From an uncultured Burkholderiaceae bacterium (lineage in GTDB: Bacteria > Pseudomonadota > Gammaproteobacteria > Burkholderiales > Burkholderiaceae_B): a stretch of DNA of 64,000 nt. A program made the position numbers and the translations under genes. The notes under the pieces were generated by a model that was given only the letters and a program-made list of their open reading frames with translations, was not told the DNA's origin and did no database searches. Positions 1 through 64,000 of this stretch are shown here, piece after piece (within the stretch, counting starts at the first letter, position 1; each line of letters opens with the position of its first letter). Location of the stretch: positions 124,001 through 188,000 of the forward strand of contig CAKSZL010000002.1 in NCBI GenBank assembly GCA_934525625.1. Direction: 5' to 3'.

Positions 1-1
1 G

Positions 2-778
2 CTGGACGGGCTGGCGCACAAACTGGGCTATGCGCCGACGGTGCTGCGGCAGGCGCATCAGTTGCTGCTGCGGCTGGACCCGAAACCCGGGCGCGCCTGG
101 AGCCGCGAAACCGTGCATTGGGTGGTGCCCGAGATTCTGGTGCGCCGCCAGGGCGGAGGCTGGCAGGCCTACCTGAATCCGACGGCCTTGCCGCGCTTGC
201 GCCTGAGCCAGCCGCAGGCGGTGGAGCCCGCTTCGGAGCCGCTGCTGGGCCAGTGGCGTCAGGCGCAAGGCTTGCTGCGCCAATTGCGTCAGCGCTACGA
301 GACGATGCTGAAGGTGGCGCGGCAAGTGGTGGCGTGCCAGCAGGGTTACCTTGATGAAGGGCCGCGCGCCATGCGCCCCTTGGTGCTGCGCGACGTCGCG
401 CAGGCGCTGGGCATGCATGAATCCACCGTCTCACGCGCCACGCGGCATAAATATGCGCAGACGCCCTGGGGCGTGCTGGAGATGCGTTACTTCTTTTCGC
501 CCGCGGTGGCGTTTGCCGCCTCGCCCGCCGCGTCGCCAGCCCAGCCGTCAAGCCGCTTGTCGAACACGCCGCAGCCGGTTTGCGCCACGGCCGTGCGTGC
601 GTTGATACGAGAATGGGTGGCCGGCGAATCCGCCGTTCGGCCTTTGTCCGATAGCTGTCTTGCCCAGCGCTTGGCGGCGGCCGGCATGCCGGTGGCGCGC
701 CGGACGGTCGCTAAATACCGCGAGGCGGAAGGCATACCCAACGCCTTTCGGCGCAGGGCCTGCGTCATTCCACAATAA
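2..778 (+). CDS. rpoN: RNA polymerase sigma-54 factor RpoN, C-terminal part (5' end outside window)
   Basis: Sigma-54 directs RNA polymerase to -24/-12 promoters that need an AAA+ activator. The frame is open from base 2, so about 258 C-terminal residues are present and the N-terminal activator-interacting and first core-binding parts lie outside. The core-binding/DNA-binding region is visible (LVLRDVAQALGMHESTVSRA, then a Y-A-Q-T-P-W-G segment) and the RpoN box reads ARRTVAKYRE near the C-terminus, which is diagnostic. Between the crosslinking region and the RpoN box there is an Ala/Pro/Ser-rich insertion (about 25 residues, nt 505-575) where many relatives have a shorter linker. The stop overlaps convergently by 14 bp with the next minus-strand gene. 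Confidence 0.95.
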   Translation: MDGLAHKLGYAPTVLRQAHQLLLRLDPKPGRAWSRETVHWVVPEILVRRQGGGWQAYLNPTALPRLRLSQPQAVEPASEPLLGQWRQAQGLLRQLRQRYETMLKVARQVVACQQGYLDEGPRAMRPLVLRDVAQALGMHESTVSRATRHKYAQTPWGVLEMRYFFSPAVAFAASPAASPAQPSSRLSNTPQPVCATAVRALIREWVAGESAVRPLSDSCLAQRLAAAGMPVARRTVAKYREAEGIPNAFRRRACVIPQ

Positions 779-1130
779 TCAGTTCTTCGACTTCGATTTC
801 GGGCGCACGCTTCAGGCCGGTGTCGACTTCGCCCCGGATCTCGACCACGGTGTTTTCATTCACCGGGGTTTGCGGAAAATCGTCTTCGTCTATCTCGACC
901 TTGATTTCGGCGGTGCCGTCGGAAAACACGTAATACTGCCTGCCCGTCTGGCGCAGCAGCTTGCCTTGCAGCCGCACGGGCTGGCCGTCTTGGGGTTTGT
1001 CCAGGATGTCCTGGACGGTAGGCCGTTCATCCAGCACCGACGGGCCGGTATAGCGGGCTTGCGACATGGCGGGCAGGCTGAACGCGATGGCGCAGGCAAG
1101 CGCAATGCCTGAAAACGTAGAGCGCGGCAT
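765..1130 (-). CDS. Secreted OB-fold (YgiW/YdeI-type) small protein
   Basis: A 121-residue predicted periplasmic protein of the bacterial OB-fold (BOF, YgiW/YdeI-like) family, members of which are stress-linked and bind small ligands; the exact role is unknown. An N-terminal hydrophobic signal peptide ends near A-M-S-Q-A. The body shows the family pattern T-V-Q-D-I-L...D-G-Q-P-V-R-L-Q-G, Y-V-F-S-D-G-T-A-E-I-K-V-E-I-D, V-E-I-R-G-E-V-D. I place the start at the ATG at 1130 because AAGGAG lies 7 nt upstream; a longer open frame from 1172 lacks this. It is convergent with rpoN and overlaps its last 14 bp. Confidence 0.8.
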   Translation of the reverse strand: MPRSTFSGIALACAIAFSLPAMSQARYTGPSVLDERPTVQDILDKPQDGQPVRLQGKLLRQTGRQYYVFSDGTAEIKVEIDEDDFPQTPVNENTVVEIRGEVDTGLKRAPEIEVEELIIVE

Positions 1131-1184
1131 GAGGGGGCTCCTTGAAATGCATGGATTGAAAGCGTACGGCATGGCGCTTGGGCG

Positions 1185-2744
1185 TCAAGCCGCCTTGAAG
1201 TGCCGCGGCCGGATTCCGCACAGCCAGAGTAGCGCAAAATACACCAGCCCGGATAGCGCCAGCACCAGGGCCAGTTGGCCCGCGCGGGCCAATTCCCCGG
1301 CGTAGCCGGCCTGGGCGGAAGTCCAGGCCACGTAGTGATTGGCGGCCAGCAGCACGCCGGCCAGCCCGAATTGGGCGGGGGCGATGGACAGGAAAAAGCG
1401 CCGCCAGCCCGGGCCGGGCTGATACAGCTTGCGCCGATACAGCAACAGCAGCAGCACGCCGGCGTTCAGCGTGGCGCCCAGCCCGATGGACAGCGCCAGG
1501 CCCGCATGCGCCAGCCAGGGCACGAACAAGGCGTTCATCAATTGCGTGGCCACTAGCACGACGATGGCCACGCGCACGGGCGTGCGGATGTCCTGGCGCG
1601 CATAAAAACCGGGCGCCAGAATCTTGACCGCCAGCAGGCCCAGCAGCCCGGCCGAGTACGCGGTGACGGCCAACCGGGTCTGGCCGACGTCGGCGGCCGA
1701 GAATGCGCCGTAGTTGAACAGCGTGGCCACCAGGCCTTCGGAGAGCAGCGCCATGCCCAGCGCAGCGGGCAGGCCCAGCAGCAGCACCAGCCGCAGGCCG
1801 CCGTCCAGCAACTGGTTGTAGCGCGAGAAATCCTGCTTGGCGTGAGCCGCCGACAGGCTGGGCAGCAGCACCGTGCCCAGGGCCACACCCAGCAACGCGG
1901 TGGGAAATTCCATCAGGCGGTCGGCGAAAGTCAGCCACGACACACTGCCGCTGGCCAGCCAGGTGGCGATGTTGGTGTTGATCAGCAGCGAGATCTGCGC
2001 CACCGAGACGCCCAATATGGCGGGCAGCATCTGGCGCAAAATACGCTGCACGATGGGGTCTTGCCAGGCGCGGCGCACTTGCGGGCGCAAACGGGGCACC
2101 AGGCCCATGCGCGCCAGCGCCGCCCATTGCACGGCCAACTGCGCGACCCCGCCCGCCATCACGCCCACGGCCAGCGCATGGATGGGCACTTCGAAGTAGG
2201 GCGTCAGGAACAGGCAGGCGCCTATCATGGCCAGGTTCAGCAGCACCGGCGTGAAGGCCGGCACGGCGAAGCGCCGCCAGGTGTTGAGCACGCCCGAGGC
2301 GAACGCCACCAGCGACATGCACAGAATGTAGGGGAACATCACCCGCGTCATCCACACCGCGGCTTCGAAGGCTGTGTGCTGGCCTTCGGCCACCCAGCCG
2401 CTGGCCATCAGGCTGACGACCCAGGGAGCGCCGACCACGCCCAGCACGGTGACGATCATCAAGGCGAAGGTAAGCAACTGCGCGACGTGATCCAGCAGCA
2501 CGCGCACGCCGTCCTCGTCGCGCTCGGTGCGCGCCTGGCCCAGAATGGGGACGAATGCCTGGGAAAATGCGCCTTCGGCAAACAGGCGGCGCAGCAGATT
2601 GGGGATGCGAAACGCGACCCAGAAGGCGTCGGTAAGAGGGCCGGCGCCAAAGGCGCCGGCTACCAGCACATCGCGCACCAGACCGGTGATGCGCGACAGC
2701 AGCGTGAAGCCGCTGACGGTGGCGGCTGAACGCAGCAGTCCCAT
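1185..2744 (-). CDS. murJ: Lipid II flippase MurJ (MviN)
   Basis: MurJ flips the peptidoglycan precursor lipid II across the inner membrane. The 519-residue length is normal for the family and the protein is strongly hydrophobic with about 14 predicted membrane segments. The N-terminus S-R-I-T-G-L-V-R-D and the following D-A-F-W-V-A-F-R-I-P-N-L-L-R-R-L-F-A-E-G-A-F-S run is the family signature, including the conserved arginines of the central cavity. It is the last gene but one of a minus-strand envelope block and starts 24 nt downstream of the dehydrogenase gene, so co-transcription with it is plausible. Confidence 0.96.
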   Translation of the reverse strand: MGLLRSAATVSGFTLLSRITGLVRDVLVAGAFGAGPLTDAFWVAFRIPNLLRRLFAEGAFSQAFVPILGQARTERDEDGVRVLLDHVAQLLTFALMIVTVLGVVGAPWVVSLMASGWVAEGQHTAFEAAVWMTRVMFPYILCMSLVAFASGVLNTWRRFAVPAFTPVLLNLAMIGACLFLTPYFEVPIHALAVGVMAGGVAQLAVQWAALARMGLVPRLRPQVRRAWQDPIVQRILRQMLPAILGVSVAQISLLINTNIATWLASGSVSWLTFADRLMEFPTALLGVALGTVLLPSLSAAHAKQDFSRYNQLLDGGLRLVLLLGLPAALGMALLSEGLVATLFNYGAFSAADVGQTRLAVTAYSAGLLGLLAVKILAPGFYARQDIRTPVRVAIVVLVATQLMNALFVPWLAHAGLALSIGLGATLNAGVLLLLLYRRKLYQPGPGWRRFFLSIAPAQFGLAGVLLAANHYVAWTSAQAGYAGELARAGQLALVLALSGLVYFALLWLCGIRPRHFKAA

Positions 2745-2768
2745 TTTTATGGCTGGAAAAAGGGCTGC

Positions 2769-3527
<759 letters not shown>

Positions 3528-3597
3528 GGTTTGCCTCGTGAAAAGGGCGGGCGCCAAGCCCGCTTGATATCGAATGGGAGACGGACTGTTATTGGAG

Positions 3598-4251
3598 TCA
3601 GGCCAGGGCCTGGCTGATGCGCTGGCGGATTTCGTCCAGCGACCCTACGCCGGAAACCTGGCGGAAGGCCGGCGCCTTGGTGTCGCCGCTCTGGGCCCAG
3701 CTAGAGTAGTAGTCGACCAGCGGGCGGGTCTGCTGCTGATAGACCGTCAGGCGATGGCGCACGGTTTCTTCGCGGTCGTCGTCGCGCTGCACCAGCGGTT
3801 CGCCGGTGACGTCGTCGACGTCGGGGGCCTTGGGCGGGTTGAAGGTGACGTGATAGCTGCGCCCGCTGGCCGGATGGACGCGGCGGCCGCTCATGCGTTC
3901 GATGATGTTTTCGTCGGGCACGACGATTTCAACGACGAAATCCAGGCGCACGTCGGCTTGCTTGAGCGCGTCGGCTTGCGGAATGGTGCGGGGAAAGCCG
4001 TCGAACAGATAGCCCTTGCTGCAATCGGGCTGCTGCAGGCGGTCTTGCACCAGGCCGATGATGATGTCGTCGGAGACCAGGCCGCCGGAATCCATGACTT
4101 TCTTTGCTTCGATGCCCAGCGGCGTTTGCGCCTTGACGGCGGCCCGGAGCATGTCGCCCGTGGAGATTTGGGGAATGCCGTAGGCTTCAGTGATGAAAGC
4201 GGCTTGAGTGCCTTTGCCGGCACCGGGCGGACCGAGCAGAATCAGTCGCAT
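3598..4251 (-). CDS. adk: Adenylate kinase
   Basis: Catalyses ATP + AMP = 2 ADP in the cytoplasm. The 217-residue protein begins [17 protein letters not shown] with the P-loop GPPGAGKGT, has the AMP-binding I-S-T-G-D-M-L-R-A segment, and the DGFPRT motif around residue 85. A long-form LID domain (residues about 123-160) is present but has no zinc-binding Cys quartet ([12 protein letters not shown]), typical of Gram-negative long-type enzymes. It follows kdsB on the same strand after a 70-nt gap. Confidence 0.98.
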
Positions 4252-4321
4252 GGAATCCCTCCAGGATATTATTTCAAAGTTGTCGAATTATGCCGCAATG
4301 CAGCAAATTGTGCATGGGCGT

Positions 4322-5089
4322 TTATACCACCTTGCCGGAGAACATGCCGCGCACGCGCGCCAGGTCGGCTTCGGTATCCACGCCGCCGTGCGGCAGCGCG
4401 GGCATCTTGGCCACGGCGATGGCGTAGCCGTTTTCCAGCGCGCGCAGTTGCTCCAGCGATTCGTAGCGTTCCAGTTCGCCGGTTTGCAGCCGCACGAACT
4501 CGCGCAGGAAGCTGGCGCGGTAGGCATACAGGCCAATGTGGTGCAGCGCCGGCAGGCCGGGGGCCAGCACGCGCTCGCCGCCGGCCAGCGCATCGCGCGC
4601 CCAGGGCATGGGGGCGCGCGAAAAATACAGTGCCCGCCCGCGCAGGTCGCACACGACCTTGACGGCATTCGGGTTGAATAGCGTGTCGGCGTCGCGCACG
4701 GGTGCGGCGCAGGTGGCGATGGAAGCCTCGGGCGTCTCGCCCAGCAGTTCCGCCACGGCGTCTATCATGGCCGGGTCTATCAGCGGCTCGTCGCCCTGCA
4801 CGTTGACCACCAGCGCGTCGTCGGGCAATGCCAGCATCTGCACCACCTGGGCCAGCCGGTCGGTGCCGGTGGGGTGGTCGGCGCGCGTCATCAGCACTTC
4901 ATGGCCATGGGCCTGCACGGCTTGCACGATACGCTCGTCGTCGGTGGCGACGACCACGCGCGTCGCGCGCGACAGGCGGGCCTGGTTGGCCGTGCGCACC
5001 ACCATGGGCAGGCCGCCTATGTCCAGCAGCGGCTTGTCGGGCAGGCGCGACGAAGCCGCCCGCGCGGGAATCACGACGAGAAAGCTCAT
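4322..5089 (-). CDS. kdsB: CMP-KDO synthetase (3-deoxy-manno-octulosonate cytidylyltransferase)
   Basis: Activates KDO with CTP for the lipopolysaccharide inner core. The 255-residue protein carries the cytidylyltransferase N-terminal motif I-P-A-R-x-x-S-S-R-L-P-x-K-P-L, the [12 protein letters not shown] segment and [10 protein letters not shown] at residues about 96-105, all diagnostic of KdsB. Its ATG overlaps the TGA of the Trm112-like gene (ATGA), so the two are translationally coupled. Confidence 0.97.
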
Positions 5090-5274
5090 GGCTGGGCGTC
5101 CTGCGCGGGCGCCTGCAGCGTGCGCGCTTCGTCCACCAGCATGACGGGCACGCCGTCGCGCACGGGAAACGCCAGCTTGTCGGCTTGGCAGATCAGTTCA
5201 TGTTTCGCACGGTCGTGCTTGAGAGGGCCTTTGCACAAAGGGCAGACCAGAATATCGAGAAGTTGCGTGTCCAC
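5086..5274 (-). CDS. Trm112-like zinc-ribbon-related protein (YcaR family)
   Basis: A 62-residue Trm112-family protein. It has the family core [14 protein letters not shown] followed by L-I-C...[13 protein letters not shown]. The eukaryotic homologue is a methyltransferase partner; the bacterial role is not established, but the gene is commonly found next to lpxK and kdsB, as here. The longest open frame would start with TTG at 5301; I choose the GTG at 5274 because GGAG lies 5 nt before it and the resulting protein matches the usual length of about 60 residues. It overlaps kdsB by 4 nt. Confidence 0.85.
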
Positions 5275-5322
5275 GCGGGCTCCGGCTGTCGATTCAGTCA
5301 AACGTCAAGTGTAATGCCTGCG

Positions 5323-5542
5323 CGCCGCCCCAAGGCAAAAATGCCCCCCTGGGGGGCAGCAAGCCTGAAGGCGTAGCGTGGGGGTTTTTTTTGCCGCCGG
5401 GCCGCCCCAAGGCAAAAATGCCCCCGTGGGGGATGAGCCTGGACATGGAACAGTCCCTGCGGGTGTTGCATGCCTGGCGAATCCGAGCGGCATGCAGGCC
5501 GCGAGGTGGACTGCAAGCCGCAGGCGCGGCGTGAGGGCTTTT
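5323..5542. repeat. Family A intergenic repeats: one simple copy plus one composite copy
   Basis: The 245-nt gap between lpxK and the Trm112 gene is filled by two head-to-tail units. Unit 1 (5323-5392) reads CCGCCCCAAGGCAAAAATGC, a G/C-rich palindrome (CCCCCC-TGGGGGG), GCAAGCCTGAAGGCGTAGCG and a T-tract. Unit 2 (5393-5542) starts the same way but after GTGGGGGATGA carries an extra segment of about 100 nt before resuming at GCAAGCCGCAGGCGCGGCG. The composite unit is repeated nearly exactly at 29943-30106. The strong hairpin plus T-tracts on both sides suggests a bidirectional terminator; that function is inferred. Confidence 0.85.
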
Positions 5543-5546
5543 CCCA

Positions 5547-6704
5547 CTATGAGGCCGCTCGGCGCAGCGCGCGCGAAATCTCCCGCGCCCAGTCGGGGTC
5601 CGAAAAGACGGGGCGCACCTGCACCGACCACAGGCGCGGGTCCCGGCAGCCGGGCAGCTTGACCGCGTCTTTTTCGGTGACGAGGACGGCGTCGGCCCGC
5701 AGGCCTTGCAGCGCGGCGGCGTCCAGGGCCCGATGGTCGGGCAGGGCGCGCGTCTGCGCCAGCGTCAGGCCGTGCAGGGCGAGCATCTTGAAAAAGCGTT
5801 CGGGCTGGCCGATGGCGGCCACGGCGGCGAGCGGCTTGCCCGCGTGGGCGTCGCGCCAGGCCTGCCATGTCACGGTCTGGCCGTCGGCCAGGCGGGTCAG
5901 GCTGACCGGTGCCAGGCGCATGACGACCTGGCGCGGTGCCGCGGCATTTGCCGCGTGTGCCGTGTTGGCGGCATCCGGGGCGTCCGCGCCGGCCGCCGGT
6001 CGAGCTTGCCGGCCGGTAAGGCCGTCCGGCGCCGCGTGTATGGTGGCGGCCGGCGAAACCGGCGGCGCTTCATTCTGCGCTGTTAAATTGGTGATGAGGG
6101 TATGCGCGTCGCGCAGCCGGCTGGCCGGCTCGCGCAAGGGGCCGGCGGGCAGCAGCCTGCCGTTGCCCAGGCCGCGCGCGTCCTGCACGATGACGGTAAG
6201 GTCGCGCGGCAAGGCCAGGTGCTGCAGGCCGTCGTCGGCGATGACGACGTCGGTGCCGGGGTATTCGCGCAGCAGCGCTTGCAGCGCCAGCACGCGTTTG
6301 GGGTGTACGGCGATGGGGCAGCCGGTGGCCTGGGCGATCAGCGCGGGCTCGTCGCCGAAGCGGGCGGCTGGCGCCGTGCCTTGCCCCACCTGCGCCTCGG
6401 GGCCTATCTCTACGCCATAGCCCCGGCTGACGATGCCGGGGCGCCAGCCCTGGGCGCGCAGTTCCTGGGCCAGCGCGATGACGGTAGGCGTCTTGCCGGT
6501 GCCGCCCACCACGATGTTGCCGACCACGACGATGGGCGGGCGGGCGAAGGAAATCGTGTTCGCACGGCATTCGTAACGCCGGCGGCGCAGGCGGACTACC
6601 GCGCCGTACAGCCACGAGAGCGGCAGCAGCAGCGTGCTGACCAGGCCTTTGCGCTGCCAGATGGCCAGAATGCGGTGCTGCCAGGCGGCGTCCGGCTGGC
6701 TCAT
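5547..6704 (-). CDS. lpxK: Tetraacyldisaccharide 4'-kinase LpxK
   Basis: Phosphorylates the 4' position of the lipid A disaccharide at the inner membrane. The 385-residue protein has an N-terminal membrane-associated helix (about residues 20-38), the P-loop G-N-I-V-V-G-G-T-G-K-T-P, and the family motifs S-R-G-Y-G, D-D-G-L-Q-H and T-E-K-D-A-V-K. It is longer than the usual 330-350 residues because of an Ala/Pro/Asn-rich insertion (about residues 213-262, nt 5920-6065) preceding the L-T-R-L-A-D segment. Its ATG overlaps the exbD stop by 4 nt, so exbB-exbD-lpxK is one coupled unit. Confidence 0.96.
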   Translation of the reverse strand: MSQPDAAWQHRILAIWQRKGLVSTLLLPLSWLYGAVVRLRRRRYECRANTISFARPPIVVVGNIVVGGTGKTPTVIALAQELRAQGWRPGIVSRGYGVEIGPEAQVGQGTAPAARFGDEPALIAQATGCPIAVHPKRVLALQALLREYPGTDVVIADDGLQHLALPRDLTVIVQDARGLGNGRLLPAGPLREPASRLRDAHTLITNLTAQNEAPPVSPAATIHAAPDGLTGRQARPAAGADAPDAANTAHAANAAAPRQVVMRLAPVSLTRLADGQTVTWQAWRDAHAGKPLAAVAAIGQPERFFKMLALHGLTLAQTRALPDHRALDAAALQGLRADAVLVTEKDAVKLPGCRDPRLWSVQVRPVFSDPDWAREISRALRRAAS

Positions 6705-7108
6705 GGCGCAGCGGTGGCGGCGAAGCTGACGTGCGCGATGCCGGCTTCGCGCGCGGCTTCCAGCGCCCGCATCACGGCTTGGTGCGTGCTGTCGGCGTCG
6801 GCCAGGATGACCAGGGCCTGTTCGGGATGGCTGCGCGCCTGCTGCAGCGTTTGCGCCAGCGTGGCGGCGTCGGGGGCGTCCACCAGTTGTTCGCCCAGCG
6901 CATACAGGCCGTCGCGGCTGACGGCCAGGCGCAGCGCGTCCGGCGTCGAGGCTTGGGCGTCGGCCCGAGGCAATTCCACCTGCAGGGCTTGCAAGCGGGT
7001 GAACGACGTGGTGGCCGCCAGAAAGATCAGAATCACCAGCAGGACGTCGATCAGGGGGATCAGGTTGACGTCCAGGGCCTCGGCCTCGCGGTGGCGCCGG
7101 AATCTCAT
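6701..7108 (-). CDS. exbD: Biopolymer transport protein ExbD/TolR family
   Basis: Proton-motive-force coupling subunit that works with ExbB. 135 residues: a short basic N-terminus, one membrane helix bearing the essential Asp (L-I-P-L-I-D-V-L-L-V-I-L-I-F-L), and a periplasmic domain. It overlaps exbB upstream and lpxK downstream by 4 nt each. No tonB or tol-pal genes are adjacent, so whether it serves TonB, Tol or a lipid-related process cannot be decided; linkage to lpxK is a common arrangement in Burkholderiales. Confidence 0.93.
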   Translation of the reverse strand: MRFRRHREAEALDVNLIPLIDVLLVILIFLAATTSFTRLQALQVELPRADAQASTPDALRLAVSRDGLYALGEQLVDAPDAATLAQTLQQARSHPEQALVILADADSTHQAVMRALEAAREAGIAHVSFAATAAP

Positions 7109-7734
7109 GCGTCGGCGGCCAGGCTGTCGTCGCCGGCGCGCCCGTTCAGGATGCGGTCCAGCGTGGTGGCCTGGCGTTCCATCTGGTGGGTGAAATAATC
7201 CACCCGGGTACGGAAATACCGGTGCATGATCAGCGCGGGTATCGCCAGCAGAATGCCGAAGCCGGTGTTGTACAGCGCAATGGCGATGCCGCGCGCCAGT
7301 TGGGAAGGGTCGCCGCCGTCTGGCGTGTACGAGGCGAAAATCTCTATCATGCCGACCACGGTGCCGAACAGGCCCATCAGCGGCGCCACCACGGCGATGG
7401 TGGCCAGGCCCGGCAGGTAGCGGTCAAGCTGCCAGGCGGCGTCCTTGCCCACTTCCTCGATGGCGGTTTGCCGGTAGGCGTCGCTCTGGCCGCGCACGGC
7501 CACGACTTCGGCCAGCACGCGCCCCAGCGGCGAGTTTTTGGCCAGGCGCTCCAGGTTGGCGGGCAAGTCGTGGCGGCGGCGCACCAGGGCGATCACCTCG
7601 TCCAGTTGGCCGGCGGGCAGCACGCGGCGCTGGCGCAGCGACAGCAGCCTTTCGATGATGATGGCCAGGCCGAATACGGAAGTGACGAGCAGCAGCCAAA
7701 TAGGCCAGCCCGCCTCATGTATGATCTGCAGCAC
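7105..7734 (-). CDS. exbB: Biopolymer transport protein ExbB/TolQ/MotA family
   Basis: Proton-channel scaffold of the ExbB-ExbD motor in the inner membrane. 209 residues with three membrane segments (about 12-30, 108-135, 150-172), the G-L-A-T-I-A-V-V-A-P-L-M-G-L-F-G-T-V-x-G-M motif and a basic C-terminus. The start is a GTG at 7734 preceded by AAGGAG. It is the first gene of the exbB-exbD-lpxK unit; upstream lies a 605-nt intergenic region holding a repeat array and the xseA leader. Confidence 0.93.
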   Translation of the reverse strand: MLQIIHEAGWPIWLLLVTSVFGLAIIIERLLSLRQRRVLPAGQLDEVIALVRRRHDLPANLERLAKNSPLGRVLAEVVAVRGQSDAYRQTAIEEVGKDAAWQLDRYLPGLATIAVVAPLMGLFGTVVGMIEIFASYTPDGGDPSQLARGIAIALYNTGFGILLAIPALIMHRYFRTRVDYFTHQMERQATTLDRILNGRAGDDSLAADA

Positions 7735-7761
7735 GTAGAGGGTCTCCTTTGCGGACGATTT

Positions 7762-8005
7762 TATTCCATTCCCATATCGAACGATGACTTTGTCGGCTTC
7801 GCTTGCCGTACCACATGTACTGTCTGCGCTTCGCCTTCGCGTACTCGTTCGATATGGGAATGGAATAGGGCAGATCGAACGATGACTTTGTTGGCTTCGC
7901 TTGCCGTACAGCTTGTACTGTCCGCGCTTCGCCTTCGCGTACTCGTTCGATATGGGAATGGAATAGGGTCATATCGGACGATGATTTCGTCGGTTTTGCT
8001 TACAA
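7762..8005. repeat. Family B structured repeat, tandem array of two full units and one truncated unit
   Basis: Units begin with CGAACGATGAC at 7778, 7876 and (as CGGACGATGA) 7975, giving a period of 98-99 bp. In unit 1 the outer arms 7762-7784 and 7845-7867 are perfect 23-bp inverted repeats. Between them lie the core TTGCCGTACCACATGTACTG, in which GTAC...GTAC forms a small inner stem, and a GCGCTTCGCCTTCGCG segment. Unit 2 repeats the right arm exactly and replaces the loop with CAGCTT, leaving GTAC/GTAC intact. Unit 3 breaks off after the left half. A further copy is at 38606-38712, and family C at 11820-12012 shares the core. Confidence 0.88.
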
Positions 8006-8115
8006 GCCGCCGCAAAAGCCGATGATAAGGGCTTGTCGGCGTCCGGTTGGCTCGACAGGCTTGTTTCCCTTGGCTTGCGCAGGCATGAAGCGCATGTGCA
8101 AATGCTTTCCGCCGG

Positions 8116-8150
8116 GTATCCACAAAATCTGTGGATAATTCTGTGCACAA
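8116..8150. promoter_or_regulatory. Cluster of three DnaA-box-like 9-mers
   Basis: Within 35 nt are GTATCCACA at 8116-8124 (one mismatch to TTATCCACA), TGTGGATAA at 8130-8138 (a perfect TTATCCACA on the minus strand) and TGTGCACAA at 8142-8150 (TTGTGCACA on the minus strand, one mismatch to TTATNCACA). An AT-rich stretch unusual for this genome follows (about 8195-8290). The cluster lies 190-225 nt before xseA in the exbB-xseA divergent region. The neighbouring genes are not those of a typical oriC, so DnaA-dependent regulation or DnaA titration is more likely than the chromosomal origin. Confidence 0.55.
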
Positions 8151-8223
8151 GCTTGCCGGATGTCATGAATACACGGCTCCGGCGGTTCATTGGTCAATTT
8201 TTCTACAGTTGCGTAGTTATTTA

Positions 8224-8252
8224 AATATTGTTTATTTTCAAATAGTTATAAT
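8224..8252 (+). promoter_or_regulatory. Possible xseA promoter (-10 TATAAT)
   Basis: A perfect TATAAT stands at 8247-8252 in the AT-rich stretch 88 nt before the xseA start. No good -35 hexamer is found at the usual spacing (AATATT/ATATTG at 8224-8230), so the call rests on the -10 and the AT-rich context. Confidence 0.35.
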
Positions 8253-8339
8253 GAATTTGTCAGGTTGTTTATCAATAAAGCAAGCGTTTTGGCCGATATT
8301 TCAAGGCTTTGACAACTTCATTTCAGGTGTGGACAGAGC

Positions 8340-9701
8340 ATGATGAAATCAGCCGAAGACATCCTCAGCGTCAGCCAATTGAACCGGCGCGTCGGCGACA
8401 TGCTGTCCAGCAGTTTTCCCCAGGTCTGGGTCAGCGGCGAGATCTCCAATTTCACCCAGGCGGCGTCCGGCCACTGGTACTTCACGCTCAAGGACGAGCG
8501 CGCCTCTGTACGGGCGGTGATGTTTCGCGGCCGGGCCCAGGCGGTCGGCTTCACGCCCAAGGTGGGCGAGCGCCTGGAATTGCGCGCCGGCGTCACGCTG
8601 TACGAGGCCCGGGGCGAATACCAGTTGCAGGTCGACCTGATGCGAAGGGCGGGGCGGGGCGATCTGCACGCGGCTTTTCTGGCATTGAAAGAAAAACTGG
8701 TGGCCGAAGGCCTGTGCGACGCCGCGCGCAAGCGGCCCATCGCGCGCGTGCCGCACACGGTGGGGGTGATCACCTCGCTGGCGGCGGCGGCCCTGCGCGA
8801 CGTGCTGACCGCCATGGCCCGGCGCGCGCCGCACGTGCGGGCCATCATTTATCCGGCCGCCGTCCAAGGGGCCGAGGCCGCCGGCCAACTGCGCGCGGCC
8901 TTGAATACGGCCATCGAGCGCAACGAAGCGCAAACCCTGCTGCTGGTGCGCGGCGGCGGTAGCCTCGAAGACCTGTGGAGCTTCAACGACGAAATGCTGG
9001 CGCGCATGGTGGCGGCCAGCCCGATTCCCGTCATCAGCGGGGTGGGGCACGAAACCGACTTCACCCTGGTGGATTTCGTGGCGGATCTGCGCGCGCCCAC
9101 GCCCACGGCGGCGGCCGAGCTGGCCTGCGAGCCGCGCGCCAATTGCCTGGAGCAGGTGCGCAATCTGCTTCAGGCCATGCGTTCGCAACAGCAGCGCCAA
9201 CTGACGCTGGCCTCGCTGCGCCTGGACAGAGCCGTGGCGCGGCTGGTCAGCCCGGCCCAGCGGCTGGCGACGCAGCGCGAACGCCTGTCGCAACTGACCC
9301 GGCGCATGCAGCGCCACCTGCCGCAACTGACGCAGCGGCGCGCGCTGGCGCTGGCGGGACTGGAGCAGCGCCTGGCGCGCGCCTTGCCCGACGCGGCGCC
9401 GCGCCGGCGCACGCTGGAAGGCCTGGGCCGGCGCCTGGAGCAGGCCTGGACGCGCCAGGCAAGCCAGCGGCGCGGCCGCCTGTCGACGGCGGCGCAGACC
9501 TTGCGCGCGCTCAGCCCGCAGCACGTGCTCGACCGCGGCTACGCCCTGGTGCTGGACGAGCGCGGGGAGGTCGTCCGAAATGCGCTAGACTTGCGCGAAG
9601 GCGACGCTCTGGCGCTGCGGCTCAGCCGCGGCAGCGCGCGCGTCGAGGTCCACCAGGTGTCGGTGCAGCCGCCCTCCGACCCGGCCGAACCAATGAAATA
9701 A
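8340..9701 (+). CDS. xseA: Exodeoxyribonuclease VII large subunit
   Basis: Large subunit of ExoVII, which degrades single-stranded DNA to acid-soluble oligonucleotides together with XseB. 453 residues, normal length. An N-terminal OB-fold (about residues 8-105, with Q-V-W-V-S-G-E-I-S-N-F and S-G-H-W-Y-F-T-L-K-D) is followed by the catalytic domain with the family motifs G-V-I-T-S, R-G-G-G-S-L-E-D-L-W-x-F-N, S-G-V-G-H-E-T-D-F-T-L-x-D-x-V-A-D, then a long helical, Gln/Arg-rich region and the C-terminal L-D-R-G-Y-A-L-V segment. Two ATGs (8340 and 8343) are adjacent. xseB is not in the window. Confidence 0.97.
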   Translation: MMKSAEDILSVSQLNRRVGDMLSSSFPQVWVSGEISNFTQAASGHWYFTLKDERASVRAVMFRGRAQAVGFTPKVGERLELRAGVTLYEARGEYQLQVDLMRRAGRGDLHAAFLALKEKLVAEGLCDAARKRPIARVPHTVGVITSLAAAALRDVLTAMARRAPHVRAIIYPAAVQGAEAAGQLRAALNTAIERNEAQTLLLVRGGGSLEDLWSFNDEMLARMVAASPIPVISGVGHETDFTLVDFVADLRAPTPTAAAELACEPRANCLEQVRNLLQAMRSQQQRQLTLASLRLDRAVARLVSPAQRLATQRERLSQLTRRMQRHLPQLTQRRALALAGLEQRLARALPDAAPRRRTLEGLGRRLEQAWTRQASQRRGRLSTAAQTLRALSPQHVLDRGYALVLDERGEVVRNALDLREGDALALRLSRGSARVEVHQVSVQPPSDPAEPMK

Positions 9702-9816
9702 CCCCGTATAAGATGGGCTATTGGCGCTGTCGCGCCAAGAGGCCGCTACAATAAAAAGCTGGCTGGCGCCTTTTGCGCCGGCTTCGTTCTCAACCGGTAC
9801 AAGAAGGAAATCCATT

Positions 9817-10395
9817 ATGGCTTTTACGCTTCCTCCGCTTCCTTATGCGCTTGACGCACTGGCGCCCACCATCTCCAAAGAGACGCTCGAGTTCCACTAC
9901 GGCAAGCACCACCAGGCCTACGTCACCAACCTGAACAACCTGGTTGCCGGCACCGAGTTCGAATCGGCCTCGCTGGAAGACGTGATCAAGAAGTCCTCCG
10001 GTGGCGTATTCAACAACGCCGCGCAAGTCTGGAACCACACCTTCTACTGGAACAGCCTGTCCCCCAACGGCGGCGGCGCGCCCACCGGCAAGCTGCTCGA
10101 CGCCATCAACGCCAAATGGGGCAGCGTCGACGCTTTCAAAGAAGCCTTCAACAAGTCGGCCGCCGGCAACTTCGGTTCGGGCTGGACGTGGCTGGTCAAG
10201 AAGCCCGACGGTTCGCTGGACATCGTCAACACCAGCAACGCCGCCACGCCGGTCACCACCGACGACAAGCCCCTGCTGACCTGTGACGTCTGGGAACACG
10301 CCTACTACATCGATTACCGCAACGCCCGTCCCAAGTACCTGGAAAGCTTCTGGGGCATCGTGAACTGGGAATTCGCGGCCAAGAACCTGGGCTGA
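9817..10395 (+). CDS. sodB: Superoxide dismutase, Fe type
   Basis: Dismutates superoxide to hydrogen peroxide and oxygen in the cytoplasm. 192 residues. Metal ligands appear in the usual contexts: His in F-H-Y-G-K-H-H, His in V-W-N-H-T-F-Y-W, and Asp/His in [11 protein letters not shown]. The [10 protein letters not shown] context, with the active-site Gln in the N-terminal half, is characteristic of iron enzymes. The start is the ATG at 9817, with AAGAAGGAAA before it; the open frame upstream to 9721 has no support. It follows xseA by 115 nt. Confidence 0.96.
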
Positions 10396-10610
10396 TCCGC
10401 CTGTTCCTCCACGCCGTTCCGCCTGTCCGGCCCATGCCGGGCGGCCGGAGCGGCCGGCCGAATGCTTCTTGCGCGGTCATGCCGGGCATGGCAGGGCGCA
10501 TTCGGGCGCCAAGTAGTGGCGGGAGCGCCTCTGGCCGATAGGCCGGGGCGCTTCATGGTTTTGTCTTTGAACGATTTTCCGGCGTCGCCGGGCTCCAACA
10601 GGTTCCGAAC

Positions 10611-11819
10611 ATGACGACTACACAAGCTTTCATTTGCGATGCCGTGCGCACGCCTTTCGGCCGCTACGGCGGTTCCCTGTCATCGGTACGCACCGACGAC
10701 CTGGCCGCGATTCCGCTGAAGGCGCTGATGCAGCGCAACCCCAACGTAGACTGGGCGCGGGTGGACGACGTACTGTACGGCTGCGCCAACCAGGCGGGCG
10801 AAGACAACCGCAACGTCGCCCGCATGGCGGCGCTGCTGGCCGGCTTGCCGGTGGACGTGCCCGGCGGCACGCTCAACCGCCTGTGCGGTTCCGGTCTGGA
10901 CGCCGTCGGTTCGGCGGCCCGCGCCATCCGTTCGGGCGATACCCAGTTGATGCTGGCGGGCGGCGTCGAAAGCATGAGCCGCGCGCCCTTCGTCATCGGC
11001 AAGGCCGAAACCGCTTTCTCGCGCCAGGCCAGCATCGAAGACACCACCATAGGCTGGCGCTTCGTCAACAAGCTGATGAAAGCCCAGTACGGCATAGATT
11101 CCATGCCCGAAACCGCCGAGAACGTGGCGGACGACTACAAGGTGTCGCGCGAAGACCAGGACATCTTCGCCTTGGCCAGCCAAACCAAGACGGCGGCCGC
11201 GCAGAAAGCCGGTTTGTTCGCCGACGAGATCACACCGGTGCACATTCCGCAGCGCAAGGGCGACCCCCTGGTCGTCGACAAGGACGAACACCCGCGTGAA
11301 ACCAGTCTGGAAGTTCTGGCCAAGCTCAAGCCCATCGTGCGCCCCGACGGCACCATCACGGCCGGCAATGCTTCCGGCGTCAACGATGGTTCCTGCGCCT
11401 TGATCATCGCTTCCGAAGCCGCAGCCAAGCAGCACGGCTTGGCGCCGCGCGCGCGCATCGTCTCCATGGCCACGGCCGGCGTGGAACCGCGCGTCATGGG
11501 CATAGGCCCGGTGCCGGCCACGCAAAAAGCGCTGGCGCTGGCCGGCCTTACCATCGATCAAATAGACATCATCGAGCTGAACGAAGCCTTTGCCGCCCAG
11601 GGCCTGGCCGTGCTGCGCCAACTGGGCGTGGCCGACAACGACCCGCGCGTCAACCCGTTGGGCGGCGCCATCGCGCTGGGCCACCCGCTCGGCGCGAGCG
11701 GCGCCCGCCTGGCGACCACGGCCACCTACCAGTTGCAACGCACGGGCGGCCGCTATGCGCTGTGCACCATGTGCATAGGCGTGGGCCAGGGTATAGCCGT
11801 CATCCTCGAACGCGTCTAG
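10611..11819 (+). CDS. pcaF: Thiolase, probably 3-oxoadipyl-CoA thiolase (PcaF/PaaJ type)
   Basis: Cleaves 3-oxoadipyl-CoA with CoA to succinyl-CoA and acetyl-CoA, the last step of the beta-ketoadipate and phenylacetate pathways. 402 residues. The acyl-accepting Cys is in N-R-L-C-G-S-G (about residue 91), and the C-terminal catalytic motifs are G-H-P-L-G-A-S-G-A-R and C-I-G-V-G-Q-G. V-N-P-L-G-G-A-I-A-L-G-H-P-L-G is typical of the PcaF branch. No other pca or paa genes are adjacent, so the substrate could be another 3-ketoacyl-CoA. The 215-nt gap upstream holds GC-rich palindromic sequence without a recognisable promoter. A family C repeat begins at the stop codon. Confidence 0.85.
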   Translation: MTTTQAFICDAVRTPFGRYGGSLSSVRTDDLAAIPLKALMQRNPNVDWARVDDVLYGCANQAGEDNRNVARMAALLAGLPVDVPGGTLNRLCGSGLDAVGSAARAIRSGDTQLMLAGGVESMSRAPFVIGKAETAFSRQASIEDTTIGWRFVNKLMKAQYGIDSMPETAENVADDYKVSREDQDIFALASQTKTAAAQKAGLFADEITPVHIPQRKGDPLVVDKDEHPRETSLEVLAKLKPIVRPDGTITAGNASGVNDGSCALIIASEAAAKQHGLAPRARIVSMATAGVEPRVMGIGPVPATQKALALAGLTIDQIDIIELNEAFAAQGLAVLRQLGVADNDPRVNPLGGAIALGHPLGASGARLATTATYQLQRTGGRYALCTMCIGVGQGIAVILERV

Positions 11820-12012
11820 TGCGGCTTCGCATTCAAGGCGATAGCCGCGTTGCTTCGCCTTGCCGTGCAATATGCACTGTCTGCGGCTTTGTGCCTTGCT
11901 CTCGCCTTGAATGCGAAGCCGCAGGGTTCCGGGCGATAGCTGCGTTGCTTCGCCTCGCCGTGCATGCGCACTGTCTTCGGCTTTGCGCCTTGCTCTCGCT
12001 TCGGGCGCGAAG
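11820..12012. repeat. Family C structured repeat, one perfect and one degenerate copy
   Basis: Directly after the thiolase stop, 11820-11841 and 11902-11923 are perfect 22-bp inverted repeats. Between them the core TTGCCGTGCAATATGCACTG carries an inner stem GTGC...GCAC and then CTGCGGCTTTGTGCC. A second, degenerate copy (about 11932-12012) keeps the core as GCCGTGCATGCGCACTGTC, but its outer arms pair poorly. The core matches family B (TTGCCGTAC...GTACTGTC) while the outer arms are unrelated. The element occupies the whole gap between two convergent genes, so it may also terminate transcription. Confidence 0.85.
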
Positions 12013-12032
12013 CCGTAGCGCTCAGCGCCAAC

Positions 12033-12515
12033 CTACGGCGCTTCGGGGCGTTCGGGCAGGCCGCTGACGCGGTCGCCGGGGGCGATGCCGTTGCGCTCGA
12101 ACCAGCCCTGGTGCATTTCCAGCGCGTAGGGCGAAGGTTTCGTAGGGCAGTGCTCGGTGTCCGATAAAGGCTGCATGTGCGCGATGTGCGTCACGACGCC
12201 CTGGGCGTCGATGAAGGCGATGGACAAGGGCAGCGGCGTATTGCGCATCCAGAAGCAGCTGGCGTAGGTCTCGAACACGAACAGCATGCCGTGGTTGACG
12301 GGCATGCGCTGACGGTACATAAGGCCTTGCGCGCGGCTTTTGGGGGTGATGGCCAATTCGGCTTCGGCGTTTACGGTATGGCCGGCGCTGGTCTGGAAAG
12401 ACAGCGTGGCGGTGGGCAGAAGCGCGAATTGGCTGGAATCAGCCCAAGCCAGGGCCGGCAGCAAGGCCAGCAGGGCGGCCAGTTTGCGGCGGACGTTACG
12501 TCGTTGCGGAAGCAT
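12033..12515 (-). CDS. DUF192 secreted protein
   Basis: A 160-residue DUF192 protein with an N-terminal signal peptide (cleavage near A-W-A-D). The domain core is complete: E-L-A-I-T-P-K-S-R-A-Q-G-L-M-Y-R, G-M-L-F-V-F, F-W-M-R-N-T-P-L-P-L-S-I-A-F-I-D, and V-T-H-I-A-x-M-x-P. The family function is unknown; members are periplasmic beta-rich domains. It is convergent with the thiolase across the family C repeat. Confidence 0.88.
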   Translation of the reverse strand: MLPQRRNVRRKLAALLALLPALAWADSSQFALLPTATLSFQTSAGHTVNAEAELAITPKSRAQGLMYRQRMPVNHGMLFVFETYASCFWMRNTPLPLSIAFIDAQGVVTHIAHMQPLSDTEHCPTKPSPYALEMHQGWFERNGIAPGDRVSGLPERPEAP

Positions 12516-12647
12516 GTGCAGAGGCAGGCGGGGCGTTTACGCCCCGCCTGGAAGCGTGTTGTCGTATCGTTATTATTGTATCGTGTCGCGTGCCCGGGCC
12601 GGAGTTAGCGGATGAACGGCGGATAAATAGCAGGCGACCGGTGAAAG

Positions 12648-12893
12648 TCAGGCGTTGGTGATGTTCAGAGCTTGCTTGCCCTTGGGACCCTGAGCAATTT
12701 CGAAGGTGACTTTCTGGCCTTCTTTCAGGGTTTTGAAGCCATTCATCTGAATGGACGAGAAGTGGGCGAAAAGGTCTTCTCCGCCATCGTCGGGGGTGAT
12801 GAAACCGAAACCCTTGGCGTCATTGAACCATTTGACGGTTCCGCTGAGTTTCTGTTGCCCCGCGCTGACGGAGGGCGTGCTGGACTCGGACAT
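12648..12893 (-). CDS. Cold-shock-domain protein (CspA family)
   Basis: A single-stranded nucleic acid chaperone. 81 residues with the RNP1 motif K-G-F-G-F-I and RNP2-like D-L-F-A-H-F, preceded by V-K-W-F-N-D-A. A 10-14 residue Ser-rich N-terminal tail comes before the domain, longer than CspA itself. The start is placed at the ATG at 12893 (AGAGG 8 nt upstream). About 200 nt separate it from the divergent clpS gene, room for the long 5' untranslated region usual for cold-shock genes; I could not confirm a specific cold-box motif. Confidence 0.93.
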
Positions 12894-13095
12894 ACGTACT
12901 GCCTCTTGACTATGTGTAAAGGTGGATGTCGGATAGTAGTGATGCGACGACAAAGTGCGACTGCAAAGGTTGACCTTTTAGCCATCGGTTCCTGCATGAA
13001 TGGGCAAATTCCCATAACATTTCAGAACATTACGATGATGCGGATTAACGCTGGATATCGTCAACTATGGTAATTACTTAGATTGGCAATCATTT

Positions 13096-13419
13096 ATGGC
13101 AATTGAAACGGACATTCGCCGCGACGTGGCTACCCAGCGCGGCGAAGACAAGCTGGCGCCGCCGCCCATGTACCAGGTGGTAATGCTGAATGACGACTAC
13201 ACCCCCATGGAGTTCGTCGTCGAGGTATTGCGCCGGGTTTTCGGCAAGTCCGCCGAAGACGCCGAGCGCATCATGCTCAAGGTGCACCTCGAAGGGCGGG
13301 GCGTCTGTGGCATCTATACGCGAGACATCGCGGCAACCAAGGTGGATAAAGTCATGCGGATGGCGCGGGCCAACCAGCACCCGCTGCAATGCGTCATGGA
13401 GCCCGCGCCCGGCGAATGA
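13096..13419 (+). CDS. clpS: ATP-dependent Clp protease adaptor ClpS
   Basis: Delivers N-end-rule substrates to ClpAP. 107 residues. The core [20 protein letters not shown] gives the N-degron-binding pocket, followed by [11 protein letters not shown] and the conserved C-terminus E-x-A. The N-terminal about 25 residues form the flexible extension needed to hand substrates to ClpA. clpA follows on the same strand, separated by tandem family A repeats (13422-13583). Confidence 0.97.
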
Positions 13420-13421
13420 GA

Positions 13422-13583
13422 TTTTTTTGCCGCTGGGCCGCTCCCAAGGCAAAAAGCGCCCCCTCGGGGGGCAGCAAGCCGAAGGCGCAGCGTGGGGGTT
13501 TTTTTGCCGCCGGGCCGCTCCCAAGGCAAAAAGCGCCCCCTCGGGGGGGCAGCAAGCCGAAGGCGCAGCGTGGGGGCATTTTT
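13422..13583. repeat. Family A intergenic repeat, tandem dimer
   Basis: Two head-to-tail copies starting 3 nt after the clpS stop. Each reads T-tract, GCCGCYGGGCCGCTCCCAAG, GCAAAAAGCGCCCCCTCGGG (a G/C palindrome), GCAGCAAGCCGAAGGCGCAG, CGTGGGGG and another T-tract. Copies begin at about 13422 and 13499, a period near 77-78 bp. The copies differ at only a few positions, suggesting recent duplication or conversion. The remaining 13584-13739 before clpA shows no gene. Confidence 0.88.
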
Positions 13584-13739
13584 CAGCCGCTTGAAATACG
13601 CGTGTCTGGCGCCATTTATCAAGAGTCGGCCTTATTCTGCGGCGGCCCTACGCCCGACTGGTGTGGCGGGGCGTTTTAGTCATAGAATAGGTAAAAGCCG
13701 GCATGTGTTTCATCCGCTTCGTAATGCAATGGAGGAAGC

Positions 13740-16061
13740 GTGATCTCTGAAGAACTGGAAGTCAGCCTGCATATGGCCTTTGTCGATGCCCGAGCGGCAC
13801 GGCATGAATTCATTACCGTCGAACATTTGCTGTTGTCCTTGCTGGACAACGCTGCCGCGGTGGAGGTGCTGCGCGCCTGCTCCGCCGATGTCGAATCCCT
13901 GCGCCGCGACCTGCGCAAATTCATCAACGAGAACACCCCCGTCTTTCCCGGCGAAGACGAAGTCGACACCCAGCCCACGCTGGGGTTCCAACGCGTCATC
14001 CAGCGCGCCATCATGCACGTCTCGTCGGGCAATACCGCGCGCAACACCGTTACCGGCGCCAACGTGCTGGTGGCCATGTACGGCGAAAAGGATTCCCACG
14101 CGGTGTACTACCTGCTGCAGCAGGGCGTCACACGCCTGGACGTCGTCAATTACCTGTCGCACGGCATCACCAAGCAGGCCGCCGCGGAACCGCCCGCGTC
14201 CGAACCGGTCAAACAGGCATCCCCCCAAAGCGATGCCAAATCCGACCAGCAGAAGTCTCCCTTGGAACAATACGCCCTCGACCTCAACGCCGAAGCCCGC
14301 CAGGGCCGCATCGACCCGCTCATCGGTCGTGAGCACGAGGTCGAGCGCGTCATCCAGGTGCTGTGCCGCCGGCGCAAGAACAACCCGCTGCTGGTAGGCG
14401 AAGCCGGCGTGGGCAAGACCGCCATCGCCGAGGGCCTGGCCTGGCGCATCACGCGCGGCGAAGTGCCCGAAATACTGGCGGACGCGCAAGTCTATGCTTT
14501 GGACATGGGCGCGCTGCTGGCCGGCACCAAGTACCGGGGCGACTTCGAACAGCGCCTGAAGGCGGTGCTCAAGACGCTCAAAGACAACAAGAACGCCATC
14601 CTGTTCATCGACGAGATCCACACGCTCATCGGTGCGGGTTCGGCTTCGGGCGGCACGCTGGATGCGTCCAACCTGCTCAAGCCCGCCTTGTCGTCCGGCC
14701 AGCTCAAGTGCATGGGCGCCACCACCTACACCGAATACCGGGGCATCTTCGAAAAAGACCACGCGCTGTCGCGCCGCTTCCAGAAGATAGACGTGCCCGA
14801 GCCCACCGTGGCGCAAACGATACAGATTCTGCGTGGCCTGAAATCCCACTTCGAGGCGCACCACGGCGTGCGCTACTCGGCGGCGGCCATTACCGCGGCG
14901 GCCGAGTTGTCGGCGCGCCACATCAACGACCGCTTCCTGCCCGACAAGGCCATCGACGTCATCGACGAAGCCGGCGCGGCCCAGCGCCTGCTGCCCAAGT
15001 CCAAGCAGAAAAAGCTTATCGGCAAAACCGACATCGAGGCCACCGTGGCCAAGATCGCGCGTATTCCGCCGCAGCATATTTCTCAGGACGACCGCAGCAA
15101 GCTGGCCACGCTCGACCGCGACCTCAAATCCGTGGTGTTCGGCCAAGACAATGCCATCGAAGCCCTGGCGGCGGCCATCAAGATGTCGCGCTCCGGCCTG
15201 GGCCGGCCCGACAAGCCCATCGGCTCCTTCCTGTTTTCCGGCCCCACCGGCGTCGGCAAGACCGAAGTGGCGCGCCAACTGGCCTTTACGCTGGGCGTCG
15301 AACTGCTGCGCTTCGACATGTCCGAATACATGGAACGCCATGCCGTGTCGCGCCTCATCGGCGCGCCGCCGGGCTACGTCGGTTTCGAACAGGGCGGCCT
15401 GCTTACCGAGGCCATCGCCAAGCAGCCGCATTGCGTGCTGTTGCTGGACGAAATCGAGAAAGCGCATCCGGACATCTACAACATCCTGCTGCAGGTGATG
15501 GATCACGGCACGCTTACCGACAACAATGGGCGCAAGGCCGACTTCCGCAACGTCATCATCATCATGACGACCAACGCGGGTGCCGAGGCGCTCAACCGCA
15601 GCACCATCGGTTTTGCCGCGCCGCCCAAAACGGGCGACGAAATGGCCGACATCAAGCGGATGTTCACGCCGGAATTCCGCAACCGCCTGGACGCCATCAT
15701 CGGCTTTGCGCCGCTGACGCACGAGATCATCCTGCGCGTGGTCGACAAGTTCCTCATGCAGCTCGAAGACCAACTGCACGAGAAGCGCGTCGAAGTCGCC
15801 TTCACGCAAGCCTTGCGCGACCACCTGGCCAAGCACGGTTTCGACCCCTTGATGGGCGCGCGGCCCATGCAGCGCCTCATTCAAGACACCATCCGGCGAG
15901 CACTGGCCGACGAGCTGCTGTTCGGCCGCCTGGTCGATGGCGGCAGCGTCGAGATCGACATCGATGCCGACGACAAGGTGCAACTGCGCATCGAGAACAA
16001 GGCCGCAGCGGCCTCGCCCAAGAGCGCGACCCCCGCTGACGAGGCCGAACTGGTCGATTAA
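13740..16061 (+). CDS. clpA: ATP-dependent Clp protease ATP-binding subunit ClpA
   Basis: Hexameric AAA+ unfoldase that feeds ClpP. 773 residues, normal length. An N-domain (residues 1-145) that binds ClpS is followed by two AAA modules: first Walker A G-E-A-G-V-G-K-T with Walker B I-L-F-I-D-E-I-H, and second Walker A G-P-T-G-V-G-K-T with Walker [10 protein letters not shown]. It starts with GTG just after a strong GGAGGA ribosome site. The C-terminal tail after residue about 745 is Ala/Ser-rich. clpP is not in the window. Confidence 0.98.
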
Positions 16062-16086
16062 GGCGGGGTTCTTCTACTTGTTTTTA

Positions 16087-16119
16087 CGCGACTCGGCTGC
16101 CCAGCCGGTCGCGTTTTTA
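16087..16119 (+). terminator. Rho-independent terminator after clpA
   Basis: Stem CGCGACTCGGCTG / CAGCCGGTCGCG (16087-16113, CCC loop region, one bulge) followed at once by TTTTTAT. It lies 26 nt after the clpA stop and before the convergent gene at 16146. Confidence 0.85.
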
Positions 16120-16145
16120 TTTGCCGGCGCGGCTGGCGGCGATGC

Positions 16146-16760
16146 TTAATGCGGCTTGCGGAAGCGGCGCTGCAGCGCGGGCTGGGCGTTCGTGACGTTG
16201 TCCATGGCGCGCGCCTGGGGCAGGGCTTGCAAGGCCGCGGCGACGCTGTCGAAACCGACGACGACCATCAGGCTGGCGGAGCCGTCGAACAGCAGTTGGC
16301 CGCCCAAAGCCTGGGCCAGGGCTTCGCCGTGGCCCGCTTCGCGCACCTGCAGCTGCAACTGGGGCAGCATCAGCACGGGCAAGCCGGTTTTCATGTTGAC
16401 CGCCACTTCGTAGCTTCCGCTGCCGCGTGTGGCGGCGGAACGGGTCTTGGGCGTAGCACCCCCCTGGCCGGGCAGGACGATGGCATAGGGGCCGATGTGC
16501 GCCGCCGCCGTGGTGCTTGACGATGCGCTGCGGGTCGAGGGCGTGTTGGCGTCGCTCGTGGCCGGTTCGTCTGGAACGAGCACGGCGTCGGGAATGAGCT
16601 GGTAGACGGTGTCGCCTATGCTGAATTGCTGGGATTGCTGCTGGTTTTGCAGTTTCAAGGCGTGTTCGTACAGAGGGCTGCCGGCGGACCGGGCCAGGCC
16701 TGGGGCCGTGGCACCCAGCAGGGTCAGGGCCAATACCGCGATTCGGAGAGAGGATTTCAT
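16146..16760 (-). CDS. Secreted protein of unknown function, partner gene of the subtilase
   Basis: I do not recognise a named family. The 204-residue protein has a signal peptide (about residues 1-26), a Gln-rich stretch, a Thr/Ser/Ala-rich linker (about 68-112) and a C-terminal domain of about 85 residues with V-N-M-K-T-G-L-P-V-L, Q-V-R-E-A-G and L-Q-A-L-P-Q-A-R-A-M. It starts 18 nt after the stop of the lipoprotein subtilase, so the two are almost certainly co-transcribed. The C-terminal domain (beta strands, then a helix and an A-L-x-x-L-P-x-V/A segment) recalls subtilase propeptides, so a separately encoded chaperone or inhibitor is possible. That is inference only. Confidence 0.7.
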   Translation of the reverse strand: MKSSLRIAVLALTLLGATAPGLARSAGSPLYEHALKLQNQQQSQQFSIGDTVYQLIPDAVLVPDEPATSDANTPSTRSASSSTTAAAHIGPYAIVLPGQGGATPKTRSAATRGSGSYEVAVNMKTGLPVLMLPQLQLQVREAGHGEALAQALGGQLLFDGSASLMVVVGFDSVAAALQALPQARAMDNVTNAQPALQRRFRKPH

Positions 16761-16778
16761 GGCTGAGGTTCCTGGGGT

Positions 16779-18695
16779 TTAGCGGGCGGCCGGCGCGTGG
16801 CCGAGAATGCGGATGGCGAAGGACGTTATCTGGGGACCCGTGTCGGGGTCCAGGTTGTCATTCCAGCTATAGGGCAACAGCATGTCTTCGACATACAGCC
16901 GCCATTCGCCGCGGGCCGATTCGTCCAGGAAGCCGTTGACGCCCAATATCGACACCTCGAAAGCGTTTGCGGTGTCTTGCAGGGAAGTGTAAGGCAGCAG
17001 AGCGGGAATGCGGGTGCCGCTGGGCGACTGCAGCGTGACCAGCAAGCGCCTGGGCGCCTTGTGCGTCGTCTCGAAGGCGATCTGCACGCGCTCGACGGCG
17101 ATGTCTTGATTCACCGCGACCGCCAGGCTGGATTCCGTCGGCCCGACGGCGCGATCAGCGGCGTACAGGATCAGCGCACCGGCGCCATCCGGCGTCTCGG
17201 CCTCGGCCATGACGGCTTCCGGCAGCGGCTTGAAGGTTTTCGCCATCTCGACGGCGGCCTGGGCGTTCGCCAGGCCATATCCGAACCAACGCGAAAAGTG
17301 CATGCCCTGGGCGTTGACGTGCCAGCCCGCATCGAAGACGCGGCCTTCGTCCGTCTTGCGCTCGGGGTGAGGCAAGACGCCCGCCTGCTGCCAGTTGCCG
17401 GGATGGCGCGCGCTCTTGGCGAGCACGTAGTGAACGTCGCGGGCCTTGAGTTCGGGCCGGGTTTGCAGCACGAGCGCGGCAATGCCGCTGACGGTGGGCG
17501 CGGCCGACGAGGTGCCATTGAAGCTGGCCGTGTAGTTGCATTCCGGGTCTATGGTGGAGGCCGTGCCGTTGTCGATGGCGTTTTTGGGCTTCTTGCTGGC
17601 CCTATGCTCGCCGACGTCGCAGCCGCTCCAGTCGGTGGAGAACAGGGCGGGCTGTATCTCCACTCCGCTTGCTCCTTTGCGGTAGGCCGGGTCTAAGTTG
17701 AATTCGCCGCCAAAGCCCGACACCCATACCGGCGCGCCTTCGCTGGAATAGCTGGAGCGCTGGCCGGCCGCGTTGACCGCGGCGGTCAGGACGATGCCCA
17801 TCAGGTTGGCGTCGGCATCGGTGGCGGCATCGAAACAGCCGACCTCGTAGCGTACGGCCTGGCGGCAGTCGGCGCGGGGATGGCTGTCGCTGTATGCGAA
17901 CTGATTGCCGGACGACTTGATGTACAGGCCGCCCTTGCCGCCGCGCGTGGAGGCAAGCACACGCTCCAGGCTTTCGAGGACGCCGTCATCGTCTTCGGTG
18001 GGCATGGCGACGTCGTCGCCGCCGTAGCTCATGTTGAAGATATCGACGTCGACGGCCCGCTGGTTGCCGTCACCCAGCGCGAACATCTGGTAGTGCGCTG
18101 CGTCGGCTTCGTCCGGGCCGTCGTCGTCATCATCGTCATCGTCGTCGTCATCGTCCCGTTCGTTGAGCAGGTTGAAGCCTTTCAGGCGGACTTCGGGAGC
18201 GATGCCGCGCCCGCCCTTGCCGTTCATCGCCACCATGCCTATCAGGCCGCTGACGCTGGTGCCGTGGGCGTTGTCGGGATGATCGGGATCCAGCAGCGGG
18301 GCGGCGGCGCAGGTGTTGAGGTCTTGTCTGTCGCTGCATTCATAGAAATTGATGGAGCCGGCGGCGTCGGCGTTGGCCGCCAGGTCTTCGTGGGTGACGT
18401 CCAGGCCGTCGTCGACCACGGCTACGACCACGCCTTTGCCCCGGATGCCGTCTTCATACAGCGTGCCCATGTTGAGGTCTACGCCGGCGACGGGGCGCTC
18501 TCCGGCCAGCACGTCCTGACCGGTATTTTTCAGATACCACTGGTAGCCGGCCATGGGGTCGGGTACGGAGGGCGCGGGAGGCGGTTCGGGCGCGGGTTCT
18601 TCGCTGTCCGAACCGCTGTTGCAGGCGCCCAGGGCCAGCAGCCCGGCCAAGGAAAGAGCGAAACGGATTCGGCGTTTGTCGAAAGGCAACGGCAT
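16779..18695 (-). CDS. Lipoprotein subtilisin-like serine protease (S8, proprotein-convertase type)
   Basis: A predicted envelope-anchored protease of 638 residues. The signal peptide ends in the lipobox L-G-A-C (Cys25), followed by a Pro/Glu-rich spacer. The S8 catalytic triad is visible: Asp95/96 in V-V-D-D-G-L-D, His144 in D-N-A-H-G-T, Ser396 in F-N-G-T-S-S-A-A-P, with the oxyanion Asn in S-S-G-N. The C-terminal about 150 residues fit a P/Homo-B domain. A run of 12 Asp (residues 181-192, nt 18120-18155) sits in a surface loop between His and Ser, possibly a calcium-binding or unstable tract. The start is the ATG at 18695 with AAGGAA 8 nt upstream. No N-terminal I9 propeptide is evident. 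Confidence 0.9.
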   Translation of the reverse strand: MPLPFDKRRIRFALSLAGLLALGACNSGSDSEEPAPEPPPAPSVPDPMAGYQWYLKNTGQDVLAGERPVAGVDLNMGTLYEDGIRGKGVVVAVVDDGLDVTHEDLAANADAAGSINFYECSDRQDLNTCAAAPLLDPDHPDNAHGTSVSGLIGMVAMNGKGGRGIAPEVRLKGFNLLNERDDDDDDDDDDDDGPDEADAAHYQMFALGDGNQRAVDVDIFNMSYGGDDVAMPTEDDDGVLESLERVLASTRGGKGGLYIKSSGNQFAYSDSHPRADCRQAVRYEVGCFDAATDADANLMGIVLTAAVNAAGQRSSYSSEGAPVWVSGFGGEFNLDPAYRKGASGVEIQPALFSTDWSGCDVGEHRASKKPKNAIDNGTASTIDPECNYTASFNGTSSAAPTVSGIAALVLQTRPELKARDVHYVLAKSARHPGNWQQAGVLPHPERKTDEGRVFDAGWHVNAQGMHFSRWFGYGLANAQAAVEMAKTFKPLPEAVMAEAETPDGAGALILYAADRAVGPTESSLAVAVNQDIAVERVQIAFETTHKAPRRLLVTLQSPSGTRIPALLPYTSLQDTANAFEVSILGVNGFLDESARGEWRLYVEDMLLPYSWNDNLDPDTGPQITSFAIRILGHAPAAR

Positions 18696-19017
18696 GGTCG
18701 TGATTCCTTGAGCGGGGACGATGAAAGCGGATGAAAGGGGCGCGTAAACAGGTACTGCCGCCATGCCGACCGCATTCCCAGCGCCGTCAGCGTGCTGGGG
18801 ATTTTAAAAGGTAATTTTGCAAAAAGTAAGTGAAGTGCAATTTGCCATGTTGCCGCGGCTGCGCGCACGCGGCGTCCGGGGTGCTAACGCTTGGTAATAA
18901 ATGGTTTTGCCCGGCGCCGCAAGGCCTTCCTACAATGTCGGGCATGGCTTGGGCCGGCTGGGCGGCGCGCCATGCGCCGTATTCGCCCGGCCTGAATGAC
19001 TGAAAAGCGGGAGCGAT
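18696..19017. other. Divergent intergenic region, AT-richer centre
   Basis: The 322 nt between the subtilase and the DUF3617 gene contain no convincing gene. The part 18796-18850 is markedly A/T-richer than the surroundings (runs TTTTAAAAGG, TTTTGCAAAAAG) and probably holds the divergent promoters, but I could not assign -35/-10 pairs with confidence. Confidence 0.4.
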
Positions 19018-19635
19018 ATGAAAACAAGCGTAGGTAGTGTGATGGCATGTTTGCTGGCGGCGGCGAGCGCGGGCGCCTGGGCGGCGTTGCCCGAGCCTGC
19101 TCCGGGCTTGTGGCGGGTCAAGCCCGAGGTCAGCATGAACGGCCGGGACGTGACGCGGATGATGGGCGCCTTGCAGGCGCAACTGATGTCCCAGTTGCCG
19201 GCGGAGCAACGCGACCGTCTGCCGCCCGTGGCGCGGCAGCCTTTCGAAGAGGACAAGCTGGTGTGCGTCTCGCCCAAGGACGCCAAGATGCTGGCCGACC
19301 CGGAGCGCGCGCTGGCCGTATGGGGCAAGGAGCTGGCCGGCCAGGGCTGCGCCATCACGCGGCACGCGGTGTCGGGCAATACCGTCACCTTCGAGGGCGA
19401 ATGCCGGGAAGACGCCAAGGTATTCCAAGGAGACGTGGAAGGCGAACTCGTCTACCATTCCAATCGTCACGTCAGCGGCAAGGTATCGGGCAACGGCGTG
19501 CCCGGCGCGGGCGGCTGGGCCAACGTGCTGCAGGGCGCGGTCCAGACGGCCGCCCAGTCCCTGCGTACCGAGCTCACGGCGGACATGCAATGGCAGGGGG
19601 AGGATTGCGCCAAGGCGCGGCCCCCGGGCGGTTGA
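19018..19635 (+). CDS. DUF3617 family periplasmic protein
   Basis: A 205-residue secreted protein of the DUF3617 family, whose function is unknown. Signal peptide residues 1-22 (cleavage at A-W-A-A). The family pattern P-x-P-G-L-W-R-V-K-P-E-V at the mature N-terminus is followed by a Cys-containing V-C-V-S-P-K-D segment and Cys pairs (G-Q-G-C, G-E-C) plus a C-terminal D-C, likely disulfides. It starts at an ATG after GGGAG. It lies 18 nt before the disrupted regulator gene on the same strand. Confidence 0.82.
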   Translation: MKTSVGSVMACLLAAASAGAWAALPEPAPGLWRVKPEVSMNGRDVTRMMGALQAQLMSQLPAEQRDRLPPVARQPFEEDKLVCVSPKDAKMLADPERALAVWGKELAGQGCAITRHAVSGNTVTFEGECREDAKVFQGDVEGELVYHSNRHVSGKVSGNGVPGAGGWANVLQGAVQTAAQSLRTELTADMQWQGEDCAKARPPGG

Positions 19636-19653
19636 GTTCAGTGAACCCGATGC

Positions 19654-20467
19654 GTGGAGATGGCCGTGGCGGTAACTTCCGAACAATTGTTGGCGGTGGA
19701 GCGGGCTTTGCTGGCGGGAGTGCTGTCGGACGAAGCCTGGAACGACGCCTTGATGCATGTGGCCGGCATAACCGGGGCGTCTTATCTTGCCGTCATGACG
19801 CGGGACGAATGGACGGGGCAGTTCTTTGTTACCGAGCCGGTCAAAGTGTCGCAGCGTCTTCTGGACGACTACGAGGCTGAGTTCCGGGTATGTAATCCCA
19901 TGAACAAGATGAAAGTGCTATTGCATGACGGCGATACCTATCTCGATTGGGACGTGCTGGGACGAAGCTTCATTAAACGCAGCTCTTATTATCAGGAGTT
20001 CATGCGGCTCCACGGCCTGGGTTCGATATTGGGGCATCGCGTGGATGCCGCCGAGGGGCAGGCCAATTATCTGTCTATCCATAGGCTGGCGAACGAGCCG
20101 GAGTTCGAGGCTGACGCGGTCTGCGCCATCGCTAAAGTGCATGGCGCTTCCCTTGGGCGAGGGCGATGAAGGCGCGCCGGCCATGCGCTATGGCGCTGCT
20201 TTGCTGATGGTGTGGCAAGCCAGGCCCAAAGAGCCTCCCTCGGTGCTGCTGCGCCAGTTGTTCGGCTTGACGCAGGCTGAAATACAGGTGGCGGGCTTGC
20301 TGGCCCAGGGCTATGCGCCGCAAGAGGTGGCGCAGCAAAGAGAGTGCGCGGAATCGACCGTGCGCTCGCAGATCAAGGCCATCTTCCGCAAGATGCACGT
20401 GCGCCGGCAGCAAGAGCTGGTGCGCTTGCTGAGCGAACTCAATATGCTCGATACCCGCAAAAGCTAA
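19654..20467 (+). pseudogene. LuxR-type transcriptional regulator, internally deleted and frameshifted
   Basis: Two open frames that together look like one LuxR-family regulator. The first (19654-20169, frame 1) gives about 165 residues of an N-terminal sensor region (L-S-I-H-R-L near the end) and then stops. The second (frame 2, coding by about 20145, to 20467) gives L-L-R-Q-L-F-G-L-T-Q-A-E-I and a complete C-terminal helix-turn-helix (E-S-T-V-R-S-Q-I-K-A-I-F-R-K). Relatives of this architecture have roughly 90-110 more residues between the two parts; these are missing and the join is out of frame. A deletion around 20140-20160 not divisible by three explains both. Re-expression of the HTH part alone from an internal start cannot be excluded. 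Confidence 0.75.
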
Positions 20468-20667
20468 GCATTTGGGAGTGGTTCGGGTTCGAAGTCTTTA
20501 ACGTTCAGCGTTTTGAGAATCGCTCGCGCGGCGTCCCCAATTTGGGGGATGTGGCGCTTAGTATCAATTCGTATCATAAGGTTGGGCAGTCGTCGCGAGC
20601 CGGTTTCTCCGGCGGCGGACAAGCCATACGGCGCTCTGTCCTATTCATACCAAATACAAGGAACCTT

Positions 20668-21339
20668 ATGCGTACGAAATTCTTCTGGGCGGCGCTGGTG
20701 GGCATGTTGGCCGCCGCGACCCCGGTTCATGCGGACGGCGTTTATGCCAAGGCCGGCATTCTCGGCGTCGGCATCGGCTATAGCCATGTCGTCAGTCCGG
20801 CATTCACGCTTCGCGGCGATCTTGCGACGGTCGGTACCTTCAAGCGCGATGGCTCGGCCGGCGGTTTCGACTACAAGGCCAAGTTTCGCAACAACCAGGC
20901 CATGCTGTATGTGGACTATTTTCCATTCGATTCGGGCTTTCGCCTGACGGCTGGCCTGGGCATGCGCGACATGCGCGTTACCGGCGACGCCAACCCCAAC
21001 AGCGCCGGTGTGGTGGAAATCGGCGACGTGCCGGTGAATTTCGGCCCCGGCGACAGCGCGACCGCCAAAGTGAAAATGCCGTCGATTGCTCCCTACCTCG
21101 GCGTGGGCTGGTCGTCCAAGCCGAGCAACCCCGCGCAGGGAGGCTGGGGCTTCATGGCCGATCTGGGCATAACGTTCGGCAAACCCAAGACTGACTTCGA
21201 CGTCAGCGATTCGGTCAGAGCCAAGCTGGGGCCGGACGCCCAAGCCGCCATCGACAGGCAATACGACGAAATCGACGATAAAGCCAAAAAACTCAAATTC
21301 TTCCCCAGCTTGTATCTGGGCGTCAGCTACACGTTCTAA
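20668..21339 (+). CDS. Outer-membrane beta-barrel protein
   Basis: A 223-residue predicted outer-membrane barrel. Signal peptide residues 1-22 (cleavage at V-H-A-D). The mature part alternates amphipathic strands (Y-A-K-A-G-I-L-G-V-G-I-G-Y, F-R-L-T-A-G-L-G-M-R, Y-L-G-V-G-W, W-G-F-M-A-D-L-G-I-T-F-G) and ends in Phe after L-G-V-S-Y-T, the usual BAM recognition end. A charged helical stretch (about 180-206) precedes the last strand. The start is the ATG at 20668 with AAGGAA before it. Probably an OmpW/Opa-like small barrel; the ligand is unknown. A GGGGCCAG/CTGGCCCC hairpin follows. Confidence 0.8.
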   Translation: MRTKFFWAALVGMLAAATPVHADGVYAKAGILGVGIGYSHVVSPAFTLRGDLATVGTFKRDGSAGGFDYKAKFRNNQAMLYVDYFPFDSGFRLTAGLGMRDMRVTGDANPNSAGVVEIGDVPVNFGPGDSATAKVKMPSIAPYLGVGWSSKPSNPAQGGWGFMADLGITFGKPKTDFDVSDSVRAKLGPDAQAAIDRQYDEIDDKAKKLKFFPSLYLGVSYTF

Positions 21340-21355
21340 GCCGTTTCAGCTCCAT

Positions 21356-21375
21356 GGGGCCAGGTTGCTGGCCCC
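21356..21375 (+). terminator. Hairpin after the barrel gene, possible terminator
   Basis: An 8-bp perfect stem (GGGGCCAG / CTGGCCCC) with a GTTG loop, 17 nt after the stop codon. There is no continuous T-tract, so termination is uncertain. Confidence 0.35.
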
Positions 21376-21432
21376 GGTTGCGCCTGTCATTTCTTTCTAC
21401 AGAAGAATCCCCTCGGGAAAAACAAGGAGAGC

Positions 21433-23004
21433 ATGATGATTGATTTGCCTCGTCGTCGAAAAGTGGTCCAGGCGTTGGCCCTGGCAATGGCAACACCGCT
21501 GTTTTCCGCCTGCGGCGGCGGAAGCGGCTCCGATTCGGACATCGCCGACCCCACACCCGATCAGCCCGCTCCCAATGAAGGGGGCGGCGCAGCCGGCACC
21601 ACGAAGTTCATGGTGTATCCGAACGCACTCGACCCCCGCATTCTTGGCGGGACGACCGACGACGGGGAACAGTTCGTCCTTTACGGAGAAAAGGACGCTA
21701 ACGGAAAAGCAATCGCTCTTGAAGAGATGATTTTCATAGGCCCCGAGCTTGAAACGGCGGCGGTGAAATTCTTTCCCGCGGAGAAAAAAATCGTCAGCAT
21801 CGGCAACGGCATTCAAACCGAGTTGACCGATAACGGCGTCGAAGGCCTGATTTTCGGTTTGGTGGCGGGCGACAAGCAGCTTGCCATCAATCTTCCGGCC
21901 CAGGCCGGCGGCGGTTCCGCAACGCCGACGTCTTTGTCCAGGCCGTTTCAGTCACGCCTGGGCAAGCGGGCCGCGTTCACCCTGGGCGAGGGGCCATGCT
22001 TCTGTGCCCCCGGAAAAAAATCCGTATCGGCCAGCCAGGCCCAGGCGGCGGCTGGCTTCGCCCCGATTGCAACGATTAACGTGGCGGGCTGTGTGGGCCG
22101 CGACCCCATCGTAAAAGTCATCATGCGTGACGAGGCCGGCAAGGTGCAGGACGTGCTGTTCGCCAAGCCCGGCCCCACCGGTACGTACAACGCCGTCTTG
22201 TCTTCCGTGCATTCCAGCGATCAGGCGTTTGCCGATGCGGCGCAACATGCGCTGGACTTGATGGCGGATCATTTCGGGCTTCATCAAGATGGATTTGCCC
22301 TTGTCGATTTCCTGCAAGACCAAGTCAGCGACGAGATTGCCGACAAGGTTTGGGACGAGCTCGAAGCAAAAGGCAAGACGCAAGACATCTACGAAGAGTT
22401 TGCAGAGTATCTGAATCTGACCCCGGACGATGTCAGCGCGGTTCAAAAGCGGGCGAAGTTTTTGGCGTTCGTGACGAAGTCGCTGAGCTTCATGTTCAAT
22501 ACGCTTGATGTTTTCAGCAAAATAACGCTGGCGTACGAAGCCGGCCTGGTGCTGGCCGACTTCGCCGATGCGTATATGCAGAAGGAGTTCAACAGGATCC
22601 AGCTTCAGCCCGTTGTCGAAACCGGCGATGGGCAAAAATTCACGGGCGCTTCCTCTGGGTTGTTGTTGCCGGAAGGGCCGTATCCAGACTTGTCGGTGTC
22701 GGTGCCGGGCAACGTCAGTATTTCAAGCCTGGTCTTGAGTCCCGCCAATCCGTCCGAAGGGGAAAACTACCGCGCGGCAGGCGAAGTATTCTGCCTGGAG
22801 GCCGGCGACGAGATTGTCTTGTCCGTCGTCGGCACCGACGGCTATCACGATCAACTCTGGGAAACTTCCAGCGGCGCCGAACGGCAAAGTTTCGAGCTTT
22901 CCGTGCCGGGTGCGTTGTCGGGCGTCAACGACATCGTGGTGCTGCGGGTCGTGCGCAAGGGCGACGTCGTCGCCAGCCGATCGGCGTCCCTGGTGTTCGG
23001 CTAG
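21433..23004 (+). CDS. Large lipoprotein of unknown function
   Basis: I do not recognise a family. The 523-residue protein starts with R-R-R-K-V-V-Q and a hydrophobic segment ending in the lipobox F-S-A-C, then a Gly/Ser/Asp/Pro-rich spacer (residues 27-54); the Arg run could also be read as a Tat-like signal. Residues about 60-230 look beta-rich, with Cys pairs (C-F-C, G-C-V-G). About 255-400 is a helical region (D-F-L-Q-D-Q-V-S-D-E-I-A-D-K and onward). About 420-523 looks like an Ig-like beta-sandwich (L-S-V-S-V-P-G-N-V-S-I). Two in-frame ATGs begin the gene. It sits between an outer-membrane barrel and aroG; no partner function is evident. Confidence 0.7.
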   Translation: MMIDLPRRRKVVQALALAMATPLFSACGGGSGSDSDIADPTPDQPAPNEGGGAAGTTKFMVYPNALDPRILGGTTDDGEQFVLYGEKDANGKAIALEEMIFIGPELETAAVKFFPAEKKIVSIGNGIQTELTDNGVEGLIFGLVAGDKQLAINLPAQAGGGSATPTSLSRPFQSRLGKRAAFTLGEGPCFCAPGKKSVSASQAQAAAGFAPIATINVAGCVGRDPIVKVIMRDEAGKVQDVLFAKPGPTGTYNAVLSSVHSSDQAFADAAQHALDLMADHFGLHQDGFALVDFLQDQVSDEIADKVWDELEAKGKTQDIYEEFAEYLNLTPDDVSAVQKRAKFLAFVTKSLSFMFNTLDVFSKITLAYEAGLVLADFADAYMQKEFNRIQLQPVVETGDGQKFTGASSGLLLPEGPYPDLSVSVPGNVSISSLVLSPANPSEGENYRAAGEVFCLEAGDEIVLSVVGTDGYHDQLWETSSGAERQSFELSVPGALSGVNDIVVLRVVRKGDVVASRSASLVFG

Positions 23005-23054
23005 CGGGGCGCCGCCATGCGTATCACGTAGTTTTGTAGTAGAATCGAACCACT

Positions 23055-23135
23055 ATGTATAAAGCTTTCTCCTATTTTTTCTATTTTTTTGGGTTTCCAA
23101 CACCGCTGGTGGAGGAAGGGAAGCGTTGTATCTAG
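23055..23135 (+). CDS. Phe/Tyr-rich leader peptide of aroG
   Basis: A 26-codon open frame before aroG whose first 14 residues are MYKAFSYFFYFFGF: six Phe and three Tyr, then P-T-P-L-V-E-E-G-K-R-C-I and TAG at 23133-23135. Such a density of the pathway's own end products is the hallmark of a ribosome-mediated attenuator. No Shine-Dalgarno is seen; a TAGAAT hexamer at 23040-23045 would put the RNA start only a few bases before the ATG, so the leader may be translated leaderless. The terminator hairpin is 20 nt downstream. Confidence 0.8.
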   Translation: MYKAFSYFFYFFGFPTPLVEEGKRCI

Positions 23136-23186
23136 TCTGAATAGAATTCCCCAAAAGCCGCCGGCGGATGCCAGGCGGCTTTTTTT
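23103..23186 (+). promoter_or_regulatory. aroG transcription attenuator (antiterminator and terminator)
   Basis: Terminator: AGCCGCC (23156-23162) pairs with GGCGGCT (23174-23180) around an 11-nt loop and is followed by a run of T (23180-23186). Antiterminator candidate: CCGCTGG (23103-23109, inside the end of the leader frame) can pair with CCAGGCGG (23171-23178, one bulge), which overlaps the 3' arm of the terminator. Stalling on the Phe/Tyr codons would leave 23103-23109 free and allow read-through; fast translation would cover it and allow termination. Visible pairing supports this; RNA data are lacking. Confidence 0.72.
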
Positions 23187-23268
23187 GTCGCCGGGCGCCG
23201 GCAGTGTAAACAGCGCCGTCTTCGGGAGTCAGCCAGCCGAAGACGCCGCGCGGGGCTTTTTCCCGTGC
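23187..23268. repeat. Degenerate family A-like repeat before aroG
   Basis: Starting at the terminator T-tract, GTCGCCGGGCGCCGGCAG, then a spacer, GTCTTCGGGAGTCAGCCAGC and CGAAGACGCCGCGCGGGGC followed by TTTTT. The layout (T-tract, GCCGGGC, hairpin, CAGCC-GAAG-CGCCG-CGGGG, T-tract) follows family A, but the sequence has drifted strongly. GTCTTCGG and CCGAAGAC form a stem. Confidence 0.5.
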
Positions 23269-23300
23269 CTGGCCGTGGCAGATAAACATCGGAGCCGATC

Positions 23301-24377
23301 GTGACACACAATACCGACGATTTACGAATTCGAGAAATCAAGGAACTCAGTCCGCCTTCCCACGTGATGCGCGAGTTTTCCAGCACCGTGAAGGTTTCCG
23401 AGACGGTTTACCGCGCGCGCCGCGCCGTGCACGACGTGCTGCACGAAAAGGACGACAGGCTGGTCGTGGTCATTGGCCCGTGCTCCATCCACAACGTGGA
23501 TGCCGCCCTGGAATACGCGCGCCGCCTGAAGGCCGAGCGCGACCGTTTCGCCGGCGAGCTCGAAATCATCATGCGCGTCTACTTCGAGAAGCCGCGCACC
23601 ACCGTGGGCTGGAAAGGCCTGATCAACGACCCGGCGCTGGACGGCAGCTTCAACATCAACCAGGGCTTGCGCATTGCGCGCCAGTTGCTGCTGGACGTCA
23701 ACGAGTTGGGCCTGCCGGCGGGCTGCGAGTTCCTCGACATGATTACGCCGCAGTACATCGCCGACCTCGTCTCGTGGGGCGCCATCGGGGCGCGTACGAC
23801 CGAAAGCCAGGTTCACCGCGAGCTGGCTTCCGGCCTGTCGTGTCCGGTGGGCTTCAAGAACGGCACCGACGGCAACGTGCGCATCGCGGTGGACGCCATC
23901 AAGGCCGCCTCGCAGCCGCACCACTTCCTGTCGGTTACCAAGGGCGGGCATTCGGCCATCGTTTCCACGCTGGGCAACGAAGATTGCCACATCATTCTGC
24001 GCGGCGGCAGCAAGGCGCCCAACTACGACGCCGCCAGCGTCGATGCCGCCAGCCAGACGCTGGAAAAGAACGGTTTGCGCCCGCGCGTGATGGTCGACGC
24101 CAGCCACGCCAACAGCAATAAAGACTACACCCGCCAACCCGAGGTGCTGGCCGACGTGGCCGGGCAGATCGCCGACGGCGACACGCGCATTTTCGGCGTC
24201 ATGATAGAAAGCCATCTGGTGGGCGGCCGCCAAGACCTGGTCGAAGGCAAGCCGCTTACTTACGGCCAAAGCATTACCGACGGCTGTATCGATTGGGAGG
24301 CTTCCATTAAAGTGCTGGAAAACCTGGCGCAGGCCGTTGCCGCCCGCCGTAAAGTGCTGGCCGGGCAGGCTGCCTGA
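23301..24377 (+). CDS. aroG: 3-deoxy-7-phosphoheptulonate synthase (DAHP synthase, class I)
   Basis: First enzyme of the shikimate pathway: PEP + erythrose-4-phosphate to DAHP. 358 residues, class I-alpha. Motifs: V-V-V-I-G-P-C-S-I-H (catalytic Cys), R-V-Y-F-E-K-P-R-T-T-V-G-W-K-G, G-A-R-T-T-E-S-Q, G-F-K-N-G-T-D-G, and D-x-S-H-A-N metal-binding residues. The N-terminal D-D-L-R-I-R segment carries the feedback site of AroG/AroF/AroH enzymes. It starts with GTG after CGGAG. Upstream lies a Phe/Tyr-rich leader peptide and terminator, pointing to control by Phe/Tyr supply in addition to enzyme feedback. Confidence 0.97.
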   Translation: MTHNTDDLRIREIKELSPPSHVMREFSSTVKVSETVYRARRAVHDVLHEKDDRLVVVIGPCSIHNVDAALEYARRLKAERDRFAGELEIIMRVYFEKPRTTVGWKGLINDPALDGSFNINQGLRIARQLLLDVNELGLPAGCEFLDMITPQYIADLVSWGAIGARTTESQVHRELASGLSCPVGFKNGTDGNVRIAVDAIKAASQPHHFLSVTKGGHSAIVSTLGNEDCHIILRGGSKAPNYDAASVDAASQTLEKNGLRPRVMVDASHANSNKDYTRQPEVLADVAGQIADGDTRIFGVMIESHLVGGRQDLVEGKPLTYGQSITDGCIDWEASIKVLENLAQAVAARRKVLAGQAA

Positions 24378-24404
24378 GCCGTAATCGTTTGAAGGAGACG
24401 CGCG

Positions 24405-25820
24405 ATGGAGACGACACCGGAGACCGCGGGCCGGCAAGCCTTGCCTGACGAGTTCGTGGCCGATATGCAGGCCCGGTTTGGCGACCGGTTTTCCCTGTCG
24501 CAAGCCGTGCGCGAGCATCACGGCACCGACGAGTCGCCGTACCCGCCCATGCCGCCCGACGCCGTGGTGCAGGTCGCCGACGTCGAAGAGGTGCAGTTCG
24601 TGGCGACGCAATGCCAGGGCCATGGCGTGCCTTTGATTCCGTATGGCGCGGGTTCTTCGCTGGAAGGCCATATTCTGGCGGTGCGTGGCGGGGTCAGCCT
24701 GGATCTGGCCGCCATGAACCAGATATTGGAAGTCAATACGGCGGACATGACGGCGACGGTGCAGCCGGGCGTCACGCGCAAGCAGCTCAACGAGTATTTG
24801 CGCGACACGGGCCTGTTCTTTCCCATAGATCCGGGCGCGGACGCCTCGCTGGGCGGCATGTGCGCCACGCGCGCCTCGGGCACCAATGCGGTGCGCTATG
24901 GCACCATGCGCGACAACGTGCGTGCGCTGAAAGTGGTGGCGGCCGACGGCAGCCTGGTCAAGACGGGCACGCATGCGCGCAAGTCGTCAGCGGGCTACGA
25001 CCTCACGGGCCTGTTCATCGGCAGCGAAGGCACGCTGGGCATCATCGTCGAAGCTACGGTAAAGCTGTATCCGCAGCCCGAGGCCGTCAGCGCGGCCATC
25101 TGCAACTTCCCCGATCTGGAATCGGCCGTTCAAAGCGTCATAGAAATCATGCAGTTGGGCCTGCCGGTGGGCCGTGTGGAGTTCATGGACACCTGGGCGG
25201 TGCGCGCCACCAACGCCTACAGCAAGCTCGATCTGGTCGAGTCGCCGCTGCTGCTGTTCGAATTCCACGGCAGCGCGTCGGGCGTGGACGAACAGGCCGA
25301 GGCCGTGCGGGCGATCACCGATTCCAACGGCGGCATGGACTTCCAATGGGCGCGCCAGCCCGAAGACCGTTCGCGTTTATGGACGGCGCGGCACAATGCG
25401 TATTTCGCCGGCATCCAGTTGCGCCCGGGCTGCCGGGCCAGCACCACCGACGTCTGCGTGCCGATTTCGCGTCTGGCCGAATGCGTGACGCAGACGGCGG
25501 CCGACCTGGACGCCGCCAGCTTTCCGTACACCATTCTGGGCCACGTGGGCGACGGCAATTTCCACGTCATGATGCTGCTCGACCCGAATAGCCAGGCCGA
25601 GTGGGAAGAATCCGAACAGCTCAACCAGCGCCTGGTCGAGCGGACGCTCTCCATGCGCGGCACCTGCACCGGCGAGCACGGCATAGGCCTGCACAAGATG
25701 CGTTTCATGCTGGCCGAGCACGGCCCCGAAAGCCTGGCCTTGATGCACGCCATCAAGCGCACGCTGGACCCGCGCGGCATCCTGAATCCGGGCAAAATGC
25801 TGCCGCCGCTGGCTTCCTGA
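24405..25820 (+). CDS. FAD-linked oxidase, D-lactate dehydrogenase / GlcD type
   Basis: A flavoprotein oxidising a 2-hydroxy acid. 471 residues. The N-terminal PCMH-type FAD domain has P-Y-G-A-G-S-S-L-E-G-H, and G-A-D-A-S-L-G-G-M-C-A-T-R-A-S-G-T-N-A-V-R-Y-G in the typical flavin-binding positions. The C-terminal FAD-oxidase domain ends with H-V-G-D-G-N-F-H and G-T-C-T-G-E-H-G-I-G. The closest character is bacterial D-lactate dehydrogenase (cytochrome) or glycolate oxidase GlcD; no glcE/glcF follow, which favours a stand-alone D-lactate dehydrogenase. It begins 27 nt after aroG with a strong AAGGAGA, and mnmA follows after 24 nt. Confidence 0.88.
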   Translation: METTPETAGRQALPDEFVADMQARFGDRFSLSQAVREHHGTDESPYPPMPPDAVVQVADVEEVQFVATQCQGHGVPLIPYGAGSSLEGHILAVRGGVSLDLAAMNQILEVNTADMTATVQPGVTRKQLNEYLRDTGLFFPIDPGADASLGGMCATRASGTNAVRYGTMRDNVRALKVVAADGSLVKTGTHARKSSAGYDLTGLFIGSEGTLGIIVEATVKLYPQPEAVSAAICNFPDLESAVQSVIEIMQLGLPVGRVEFMDTWAVRATNAYSKLDLVESPLLLFEFHGSASGVDEQAEAVRAITDSNGGMDFQWARQPEDRSRLWTARHNAYFAGIQLRPGCRASTTDVCVPISRLAECVTQTAADLDAASFPYTILGHVGDGNFHVMMLLDPNSQAEWEESEQLNQRLVERTLSMRGTCTGEHGIGLHKMRFMLAEHGPESLALMHAIKRTLDPRGILNPGKMLPPLAS

Positions 25821-25844
25821 GCGGCACACGAGGTATAAGAGTTT

Positions 25845-26954
25845 ATGCAGGCGAATTCCAAGGGCCGCATCGTGGTGGGGATGTCGGGCGGAGTGGACTC
25901 CTCGGTCTCGGCGTGGCTGCTCAAGCAGCAGGGCTACGAAGTCATCGGCCTGTTCATGAAGAACTGGGAAGACGACGACGATTCCGAGTATTGCTCCAGC
26001 CGCCAAGATTGGCTGGACGCGGCCAGCGTGGCCGACTTGGTGGGCGTGGAAATCGAGGCGGTCAACTTCGCCGCCGAATACAAAGAGCGCGTGTTCGCCG
26101 AATTCTTGCGCGAATACCAGGCCGGGCGCACGCCCAATCCCGACGTGCTGTGCAATGCTGAGATCAAGTTCAAGGCTTTCCTGGATCACGCCATGTCGCT
26201 GGGTGCCGAACGCATCGCCACCGGCCACTATGCGCGCGTGCGCGCCGTGGAGCAGGGTGGCGCAACCCGCTACCAGTTGCTCAAGGGCCTGGACGCCGGC
26301 AAAGACCAAAGCTACTTTTTGCATAGGCTGAACCAGGCGCAATTGTCGCGCACGCTGTTTCCGCTGGGCGAGCTGCCCAAGACGGAAGTGCGCCGCATCG
26401 CGCACGAACTGGGCCTGCCCAATGCCGCCAAGAAGGACTCCACCGGCATCTGCTTCATTGGCGAGCGTCCGTTCCGCGAATTCCTGAACCGCTATCTGCC
26501 TTCGCAACCCGGCCCCATCAAGACGCCGGAGGGCAAGGTGCTGGGCAAGCATCATGGCCTGGCTTTCTACACGCTGGGCCAGCGCAAGGGCCTGGGCATA
26601 GGCGGCGTCAAGGGCAGCCAGCGCGAAGACGGCACCGCCGACGCCTGGTACGTGGCGCGCAAAAGCCTGGACGACAACACGCTATACGTGGTGCAAGGCC
26701 ACGACCATCCCTGGCTGCTGCAGCCGCGCTTGCGGGCGCAGGATGCCAGTTGGGTGGCGGGCAATGCGCCGGTCCCCGGGCGCTATGGCGCCAAGACGCG
26801 CTACCGCCAGCGCGACGCGGCCTGCGAATTGCTGGTCGGCGGCGAAGGCGCGTTCGAGCTGGCTTTCGACGACGCGCAATGGGCCGTCACGCCGGGCCAA
26901 TCGGCCGTGCTGTACGACGGCGACGTCTGCCTGGGCGGCGGCATCATCGCGTAG
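25845..26954 (+). CDS. mnmA: tRNA-specific 2-thiouridylase MnmA
   Basis: Inserts sulfur at C2 of wobble U34 in tRNA Lys, Glu and Gln. 369 residues. The PP-loop G-M-S-G-G-V-D-S-S, catalytic Cys pair in N-P-D-V-L-C-N (about residue 105) and S-T-G-I-C-F-I-G (about 205), and F-M-K-N-W-E-D-D near the N-terminus are all present. A central domain and a C-terminal beta barrel (from about 290) complete the family architecture. Sulfur would come through the Tus relay; a TusA-like gene is at 55.1 kb. Confidence 0.97.
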
Positions 26955-27014
26955 GCCGCTGGGTAACGCGAAGCCCAGCGTTTCAACGCCGCATAATTCA
27001 TGAGGATGCCGGCC

Positions 27015-27464
27015 TTACGCCGCGATGTCGTGCTTGCCCGGCGGGGTGTTGCTGGGGTCCTGGTCGTCGTCGCCTTCGATTATTAGCGGCGGCAAGGGCG
27101 GCAGGCCCAGGGCCAGGCGCACGCGCTGGCAGTCGGGGTTGGGCGTGCCATCGGCTTCCCAGGTGGGAAAATCGCGGCACGGAGACGGCCGAAGCTCGTA
27201 GATTGCGCAATGAATGCCGGGCTGGCCCAGCTCGCCGCGCAAGGCGATGCAGCGCTGGCCGCCGTGCTCGGTTCCCTTCATACAGGCGCGTAGCGGCCCG
27301 ACCTGGGTAACCAGTTCGGGCGGTACGGTGCCGCCCGCCGCGTCGGCGACTTCACCGCAGTAAAAAGAAACCCGGAAATGCGCGCAGCAAGCGCCGCAGC
27401 TCAGGCAGGGGCTGTCGAGCAGGCCTTCGTTGGCGGCCGGCCGGGGGCGGGGGATGGGTGGCAT
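27015..27464 (-). CDS. YkgJ-type zinc/iron-chelating domain protein
   Basis: A 149-residue Cys-rich cytoplasmic protein of the YkgJ/UPF0153 family. Metal ligands: C-L-S-C-G-A-C-C near residue 20, R-C-I-A-L in the middle, and C-A-I-Y-x-x-R-P-x-x-C-R-D-F toward the C-terminus, the classic pattern. The function is unknown. The C-terminal tail (D-D-D-Q-D-P-S-N-T-P-P-G) is hydrophilic. It lies downstream of the GST gene on the same strand and is convergent with mnmA. Confidence 0.88.
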   Translation of the reverse strand: MPPIPRPRPAANEGLLDSPCLSCGACCAHFRVSFYCGEVADAAGGTVPPELVTQVGPLRACMKGTEHGGQRCIALRGELGQPGIHCAIYELRPSPCRDFPTWEADGTPNPDCQRVRLALGLPPLPPLIIEGDDDQDPSNTPPGKHDIAA

Positions 27465-27550
27465 GGTGGCAGGAGAAGGGCTGGAAAGTGTGGGGGGTTC
27501 CGGGGATGTCTGCCTGGCCGTATGCCTTGTGCGGGTTTTGCCCGTTTGCG

Positions 27551-29715
<2,165 letters not shown>

Positions 29716-29724
29716 TGCAAAACG

Positions 29725-29801
29725 TGCTGCCAAAGAGCGTATCTTTGGCAGCAAGCTGTCAGCCCCAAAAGCAAAACGCCACCGGCATGGGTGGCGTTTT
29801 T
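29725..29801 (+). terminator. Hairpin plus rho-independent terminator after purB
   Basis: First a 10-bp perfect stem CTGCCAAAGA/TCTTTGGCAG (29725-29749) with a GCGTA loop and no T-tract, then AAAACGCCACC/GGTGGCGTTTT (29773-29800) followed by T and GC. The second is the terminator and, being symmetrical with A and T runs, could also act on the minus strand for tRNA-Lys transcripts. Confidence 0.85.
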
Positions 29802-29820
29802 GCTTGGTGCTGCGAGTTTT

Positions 29821-29896
29821 TGGTGGGGCCTGAGGGACTCGAACCCTCGACCAAAAGATTAAGAGTCTTCTGCTCTACCAACTGAGCTAAAGCCCC
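29821..29896 (-). tRNA. tRNA-Lys (anticodon CTT)
   Basis: A 76-nt cloverleaf on the minus strand with encoded CCA. Acceptor GGGGCTT pairs with AGGCCCC (one G-T). The D arm has AGCTCAGTTGGTAGAGC, the anticodon stem-loop AAGACTCTTAATCTT places CTT at 34-36, and the T arm is GAGGGTTCGAACCCTC. It decodes AAG. It is convergent with purB. Confidence 0.95.
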
Positions 29897-29942
29897 GCCA
29901 GAATTCTAGCATTCTTTTGCGATCGATTTAGGCCGCCAGCGC

Positions 29943-30106
29943 TTTTTTTACCGCCGGGCCGCTCCCAAGGTAAAAAGCGCCCCCTTGGGGGATGAGCCCG
30001 GACATGGAACAGTCCCTGCGGACTGTTGCGTGCCTGGCGAATCCGAGCGGCATGCAGGCCGCGAGGTGGACTGCAAGCCGAAGGCGCGGCGTGGGGGCAT
30101 TTTTTA
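29943..30106. repeat. Family A composite repeat
   Basis: Nearly identical to the composite unit at 5393-5542: T-tract, ACCGCCGGGCCGCTCCCAAG, GTAAAAAGCGCCCCCTTGGG, then the inserted segment beginning ATGAGCCCGGACATGGAACA and ending GCGAGGTGGACT, then GCAAGCCGAAGGCGCGGCGT, GGGGGCA and a T-tract. Relative to the other copy it has a few extra bases (GACTGTTGCG versus GTGTTGCA). Small open frames read through it are artefacts of the repeat. The rest of the gap, 30107-30386, has no gene I can support. Confidence 0.87.
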
Positions 30107-30386
30107 TCGCCAAGCGCAACTATCGTGGCCAGAAAGGCGGCGTCGCCTATGGCCGTCAGCCAATAGGCGAGTTTCGCGGCACGGAGGAGACATGTGCGCC
30201 ATGGCCCTTTGATTGCGCCCAAAACGTATCCGAATTCACCCCGCTGGTGTATAGCTGTGACTGCGCCTGTTCTGGCTCTCTGTGGGGTACGCAACGCTTT
30301 GTTGCAGACCGATGCAAAACCCGGCTTGCCTGCTTGAGGAATGGCGATATGCTTGGCTCGTCCAAGAAGCAAGAGGAATCCGGACG

Positions 30387-30977
30387 ATGAAAAGGCGTGC
30401 AGTATTGATCGCGATGATGCTGGCTGGAAGCGCGCTGGCTTTTGGCGTGCAGGCCGAGCCGCGCGAAGGCAGGGGGCGCGGGCGCGAGGGCCGCGATGAA
30501 GGCGGGGGCCGGGGGCATGCCCACGGGCGCCATGGCCACAGGCACGATGACGGGCCTCGCTGGGGAAACCGGGAATACAGAAGCTGGTCCACCCGGCGTG
30601 GCCGCCGCGACGATGATCATGACGATCGCGGCCGGTATTACGGGTATTTCGACGGCCGCCGAGACGGCCGTGGCCGAGTGCACGGCGATGCCTATGCCGA
30701 TCTCGTCTATGCGGGTATCACGGCGGCCTTGGCGCGGCAATACGCGCGCGACCTAGGCCTGGGCGGATTCTCTTCCTTGCCGCCGGGAGTCCGCAAGAAA
30801 CTGGCCCGGGGCAGGCGCTTGCCGCCCGGCTTGGCCAAGAGGATGGTGCCGGGGCATATGGCTCGCCGCTTGCCGCGCTATCCGGGCCACCAATGGCGCA
30901 TCAGCGGCACCGACTTGGTGCTGGTTTCCATTGCCAGCGCAGTCGTGGCGGACGTGCTGTACGACGTCTTTGACTAG
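30387..30977 (+). CDS. CigR/RcnB-like secreted protein
   Basis: A 196-residue secreted protein. Signal peptide residues 1-23 (V-Q-A-E), then about 70 residues extremely rich in Arg, Gly, His and Asp, and a C-terminal domain with L-P-P-G-V-R-K-K-L-A-R-G, L-P-P-G-L-A-K-R-M-V-P, W-R-I-S-G-T-D-L-V-L-V and D-V-L-Y-D-V-F. That repeated L-P-P-G pattern and ending match the CigR / RcnB-like group; CigR is an anti-virulence factor in Salmonella, while most relatives are of unknown role. The His/Asp-rich part may bind metal. The start is the ATG at 30387 after AAGAGGA. Confidence 0.75.
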   Translation: MKRRAVLIAMMLAGSALAFGVQAEPREGRGRGREGRDEGGGRGHAHGRHGHRHDDGPRWGNREYRSWSTRRGRRDDDHDDRGRYYGYFDGRRDGRGRVHGDAYADLVYAGITAALARQYARDLGLGGFSSLPPGVRKKLARGRRLPPGLAKRMVPGHMARRLPRYPGHQWRISGTDLVLVSIASAVVADVLYDVFD

Positions 30978-31050
30978 GGGCGGCCGACATTGAAAGAAGC
31001 CTCGCGCAGCACGGGAACCGGCCTACGCGCCGGGCGCACAAGCCAAGGCC

Positions 31051-31614
31051 TTATCTGGGCTTGACGGTTTCGTCCACGGTAGCCGCGCGGGTGCGCTTTT
31101 TGACGCTGTTGCCGTCGTAGGTATAGACGTCCACCTTGCCGCCGTCTTGCGGGTTGGGGGTCGCCAGTATCAGTTGCGCGCCCTTGGCCGTTACCTTGAT
31201 GCGTTTGGAGCACGAGCCCAGCGCCGGTGAGACGCGGTAGCCGTTGCGCTTCAGGACGACCCAGTGGTAGCGGACGGCGCATTGCGCATTGCCGTCGCTG
31301 ACGGCCACCAGGGCCGCGTGGGCGTCGTTGATCTCGTAGGCGTAGGTGATGTCGAGCAAGCCCTGCAAAGCGGGCTGCACCGGCGTCTGGTTCAGGTAAA
31401 GCCTGGATTCGTATATGTATTCGCTGGTTTCCACCGACAAGGTGCCGTAGGGAGACTCGAAAACCAGTGAAGACGGCGGTGCGGGCCAATTGGCCCGGGC
31501 GGGCGAGACGGCGGCGGCCGCCAGCAGGAGCGCGCCTGGCAGGGTTCGTAGCAGGTGCGAGGCAAGGCGCGGCGATAGGCGAAGCGTAAGAGCGCTGAAA
31601 GCTACGGAAAGCAC
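31051..31614 (-). CDS. Secreted protein of unknown function, start uncertain
   Basis: I do not recognise a family. The frame encodes a hydrophobic signal-like stretch (P-G-A-L-L-L-A-A-A-A-V-S-P-A-R-A) followed by a mature domain of about 145 residues (L-V-F-E-S-P-Y-G-T-L-S-V, I-T-Y-A-Y-E-I-N-D-A-H, C-A-V-R-Y-H-W-V-V-L, C-S-K-R-I-K-V) with two Cys that could form a disulfide. There is no clear Shine-Dalgarno; I give the GTG at 31614, the nearest start to the signal peptide, but an ATG at 31785 in the same frame is possible. It is divergent from the pilL-like gene. Confidence 0.6.
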   Translation of the reverse strand: MLSVAFSALTLRLSPRLASHLLRTLPGALLLAAAAVSPARANWPAPPSSLVFESPYGTLSVETSEYIYESRLYLNQTPVQPALQGLLDITYAYEINDAHAALVAVSDGNAQCAVRYHWVVLKRNGYRVSPALGSCSKRIKVTAKGAQLILATPNPQDGGKVDVYTYDGNSVKKRTRAATVDETVKPR

Positions 31615-31907
31615 GGATTCGGCGAAGAGGAAGGTAAGGCTGGCGGGTTTTTGTTGTTCAAGCCGGGCATGGCGCCGGATCTCGACGAACCGGACAAGGT
31701 TATCACGTTTTAAGGGGGAATCGAGCGTCTCCGGCAGTGCGCGGGCTGTGGGCCTAGTGGTATGAAAACAAACAGAAAACGCCATCGTGGCCGATAGGAT
31801 ATTTTGGTCCGTCCGTATTCTCCGGGCTGGTTGCCGCGCCGGCCCGCTGCCAAGATGCCTGCTCCCGGCCTGTGCCGGGCATGTGCAATCTTGGCAGGAG
31901 ACAGGGC

Positions 31908-32663
31908 ATGAGGGTAAAGCCAGGCGCAGCCTTGGGCGTGGCGGCATTATCGTTGCTGGGCGGATGCGCGCCGTGGACGGGGCCGTCGGCCGTCCCGGCG
32001 GCGCAGCGGTCCGCGCCGGCCGCCGCTTCGGCGTATTTCGATTTTTCGTGGGAGTTGTCGGGCGACCGCCAGGCAGCGCCTCTGCAGGTATTCGACGACG
32101 GTCATCGCATGTGGCTGCAGTTTTCGCCCAGCCAGGGCGAGCCCGGATTATGGCGCCCGGCGCCCGAGGGCGACTTGCGGGCGGTCGGCTACAGCCGGCA
32201 GGGCCCGTATCTGGTGCTGGATCAGGTATGGCCGGCCCTGGTCGTGCAGGCGCAAGGCCGGCAGGCCGCGGTACGGCGGGCGGCGATGCAGGCGGAACCG
32301 CCCGAGCCGGCTCCAGAGACCCTGCCGAGTCCGACCCAAACCTCGCCGGCGGATGAGCAAGCGCCCGGCGCTTCTTACTCCGTCGATCGCGCGGACGGCC
32401 ATATGCGGCGCACGGTGGCGCGCTGGGCGCAGCAGGCGGGCTGGGTTTTCCAGGCCGAGCACTGGAGCGTGGACGTGGACATCCCCGTCGTCGGCGATGC
32501 GGTCTTCGACATGCCTTTCGAGCAGGCAGTGCAATCGCTGCTGGCGGCGACCGAGCTTTCCGACCGGCCGCTGCAGCCTTGTTTCTACTCCAACAAAGTC
32601 GTGCGCGTCGTGGCGTTTGCGCAGGCCTGCGACCGCACCGCGCCGCCGGGAGAACGGGCATGA
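31908..32663 (+). CDS. pilL: PilL-like lipoprotein of a type IVb pilus system (TcpQ domain)
   Basis: A 251-residue lipoprotein: signal peptide with lipobox L-G-G-C, then a domain F-D-F-S-W-E-L-S-G-D...L-Q-V-F-D-D-G-H-R-M-W-L-Q-F similar to VirB9/TrbG-type N-domains, a Pro/Glu-rich linker, and a C-terminal TcpQ-like domain (W-S-V-D-V-D-I-P-V-V-G, F-E-Q-A-V-Q-S-L-L-A). TcpQ/PilL proteins help place the secretin. The start is the ATG at 31908 with AGGAGA before it. Its TGA overlaps the next gene's ATG (ATGA), so it is coupled to pilN. Confidence 0.78.
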   Translation: MRVKPGAALGVAALSLLGGCAPWTGPSAVPAAQRSAPAAASAYFDFSWELSGDRQAAPLQVFDDGHRMWLQFSPSQGEPGLWRPAPEGDLRAVGYSRQGPYLVLDQVWPALVVQAQGRQAAVRRAAMQAEPPEPAPETLPSPTQTSPADEQAPGASYSVDRADGHMRRTVARWAQQAGWVFQAEHWSVDVDIPVVGDAVFDMPFEQAVQSLLAATELSDRPLQPCFYSNKVVRVVAFAQACDRTAPPGERA

Positions 32664-34378
32664 ACAAGCGTCGCATCGGCGCGGACGCCGTTTTCGTCGC
32701 CGGGCCGTCCCGAGGCGCAAGGCGTCCTCTTGGGAAGCGGCAGGCTGGCGCTAGCCTGCGCGGCACGGAGGCGTTTTCCGCCCGCCGGCTCGTGCGGCTG
32801 CTGTGCATAGGCATGCCTTTGTGGCTGGGCGGCTGCGCCCTGGCCGATCTGAAGCAGCATATCGGCCTCACGACCTCGCAGGCCAGGCAAGAAATCGAGC
32901 GCCGCCAGCAGGGCTTTCGCGCGGCGATAAGCGATGAACAGGTGCGGCGCGACAGCCGCCATGTGGATCGCCCCTGGCTGGCGGGCAAGGCCCAGCCGCT
33001 GGCCAGGGAAGTCGTGCTGCCGTCCGCTTTGCGGGCTGACGTTCAGACTACCTTGATTTTTGCCGAACCGGCGGCCGACCTGGCGCAGATCGGCCAGCGC
33101 ATCACCATGGCCACCGGCATTCCGGTGCAGGTAAACCCAGACGCGCTGTGGCCGGCGGCCTGGTTCGGCCCCCGGCTGGCGGCCCAGTATGGGCAGGCGG
33201 CGGGGCGGGCGCAACGAGAGGACGACGCGCACGGCCTGATGCTGCGCGCCGGCCCCGCGCCGCTGGCCGAGTTGCTGGATCATCTTGCCGCGCGCCTGAG
33301 CGTGGCCTGGCGCTACGAGAACGAGCGCATCGAGTTCTATCGCCTGGAAACCCGCGTGTTCGAAGTGCCCGCCATGATGCTGGAAGCGCAGGCGCAAGCG
33401 GCCATGGGCAGCGGCGACGGCCAGGACGGCGGCGGCTTCAGCAGCGCTTCGCGCACCACGCTGAATACCGGCGAAGTTTCCCTCATCGAGAGCCTGCGTC
33501 AGCGTGTGCAGGCATTTTTGTCGCAGGCGGGCGAGGTGGTGGCGGTGCAGGGGGCCAGCGCCAGCCTGGTCGTCACCGACACGCCCGAGGTGCTGCGCCG
33601 CGTGGCGCAATACCTGGAGCGCGAAAACCGCGTATTGACGCGGCGCGTGCGCATTCTTTTCGAGGAGCTGACGCTGGCGCTGGACGAGCAGGCCGAACTG
33701 GGCATCGATTGGCAGGGCGTGTTCACCCATGCGCGCGGCGCGGCGGCCTTGGGCTCGGGGGCGGCGGTGGAGCACGCCACGGCCATGGCGTCGGCTTTGG
33801 TGGGGCGCGGGCCGTTCCAGGGCTCGGAACTGCTGCTTCAGGCCCTGGGCCGCTCCGGACAGGTGCTGCGCCGGCACGTGGTGCCGGTGCTCACGCTGAA
33901 CCGGCGTCCGGTCACGCATGCGGTGCGCACGACGTTTTCATACATAGACGAGGTGCAGACCACGGCCATGCGCGACGACACCGCCATGGCGCTGCCCGCC
34001 GTGTCGGTCAGCCAGAAGACGCAGACAGTGGGCACGCTGATCACGCTGGTGCCCGACGTCAGGGAGGACGGCCGCATCATGCTTTCCATTGCCTACGACA
34101 GCACGACGGCGCAGCCGCTCAAGGCCATACGTTTCGGCGACCAAGCGCATCCGCTGCAATTGCAGCAGTTGACGGTGGAGGGCAATGGCACGGTGCAGCA
34201 ACTGGCCTTGCAGCCGGGCCAGCCCTTGGTGATAGCGGGTTTCGACAAGGTGCAGGCCAGCACGGATGAGCGGCGCTTGAATCCAGGCGTGCCGCTGGCG
34301 TTTGGCGGAGCGGACAAGGCGTCGCAGCAACAGTTGACGACGCTGATGATCGTGACCGCGCAAGTCGAAGAAGATTGA
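32660..34378 (+). CDS. pilN: PilN-type secretin lipoprotein (type IVb pilus outer-membrane channel)
   Basis: Outer-membrane secretin through which the thin pilus passes. From the coupled ATG at 32660 it has 572 residues. The lipobox L-G-G-C is at about residue 55, unusually far from this start; the intervening stretch looks encoded by a family A-like repeat (see 32687-32780). A GTG at 32791 would give a normal 15-residue lipoprotein signal peptide. The N-domains lead to a secretin core with Q-T-V-G-T-L-I-T-L-V-P-D-V and Q-L-A-L-Q-P-G-Q-P-L-V-I-A-G-F near the C-terminus. It has the R64 PilN/BfpB character. Other pil genes are 11 kb away on the opposite strand. Confidence 0.88.
   Translation: MNKRRIGADAVFVAGPSRGARRPLGKRQAGASLRGTEAFSARRLVRLLCIGMPLWLGGCALADLKQHIGLTTSQARQEIERRQQGFRAAISDEQVRRDSRHVDRPWLAGKAQPLAREVVLPSALRADVQTTLIFAEPAADLAQIGQRITMATGIPVQVNPDALWPAAWFGPRLAAQYGQAAGRAQREDDAHGLMLRAGPAPLAELLDHLAARLSVAWRYENERIEFYRLETRVFEVPAMMLEAQAQAAMGSGDGQDGGGFSSASRTTLNTGEVSLIESLRQRVQAFLSQAGEVVAVQGASASLVVTDTPEVLRRVAQYLERENRVLTRRVRILFEELTLALDEQAELGIDWQGVFTHARGAAALGSGAAVEHATAMASALVGRGPFQGSELLLQALGRSGQVLRRHVVPVLTLNRRPVTHAVRTTFSYIDEVQTTAMRDDTAMALPAVSVSQKTQTVGTLITLVPDVREDGRIMLSIAYDSTTAQPLKAIRFGDQAHPLQLQQLTVEGNGTVQQLALQPGQPLVIAGFDKVQASTDERRLNPGVPLAFGGADKASQQQLTTLMIVTAQVEED
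32687..32780. repeat. Possible family A-like repeat inside the pilN 5' coding region
   Basis: The stretch TTTTCGTCGCCGGGCCGTCC, CGAGGCGCAAGGCGTCCTCT, TGGGAAGCGGCAGGCTGGCG and onward to GGCGTTTTCC follows the layout of family A (T-tract, GCCGGGCCG-CCC-AGGC-AA-GC, hairpin, T-tract). It encodes the odd hydrophilic N-terminus between the coupled ATG and the signal peptide of PilN. The similarity is partial, so the assignment is tentative. Confidence 0.4.
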
Positions 34379-34453
34379 GCGGGTTCCCGCGATGCGCTTT
34401 TGGCTTGCCGCAGTTCGACACGGGGTAAGAAGCCGAGGCGGATCATGAAAAAC

Positions 34454-34491
34454 GCCCCAAAGGTTGGGTCGATGTCCAACTTTTGGGGGGC
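34454..34491 (-). terminator. Terminator between pilN and puuD (stronger on the minus strand)
   Basis: GCCCCAAAGGTTGG (34454-34467) pairs with CCAACTTTTGGGGGGC (34476-34491). Read on the minus strand it is followed by GTTTTTC, the proper end for puuD; on the plus strand only TTTC follows, a weaker end for pilN. Confidence 0.75.
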
Positions 34492-34556
34492 TTTCATTCA
34501 AGGCCGTCAAATCAAAGCCGCGGCGGCCGGCGTATTGGCCGGCCCGCCGTATGCGA

Positions 34557-35813
34557 TTATTGCGCGGGCGCCGCCGCGCCGGCTTGCCAATGGGCGATGA
34601 TGGCGCGTTCCTCGTCCGTCATGTTGGTGATGTTGCCCAGCGGCATGTAGCCGTTGGCGACCACTTGTTTGATGAGGGTGGGGTTGACCAGCACCTGGGC
34701 TTCGTTTTCCAGGCTGATGCCGGCGGGGGCGGCCGCCATGCCGGGAAAGGTGGGCTTGGCCGAGTGGCATTCCATGCAGCGCGTCTTGACGATGTCCACG
34801 ACCTGCCGGGTGGTGGGGCCGCTGGCCGCGGCATCGGCGCCATCCGCGCCCGTCGCCTGCGCGGCGGGCGGCGCGGCCTGTTGCGAGCTGGGAGCGGCGA
34901 TCCAGCCCACGGCCAGCAGCAGCACCACGCCGGCGATGGGGTAGCCCAGCGCGTTGCGGCCCATGTGCAGCAGCACGAAGTACTGGCGGATCAAGGCCCC
35001 GGCGAAGATGAACAGGCTCATGATGATCCAGGCCTGCGGGTGGGTGTAGGTGAACGAATAGTGGTTGCTGAGCATCAGCAGCACCACGGGCAGCGTGAAA
35101 TAGGTGTTGTGCACCGAGCGCTGCTTGCCGCGCTTGCCGTCCAGCGGATTGGGCGCTTGGCCGCTTTTCAGCGCGTTCACCATGCGGCGCTGCCCCGGGA
35201 TGATCCAGAAGAACACGTTGGCCGACATGCAGGTGGCCATGACCGCGCCCGTGATCAGGAAGGCGGCGCGGCCCGGGAAGAGTTCGCAGCTCAAGTAGGC
35301 CACCGCCACCATCATGACGGCCACGGCAACGCTGAGCAGGCCGTCGCGTTCCATGTTGGGGCTGATGCGGCGACAGAGCTGGTCGTAGATGACCCAACCC
35401 GCAAGCAGGAACAGCACGGCCAGCACGGCCGCCTGCCAGCCCGGCAGCGAAGCCGCCCAGGCCCAGTCGCTGGCGCGGTTCACCAGGTAGAAGTCGGGGC
35501 GCGCCAGGTACATGGCGGCGAACAGCGCAAAGCCCGACAGCCAGGTGGTGTAGGCCTTCCAGAACGACCAGTGCAGGTCGTCGGGCAATTCGGCCGGGTT
35601 GGTCAGGTACTTCTGGTTGTGGTAGAAGCCGCCGCCGTGCACGGCCCACATTTCGCCGAATACGCCGCGCTTTTTGCTTTCGGACGAGGTGGGCGGATGC
35701 AGGCTGTTGTCCAGCATGACGAAATAAATGGATTCGCCTATCCAGGCGATGGCGGCAATGACGTGCAGCCAGCGCAGCAGCAGGTTGCCGTATTCGATCA
35801 GGAAGGCGTGCAT
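34557..35813 (-). CDS. puuD: Urate hydroxylase PuuD (membrane type with C-terminal cytochrome c)
   Basis: Oxidises urate to 5-hydroxyisourate, replacing cofactor-free uricase, with electrons leaving through cytochrome c instead of to oxygen. 418 residues. The N-terminal about 310 residues hold seven to nine membrane helices (W-L-H-V-I-A-A-I-A-W-I-G-E-S near the start). The C-terminal about 90 residues are a cytochrome c domain with C-M-E-C-H at 346-350 and a candidate axial Met in Y-M-P-L-G-N. Its ATG overlaps the uraH stop by one base, so uraH-puuD is one transcript reading away from the gntR gene. Confidence 0.95.
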   Translation of the reverse strand: MHAFLIEYGNLLLRWLHVIAAIAWIGESIYFVMLDNSLHPPTSSESKKRGVFGEMWAVHGGGFYHNQKYLTNPAELPDDLHWSFWKAYTTWLSGFALFAAMYLARPDFYLVNRASDWAWAASLPGWQAAVLAVLFLLAGWVIYDQLCRRISPNMERDGLLSVAVAVMMVAVAYLSCELFPGRAAFLITGAVMATCMSANVFFWIIPGQRRMVNALKSGQAPNPLDGKRGKQRSVHNTYFTLPVVLLMLSNHYSFTYTHPQAWIIMSLFIFAGALIRQYFVLLHMGRNALGYPIAGVVLLLAVGWIAAPSSQQAAPPAAQATGADGADAAASGPTTRQVVDIVKTRCMECHSAKPTFPGMAAAPAGISLENEAQVLVNPTLIKQVVANGYMPLGNITNMTDEERAIIAHWQAGAAAPAQ

Positions 35814-36166
35814 CAGCTACCCCGGTAGGTGGAATAGGCCCAAGGTGTGGCAACCAGGGGAACGTGATAGTTCTGTTCGGGGCTGGCGATGCCGAAGCGC
35901 AGCACGACTTCGTCCAGAAAGCGCGGCTCGGCCATGGGCACGCCCAGCGCGGCGTAGTAGTCGCCCAGCGCGAAGCGCAGCTCGTAGCGGCCGGCCTGCA
36001 TGGCTTCGCCCTCCAGCAGGGGGGTGTCGCAGCGGCCGTCGGCGTTGGTGGCGGTCTGTTTCAGCAGGGTGGATCGGTCGCCCTCGATGCGATGCAGGCT
36101 AAGGCGCACGCCGTGCGCGGGCTTGCCATGCAAAGTGTCCAGGACGTGGGTGGAAAGTTTTCCCAT
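35813..36166 (-). CDS. uraH: 5-hydroxyisourate hydrolase (transthyretin-like)
   Basis: Hydrolyses 5-hydroxyisourate to OHCU, the step after PuuD. 117 residues, normal length. The start is the ATG at 36166 with the conserved N-terminal L-S-T-H-V-L-D (catalytic His), then R-C-D-T-P-L-L, and the C-terminal signature H-V-P-L-V-A-T-P-W-A-Y-S-T-Y-R-G-S. It is divergent from the GntR-type regulator across an operator-bearing region. Confidence 0.96.
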   Translation of the reverse strand: MGKLSTHVLDTLHGKPAHGVRLSLHRIEGDRSTLLKQTATNADGRCDTPLLEGEAMQAGRYELRFALGDYYAALGVPMAEPRFLDEVVLRFGIASPEQNYHVPLVATPWAYSTYRGS

Positions 36167-36246
36167 GGGCTTGTCTCGCTGTTGCTGCCGCCTGTTATGT
36201 ATGGATATCGAATACGGAAAAGTCGCGCGGCCTAGCGCTTTCCCGG

Positions 36247-36299
36247 ATTGTTGACAATTTCTGTTGACGATTCTGTTGCTGCGGCCAATAATTGTCAAT
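36247..36299. promoter_or_regulatory. Palindromic operator candidates for the purine-degradation regulator
   Basis: ATTGTTGACAAT (36247-36258) is a 12-bp palindrome apart from its two central bases, and ATTGTCAAT (36291-36299) is a second half-related palindrome. TTGACAATT (36251-36259) and AATTGTCAA (36290-36298) are also a 9-bp inverted pair. A third, weaker TGTTGACGA lies between. The region is flanked by divergent uraH-puuD and gntR-puuE-uraD genes. FCD-type GntR regulators often bind TTGT-ACAA-like sites, so this is the natural operator. Confidence 0.6.
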
Positions 36300-36357
36300 A
36301 GAAGATTTCCATCATGCACACCGGTCTGCGCCTGTGTGCGCTCAACCGTTTTTCGCC

Positions 36358-37131
36358 ATGGCCCATAAACGTCCTCCGGTCTCCGATGCCGCGCTGGAAG
36401 CGCCCAGACCCTCTTCCTTTCTGGAAGGGCGGGCGGGGGCGTCCGACATCGACCGCGTCCACGCCGAAATCTTCGACGCCATGATGGACGGCCGGCTCAA
36501 GCCCGGCGCCAAACTCACCGAATCCTCGCTATGCGACATCTTCCGCTGTTCGCGCGCCACGGTGCGCGGGGCGCTGGCGCAGTTGGCGCACGACAGGCTG
36601 GTGGTGCTGCAACCGCATCGCGGAGCCTTCGTCTGGCTGCCCAGCCCCAAGGAAACCCGCGACGTCTTCGAGGCCCGGCGCGACCTGGAAGACGTGCTCA
36701 TCGACCGCCTGCTGGGCTTGCCCGACCTGGCCGAACGGCTGGCGTCCATGCGCGAACTGGTCGAGCGCGAGCAGCGCGCTTTCGAATCCGGCGACCGCGT
36801 CAGCTGGCTGCGCCTGTCGCACGCTTTTCACGTGCGGCTGGCGCAGCTTACCGGCAACGACGTGCTCACCGAGATGATCCACGTGCTGTGCGCGCGCAGT
36901 ACGCTCATCGTGGCGTGCTACGACTCTCCGGGCGCGCATACCTGCTCGTACGACGAGCACGCCCGCATACTCGATCTCTTGGCGGCCGGCGACCGCGACG
37001 CCGTGCGCGCGGCCATGCAGCATCATTTGCAAGCTTGCGAGCACCGGCTGCGCCATGCCGAAGAACCCGTGCTCGACCCCTGGTCTGCATTCAGCGTCAA
37101 ACCCGGCAAAAAGGTGGCCCATGCAATCTGA
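36358..37131 (+). CDS. GntR-family transcriptional regulator (FCD type) of purine degradation
   Basis: A 257-residue regulator: winged helix-turn-helix at about residues 35-100 (L-T-E-S-S-L-C-D-I-F-R-C-S-R-A-T-V-R-G-A-L is the HTH) and an all-helical FCD ligand domain (about 105-235; F-E-A-R-R-D-L-E, H-A-F-H-V-R-L-A, H-x-R-I-L-D-L-L-A-A-G-D). Position at the head of the purine genes argues that it senses an intermediate such as allantoin or urate. The start is the ATG at 36358; the frame opens further up only with a TTG. It overlaps puuE by 11 nt. Confidence 0.9.
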   Translation: MAHKRPPVSDAALEAPRPSSFLEGRAGASDIDRVHAEIFDAMMDGRLKPGAKLTESSLCDIFRCSRATVRGALAQLAHDRLVVLQPHRGAFVWLPSPKETRDVFEARRDLEDVLIDRLLGLPDLAERLASMRELVEREQRAFESGDRVSWLRLSHAFHVRLAQLTGNDVLTEMIHVLCARSTLIVACYDSPGAHTCSYDEHARILDLLAAGDRDAVRAAMQHHLQACEHRLRHAEEPVLDPWSAFSVKPGKKVAHAI

Positions 37132-38059
37132 TTACCCACGCGATCTCGTCGGCTACGGCCGTAATCCGCCCCAGGCGTACTGGCCCGGCAACGCCCGCGT
37201 CGCCGTGCAGTTCGTGCTGAACTACGAAGAGGGTGGCGAAAACTGCGTGTTGCATGGCGATCCGGCTTCAGAGCAGTTTCTGTCCGAAATCGTCGGTGCG
37301 GCGGCGTACCCCGACCGCCATCTGTCCATGGAGTCCATCTACGAGTACGGCTCGCGCGTGGGCGTCTGGCGCATCTTGCGCGAGTTCGAGCGCCGCGGCC
37401 TGCCGCTAACCATCTTCGGCGTGGGCATGGCGCTCGAACGCCATCCCGACGTAGCCAGCGCCTGCGTCGAGCTGGGGCACGAAATCGCCGCGCACGGCTA
37501 TCGATGGATTCATTATCAATCGGTGCCCGAAGACATCGAACGCGCGCACATGCGCCAGTGCATCAAAACCTTCGAAACGCTCACGGGCAGTCGCCCGCTG
37601 GGCTGGTACACCGGGCGCGACAGCCCGCGCACGCGCCGCCTGGTGGTCGAAGAGGGCGGTTTTCTGTACGACTCCGACTACTACGGCGACGACCTGCCTT
37701 TCTGGATGCAAGTCGAAACCTCGGACGGCGCCATGCATCCGCATCTCATCGTGCCCTATACGCTGGATACCAACGATATGCGTTTCGCAACGCCGCAGGG
37801 CTTCAACACGGGCGACCACTTTCTGGCCTATCTGAAAGACGCTTTCGACGTCCTGTATGCCGAAGGCGAGCAAACGCCGCGCATGCTGTCGGTGGGCCTG
37901 CACGCGCGCCTCATCGGCCGGCCGGGGCGTTTCGCCGGCCTGCAGCGCTTTCTCGATTACGTGCAGCGGCACGACAAGGTGTGGGTCTGCCGGCGCGTGG
38001 ACATCGCGCGCCACTGGATGGCCGAGCATCCTCACCCCGGCGCCGGCACTTCGGCCTGA
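37121..38059 (+). CDS. puuE: Allantoinase PuuE (polysaccharide-deacetylase-like)
   Basis: Cofactor-independent allantoinase that opens allantoin to allantoate. 312 residues of the NodB/polysaccharide-deacetylase fold, with N-terminal Y-P-R-D-L-V-G-Y-G-R-N-P-P, E-I-A-A-H-G-Y-R-W-I-H-Y, G-W-Y-T-G-R-D-S-P-R-T-R and F-L-Y-D-S-D-Y-Y-G-D-D-L-P-F-W, all typical of PuuE. The start at 37121 lies inside the end of the regulator gene. uraD follows 13 nt later. Confidence 0.95.
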   Translation: MQSDYPRDLVGYGRNPPQAYWPGNARVAVQFVLNYEEGGENCVLHGDPASEQFLSEIVGAAAYPDRHLSMESIYEYGSRVGVWRILREFERRGLPLTIFGVGMALERHPDVASACVELGHEIAAHGYRWIHYQSVPEDIERAHMRQCIKTFETLTGSRPLGWYTGRDSPRTRRLVVEEGGFLYDSDYYGDDLPFWMQVETSDGAMHPHLIVPYTLDTNDMRFATPQGFNTGDHFLAYLKDAFDVLYAEGEQTPRMLSVGLHARLIGRPGRFAGLQRFLDYVQRHDKVWVCRRVDIARHWMAEHPHPGAGTSA

Positions 38060-38072
38060 ACAGGAGTCAAAC

Positions 38073-38597
38073 ATGACCGCAACCATCACCCTGGACGCCC
38101 TGAACGAATTGCCGGACGACGCTTTCGTCAACCTGCTGGGCGGCATATTCGAGCATTCCCCCTGGGTGGCGCGGGACGCCGCCCCCAAGCGTCCCTTCGC
38201 CGGCATCGATGCCTTGCATCAAACCATGGTGGCCTGCATCAAGGCCGCCGGCAAAGAGGCGCAACTGAAGCTGATCCGGGCCCACCCCGAACTGGCCGGC
38301 AAGGCGGCGGTGCGCGGCGAATTGACGGCCGAATCGGCTTCCGAGCAAAGCGGAGCGGGGCTGGACCAATGCTCGCCCCAGGAATACGCCCAACTGACGG
38401 CCCTGAACCAGGCCTACCGCGAGAAATTCGGCTTTCCCTTCATCATCGCGGTGCGCGGCCTGAACCGCAGCCGCATTATCCAGGCCTTCGAGCGGCGTCT
38501 GGCCAACAGCTACGACGACGAGTTCAACGAATGCCTCGAACAGATCTACACCATAGGCGAGCTGCGTTTGCACACGCTGATAAGCAGTGATCGATAG
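38073..38597 (+). CDS. uraD: OHCU decarboxylase
   Basis: Decarboxylates 2-oxo-4-hydroxy-4-carboxy-5-ureidoimidazoline to S-allantoin. 174 residues, all-helical. Motifs F-E-H-S-P-W-V-A (catalytic His), I-R-A-H-P-E-L-A-G-K-A, and Y-R-E-K-F-G-F-P-F-I-I-A-V-R-G are diagnostic. The start is the ATG at 38073 after CAGGAG. It acts between UraH and PuuE. A family B repeat separates it from alc. Confidence 0.96.
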   Translation: MTATITLDALNELPDDAFVNLLGGIFEHSPWVARDAAPKRPFAGIDALHQTMVACIKAAGKEAQLKLIRAHPELAGKAAVRGELTAESASEQSGAGLDQCSPQEYAQLTALNQAYREKFGFPFIIAVRGLNRSRIIQAFERRLANSYDDEFNECLEQIYTIGELRLHTLISSDR

Positions 38598-38605
38598 CTG
38601 TTCCT

Positions 38606-38712
38606 TATCCCATTTCCATATCAAACGATGACTTTGTCGACTTTGCTTGCCGTACGATTTGACCTGTCTGCGCTTCGTCTTCGCGTACTCGTTTGATCTG
38701 GAATTGGAATTA
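38606..38712. repeat. Family B structured repeat, single copy
   Basis: Left arm CCATTTCCATATCAAACGA (38610-38628) faces right arm TCGTTTGATCTGGAATTGG (38689-38707), imperfectly paired. Compared with the copies at 7762-7965 the arm reads ATCAAACGA/TCGTTTGAT instead of ATCGAACGA/TCGTTCGAT: both sides changed together. The inner core TTGCCGTACGATTTGACCTG has lost its GTAC partner. The copy interrupts the uraD-alc spacing in the purine island. Confidence 0.82.
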
Positions 38713-38741
38713 CTACCCTTTTGAATTTGGAGTGATGCGTC

Positions 38742-39782
38742 ATGGTTGCACCCAATTTGCCGGTCGGCACGGTATTGCAGTCTCCCCCGGTGGAGCTGCC
38801 CGCGTTCGCCACGCGTTACGTCAATCTGGCCGCCGGCGACATCGGGGCCAAGGTCGTCGAATGTTCCGACGACTTCTTCGGCGCCGCCGAGCGCATGCTC
38901 GGGGCCGGCGGCTCGATTTTCATCGTCGGCAAGTTCGACGACCATGGCAAATGGGTGGACGGCTGGGAAACCCAGCGCCGGCGCCACGGCGGCCACGACT
39001 ACGCCGTCGTCAAGCTCGGCTGGCCCGGCGTCATCAAGGGCCTGGACATCGACACCAGCCACTTCACCGGCAACTATCCCCAGGCGGCCTCGGTGCAAGT
39101 CTGCCACTGCGACGGCGAACCCGGCGCCGGCACCGAATGGACGGAGCTCGTGCCGGCCTACGGCCTGTCGGCCAGCTCGCACCATTTCATCGAGATCGAC
39201 GATGCGCGCACCTGGACACACGTGCGCCTGAATATTTATCCGGACGGCGGCGTCGCCCGCTTTCGCGTGTACGGCCAGCCCGCCTGCGACTGGAGCGGCA
39301 GCGACCCGCAAGCACTGCACGAGGTGTCCGCGCTGCGCCTGGGCGGGCGGCTGGTGGGCTATAGCGATGCGCACTTCGGCGACCCCTCGCGCGTGCTGAT
39401 GGCCGGGCGCGGCGTCAACATGGGAGACGGCTGGGAAACCCGCCGCCGCCGCGAACCGGGCTTCGATTGGCTGGTCATCGAACTCGGCCACGCCGTAACG
39501 GTCGAAAAAGTAGAGATAGACACGGCGCACTTCAAGGGCAATTACCCGGCGCAGGTGTCGCTGCAGGCCGCGCGCGTCGAGGCCAGCACCGATGCGTCCA
39601 TCATCACCCAGGCCATGTTCTGGCCCGAACTGATGGGCCCGCAGCCCACCCAGATGGACAAGCAGCATTTCTATGAAGGCGGGCAGTTGCAGGCGCTGGG
39701 CCCCGTTACGCACGTGCGCGTCAACATGTACCCCGATGGCGGTATCAGCCGCGTGCGTATCTGGGGTAAGCTGGCTAAGTAA
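38742..39782 (+). CDS. alc: Allantoicase
   Basis: Hydrolyses allantoate to ureidoglycolate and urea. 346 residues made of two repeated jelly-roll domains: V-D-G-W-E-T-Q-R-R-R-x-G-G-H-D-Y-A-V-V-K-L-G in the first and G-D-G-W-E-T-R-R-R-R-E-P-G-F-D-W-L-V-I-E-L-G in the second, each followed by I-D-T-x-x-F-x-G-N-Y-P. The internal duplication is the family hallmark. The start is the ATG at 38742 with TTGGAG upstream. Confidence 0.96.
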   Translation: MVAPNLPVGTVLQSPPVELPAFATRYVNLAAGDIGAKVVECSDDFFGAAERMLGAGGSIFIVGKFDDHGKWVDGWETQRRRHGGHDYAVVKLGWPGVIKGLDIDTSHFTGNYPQAASVQVCHCDGEPGAGTEWTELVPAYGLSASSHHFIEIDDARTWTHVRLNIYPDGGVARFRVYGQPACDWSGSDPQALHEVSALRLGGRLVGYSDAHFGDPSRVLMAGRGVNMGDGWETRRRREPGFDWLVIELGHAVTVEKVEIDTAHFKGNYPAQVSLQAARVEASTDASIITQAMFWPELMGPQPTQMDKQHFYEGGQLQALGPVTHVRVNMYPDGGISRVRIWGKLAK

Positions 39783-39789
39783 ACCTGCC

Positions 39790-39814
39790 AGCCGCGGCCG
39801 GCATGGCCGCGGCT
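39790..39814. other. Perfect hairpin between alc and allA
   Basis: AGCCGCGGCC (39790-39799) and GGCCGCGGCT (39805-39814) form a 10-bp perfect stem with a GGCAT loop, 7 nt after the alc stop. There is no T-tract, so it may stabilise the upstream RNA end or tune the ratio of alc to allA-xdh expression rather than stop transcription. Confidence 0.5.
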
Positions 39815-39900
39815 GACGGTAACGTCAGGCAACAGCAGGGCAACAACAAGGCATCCGGCGCAAGCGGGTTGAGGACGCCGGAGCCGCAAGGAGACATTGG

Positions 39901-40437
39901 ATGCCGACAGAGCCTATTTCGCTCGAACCGTTGGACAAGGCGAATTTCGCGCCATTCGGCGACGTCATCGACCTGAGCGCCGACTGGTTTCCGATCAATC
40001 AGGGCACCACGCGCCGCTACCATGCATTGGGCGGCGTCCAGTTGCTGGGCGAGGGCGCCCAGGGCGTGATCAGCCTGGCGGTGGCCAAGCGGGCGGCGAC
40101 GCCCATCACGGTGCGCATGCTGGAGCGCCACCCCCTGGGCAGCCAGGCATGGATACCGCGCACCCAGGCGCCGTTCATCGTGGTCGTGGCGCCCAATGGT
40201 TCGGACGACAAGCCCGACGAATCGCGCATACGCGCCTTTTATGCGCGCGCCGACCAAGGCGTCAATTACCACGCCGGGGTGTGGCATCACCCCTTGCTCA
40301 GCCTGGCCGAAGAAGGGCAGTTCATCGTGGTCGACCGCGACGGGCCGGGAAACAATTGCGATGAGGCCGATCTGGCGTCTGTGCGCAGGGTCGAAGCCGG
40401 CGTCCCGAGAGGCGAACAGCGGGAGGGCGCGCTATGA
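39901..40437 (+). CDS. allA: Ureidoglycolate lyase
   Basis: Splits ureidoglycolate into glyoxylate and urea, ending the pathway. 178 residues of the AllA cupin-like family: N-terminal F-A-P-F-G-D-V-I-D, M-L-E-R-H-P-L-G-S-Q-A-W-I-P, F-I-V-V-V-A-P-N, and G-V-N-Y-H-A-G-V-W-H-H-P-L-L. The start is the ATG at 39901 after AAGGAG. Its stop overlaps xdhA by 4 nt. Confidence 0.95.
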   Translation: MPTEPISLEPLDKANFAPFGDVIDLSADWFPINQGTTRRYHALGGVQLLGEGAQGVISLAVAKRAATPITVRMLERHPLGSQAWIPRTQAPFIVVVAPNGSDDKPDESRIRAFYARADQGVNYHAGVWHHPLLSLAEEGQFIVVDRDGPGNNCDEADLASVRRVEAGVPRGEQREGAL

Positions 40438-41879
40438 GCACCAGGCAAACCATTCGTTTCTACCTGAACGGCCAGCGTCACGAGATACGGCCGGAATCGC
40501 ATACGCAAACCTTGCTGCAATACCTGCGCGAAAACTTGCGCCTGAGCGGCACCAAGGAGGGCTGCGCCGAAGGCGACTGCGGCGCCTGCACCGTGGCGGA
40601 GGCCACGCTGGATGCGCAAGGCGAAGTCAGCCTGAACGCCGTCAACGCCTGCATACGCTTTCTGCCCACTTTCGACGGCAAGGCCATCTGGACGGTCGAA
40701 GGCATTGCCGACGGCCAGGCCCTGCACCCGGCGCAGCAATCGATGATCGACCATCACGGTTCGCAATGCGGATTCTGTACGCCGGGCTTCGTGATGTCCA
40801 TGTACGCCATGTACCAGAACGGCAAGACGCGGCCCGTACGCGAAGAGGTGCTCGACCATCTGTCGGGCAATCTGTGCCGCTGCACGGGCTATCGCCCCAT
40901 TATCGATGCCGCCATGCACATGGGCGATTATGCGGCGCAGCACCTGGATTTCGCCCGGATCAAGCAGCAATTGCAGGCCTTGCGCGAAGAATCCCAAGGC
41001 CAGGTGCTGCATTGGGAAGAGGCTGGCCAGCATTATTTCGCGCCGCACACGGCCGAAGCGCTTTCCGCCTGCTATGCCGAGCATCCCGATGCCGTGCTGC
41101 TGGCCGGCGGCACCGACGTCGGGCTGTGGGTGACCAAGCTGCTCATGCGCCTGGACACCGTCATCTATCTGGGCGACGCGCTCGACCTGCAAACGCTGGA
41201 AAAGCGCGACGGCTACCTGCGCATCGGCGCCGCCGTGCCGCTCAACGACGGCTATCGCGCCCTGACGCAAGAGTATCCCGAGGCCACGGAGCTCTGGAAG
41301 CGCTTCGCCTCCATGCCCATACGCAATTCAGGCACCCTGGTGGGCAACGTGGCCAACGGTTCGCCCATCGGCGACAGCGCGCCCTTGCTGATCGCCTTGG
41401 GCGCCGTCGTGGTGCTGCGCAAGGGCGACCGCCGGCGCGAGCTGCCGCTGGAATCCCTGTACCTGGACTACCGCAAGCAAGACCGCGAGCCCGGCGAATG
41501 GCTGGAAACCTTGTTGGTGCCGGTGCGCCAGCCGGGCCTGCGCGTGGCGACCTATAAGCTGTCCAAGCGCAACGACCAGGATATTTCCGCCGTGTGCGGC
41601 GCTTATGCCCTAAGATTGGACGAAGGCCGCGTGGCCGAGGTGCGCATCGCCCACGGCGGCATGGCGGCGACCTCGCGGCGCGCCCCGAGCGCCGAACAGG
41701 CCCTGTTGGGCCAGGCCTGGGAAGACGCCGCCGTGCAGCAGGCCATGCAGGCGCTGGCCCAAGACTACCATCCCATGACCGATATGCGCGCCAGCAGCGC
41801 ATATCGCCTCAAAGCTGCACAAAACCTGTTGTATCGTTTCTATCTGGAAAGCACAGGCGCGCAGTTGACGCGTGTTTGA
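40434..41879 (+). CDS. xdhA: Xanthine dehydrogenase small subunit (2Fe-2S and FAD)
   Basis: Electron-transfer subunit of xanthine dehydrogenase. 481 residues: an N-terminal ferredoxin-type cluster (C-A-E-G-D-C-G-A-C, with a further Cys), a second helical 2Fe-2S domain (C-G-F-C-T-P-G-F and C-R-C-T-G-Y-R-P), then an FAD domain (L-L-A-G-G-T-D-V-G-L-W-V, I-R-N-S-G-T-L-V-G-N-V-A-N-G-S-P-I-G-D) and a C-terminal CO-dehydrogenase-flavoprotein domain. It passes electrons from XdhB to NAD. It overlaps allA by 4 nt, and xdhB starts 11 nt after its stop. Confidence 0.97.
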   Translation: MSTRQTIRFYLNGQRHEIRPESHTQTLLQYLRENLRLSGTKEGCAEGDCGACTVAEATLDAQGEVSLNAVNACIRFLPTFDGKAIWTVEGIADGQALHPAQQSMIDHHGSQCGFCTPGFVMSMYAMYQNGKTRPVREEVLDHLSGNLCRCTGYRPIIDAAMHMGDYAAQHLDFARIKQQLQALREESQGQVLHWEEAGQHYFAPHTAEALSACYAEHPDAVLLAGGTDVGLWVTKLLMRLDTVIYLGDALDLQTLEKRDGYLRIGAAVPLNDGYRALTQEYPEATELWKRFASMPIRNSGTLVGNVANGSPIGDSAPLLIALGAVVVLRKGDRRRELPLESLYLDYRKQDREPGEWLETLLVPVRQPGLRVATYKLSKRNDQDISAVCGAYALRLDEGRVAEVRIAHGGMAATSRRAPSAEQALLGQAWEDAAVQQAMQALAQDYHPMTDMRASSAYRLKAAQNLLYRFYLESTGAQLTRV

Positions 41880-41889
41880 GGAGACAGCC

Positions 41890-44256
41890 ATGTCCACCAA
41901 CCGCTACCGTACCGTCGGCACCAGCTTGCCCCACGAAAGCGCCCATATGCACGTAACGGGCACGGCGCCATATACCGACGACCTGCCCGAGCATCACGGC
42001 ACCTTGCACGCCGCCTTCGGCCTGGCCGAGCGCGCGCATGCGCGCATCGTTTCCATGGATTTGTCCGAGGTGCGCAAAGCGCCGGGCGTCGTGGCCGTGG
42101 TCACGCTGGACGACGTGCCCGGCGAAAAATACATGGGCGCCGTGGTGCACGACGAACCCGTTTTCGCGGACGGCGAAACCCTGTATCTGGGCCAGCCGCT
42201 GTTCGCCGTGGCCGCCCGCACGCACGACCAGGCGCGCCGCGCCGCCAGACTGGCCAAGGTGGTCTACGAAGACCTCGTGCCCATACTGGACGTGGCTGAA
42301 GGCGCCGCGCAGGAAGCCTACGTATTGCCGCCCGTGCGCCTGACGCGCGGCGACTTGCCGGCCGCGATGCAAGGCGCGCCGCTGCGCCATCAAGGCGAGT
42401 TTTCCTGCGGCGGGCAAGAGCAGTTCTACCTGGAAGGCCAGATCGCCTACGCCTTGCCGGGCGAAGACCACGAAATGCAGTTGTTTTGCTCGACCCAGCA
42501 TCCCACCGAGATGCAGGCGCTGGTGTCGCACATGCTGGCCTTGCCGGCCAACTGCGTGCGCGTGCAATGCCGCCGCATGGGCGGCGGCTTCGGCGGCAAG
42601 GAAAGCCAATCCTGGCCCTTCGCCACCGCGGCGGCGCTGCTGGCCAGCAAAACGGGCAAGCCGGTCAAGATGCGAGCCGACCGCGATGACGACTTCATGA
42701 TCACCGGCAAGCGCCACGACTTCTTCGTGCGTTTTGATGTCGCCTACGAGGCCGACGGCCTGATACGCGGCGTGGCTTTCGAGCAATGGGTGCGCTGCGG
42801 CTACTCGGCCGATTTGTCCGGCGCCGTGGCCGACCGCCAGGTGTTCCATAGCGACAACGCTTACTATCTCGAAGCCGTCGACATCCGTTCGCTGCGCATC
42901 AAGACCCATACGCAATCCAACACGGCATTCCGGGGCTTCGGCGGGCCGCAGGGCATTCTGTGCATCGAATACGTCATCGACGACATCGCGCGCAGGCTCG
43001 AACTCGACCCGCTGGACGTGCGCCGGCGCAACTTCTACGGCAAAGACGAGCGCAACGTCACGCCATACCGGATGCGCCTGGAAGACAACGTCATGCACGA
43101 GCTGGTCGAGCAGTTGGAGGCAAGCTCCCAGTATCGCCAGCGCCGCCGCGATATCCAGAGGTTCAACGCCGACAACGCCGTCTTGAAAAAAGGCATGGCG
43201 CTGGTGCCGGTGAAATTCGGCATCTCGTTCACGGCCACGCACCTGAACCAGGCCGGCGCGCTGGTGCACGTGTACACCGACGGCTCGGTGCTGGTAAACC
43301 ATGGCGGCACCGAAATGGGCCAGGGCCTGAACACCAAGGTGGCGCAGGTGGTGGCCGAAGAATTCGGCCTGCCGCTTTCCAGCGTGCGCGTGTCGGCCAC
43401 CGACACCGGCAAGGTCGCCAATACCTCGGCCACGGCCGCTTCCACCGGCACCGATCTGAACGGCAAGGCGGCCCAGGATGCCGCGCGCAAAGTCAAGGCC
43501 GCGCTCATCGCCTATGCGGCCGACCACTACGGCTGCGATGCGCAGGACGTGCGCTTCCAGGACGGCCAAGTGGTTTGCGGCGACCGCCCGCCTTTCGTGT
43601 TCGCCGACTTCGTGCGCCAGGCGTATATGGCGCGCGTGCCGCTGTGGTCGTCGGGCTTTTACCGCACGCCCAAGATCCACTACGACATGGCGACGCTCAC
43701 GGGCCGGCCGTTTTATTACTTCGTCTATGCGGCGGCCTGCGCCGAAGTCGTCATCGATACGCTCACCGGCGAAAACCGCCTGCTGCGCGCCGACATCCTG
43801 TACGATGCGGGCCGCCCCATCAACCCGGCCGTCGATTTGGGGCAGATAGAAGGCGGCTTCATCCAGGGCGTGGGCTGGCTGACCACCGAAGAGCTATGGT
43901 GGAACCAGAACGGCAAGCTAATGACACATGCGCCTTCCACCTACAAGATTCCTTCGGTATCCGATTGCCCGGCGCAGCTCAACGTTGCTTTTTTCGACAA
44001 TGGCAATCGCGAGAACAACATCTATCAATCCAAGGCCATGGGCGAGCCGCCGCTGCCGCTGGGCATCTCGGTTTTCTTGGCCTTGCGCGACGCCATCGCC
44101 TCGGTGGCGCCCGCGCGCGAAGTCATTCCGCTGGACGCGCCGGCCACCGCCGAACGCATCCTGAATACGCTGGACATCGTGGCGCCGCGCCGCTTCGGTA
44201 CGGGTTGGCACTGGAAAACGGAGACCCCGCCCGAGGTGTTCTCCACCACGCAGTAG
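41890..44256 (+). CDS. xdhB: Xanthine dehydrogenase molybdopterin-binding (large) subunit
   Basis: Oxidises hypoxanthine and xanthine to urate at a molybdenum centre. 788 residues. Family motifs: H-E-S-A-x-x-H-V-T-G-T-A-x-Y-T-D-D near the N-terminus, G-Q-E-Q-F-Y-L-E, M-G-G-G-F-G-G-K-E, F-R-G-F-G-G-P-Q-G, G-T-E-M-G-Q-G-L-N-T-K, and the catalytic Glu in K-A-M-G-E-P-P-L. The start is the ATG at 41890 with GAGGAGA before it. xdhC follows after 10 nt. Confidence 0.97.
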   Translation: MSTNRYRTVGTSLPHESAHMHVTGTAPYTDDLPEHHGTLHAAFGLAERAHARIVSMDLSEVRKAPGVVAVVTLDDVPGEKYMGAVVHDEPVFADGETLYLGQPLFAVAARTHDQARRAARLAKVVYEDLVPILDVAEGAAQEAYVLPPVRLTRGDLPAAMQGAPLRHQGEFSCGGQEQFYLEGQIAYALPGEDHEMQLFCSTQHPTEMQALVSHMLALPANCVRVQCRRMGGGFGGKESQSWPFATAAALLASKTGKPVKMRADRDDDFMITGKRHDFFVRFDVAYEADGLIRGVAFEQWVRCGYSADLSGAVADRQVFHSDNAYYLEAVDIRSLRIKTHTQSNTAFRGFGGPQGILCIEYVIDDIARRLELDPLDVRRRNFYGKDERNVTPYRMRLEDNVMHELVEQLEASSQYRQRRRDIQRFNADNAVLKKGMALVPVKFGISFTATHLNQAGALVHVYTDGSVLVNHGGTEMGQGLNTKVAQVVAEEFGLPLSSVRVSATDTGKVANTSATAASTGTDLNGKAAQDAARKVKAALIAYAADHYGCDAQDVRFQDGQVVCGDRPPFVFADFVRQAYMARVPLWSSGFYRTPKIHYDMATLTGRPFYYFVYAAACAEVVIDTLTGENRLLRADILYDAGRPINPAVDLGQIEGGFIQGVGWLTTEELWWNQNGKLMTHAPSTYKIPSVSDCPAQLNVAFFDNGNRENNIYQSKAMGEPPLPLGISVFLALRDAIASVAPAREVIPLDAPATAERILNTLDIVAPRRFGTGWHWKTETPPEVFSTTQ

Positions 44257-44266
44257 GCGGTGACGC

Positions 44267-45259
44267 ATGAGCCAGGTCTTCGCGACAGAGCCCGTGGTGC
44301 ACGGCCTTGTGCCGGAGTGGCTGCGGCAAGTGCGGGCCGCGCTGCTGGCGGGCCGCAGGCCGGTATTGGTTACCGTGGTGCGGGCGCAAGGCTCCACGCC
44401 CCGGGAAGCCGGTGCACGCCTGTGGGTGGATGAAACCGGCGAATCGGGCTCGATAGGCGGCGGCCACCTGGAATGGGTGGCCATCGCCCAGGCGCAGGAA
44501 ATGCTGGCCTCGATCGCGCCGCGCGCCTTGTGGCGGCGCTACCCGCTGGGCCCCAGCCTGGGGCAGTGCTGCGGCGGGGCCGTCACCCTGATGTTCGAAC
44601 CGCTAAGCCGCGCCGACCTCGATTGGCTGGACGAAGCCATACGCATCGTGCGCGGCGGCGGCTTGGCCGAGCGCGTTACGGTGCTGGGCGAACCAGAGCG
44701 CACGACCCGGGTGCGCGAAGTCGAGGTTTCCGAACAGGCCGAAGCCTGCACGCATTGGGATACCCAGACGCAGCGCTGGGAAGAACGCCTGTCGGCCAAG
44801 GCTTTACCGGTGGTGCTGTGCGGCGCGGGGCACGTGGGCAAGGAAATCGTGAACCTGCTGGGCAGGCTGCCCGTCGTGGTGCATTGGCTCGATACGCGCG
44901 ACGACCTGTGGCCGGCGAACCTGCCCGCCAACGTCGTGTGCGTGCAAGGCGACGACCAGGACGTGCCCGACATGCCGCCCGGCGCCGCCTGGCTGGTTCT
45001 CACGCACGACCATGCGCTGGACCTGGCCATCGTCGAAGCGGTGCTGCGCCACCAGAGCTTCTCCTTTCTGGGCATGATAGGCTCCAAGACCAAGGCCGCG
45101 CGCTTTCGCTCGCACCTGACGCGCCGCTTGTCGGCCGAGCAGGCCGAGCGCCTGGTTTGCCCGATAGGGCTGGTCAACACTACCAGCAAACTGCCATCGG
45201 TCATCGCCGTCTCGGTGGTGGCCCAATTGCTGCCCTTGCTGGATGGCGCGGCGAGCTGA
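44267..45259 (+). CDS. xdhC: XdhC molybdenum cofactor chaperone
   Basis: Binds and sulfurates the molybdenum cofactor and hands it to XdhB. 330 residues. The N-terminal XdhC/CoxI domain has G-S-T-P-R-E-A-G-A-R-L, G-S-I-G-G-G-H-L-E, and G-P-S-L-G-Q-C-C-G-G (a Cys pair typical of the family). The C-terminal Rossmann domain begins V-V-L-C-G-A-G-H-V-G-K-E. It is the last gene of the plus-strand purine operon. A short gap without features leads to the convergent pilV gene. Confidence 0.96.
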   Translation: MSQVFATEPVVHGLVPEWLRQVRAALLAGRRPVLVTVVRAQGSTPREAGARLWVDETGESGSIGGGHLEWVAIAQAQEMLASIAPRALWRRYPLGPSLGQCCGGAVTLMFEPLSRADLDWLDEAIRIVRGGGLAERVTVLGEPERTTRVREVEVSEQAEACTHWDTQTQRWEERLSAKALPVVLCGAGHVGKEIVNLLGRLPVVVHWLDTRDDLWPANLPANVVCVQGDDQDVPDMPPGAAWLVLTHDHALDLAIVEAVLRHQSFSFLGMIGSKTKAARFRSHLTRRLSAEQAERLVCPIGLVNTTSKLPSVIAVSVVAQLLPLLDGAAS

Positions 45260-45350
45260 GGCATAAGGGGCATGCGCCCTCGGCTTGATCCTCGGTGTGC
45301 CGTTCTGAGTGCGCGCCGCTCAGGTGTATCTGCATGCTGAAGATGTACCG

Positions 45351-46754
45351 TCAATGCGCGCAACCCTGGATGACGGACGCCCTGGCGTTTGCGCCGGAAG
45401 GGCTGATGCGTATGCGGTTGGCTGAGTCTATCTCGACGGCCTGGGCGACTCGCAAGCTGCTGCTGGGCGCCGACTGAAACCCTCCGCTGAGCGCGCCTTG
45501 CAGCGTGACGCTGCCGGCGGCATTGACGCTGCCGCTGCCGCTTACGTGGCCACCCACGTCGCCATGCACGTTCAAGTTCGAGCCGGTGATGGTGACGTCC
45601 GACGAAGACAGCGACACGTAGCGGAAGGGCGCGGCGGGCGGCTGGCAGGAGGGCGGCGCGACGTAGGCGCCGTGCACCAGGTTCGTGAGAACGTTTTGCA
45701 CGGATCGCCCGCCGCTGACGGACCATACGCCGCCGCTGCATACCGCCAATTCCAGCGCATCGGTCGCCGCAAACATGCCCGGCACGGCGCACGGGCTGGC
45801 GATGCCGACGCTGGTGTCGAGCAATAGGCCGGTAGAGGTTTGTATGGCGCCGTCCACCGTCAACTGATTGGCGAACCGCACGTGACGCGTATCGCCCATG
45901 CGCACGAATTGTCCGAAGGGCGTGGCGGCCAAGGCGCCGGCCACCACGGCATGGCCGCGATGCGCGGAAACCGGAAACCACGCCTTGTCCGCATCCACCA
46001 GCGGCCCGATGAAACGCCCGTCCACCATGGCGTCGTGCGCGCCGTAGCCGCCGGATGACAACATCACTTGACCCAACAGGCCCGCATCGTACTCGGCGCG
46101 TGCGCTGGCGGGGCTGGTGCACGAGGCCTGCGTTTTCGTGCTGGGCCGCGCCGAGACGGGGTGGCAGGTGTAGACATAGGATTGCAGGCTGCACGCCGGG
46201 CCGGGGCATGCGCCTTGCCTGAGCAGCACGAATTGCGCCCGTTCGCCCAGCGGTGTGTGTTCGGGCTGGCCGGCCGGCAGCAAGCCTTCATCCTTGAGCA
46301 AGGCGACCGAGCCATGCGCCAGTTGCACGCCGCCGCTTCCCGCCGCCCAGTTCAGCGGCGGCGCTGGCGGATACGTTCCCGCCGGCGCCGCCGAGATGTC
46401 CACGCCGCTCAGCCATGCCTCATGGCGGATCTGGAACGCCACCAGCGCGTCGCGCACGGCAAGCAGATAGCGGCCGGTGGCTTCGGCCGCCGCATCGTTG
46501 ACGCGCCTGGCCAGTTCCACCGAGCCCAGCACCGCCAGTAGGCTGGCCAGGGCCAAGGCCGTCAGCATACCGGCCAGGCCGAAGCCACGTTGATGCGCAC
46601 GCTGGCGTGGTGATTGCCGTGGCTGATGGTGCGAGCGACGGGATTGCCGTTGCTGTTGGTCTTGGAACTGTGGATGAGACCGGCATTGGTGCTGGAGACG
46701 ATGCGGATATTTGCTCCGGCGCCAGGCCAGGTGCTTTGTTTGCTTGGCCTCCAT
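45351..46754 (-). CDS. pilV: PilV-like minor pilin / tip adhesin
   Basis: A 467-residue predicted type IVb minor pilin. A very long basic, Gln/His/Ser-rich leader (about 57 residues) precedes R-G-F-G-L-A-G-M-L-T-A-L-A-L and a hydrophobic helix, the prepilin-peptidase type site. The rest is Gly/Ser/Ala-rich with scattered Cys (C-P-G-P-A-C, C-H-P, S-C-T-S) and a C-terminal G-C-A-H, consistent with an exported adhesin. The residue at +5 after the predicted cut is Gly, not Glu. It starts 8 nt after the pilS stop. No shufflon sequences or Rci recombinase are seen beside its 3' end. Confidence 0.7.
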   Translation of the reverse strand: MEAKQTKHLAWRRSKYPHRLQHQCRSHPQFQDQQQRQSRRSHHQPRQSPRQRAHQRGFGLAGMLTALALASLLAVLGSVELARRVNDAAAEATGRYLLAVRDALVAFQIRHEAWLSGVDISAAPAGTYPPAPPLNWAAGSGGVQLAHGSVALLKDEGLLPAGQPEHTPLGERAQFVLLRQGACPGPACSLQSYVYTCHPVSARPSTKTQASCTSPASARAEYDAGLLGQVMLSSGGYGAHDAMVDGRFIGPLVDADKAWFPVSAHRGHAVVAGALAATPFGQFVRMGDTRHVRFANQLTVDGAIQTSTGLLLDTSVGIASPCAVPGMFAATDALELAVCSGGVWSVSGGRSVQNVLTNLVHGAYVAPPSCQPPAAPFRYVSLSSSDVTITGSNLNVHGDVGGHVSGSGSVNAAGSVTLQGALSGGFQSAPSSSLRVAQAVEIDSANRIRISPSGANARASVIQGCAH

Positions 46755-46762
46755 GGCCGCCC

Positions 46763-47410
46763 TCAGCGCGCGACGAAGGTGAAGTCGTTGTTCTCGCCGT
46801 CCGTGCAGTGGCGCTGGGCGTCCGAGGCGTTGTAGGGCGTCGCCGTATTCTTGATGGCGTTGCCGTTCAGGCTCATTTCTTCGGAGGAAGTCGCCATGAT
46901 GGAGGCCAGGGTCGGGCAGGCCTTGTCGTGCACGTCGGTGATGGTCAGCGAATAGGCGCTGCCCAGCCCTGCGCCGCTGAGGTCGGCGGGCGAGAGCGTG
47001 ACGGTGCCGCTGTTGCCCGTGCCGCTGCCGCCCAGGCGGTGCGCCACCACGGTGCCGGTGGTGCGCAGGGTGGTGGCTTCGCGCGTGGCCGGCGCCAGGT
47101 TGTTCGCGTTGCTGACGTTGGCATAGGGCAGGTTGGTGCCCGCCGTGCCCATGGCGCGCATGCGGGCCATGAAGCGCTGCAGTTCAGCCGCCACGTCCGG
47201 CGTGCGGCCTTCGATGACGATGCCGTTGATGGCCGGTATGCCGATGACGGCCAGCAGAATCATGATCATGACGGCCAGCATCAGGTTCACCAGGGCGTCG
47301 CCATGCTGGCGATGCCGGCGTCGTCGGCCTGCATGATGACGCGCACCGGGCGGCAGGGCGGATTGGGGGGATGCGGCAGGCGTCGTACGGCGGGTAAGAA
47401 AGCTAGGCAT
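46763..47410 (-). CDS. pilS: PilS-like major pilin precursor (type IVb)
   Basis: A 215-residue prepilin. The ATG at 47410 is preceded by CCGGAG; the frame opens further up only with TTG. A 36-residue Arg/His-rich leader ends in Q-H-G, then D-A-L-V-N-L-M-L-A-V-M-I-M-I-L-L-A-V-I-G forms the N-terminal helix. A C-terminal Cys pair (K-A-C-P, R-H-C-T-D-G) and the ending N-D-F-T-F-V-A-R resemble the disulfide region of PilS pilins. The +5 position is Asn, not the usual Glu. It lies between pilR and pilV on the same strand. Confidence 0.75.
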   Translation of the reverse strand: MPSFLTRRTTPAASPQSALPPGARHHAGRRRRHRQHGDALVNLMLAVMIMILLAVIGIPAINGIVIEGRTPDVAAELQRFMARMRAMGTAGTNLPYANVSNANNLAPATREATTLRTTGTVVAHRLGGSGTGNSGTVTLSPADLSGAGLGSAYSLTITDVHDKACPTLASIMATSSEEMSLNGNAIKNTATPYNASDAQRHCTDGENNDFTFVAR

Positions 47411-47542
47411 GGGAACTCCGGGCAAAAGTTATGCTGCCCGCGCAAAGCGGGAGGCGGGAAAAGATGAGGGGCGCGTATGGGTATATGGGTAGTGGGTGGA
47501 GGTGGATGAACAGGTGTCGATGAGTCATTGAAGCTAGTGAAG

Positions 47543-48640
47543 CTAGTAAGCCAACAGCAGCGCGGCGCGCATCTCGTGGATGACGGCGTAATGCCAAAGC
47601 ATGGCGCCGAGCAGAAAGGCCAGTGCGGCGCCAATCATGGTCCAGCGCAATACGTTTGCGCGCTTGGCGACGGCCGAAAGCGTGCCGTGTTCCAGCCGTT
47701 GGCGGGTTTTTTGCAAGGCGGCGTCCATGCCGATGGCCTGCGCCAGGTCTTCCAGATACCAGTAGGTTTGCGTGTCCAGCAGCCCGGTCTTGAATACCGA
47801 GGCGCCGGCGCGCGCATCGGAAAGCCGTAGGGCCATGTCGGCGATGTGCGCTTGCAGCCAGGGCGTGCTGTATTCGTGCATCATGGCCAGCGCGTCGGTC
47901 AGCGAATGATTCAGCCCGGAGCGCGGCTTGAGTATCGCGGCCAGCGAGACCAGAAAGCCTATGGCCTGAGTGTCGCGGTACAGGCTGAAACCCGGCAAGC
48001 GCCTGTCGGCCATGCGGCGGGCTTTGCCGCGCCACCGGGGCAGCAGCCATTTCAAGCCGAACAGCGTGCCCGCCATGAAGGCAAGCAAGAGCCATAGCCA
48101 GGTGTCCAGCCAAGCGGTGAAGCCTACTAAGCGCTTGGTGGCCGCGCCGTACAGCAAGGGGTCGACTTGCGTGAATGAGCTCAACAGCGTGGGCGTGGTG
48201 AACCAGGCGATGGCGAACATCGTTGCCACGCAGACGAGCAGAGCGAAGCCGCCCATGGACAGCGTGCCGATCAGAATGTCGCGGATGCGCATGTCCAGCC
48301 GCAGCAGCGCGGCCAGGTCTCGAAAGCTGCCGGCCAGCGCGCCGCCGCCCATGCGCTGCATCATGCCTATCATCGCTACCTCGCGCGCCGGCAAGGTGGC
48401 GGAAAACGCCAGGGCGAGGTCGCCGTGTTCTTCGATTTGATAGGCCCAATGTTCGCTTAGCCGCCCGCGAACGGTGCGCGAGCCATAGCGCAAGGCGTCG
48501 TGCGCCAGCACCTGCTTGAGGGTTTTGCGGCCTTGCGTGGCGTCCAGGATGTCCGCCAGGTAGTCGTAGTATTCCTGGCGCTGCCGGGTGCGCCAGCGTA
48601 GCCTTGCCCACCGCAGCGCAGAAAAGAAAGAGCGTCTCAT
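47543..48640 (-). CDS. pilR: PilR-like inner-membrane platform protein (GspF family)
   Basis: Inner-membrane core of the thin-pilus machine. 365 residues with two GspF/T2SSF domains and four membrane segments (about 121-145, 169-190 and two nearer the C-terminus, with A-A-L-A-F-L-L-G-A-M-L). The second half has the repeat-like S-L-A-A-I-L-K-P-R-S-G-L-N-H-S-L segment. The start is the ATG at 48640, which overlaps the pilQ stop (ATGA). A 132-nt gap with no gene separates it from pilS. Confidence 0.85.
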   Translation of the reverse strand: MRRSFFSALRWARLRWRTRQRQEYYDYLADILDATQGRKTLKQVLAHDALRYGSRTVRGRLSEHWAYQIEEHGDLALAFSATLPAREVAMIGMMQRMGGGALAGSFRDLAALLRLDMRIRDILIGTLSMGGFALLVCVATMFAIAWFTTPTLLSSFTQVDPLLYGAATKRLVGFTAWLDTWLWLLLAFMAGTLFGLKWLLPRWRGKARRMADRRLPGFSLYRDTQAIGFLVSLAAILKPRSGLNHSLTDALAMMHEYSTPWLQAHIADMALRLSDARAGASVFKTGLLDTQTYWYLEDLAQAIGMDAALQKTRQRLEHGTLSAVAKRANVLRWTMIGAALAFLLGAMLWHYAVIHEMRAALLLAY

Positions 48641-50361
48641 GGCCGCCTCGCCGCCAGCGCTTCGGCGGTTTCGAAGGCCATGAAGCGCGGCTCGATGTCG
48701 CGCGGGTCGATCTGCCCGTGCAGCATCTTGTACGCTGCGCATTCCATGGCCGTCTTACCGTTCATGTCGGGGCTGAAGGCATCGCCGTCCGAGCGGCTGC
48801 GGTACAGCCGGGCCAGGCCGATGGCGTCGTGCTCGCGCACGCAGCGCAAGGCGGCCGTATCGCGGCCAAGTTCGTGCAGCTCGGCCACGGCGGTGCGCCC
48901 GGCGTAGCCATAAATATCGGGTAGGGCTTTTTGCCGGCAATGCGTACAGCCTTCGGGATTGCGTACGCGTATGCCCTCCAGGCTGCCGTACAGACGCTCC
49001 AGGCGCTGCACGTAATGCTTCCAGTAATCGGCGCTGCGCGGCTTGCCCAAGGCGTCCGGCGTGCCGCTGCGCAAGGCGGAAAGAGGCAGGGCGCAATCGA
49101 GGCATAGCCGGGGCAGCAAGGCCTGGCAAGCCGCCAGCTTGAGTATGCCCGGCGAGGCCAGTACGTCCAACGGCACCTGGATCTGGCGCGAGGCCAGGCG
49201 CGATGGAATGCCGGCTGCGTTGCCCACGTGCACGGTGGTATACAGGCTGGTGCCTGATTCGACGATGTCCAGAAAGGCGCGGCCGGTTTCGGTGTCGCGG
49301 ATTTCGCCCAGCAGCACGTCGGACACCGCGGCGCGCTTGAGCATCATCAGCTTGGCACGAAAGCTGGCGGCTTCGTCGCCGCTGTCGAAGCTGCGCACGA
49401 TGCTGGCTTGCAGCGCGTGGCGTATGGTGCGCTCGACGGGGTCTTCGATAGTCATGATTTTGCGCGTGGCCGGCAAAGCGCCCAGCAGACGCGCTAGAGA
49501 CGTGGATTTGCCCGAGCCGACCACCCCTCCGAAGACGATGGCGCCGCCTTCCGAGAGCATGGCGCGCTCCAGCATGGCTGCCTGGCTGGGCAAATAGCCC
49601 AGCTCTTCCAGGCCGGCGTCTACCCGTGTTTCGCTCAGGCTGAGCAGGCGCAAGGTGATGGAGGGGCCTTTGTCGGCGACGAACTGGCCCCAGCGCAGCA
49701 TGTAGGGCGTGCCGTCCACCACGTCGTACAGGCGGCATTGCGTTTCGGCGTGCGGGTCGAAAATGGATTCGCGCCCGCCGTGGCCGTCCTGCCAGGCTAC
49801 GCGCGCGATTTCCAGCAGGCGTTCGGTGGGCATGCGCAAATGCTCCGGCGCCAGGTAATGGCCGTCCACGTGCACCATGATTTGCGATTCGGTTTCGTTG
49901 AAGTCGATGTTCAGATGTATATCGCTGCAGCCCTTGCGCACCGCCCAGGCGACGACGTCGCGAAACGCGCGGCTGGTGTCCGAGCGGTCGTGCCCCTGCT
50001 CGCGTCCGCTGAGCCGCAGGTGGGCGCCCTCCACGCGTTCGCGCACCAGCGTCAGCAGCAGAATGCCTGTCATCAGGCGGGTGGCGACGGGCTTGCCGTG
50101 CCGCCGCGCGCCGGCGGCCTCGCATACGCTGGCGTGCACGTCGGTGCCCGCGCGTTCCGGCGCGCAAAAAACGACGACGGAACCATCGGCCAATTCGGCT
50201 GGACAAGCTTGCGCGGCAATGCTGCGGCCCACCCATTCGATGCGCAGGCGCACGAAGGCTGGCTGCAAGGCGCCCAGCTCGGCCATGGTGGAAATCGGCG
50301 GCTGCGCGTCGGCGGCGTGCGTGGCGTCCAGCAAGGCGGAAAACGCGGTATGGGCGTTCAT
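48637..50361 (-). CDS. pilQ: PilQ-like pilus assembly ATPase (GspE family)
   Basis: Hexameric ATPase powering thin-pilus extension. 574 residues. Walker A is G-V-V-G-S-G-K-S-T-S, then I-E-D-P-V-E (Asp box) and a Walker B region L-L-G-E-I-R-D-T-E-T-G with the His-box-like T-V-H-V-G-N. A C-terminal Cys pair region (C-L-D-C...C-T-H-C) matches the zinc-binding motif of GspE-type enzymes. The start is the ATG at 50361, overlapping the pilP stop by 4 nt. Confidence 0.9.
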   Translation of the reverse strand: MNAHTAFSALLDATHAADAQPPISTMAELGALQPAFVRLRIEWVGRSIAAQACPAELADGSVVVFCAPERAGTDVHASVCEAAGARRHGKPVATRLMTGILLLTLVRERVEGAHLRLSGREQGHDRSDTSRAFRDVVAWAVRKGCSDIHLNIDFNETESQIMVHVDGHYLAPEHLRMPTERLLEIARVAWQDGHGGRESIFDPHAETQCRLYDVVDGTPYMLRWGQFVADKGPSITLRLLSLSETRVDAGLEELGYLPSQAAMLERAMLSEGGAIVFGGVVGSGKSTSLARLLGALPATRKIMTIEDPVERTIRHALQASIVRSFDSGDEAASFRAKLMMLKRAAVSDVLLGEIRDTETGRAFLDIVESGTSLYTTVHVGNAAGIPSRLASRQIQVPLDVLASPGILKLAACQALLPRLCLDCALPLSALRSGTPDALGKPRSADYWKHYVQRLERLYGSLEGIRVRNPEGCTHCRQKALPDIYGYAGRTAVAELHELGRDTAALRCVREHDAIGLARLYRSRSDGDAFSPDMNGKTAMECAAYKMLHGQIDPRDIEPRFMAFETAEALAARRP

Positions 50362-50834
50362 CGTTTTTCCTCCGTCTTGGCGGTGCACAGGCGCATGACG
50401 CCGTTCTTTTCGCTTTCGAGATCGACGCAGGGCGGCGCGATGCGCTTGAGCCGCCACGGGGTGGGCTCCCCGCCTATGGATCGTGCTTGCCCGCTGGCGA
50501 ACAAGGCTTGCCGCCCATCGATGACGACCTGGGCATGCAGGCGGTTGCCCACGCCGTAGATGGAGGCCAGCAAGGGAGCGGGCCTTGCCGCTACGGCGGG
50601 AGGCGAGGCATACGGCGTTTCACGCGCGTGGGGCAGGCCGGCGGCGGGGGCCTGCGCCTGCGGCATATGTCTGGCGTGCTCGGCCGCCAGCGCCCGGCGA
50701 GCGTCCATCATCAGCAGTTCCGAGACGGCTTGCCCGGCGGGGGCGGGCGGCAGTTCCGGCAGCGCTGAGCTGCCGGCGCCGCCGGAGAGCGTGGCAATGG
50801 CTCCGGCAAGGAGCGCGGCGAGTTTATTGGGCAT
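50358..50834 (-). CDS. pilP: PilP-like type IVb pilus biogenesis protein
   Basis: A 158-residue periplasmic protein with an N-terminal signal-like segment and a C-terminal domain L-L-A-S-I-Y-G-V-G-N-R-L-H-A-Q-V-V-I-D-G, matching the PilP-like domain that follows pilO in R64-type loci. Two Cys (P-P-C-V, R-L-C-T) near the C-terminus may pair. It overlaps pilO by 11 nt and pilQ by 4 nt. Confidence 0.78.
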   Translation of the reverse strand: MPNKLAALLAGAIATLSGGAGSSALPELPPAPAGQAVSELLMMDARRALAAEHARHMPQAQAPAAGLPHARETPYASPPAVAARPAPLLASIYGVGNRLHAQVVIDGRQALFASGQARSIGGEPTPWRLKRIAPPCVDLESEKNGVMRLCTAKTEEKR

Positions 50835-52149
50835 GGATTCTTCCTGTCAGCGTGGCGCTCAGGGCGCTGGCGGCGATGTCGGCGGAGGCCAACGGCGTGC
50901 GCCGTACCTGCAGGCGAGCGATGGTGGAGCCCATGGGCAGGGTCAGCAGATACAGTGTGCGCATGGGCCCGTTGACGATCAGCTCGCGGCTTGTCGGCAA
51001 GCGCATTGGGTGATGCCGGGGAAAGGCGATGGCGGCCTGGGTGCCGTCGGGCCGGGTTTCGACGGGCGGGGCGATGGCGGCCGCCGCCGGCTCGCCCAGC
51101 GCAAGATCGGCAAACGCGGGGGCAAGCTGCTGCAGCATCGACGCCCAGGAAAGCGCAATCTCCGACGCATCCGGCAAGGCATCGGCTTGCAGCGTGGCGC
51201 TGGGCGCGGGCGGCGTCATCGGCCATTGCGCGACGGCGGTTTGCAGATCGGGCCAATGCAGCGTCCACCCGGAAGGCAAAGCGTCGCGCAGCCCCTGGTT
51301 GGTGCCCAGATGGCCGCGCCGATAATGCGCCGAGCAGCGCCAGGCGGCGGGGGCGCAGTCGATTTCGGCCAGTTCCCATCTATCGGCCGACAGGGGAACG
51401 CGCTCGATCTCCCGCAACATGGTTTGCAGTACGCCGCCGCCGTGTTCGGGGATTTGCGCGGCCCAGGCGGCGATGGCGGCCTGCCAACTGGCGACGGGGT
51501 CGGTTGCCATCGCGGCCAGCCGTTCGGCCTCGCGTTTGGCGTACTGGGCGTCGCGGTACAGTGCATAGCCGTAATCCGCCGCCAGCCAGGCGGCCAGCCC
51601 GCCCAGGGCCATCCAGACCGGCACGGGAATGCGCGCATAGGTAAGGGCGGTGCGCTTGAGGCGGGTGGAGGCGTCCAACTGGTCGGCCAAGGCATTGGGC
51701 GGCAGCTTGCGCTGGCCTTCCTCGTCGCCGTATACCGTCAGGCCTCGGTACGTTGCCCGCAGGCGCTCCAGGTGGGCCTGGGCCTGCTCCATGGTGTCGT
51801 GGATGACGTCGGTGCCCAACACCACGACGCCGTCGAAGGCCGCCGCCAGCCAGATGCCGCCCGGCACCTTCATCGTCAAGGCCACCGGGCCGCGCGAGAA
51901 GGCGCGGGCGAACACGGCAGCGGCCGAGAAAACCTCGATGCGGCCGCCGGGCAGTTCGGCGCGTTTTTTGGTGCGCAGCAAGCCGACGACCGTGCTGCGC
52001 GCACCGCCGCGCGTATAGGCCACTGCTTTCTCGCGGGCGGCGATCTTCGCGGCTACGGCGTCGGGGTCGTTGCCCAGCGTGGTGTGCCAGGTCAGCCCGA
52101 ACGCCATGGCCCGGGTTGCGCCGGGCTGCATTTCGATCAGGTATTTCAT
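50824..52149 (-). CDS. pilO: PilO-like type IVb pilus inner-membrane protein (PilO2 type)
   Basis: A 441-residue bitopic protein. The cytoplasmic N-terminal about 165 residues are followed by one membrane helix (P-V-W-M-A-L-G-G-L-A-A-W-L-A-A-D-Y) and a large periplasmic part beginning with a charged coiled segment (A-Q-Y-A-K-R-E-A-E-R). This matches R64 PilO, which forms the alignment complex. It heads the minus-strand pilO-P-Q-R-S-V run. The start is placed at the ATG at 52149 (M-K-Y-L-I-E); the longer frame to 52371 lacks support. Confidence 0.8.
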   Translation of the reverse strand: MKYLIEMQPGATRAMAFGLTWHTTLGNDPDAVAAKIAAREKAVAYTRGGARSTVVGLLRTKKRAELPGGRIEVFSAAAVFARAFSRGPVALTMKVPGGIWLAAAFDGVVVLGTDVIHDTMEQAQAHLERLRATYRGLTVYGDEEGQRKLPPNALADQLDASTRLKRTALTYARIPVPVWMALGGLAAWLAADYGYALYRDAQYAKREAERLAAMATDPVASWQAAIAAWAAQIPEHGGGVLQTMLREIERVPLSADRWELAEIDCAPAAWRCSAHYRRGHLGTNQGLRDALPSGWTLHWPDLQTAVAQWPMTPPAPSATLQADALPDASEIALSWASMLQQLAPAFADLALGEPAAAAIAPPVETRPDGTQAAIAFPRHHPMRLPTSRELIVNGPMRTLYLLTLPMGSTIARLQVRRTPLASADIAASALSATLTGRIHAQ

Positions 52150-52393
52150 CTCTTGGGTTCTGGTGGAAAGAGGCCTGCGGGGCCGGGCGCCTTTACCGGC
52201 GCGCCTGCCTGGCGGCGATGCCGAAGACGGCGGCGCCGGGCTCGTTCTTGCTTGTTGTTTTGAGCGATTATGGGTGAATGCCCGCCGCGCCGATATTGTG
52301 GCTAACCGTATTGCGGCTATCCACATGTTGCGCGCTGGAGCCAGCGGTGGCATCTTGTGAAGGCTTCGCATGGCGCGGGCAGGCTTGGTTTAA

Positions 52394-52422
52394 CGCATTT
52401 CCCGCCTTCTACACTCTATAAT
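52394..52422 (+). promoter_or_regulatory. Possible alaS promoter
   Basis: TATAAT at 52417-52422, 37 nt before the alaS ATG, gives a leader of about 30 nt. The -35 region (CGCATT at 17-nt spacing) is poor. The rest of the 310-nt gap 52150-52459 between divergent pilO and alaS shows no gene or repeat. Confidence 0.45.
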
Positions 52423-52459
52423 CAGCGGTTACCCATTCAAACGTGCGCAGATTTTCGCA

Positions 52460-55084
<2,625 letters not shown>

Positions 55085-55090
55085 GCACGG

Positions 55091-55348
55091 ATGACGTCGG
55101 AAAGCACGCAAGCGGATCTGGAAAAATTCGACCTAGAGGTCGACGCCACCGGGCTCAAGTGCCCGCTGCCCATTCTGCGCGCCAAAAAGGCGCTGGCCCA
55201 GTTGCAAAGCGGCCAGGTGCTCAAGGTAATTACGACGGACACCCATGCAGTGCGCGACTTCCAGGCGTTCGCCCGCCAAACGGGCAATGCCTTGCTGGCT
55301 CAGGTAGAGCAGGGCGAGCGCGTCGTTCATCTATTGTCGCGGCGCTAA
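55091..55348 (+). CDS. TusA-family sulfur carrier protein
   Basis: An 85-residue SirA/TusA-like protein. The active Cys is in D-A-T-G-L-K-C-P-L-P-I-L-R-A-K-K, the classic C-P-x-P motif, and the remainder (L-K-V-I-T-T-D-T-H-A-V-R-D-F) fits the two-layer alpha/beta fold. TusA relays sulfur to MnmA for tRNA thiolation or to molybdenum cofactor enzymes; both mnmA and a molybdoenzyme are in this window. It begins 6 nt after alaS and is likely co-transcribed. Confidence 0.92.
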   Translation: MTSESTQADLEKFDLEVDATGLKCPLPILRAKKALAQLQSGQVLKVITTDTHAVRDFQAFARQTGNALLAQVEQGERVVHLLSRR

Positions 55349-55478
55349 GCCCCGGCTGGTGCAAGGCCGCTGGCTCGCCTGGGCGTTTGGGGCTGCGGGT
55401 TTAGCCGGGCTCGGGCGTGTTTAGCCTGAGCAGGCATCCATCCCTGTCGCGCCCGACAGACGGCATGCCTAATCGCAT

Positions 55479-55507
55479 TTGCGCTTGAAGCCAGTAAATG
55501 CTAGAAT
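55479..55507 (+). promoter_or_regulatory. Promoter for the rpsP operon
   Basis: TTGCGC (55479-55484), 17-nt spacer, TAGAAT (55502-55507), 40 nt before rpsP. The distance suits a leader of about 33 nt. The surrounding sequence is AT-rich (ACGTTTTGTTTTCACTAAC). Confidence 0.6.
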
Positions 55508-55547
55508 CTAACGTTTTGTTTTCACTAACATTTTCAAGGGATTACCT

Positions 55548-55802
55548 ATGGTGGTGATTCGTTTTGCCCGTGGCGGCTCGAAAAAACGTCCGTTTTACAG
55601 TGTTGTAGCAGCTGATTCGCGCAATCGCCGCGATGGCCGCTTTATCGAGCGTGTGGGTTTCTACAACCCCGTGGCCCCCGAAGGCCAGGAAAACATGCGC
55701 ATTGCGCTGGACCGCGTCAAGTACTGGACGGACAACGGCGCTCAGCTGTCGCCCGCCGTTGCTCGCTTGGTCAAAGAATACTCGGCCAAGGTTGCTGCCT
55801 AA
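55548..55802 (+). CDS. rpsP: 30S ribosomal protein S16
   Basis: 84 residues, normal for S16. Starts [17 protein letters not shown], with [18 protein letters not shown] as the family signature. First gene of the rpsP-rimM-trmD set, with a good promoter upstream. Confidence 0.98.
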
Positions 55803-55823
55803 GCAAGCCTGGTTGCATGCGGC

Positions 55824-56426
55824 ATGAGCCTGCCTGATTCCGCTCCGGAAGATCTGGTCGAGCTTGGCCGCGTTGTGTCCGCCTTCGGCGTACGCGGCTG
55901 GGTCAAGATCAAGCCGCATTCTTCACAGCCCGACGTCCTGTTGCAGGCCCGGCGCTGGTGGCTATCGCCGCCGACGCCGCCTGCGGCCGTTTCGCGCCCC
56001 GTCTCCTGGCGGGGCCTGGACGTGATCTCCAGCCGGGTGCATTCCGACCATCTGATCGCCCAACTCAAGGGGTTGGATGGCCGTGACGCCGCCGAGGCGC
56101 TCAAGGGGCATTCGGTATGGGTTAGCCGCATCGAGTTTCCGGCGGCCGACCAGGAAGAATACTACTGGGTAGACCTCATCGGTTGCGAGCTGTATGGCGT
56201 GCACGAGGACCAATCCGTCCTCATCGGCACGGTGCGCGAAGTCTCCGACAACGGCGCGCATGCGGTGCTGCATGTCGAGCATCCCCTGCCTGCCGGTGCA
56301 TCCGCTCAGGCGGGTGGGAAGCCGCGCAAGCCCAAGACGACACTGGTGCCGTTCGTGCAAGCGCACGTGCGCGCCGTGGACATCTCCGCCCGGCGCATAG
56401 ATACCGACTGGCCCGCCGATTTCTGA
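55824..56426 (+). CDS. rimM: Ribosome maturation factor RimM
   Basis: Assists 30S head assembly by binding S19. 200 residues: an N-terminal RimM domain (E-L-G-R-V-V-S-A-F-G-V-R-G-W-V-K-I-K-P) and a C-terminal PRC-barrel (Y-Y-W-V-D-L-I-G-C-E-L, A-V-L-H-V-E-H, L-V-P-F-V-Q-A-H-V). It is about 25 residues longer than usual because of extra Pro/Ser stretches (residues about 45-60 and 155-175). It sits between rpsP (21 nt) and trmD (75 nt). Confidence 0.95.
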   Translation: MSLPDSAPEDLVELGRVVSAFGVRGWVKIKPHSSQPDVLLQARRWWLSPPTPPAAVSRPVSWRGLDVISSRVHSDHLIAQLKGLDGRDAAEALKGHSVWVSRIEFPAADQEEYYWVDLIGCELYGVHEDQSVLIGTVREVSDNGAHAVLHVEHPLPAGASAQAGGKPRKPKTTLVPFVQAHVRAVDISARRIDTDWPADF

Positions 56427-56501
56427 CTGCCCGCACCTTCGTGTGGGAGTTTCCGCGTTTCCGGCTCGTCCGGCGCAAAGCCGCTCATCTGGAGCCCGAC
56501 C

Positions 56502-57251
56502 ATGCTGCGCTACGACGTCGTTTCGCTGTTTCCCGACATGTTCGACGCCTTGCGTGCGCATGGCGTCACCGGGCGCGCCCATCAATTGGGCTTATGGCAA
56601 CTACGCTGCTGGAACCCTCGCGACTTCACCCATGACGTTCACCGCACCGTGGACGACCGTCCCTATGGCGGCGGCCCGGGCATGGTGATGATGGCTGGCC
56701 CGCTGGAAAAGGCGGTGCACGCCGCCCAGGCCGATCGCGGCATCGAGGCGCCAGTCGTGCTGCTCAGCCCCACGGGGCAACGTTTCGACCAGCGTTTGGC
56801 CGAGGAGTGGGCGGCGGGCGAGGGCGCGATTTTCGTTTGCGGCCGCTACGAGGGCGTGGATCAGCGTTTCGTGGAACGCTGCGTTACGCACGAGGTGTCG
56901 CTGGGAGATTTCGTGCTGTCAGGCGGCGAACTGCCGGCCATGGTGATGATGGACAGCGTGGTGCGCCTGCTGCCGGGGGCCTTGAACGATGCCGAATCCG
57001 CTAAACAGGATTCCTTCAATCCGGCGCTGACGGGGCTGCTCGACAGCCCGCATTACACGCGTCCCGAGGTCTACGAGGGGCGGGGTGTGCCTGCCGAGCT
57101 GCTCAGCGGACACCACGCCCGCATTGCGCGTTGGCGGCGTGAGCAGTCGCTGGCGCTGACGTTGGCGCGTCGTCCCGATTTGCTAGAGCGCGCGCGTGAG
57201 CAAGGTCTGCTCAGCGCGCAGGACGAGGCTTTTGTGGCTGGTTTGAATTGA
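56502..57251 (+). CDS. trmD: tRNA (guanine-N1-)-methyltransferase TrmD
   Basis: Methylates G37 at N1 in tRNAs reading CNN codons, preventing frameshifts. 249 residues. The SPOUT knot motifs are present: [36 protein letters not shown], and [13 protein letters not shown]. Normally rplS follows; here the next gene is convergent valS. Confidence 0.98.
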
Positions 57252-57432
57252 AGGGTTGACTGCTCGCTGTACGGTTTTTCTTCAGTCCTGAGGTGAAGGG
57301 GCGTTCTGCTTGGTTGTTCTTGAGCCGTACGGCGCAGGCCTGAGAGGATAGGGATGCCCGATTCTAGCGAGCGTCCACATGTTGACGCGCTGTCCTCATG
57401 CTGGCACGGCCATCAAACTTGAGATACCGCGA

Positions 57433-57615
57433 GCATTGCTGGGGCGGAGTGTCCGCTGAGCGCTGTCGGAGCGTCCGCCCGAGTGGGGGCGAAGGGAAGC
57501 CCGGATGGGCTGGACGAGCGAACGAAGGGTTGCCGCCGTATTTCCGGAACGAAGGTTTCGGAAATACAAGGACGGATGCGACCAGCGCTCAGCGGACACT
57601 CCGCCCCGGCAATGC
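57433..57615. repeat. Element D: inverted-repeat element with 32-bp arms between trmD and valS
   Basis: Arms 57433-57464 and 57584-57615 are inverted repeats of 32 bp with one mismatch (T at 57440 versus its partner). Inside, GTATTTCCG (57538-57546) and CGGAAATAC (57559-57567) form another stem. No open frame suggests a transposase, so it is MITE-like or a large structured terminator between convergent trmD and valS. The preceding 57252-57432 holds no gene; in particular rplS is absent. Confidence 0.75.
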
Positions 57616-57635
57616 GTCATCGGAGATATGCAAGG

Positions 57636-60494
57636 TCACCCCCGCTTCTGCAACCGCTCCAACTGCTGCTTCACCTTCTCCAGCGTAAGCCCGAACTGCA
57701 CCACACGCTCCTTCTCCTGCGCCACCACCGCCGCCGGTGCGCGCTCGATGAAGCTGGCGTTCGACAGCTTGCCTTGCGCTTTCGCAATCTCGCCCTCGAG
57801 CCGAGCGATTTCTTTTTCCAGGCGTGCGGTTTCGGCCGCCACGTCGATCTCTATGTGCAGCATCAGCTCGGTGGTGTCCACCACCTGCACCGGCGCGCCC
57901 TCGTCGGGCAGTTGGTCGACCACCTGCACCTCGGACAGCTTGGCCAGCGCCATCAGGTAGGCCTTGTTGCGCGCCAGCACTTCGGCGTCGCCGCGGGCTA
58001 TGAGCGGTACGCGCTGGGCGGGGGAGATGTTCATCTCGCCGCGCAGGGCGCGCACGGCGTCCACCTGGGCCTTGAGTTGGGCCAGTTGCGCCTCGGCCTG
58101 AGCATCGGCCAGTTCGGCCTGGGTCACGGGGTAGGGCTGCACGCTGATGCTGGCGGCCTGGTCGGCTTCGCGCTGGCCGGCGGCCACGGAAACCGCTTGC
58201 CACAGTTCTTCGGTGATGAAGGGAATGATGGGATGAGCCAGGCGCAGCACAGCCTCAAGAACCTGGATTAGCGTGCGGCGTGTGGCGGCCTGCTGTTCGG
58301 GCGTGCCCGTTTGCAGCTGCACCTTGGCCAGCTCCAGGTACCAGTCGCAGTATTCGTCCCAGACGAAGCGGTAGATGGCGTTGGCGACGTTGTCGAAGCG
58401 ATACTCGGCGAATCCGCGCTCGACGTCTGCGATGAGGCGTTGCAGCAGGCTGAGCACCCAGCGGTCGGCGAAGCTGGCGTGGGCGTCCACGCTGGCGGCC
58501 ACGGGATGGCCTTCGACGTTCATCAACACGAAGCGCGTGGCGTTCCAGAGCTTGTTGCAGAAGTTGCGGTAGCCCTCGCAGCGCTTGAGGTCGAAGTTGA
58601 TGTTGCGGCCCAGCGTGGCGTAGGCCGCCATGGTAAAGCGCAGGGCGTCGGCGCCGTAGGCGGGGAAACCTTCGGGGAAGTCCTTGCCGGTTTTCTTGCG
58701 TATGCTTTGCGCCTGTTTGGGGTTCATCAAGCCCGAGGTGCGTTTTTCGAGCAGGGCGTCCAGGCCGATGCCGTCGATCAGGTCGACCGGGTCGATGGTG
58801 TTGCCCTTGGACTTGCTCATCTTCTTGCCGTCCTGGTCGCAGACCAGGCCGTGCACGTAGACATCGCGGAAGGGCACTTGGCCCGTCATGTGCAGGCTCA
58901 TCATGGCCATGCGCGCGACCCAGAAGAAAATGATGTCGAAGCCCGTGACCAGCACGCTGGAAGGCAGGTAGCGTTCCAGGTCGGGCGTGGATTCGGGCCA
59001 GCCCAGGTCGGTGAAGGGCACCAGCGCTGACGAGAACCAGGTGTCGAGCACGTCTTCGTCGCGCGTCAGCGGGCCTTCGACGCCGGCTTCGCGCGCCTGG
59101 CGCTGCGCGTCTTCTTCGGAACGGGCCACGAATATCTGGCCATTCGGCGCATACCAGGCCGGAATCTGGTGGCCCCACCACAGTTGGCGCGAGATGCACC
59201 AGTCTTGGATGTTGTTGAGCCACTGGTCGTAGGTGGTTTTCCAGTTTTCGGGGTGGAAGGTGATGCGGCCGTCGGCCACGGCGTCCAGCGCCACTTGCGT
59301 GATGCTCTTGCCCGGATTCAGCGTGCCTTCGGGGGCCGGCTTGCTCATGGCCACGAACCACTGGTCGGTCAGCATAGGCTCGATGACGGTGCTGGTGCGG
59401 TCGCCGCGCGGCACCATCAGCTTGTGCGGCTTGACGGCGGCCAGCAGGCCCTGGGCTTCCAGGTCGGCCACGATGCGCTTGCGCGCCTCGTAGCGTTCCA
59501 GGCCGCGATAGGCTTCGGGGGCTTCGTCGTTGACGTGCGCGTCCAGCGTCAGGATGCTGATCTGCGGCAACTGGTGACGTTGGCCCACGGCGTAGTCGTT
59601 GAAGTCGTGCGCGGGCGTAACCTTGACCACGCCGGTGCCGAAGGCCGGATCGACGTAGGCGTCGGCAATAATGGGAATTTGGCGGTCGCACAGCGGCAGC
59701 GCCACGTGCTGGCCGATGAGGTGGGCGTAGCGCTCGTCTTCGGGATGCACCATGACGGCCACGTCGCCCAGCATGGTTTCGGGGCGGGTGGTGGCCACGA
59801 CCAGGTGGGTGAGTTCGCCTTGCGGCTGGGCCAGCGGGTAGCGGATCTCCCACATGTAGCCGTCTTCTTCCTCGCTGACGACTTCCAGGTCGGAAACGGC
59901 CGTGCCCAGTACCGGGTCCCAGTTCACCAGGCGCTTGCCGCGATAGATGAGGCCTTGCTCGTACAGGCGCACGAAGGTTTCGACGACGCCGCGCGACATC
60001 TGGGCGTCCATCGTGAAGTATTCGCGCTGCCAGTCGGCCGACGAACCCAGGCGGCGGAACTGGCTGGTGATGGCGTTGCCGGATTGTTCTTTCCAGGCCC
60101 AGACTTTTTCGAGGAATTTCTCGCGGCCCAGGTCGTGGCGCGACACGTTTTGCGCGTCGAGCTGGCGTTCGACCACGATTTGCGTGGCGATGCCGGCGTG
60201 GTCGGTGCCCGGAATGAAGGCGGTGTCGTGGCCGCGCATGCGGTGGTAGCGCACCAGGCCGTCCATCACCGTTTGGTTGAAGGCGTGACCCATGTGCAGT
60301 GTGCCGGTGACGTTGGGCGGCGGAAACTGGATGACGAAGGGCGCGGCCGGCTGGCCGGCGGGCGGGTCGACATGACGGCCGCTGGCGAAGCAGCCCGAAG
60401 ACTCCCAGTACGCGTACCAGCGTTTTTCGATTTCCTGGGGGTCGAAGCTCTTGGACAGTTGGGCGGAGGCGGGTGCGGCGGATTCGGTGGTCAT
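57636..60494 (-). CDS. valS: Valyl-tRNA synthetase
   Basis: Charges tRNA-Val and edits Thr/Abu. 952 residues, class I. The HIGH motif is [15 protein letters not shown] (near residue 60), KMSKS is [14 protein letters not shown] (about 555), and the CP1 editing domain lies between ([13 protein letters not shown]). The C-terminal about 70 residues form the coiled-coil arm ([14 protein letters not shown]). No strong ribosome site is seen before the ATG at 60494. Element D lies at its 3' end. Confidence 0.98.
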
Positions 60495-60716
60495 GGCAAA
60501 AGGAGGGAAGCCGGCCGGAAATGGCCGGGAAACTTTCAGACAAGCCCGTCATTTTATGATGGAGCGCAGTCCCATGGGCATGCTAAAATGCCGGGTTACC
60601 GAAAACTTTGTTGAAGTCTTTGTTTTCATTGGCAAATTTATTGGCTGGGCTGATTGGCCGGGTTCGTGGCACCGATGGCTTTGCTTTAAACCGCTGCTTT
60701 AGTCAGTACACAGCCG

Positions 60717-60827
60717 TCGGTATCACTTTATCGGTACTGCGTTAGCCGGTACAGCGGCTCGGTACTGCCATCGGTACCGCAAGCCGCTGCCTGAACGGGC
60801 CGCGGTTCGGCTTGCCGGCCGGCAAGC
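60717..60827. other. Iterated CGGTAC motif and 18-bp palindrome before ndk
   Basis: The 10-mer YCGGTAYNGC-like motif occurs five times in 64 nt: TCGGTATCAC (60717), TCGGTACTGC (60731), CCGGTACAGC (60746), TCGGTACTGC (60759) and TCGGTACCGC (60771), spaced 12-15 nt. At 60810-60827 stands the perfect palindrome GCTTGCCGGCCGGCAAGC. Both lie in the 416-nt region 60495-60910 between divergent valS and ndk, which otherwise has no gene. The iteron-like spacing suggests a binding array or degenerate tandem repeat. Confidence 0.5.
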
Positions 60828-60910
60828 ACGCGGTTTCGGCCCGGAGCCGCCGCCAGTATCACACCAAGCCTTGAAAACAAGGGCTGTTTTTTTATTTTTT
60901 GGATCTCCAC

Positions 60911-61336
60911 ATGGCAATTGAACGCACGCTTTCCATCATCAAACCCGACGCCGTCGCCAAGAACGCAATCGGCCAGATCGTCGCCCGCTTCGAGCAGGCC
61001 GGCCTGAAGGTCGTCGCCGCTCGCCTGCTGCAACTGTCCCGCGCCGAAGCCGAAGGCTTCTACGCCGTGCACAAAGAGCGCCCCTTCTTCAACGACCTGG
61101 TCGAGTTCATGATCTCCGGCCCGGTCTTCGTGCAAGTGCTCGAAGGCGAAAGCGCCATCCAGAAGAACCGCGACCTGATGGGCGCCACCGACCCCAAGAA
61201 GGCCGAACCCGGCACCATCCGCGCCGACTTCGCTGACAGCATCGACGCCAACGCCGTGCACGGTTCCGACGCGCCTGAAACGGCTGCCGTCGAAATCGCC
61301 TATTTCTTCCCTGCCAGCCAGGTCTACAGCCGTTAA
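60911..61336 (+). CDS. ndk: Nucleoside diphosphate kinase
   Basis: Transfers gamma phosphates among nucleoside triphosphates. 141 residues, normal length. The N-terminal [14 protein letters not shown] and the active-site V-H-G-S-D (phosphorylated His) with A-x-x-E-I-A-Y-F-F are diagnostic. The start is the ATG at 60911; a slightly longer frame at 60899 adds only M-D-L-H. Followed by rlmN after 41 nt. Confidence 0.98.
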
Positions 61337-61377
61337 ACCGGCAGCGCCAGGCTTTCGTGTCATCCGTCCATCCCGCC

Positions 61378-62535
61378 ATGCAAACCGCTTCCGACATCAA
61401 CCTGCTGGGCCTTAGCGACGCCGAACTGGCGGCGCTGGTGGCTCAATGGGGCGGCAAGCCGTTCCGTGCGCGCCAGCTCAAGCGCTGGGTGCACCAGCGC
61501 GGGGTCGACAATTTCGACGACATGACCGACCTGGCCAAGGATTTCCGCCAGAAGCTGGCGCAGCATTGCGTCGTCCAGGCGCCCGCCGTCAGCGCCGAGC
61601 AGCGCTCGACCGACGGCACCCGCAAGTGGCTGTTCGACGTGGGCGGCGGCAACGCCGTCGAAACCGTCTTCATCCCCGAGGACGACCGCGGCACGCTGTG
61701 CGTGTCCAGCCAGGCGGGCTGCGCCGTGGGCTGTCCGTTCTGCTCCACCGGCTACCAGGGCTTCAGCCGCAACCTGAACGCGGGCGAAATCGTCGCCCAG
61801 CTCTGGCATGCGCGCCGCGTGCTTAAGGCCGCGCCGGCGCAGGCGCGCCTACCGGGGCAGGGCGGCGACGCCGAAGCGCCCGAGCGCGTCGTCAGCAACG
61901 TCGTCATGATGGGCATGGGCGAGCCCCTGCTCAACTACGACAATCTGGTCGTGGCGCTCAAGTTCATGCTGGACGACGATGCCTACGGCTTGTCGCGCCG
62001 CCGCGTCACGGTGTCCACCTCGGGCGTCGTGCCCATGATGGACCGCCTGGCGCACGATTGCCCGGTCGCGCTGGCGGTGTCGCTGCACGCGCCCAACGAC
62101 GCCTTGCGCGACAAACTGGTGCCGCTCAACCGCAAGCACCCGCTGGCCGAGCTCATCGCCGCCTGCAATCGCTACCTCGAACATGCGCCGCGCGATTTCG
62201 TCACCTTCGAGTACATCATGCTCGACGGCGTCAACGACGACGATCAGCATATCCGAGAGCTCCTGGCCATCGCGCGCCAGGTGCGCTGCAAGTTCAATCT
62301 GATCCCGTTCAATCCCTTTCCGCAGTCCGGCCTGAAGCGTTCGCCTCCCGAAAGAGTGCGCCAGTTCGCCAACCGGCTCATGGACGGCGGCGTCATCACC
62401 ACGGTGCGCAAGACCCGCGGCGACGACATCGCCGCGGCGTGCGGGCAATTGGCTGGCGACGTACAGGATCGCACCCGCGTGGCACAGCGGCGCGACCAGG
62501 CCGGGGTCATCACTCTTCGCCAGGAACACGCATGA
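61378..62535 (+). CDS. rlmN: Dual-specificity RNA methyltransferase RlmN
   Basis: Radical-SAM enzyme that C2-methylates A2503 of 23S rRNA and A37 of some tRNAs. 385 residues. The radical-SAM Cys motif is [11 protein letters not shown], followed by G-E-I-V-A-Q and M-G-M-G-E-P-L-L-N; the resolving Cys is near the C-terminus (A-A-C-G-Q-L). The start is placed at the ATG at 61378 (a GTG at 61357 is the alternative). It overlaps the RodZ-like gene by 4 nt. Confidence 0.97.
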
Positions 62536-63017
62536 AGCCGGATGACACCCTTGCGCCAGCATCTGCACAAAACCCCCAGGGCCTGGGCGCCACGCTGCGG
62601 GCCTTGCGCGAAAGCAAGTCGCTCAGCGTCGCGGCGGTTTCGGCCCGGCTGAAATTCTCCACACGCCAGATCGAGGCCCTGGAGGCCGAGAACTGGCAGG
62701 CGCTGCCCAGCGGGCTGCCCCTGCGCGGCATGGTCAAGAACTACGCCCGCCTGCTCGATACCGACCCCGATGCGCTGACGGCCATGCTGGACGCCAGCAC
62801 CACGCAGGCCAATCTGCCGCGCCAGTCGCTGGCCTCCGGCCCGGCGGTGAACGCGGTCGGTCCCATGCAGGAAGAGCGCTCCGGCCGGGGTAGCTGGGGT
62901 TGGCTGTTCATCGTCCTGGTGCTGGTGCTCGTGGCCTTCTTCTACGCGCTCGATCGCGGCTGGCTGCCCGAATCCTGGCAGCTCGCCGACTGGTTCAAGG
63001 GCGGCTCCGGTTCATGA
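62532..63017 (+). CDS. RodZ-like protein, short form
   Basis: A 161-residue protein with an N-terminal Cro/C1-type HTH (about residues 17-85: [26 protein letters not shown]) and one membrane helix (about 123-142). In RodZ this HTH binds MreB and the membrane helix anchors cell-shape complexes. The large periplasmic domain of typical RodZ (over 300 residues) is missing, leaving only about 20 residues after the helix. It overlaps rlmN and ispG by 4 nt each, the usual neighbourhood. Confidence 0.85.
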
Positions 63018-64000
63018 CCATGAGTACCGGGCAGTCTTCCTCCAACACTTGCCTGCCGGGCGGCAGCCACGGCCCCGCGCCGCGCCGCGTTACCCGCCAG
63101 GTGAAAGTGGCCTGGCGCGACTGCGTGGTGCGCGTGGGCGGCGACGCGCCCGTGGCCGTGCAGTCCATGACGAACACCGACACGGCCGACGCCGTGGCCA
63201 CGGCCATCCAGGTCAAGCAACTGGCGATGGCCGGTTCCGAACTGGTGCGCATTACCGTCAACACGCCCGAGGCCGCGCGCGAAGTGCCGGCCATCCGCGA
63301 ACAGCTCGACCGCATGGGCGTAAGCGTACCGCTGGTGGGCGACTTCCACTACAACGGCCACAAGCTGCTGACGCAGTTTCCCGAATGCGCGCAGGCCTTG
63401 TCCAAGTACCGCATCAACCCCGGCAACATGGGCGGCGGTAAAAAGCGCGAGGACAACTTCGCGCAGATGATAGAAGTGGCTTGCCGCTACGGCAAGCCAG
63501 TGCGCATAGGCGTCAACTGGGGCAGCCTCGACCAGGAGTTGATGGCCCGCATGATGGACGAAAACGGCCGGCGCGAGCAGCCCTGGCCGGCACAGGCCGT
63601 CATGCGCGAGGCCCTGGTCGTGTCGGCCATCAGCAATGCCCAGCGCGCCGAAAGCCTGGGCCTGCCCGGCGACGCCATCGTGCTGTCGTGCAAGGTCAGC
63701 CACGTGCAAGACCTCATCACCGTCTACCGCGAGCTTTCCCGCCGCTGCGATTACCCCGTGCACCTGGGCCTTACCGAGGCCGGCATGGGCAGCAAGGGCA
63801 TCGTGGCGTCCACCGCCGCGCTGTCGGTGCTGCTGCAAGAGGGCATAGGCGACACCATCCGCATTTCGCTCACGCCCGAGCCCGGCGGCGACCGCACGCG
63901 CGAAGTCGTCGTGGCGCAGGAAATCCTGCAAACCATGGGGCTGCGCGCGTTCACGCCCATGGTCGTCGCATGCCCCGGCTGCGGGCGCACCAGCAGCACG
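63014..64000 (+). CDS. ispG: 4-hydroxy-3-methylbut-2-enyl diphosphate synthase IspG, 5' part
   Basis: Penultimate enzyme of the MEP isoprenoid pathway. 329 codons are present and the frame runs off the window end. Motifs: [41 protein letters not shown], and near the end A-C-P-G-C-G-R-T, the first cluster-binding Cys pair. The ATG at 63014 overlaps the RodZ-like stop; another ATG at 63020 is in frame. Confidence 0.97.

Follow-up and report, generated by a model that had tools for sequence, protein, structure and literature searches.

The window analysed here is a 64,000-nucleotide stretch of DNA from an uncultured Burkholderiaceae bacterium. On its plus strand it carries aroG (23301-24377), which has a GTG start codon and encodes a type I DAHP synthase of 358 amino acids (Pfam PF00793, DAHP_synth_1, E 2.2e-96). 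Among proteins of solved structure, the best relatives of this AroG are those of the Phe-regulated DAHP synthase of E. coli (E about 1e-147), and the alignment shows that E. coli AroG shares the identical stretch FLSVTK (residues 209-214 of the AroG studied here). We take Ser211 in this stretch to be the mark that separates Phe-type from Tyr-type feedback. An ORF of 523 amino acids (21433-23004), which starts like a lipoprotein (FSACGGGS) and matches no Pfam family, precedes the intergenic region studied here. In the window as a whole, the sole Rfam family found at gathering score corresponds to a tRNA gene on the minus strand (29824-29896).

Between the 523-amino-acid ORF and aroG, the initial annotation had recognized a Phe/Tyr-rich frame of 26 codons, and this predicted leader peptide ORF is indeed present on the plus strand at 23055-23135, running from ATG to TAG and encoding MYKAFSYFFYFFGFPTPLVEEGKRCI. 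Its composition is six Phe and three Tyr, i.e. nine F/Y per 26 codons, and the control codons are Y2, F5, Y7, F8, F9, Y10, F11, F12 and F14. When every stop-free stretch of 10 residues was counted in the six frames of the 64-kb window, at least six F/Y were found in eight overlapping stretches, all of them inside this ORF, the best one reaching 8/10. The predicted ORF is of the kind that characterizes a leader-peptide attenuator, short and rich in codons for the products of the pathway.

The minimum free energy fold of 23090-23190 (z -2.47) contains a hairpin (23095-23104/23108-23117), a helper helix (23118-23122/23147-23151) and a terminator (23153-23165/23170-23183), from which four plus-strand segments can be delimited. 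Segment 1 (23095-23104) lies in the ORF, where the aromatic codons end; its parts UUCC (23095-23098) and CACC (23101-23104) would form a protector hairpin with positions 23108-23111 and 23114-23117 of segment 2 (23105-23117). Segment 2 also includes the putative antiterminator strand, GCUGGUGG (23105-23112), able to pair with CCGCCGGC (23158-23165) inside segment 3 (23153-23165), the 5' arm of the terminator. The 3' arm, segment 4 (23170-23183), is followed by T's to 23186. The possible helper strand GGGAA (23118-23122, plus strand), which pairs with UUCCC (23147-23151), fits both states. An intrinsic terminator is thus predicted between the leader ORF and the structural gene, as the initial annotation had proposed. 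A simple pattern scan of 22900-23400 returned neither a terminator nor a promoter, and it may have missed this terminator because the stem has one bulge in the predicted fold. Between the terminator and aroG, we also observed a perfect 8-bp inverted repeat, GTCTTCGG...CCGAAGAC (23218-23244), which has one exact match in the window, was found in 0/100 shuffles and has no T run directly after it.

Related loci were taken from genome contigs with AroG, and the best 80 of 590 confirmed stretches were retained. By their record titles, these 80 belong mostly to Alcaligenaceae, Oxalobacteraceae and Burkholderiaceae, the placement of the genera in families being our assumption, and the nearest AroG relative among them is that of Pollutimonas bauzanensis (81% identity), from which an Alcaligenaceae genome is the probable origin of the window. 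In 77 of these 80 loci and in the window, an ORF rich in aromatic codons could be parsed ahead of a terminator of the GGCGG type; leader and terminator were not found in L028 and L076, and the upstream sequence of L030 is limited to 48 nt. Because the parser gave preference to ATG, the 78/78 ATG starts among the parsed leaders carry no weight; when the first start-type codon upstream of the aromatic core was taken without preference, it was ATG in 73, GTG in 3 and TTG in 2 of the 78 leaders. In the 24-nt core, which by definition ends on the last aromatic codon, F, Y or W account for 506/624 in-frame codons against 178/546 and 156/546 in the other two frames, an excess that is partly due to selection because aromatic content was the criterion for picking the cores. 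Closely similar cores offer a fairer comparison: in 107 pairs of non-identical cores with at most three differences, these fall 38, 59 and 136 times on codon positions 1, 2 and 3, and the 191 codon changes in these pairs comprise 107 synonymous, 35 aromatic-to-aromatic and 49 other changes. When up to eight differences are admitted (594 core pairs), the counts become 648, 1302 and 1410, with 817 aromatic-to-aromatic changes; second codon positions then vary almost as much as third positions, which is a point on the opposite side. The core differences fit selection for aromatic codons of either kind.

The end of the peptide behaves differently from the RNA. In L029, L045 and L050, the C-terminal end of the ORF lies in a shifted frame, and the stop codon of the Advenella loci L013 and L017 falls at the very start of segment 2, the segment 2 motif being kept in both cases, which indicates that the peptide end is not conserved whereas the RNA is. 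In the two Advenella loci, a ribosome that has reached the stop codon would take up a different position from that in the other relatives. Two loci with titles outside betaproteobacteria, L074 (Kaistia hirudinis) and L077 (titled Mycobacterium sp. KBS0706), have a 73% identical AroG together with the same leader and terminator, which suggests either that the unit was transferred as a whole or that the records carry wrong titles.

The motif GG[CT]GG is located between the aromatic codons and the terminator in 77/78 leaders, compared with 12.3 expected from shuffles of those stretches; the exception, L015, has the variant TGGCG. In the predicted fold up to segment 3, the whole motif pairs with segment 3 in 77/77 loci, partly by construction, because both motifs were picked by patterns able to pair. 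For covariation, these 77 loci were combined with 46 of 50 further ones, four being dropped for lack of the strict motif, to give a set of 123 loci. The two bases that flank the core pairing, immediately ahead of GGYGG and immediately behind CCGCC, vary in concert: 54 of the 123 loci have T and A there, and 17 have C and G. This flank position pairs in 79/123 loci for a shuffle mean of 63.5, and 0/2000 shuffles, which leave shared ancestry in, were as high; for the next two flank positions, 4/2000 and 0/2000 shuffles, in which kinship likewise remains, were as high. The first extension position is unpaired in 44/123 loci, and on the opposite flank of the core just 44/123 loci can pair. Segments 2-4 appear in the alignment as mostly near-invariant columns, so that covariation rests on few positions. 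In the terminator helix, 98.0% of cells are paired in 56 sequences, and at one pair A-U is exchanged for G-C in 21 of these. A helper helix of at least four pairs is possible in 105/123 loci, a count to be read in the light of the ease with which short helices arise by chance.

In the window, the computed energies are -21.2 kcal/mol for the antiterminator arm, -21.9 kcal/mol for the terminator and -10.0 kcal/mol for the 1:2 hairpin. The initial annotation had proposed another antiterminator, in which 23103-23109 would pair with the 3' arm of the terminator (23171-23178). This pairing is possible on paper, but its energy of -9.3 kcal/mol makes it weaker than that of GCUGGUGG with CCGCCGGC in the 5' arm (-16.3 kcal/mol). 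Moreover, the 5'-arm pairing is the stronger one in 77/77 loci (medians -13.5 versus -5.4), and we therefore rejected pairing with the 3' arm as the conserved antiterminator. The predicted antiterminator uses the 5' arm of the terminator, as in the classical layout; according to the computation, it would exclude the terminator, and its 5' strand lies downstream of the control codons. The median z over the 77 loci is -1.37 for 1:2, -2.44 for 2:3 and -5.92 for 3:4. The 1:2 hairpin, which was assessed by per-sequence folds and whose register differs between families in alignment A1, has a z below -1 in 47/77 and below 0 in 62/77 loci; it is predicted to be only modestly stable and is the weakest point of the attenuator model. 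Apart from the choice of the pairing arm, the comparison among relatives that the initial annotation had suggested as a check came out in its favour, since aromatic codons, terminator and a competing antiterminator are all kept.

The initial annotation had also pointed to a -10-like TAGAAT and, from it, to a nearly leaderless start. The hexamer is found on the plus strand at 23040-23045 and ends 9 nt before the leader ATG, but it has no -35 that passes the scan, and no promoter passed the strict scan in window positions 22900-23400. A hexamer TA[GTA]NNT, a pattern chosen after viewing the sequences, ends 6-9 nt before the leader ATG in 20/20 loci that we group here as Alcaligenaceae-type (the window, L001-L018 and L075), versus 2/58 other loci. 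In these 58, one-mismatch TATAAT sites lie mostly 25-29 nt (15 loci) or 35-39 nt (16 loci) upstream. The usual distance from a -10 to the transcription start is 6-8 nt. Given this spacing and the position of the -10, Alcaligenaceae-type transcripts would be expected to start at the leader ATG or no more than about three bases from it. The conserved position of the hexamer speaks for the nearly leaderless start put forward at the outset, and such a start is likely in one family.

We then considered the distribution of the element in the order, using a covariance model (R1) searched against 300 genomes (E <= 0.001). A match was obtained in 75 genomes, of which G001 and G025 had supplied model sequences, leaving 73; in 70 of these 73 genomes outside the model set, the best match lies directly upstream of aroG. 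AroG adjoins the match and an aromatic leader is present in 28/28 returned loci; both AroG and the leader are present in 20/22 fetched loci, and by coordinates the match is just upstream of AroG on the same strand in 22/23. No exact copy of a parsed leader was seen among the fetched loci compared. The three matches away from aroG are in G047, G234 (L167) and G150 (L165). The match in G047 was discarded as the terminator after another gene rather than an aroG leader. At L165 (G150:C20:48230-48373, minus strand), the gene that follows is not aroG but an ORF of 204 amino acids without Pfam match; ahead of it lie a leader rich in Tyr, MVTFSVVYNVYFYWYRSSGGAKGC, a segment GGCGG and a hairpin GCCGCC...GGCGGC. 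This ORF may be a second gene that a related attenuator controls. Weaker model matches at seven places (L111-L117) have no aromatic leader and were set aside, being ordinary hairpins at gene ends by reading; the hairpin of L111 is presumably flanked by rpsI and argC, and that of L113 lies beside a tRNA.

AroG itself was found in 224/300 genomes (E <= 1e-80). Among the aroG loci without R1 match, 58 were read (38 + 20), mostly from the top of the list and not at random, and one of them, L172, has only 224 nt upstream; the leader-plus-terminator layout was absent in 56 of these 58, whereas diverged versions of both elements are present in L178 and L225. Two of the 56 are borderline, L205 with an aromatic ORF but no terminator and L206 with a weaker ORF overlapping a hairpin match. 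It follows that aroG does not need the leader, and a universal presence of the attenuator with aroG was rejected. From these searches, the attenuator appears to be common but patchy in the order.

Taken together, we consider it very probable that the element in the window is a ribosome-mediated transcription attenuator, which would set aroG expression according to the supply of Phe-tRNA and Tyr-tRNA. This is the mechanism that the initial annotation had advanced, and it is supported by the conserved codons, the terminator and the competing antiterminator. From the ORF, its conservation, the alternative helices and the downstream gene, which are sequence-based, we infer translation, stalling, termination and a response to amino acids as follows. 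Judging from the promoter position, transcription would start at or next to the leader ATG and translation would begin on an essentially leaderless RNA. When charged Phe- or Tyr-tRNA is short, the ribosome would stall in codons 7-14 and cover segment 1; segments 2 and 3 would then pair, the terminator would not form and aroG would be transcribed. When both Phe- and Tyr-tRNA are plentiful, the ribosome would reach the stop codon, with segments 1 and 2 paired or covered, and segments 3 and 4 would pair, ending transcription near 23186.

The T-rich tract lies within a GC-rich region, and this could mean that the tract is non-coding, the hairpin being a constitutive terminator or the 3' end of an sRNA and the Phe/Tyr reading a by-product of T-richness. 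For an sRNA, it can be added that in 22990-23320 RF02552 (28.7 bits, E 0.00044) and RF02270 (29 bits, E 0.0025) have better E-values than Phe_leader (RF01859), both scores being far below the respective gathering scores of 60 and 75. However, a non-coding tract is difficult to reconcile with the third-position bias among close cores and with the joint retention of leader ORF, GG[CT]GG and terminator in 77/78 parsed loci; moreover, Phe_leader is the family most often matched in 16 relatives. We regard this explanation as highly improbable. A riboswitch, a T-box or a protein-bound attenuator before aroG, in which the ribosome would have no role, appears even more remote. The arrangement of terminator and antiterminator would by itself also fit such a system, but the conserved in-frame aromatic codons would stay unexplained, and no Rfam match to a riboswitch or T-box was obtained, either at gathering score in the window or up to E 5 in 22990-23320.

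Within ribosome-mediated attenuation, the codons themselves indicate what could be sensed. The 78 leaders contain 369 Phe, 172 Tyr and 35 Trp codons, with Tyr absent in 2 leaders and Trp present in 32; of the 48 leaders from loci that did not belong to the model set, 47 have Tyr and 22 have Trp. For an enzyme that opens the common pathway, these codons would naturally be read as a combined sensor of Phe and Tyr, with Trp in some loci. It may also be that only one amino acid is sensed in practice, either Phe with Tyr incidental or the reverse. The excess of Phe over Tyr codons, the resemblance of the downstream AroG to the Phe-regulated E. coli enzyme and the two leaders devoid of Tyr all agree with this sub-case, but the occurrence of Tyr in 76/78 leaders, confirmed outside the model set, and the frequent aromatic-to-aromatic exchanges in the core do not favour it, and we hold it to be rather unlikely.

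With this element, transcription attenuation would act on the entry step of aromatic amino acid synthesis in some members of a large order, in the form of a simple multi-amino-acid sensor that is also a further candidate for a leaderless attenuator. In the parts of the two sources at hand, the regulator TyrR is described as conserved in gammaproteobacterial groups and absent in other classes (PMC5343134) and as present only in the lower-gamma group (PMC1173090). Since TyrR is reported as absent there, the attenuator may offer an answer to the control of aroG outside gammaproteobacteria. A wider proposal, tentative and in our opinion doubtful as it stands, is that Burkholderiales use one leader peptide to sense Phe and Tyr jointly, in many cases with Trp, at the committed entry of the shikimate pathway, in place of the TyrR control known from gammaproteobacteria; that ribosomes read the Alcaligenaceae-type leader from an RNA that is essentially leaderless; and that the terminated RNA of ~130 nt, itself a small leaderless mRNA, could have a trans role similar to that of S. 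meliloti rnTrpL. The element is also of value for annotation, as the window and the 16 relatives tested fall below the Rfam threshold.

The closest known systems are the enterobacterial attenuators of pheA and pheST (RF01859, Phe_leader), which also combine a Phe-rich leader peptide, a terminator and a competing antiterminator, and whose leader genes we take to be pheL and pheM. RF01859 aligns end to end with the window, but at 21.1 bits (E 0.28) for a gathering score of 55, and it is not even the best sub-threshold family there; in 6/16 relatives, the end-to-end alignment scores 30.5-39.9 bits, again below threshold, and membership of this family was rejected on these values. The enterobacterial attenuators control pheA or pheST, whereas the gene here is aroG, at the pathway entry. 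In addition, the leaders here code for Phe and Tyr, and Trp in some, and a near-leaderless start is predicted in Alcaligenaceae-type loci.

Concerning earlier reports, a literature search of titles and abstract starts, with partial coverage, found no leader or attenuator at a betaproteobacterial aroG. The E. coli aromatic genes described with attenuators in the accessible portion of PMC11878033 are pheA and trpE, and in the main text of PMC2965389, aroG, aroF, DAHP and phenylalanine do not occur. Table 7 of PMC1173090 gives putative attenuators, taken from Merino's website, ahead of operons with tyrA. Its visible rows include the Vibrio aroAIalpha_Y-tyrA operon, the first gene of which encodes a Tyr-inhibited DAHP synthase, and the Bordetella parapertussis supraoperon (PMC1173090). 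Like the element described here, these attenuators are predicted and stand ahead of aromatic genes, but they belong to tyrA operons, and a lone Burkholderiales aroG is absent from the rows shown (PMC1173090). With the Vibrio operon in print, a predicted attenuator at a DAHP synthase operon has a precedent (PMC1173090), and an earlier automated prediction of an aroG attenuator is possible. For the leaderless start, the available part of PMC7298713 describes a parallel in the trpLE(G) attenuator of S. meliloti, in which the leader ORF begins at the 5' end of the RNA. This system shares with ours the control by attenuation and, as predicted here, the leader starting at the RNA 5' end, but it uses Trp codons and controls trpE(G) (PMC7298713), whereas the loci studied here have Phe/Tyr codons and aroG. 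Seen against these systems, the interpretation that is well supported by sequence comparison is that of a classical leader-peptide attenuator, placed here at an unusual target gene and kept in many relatives.
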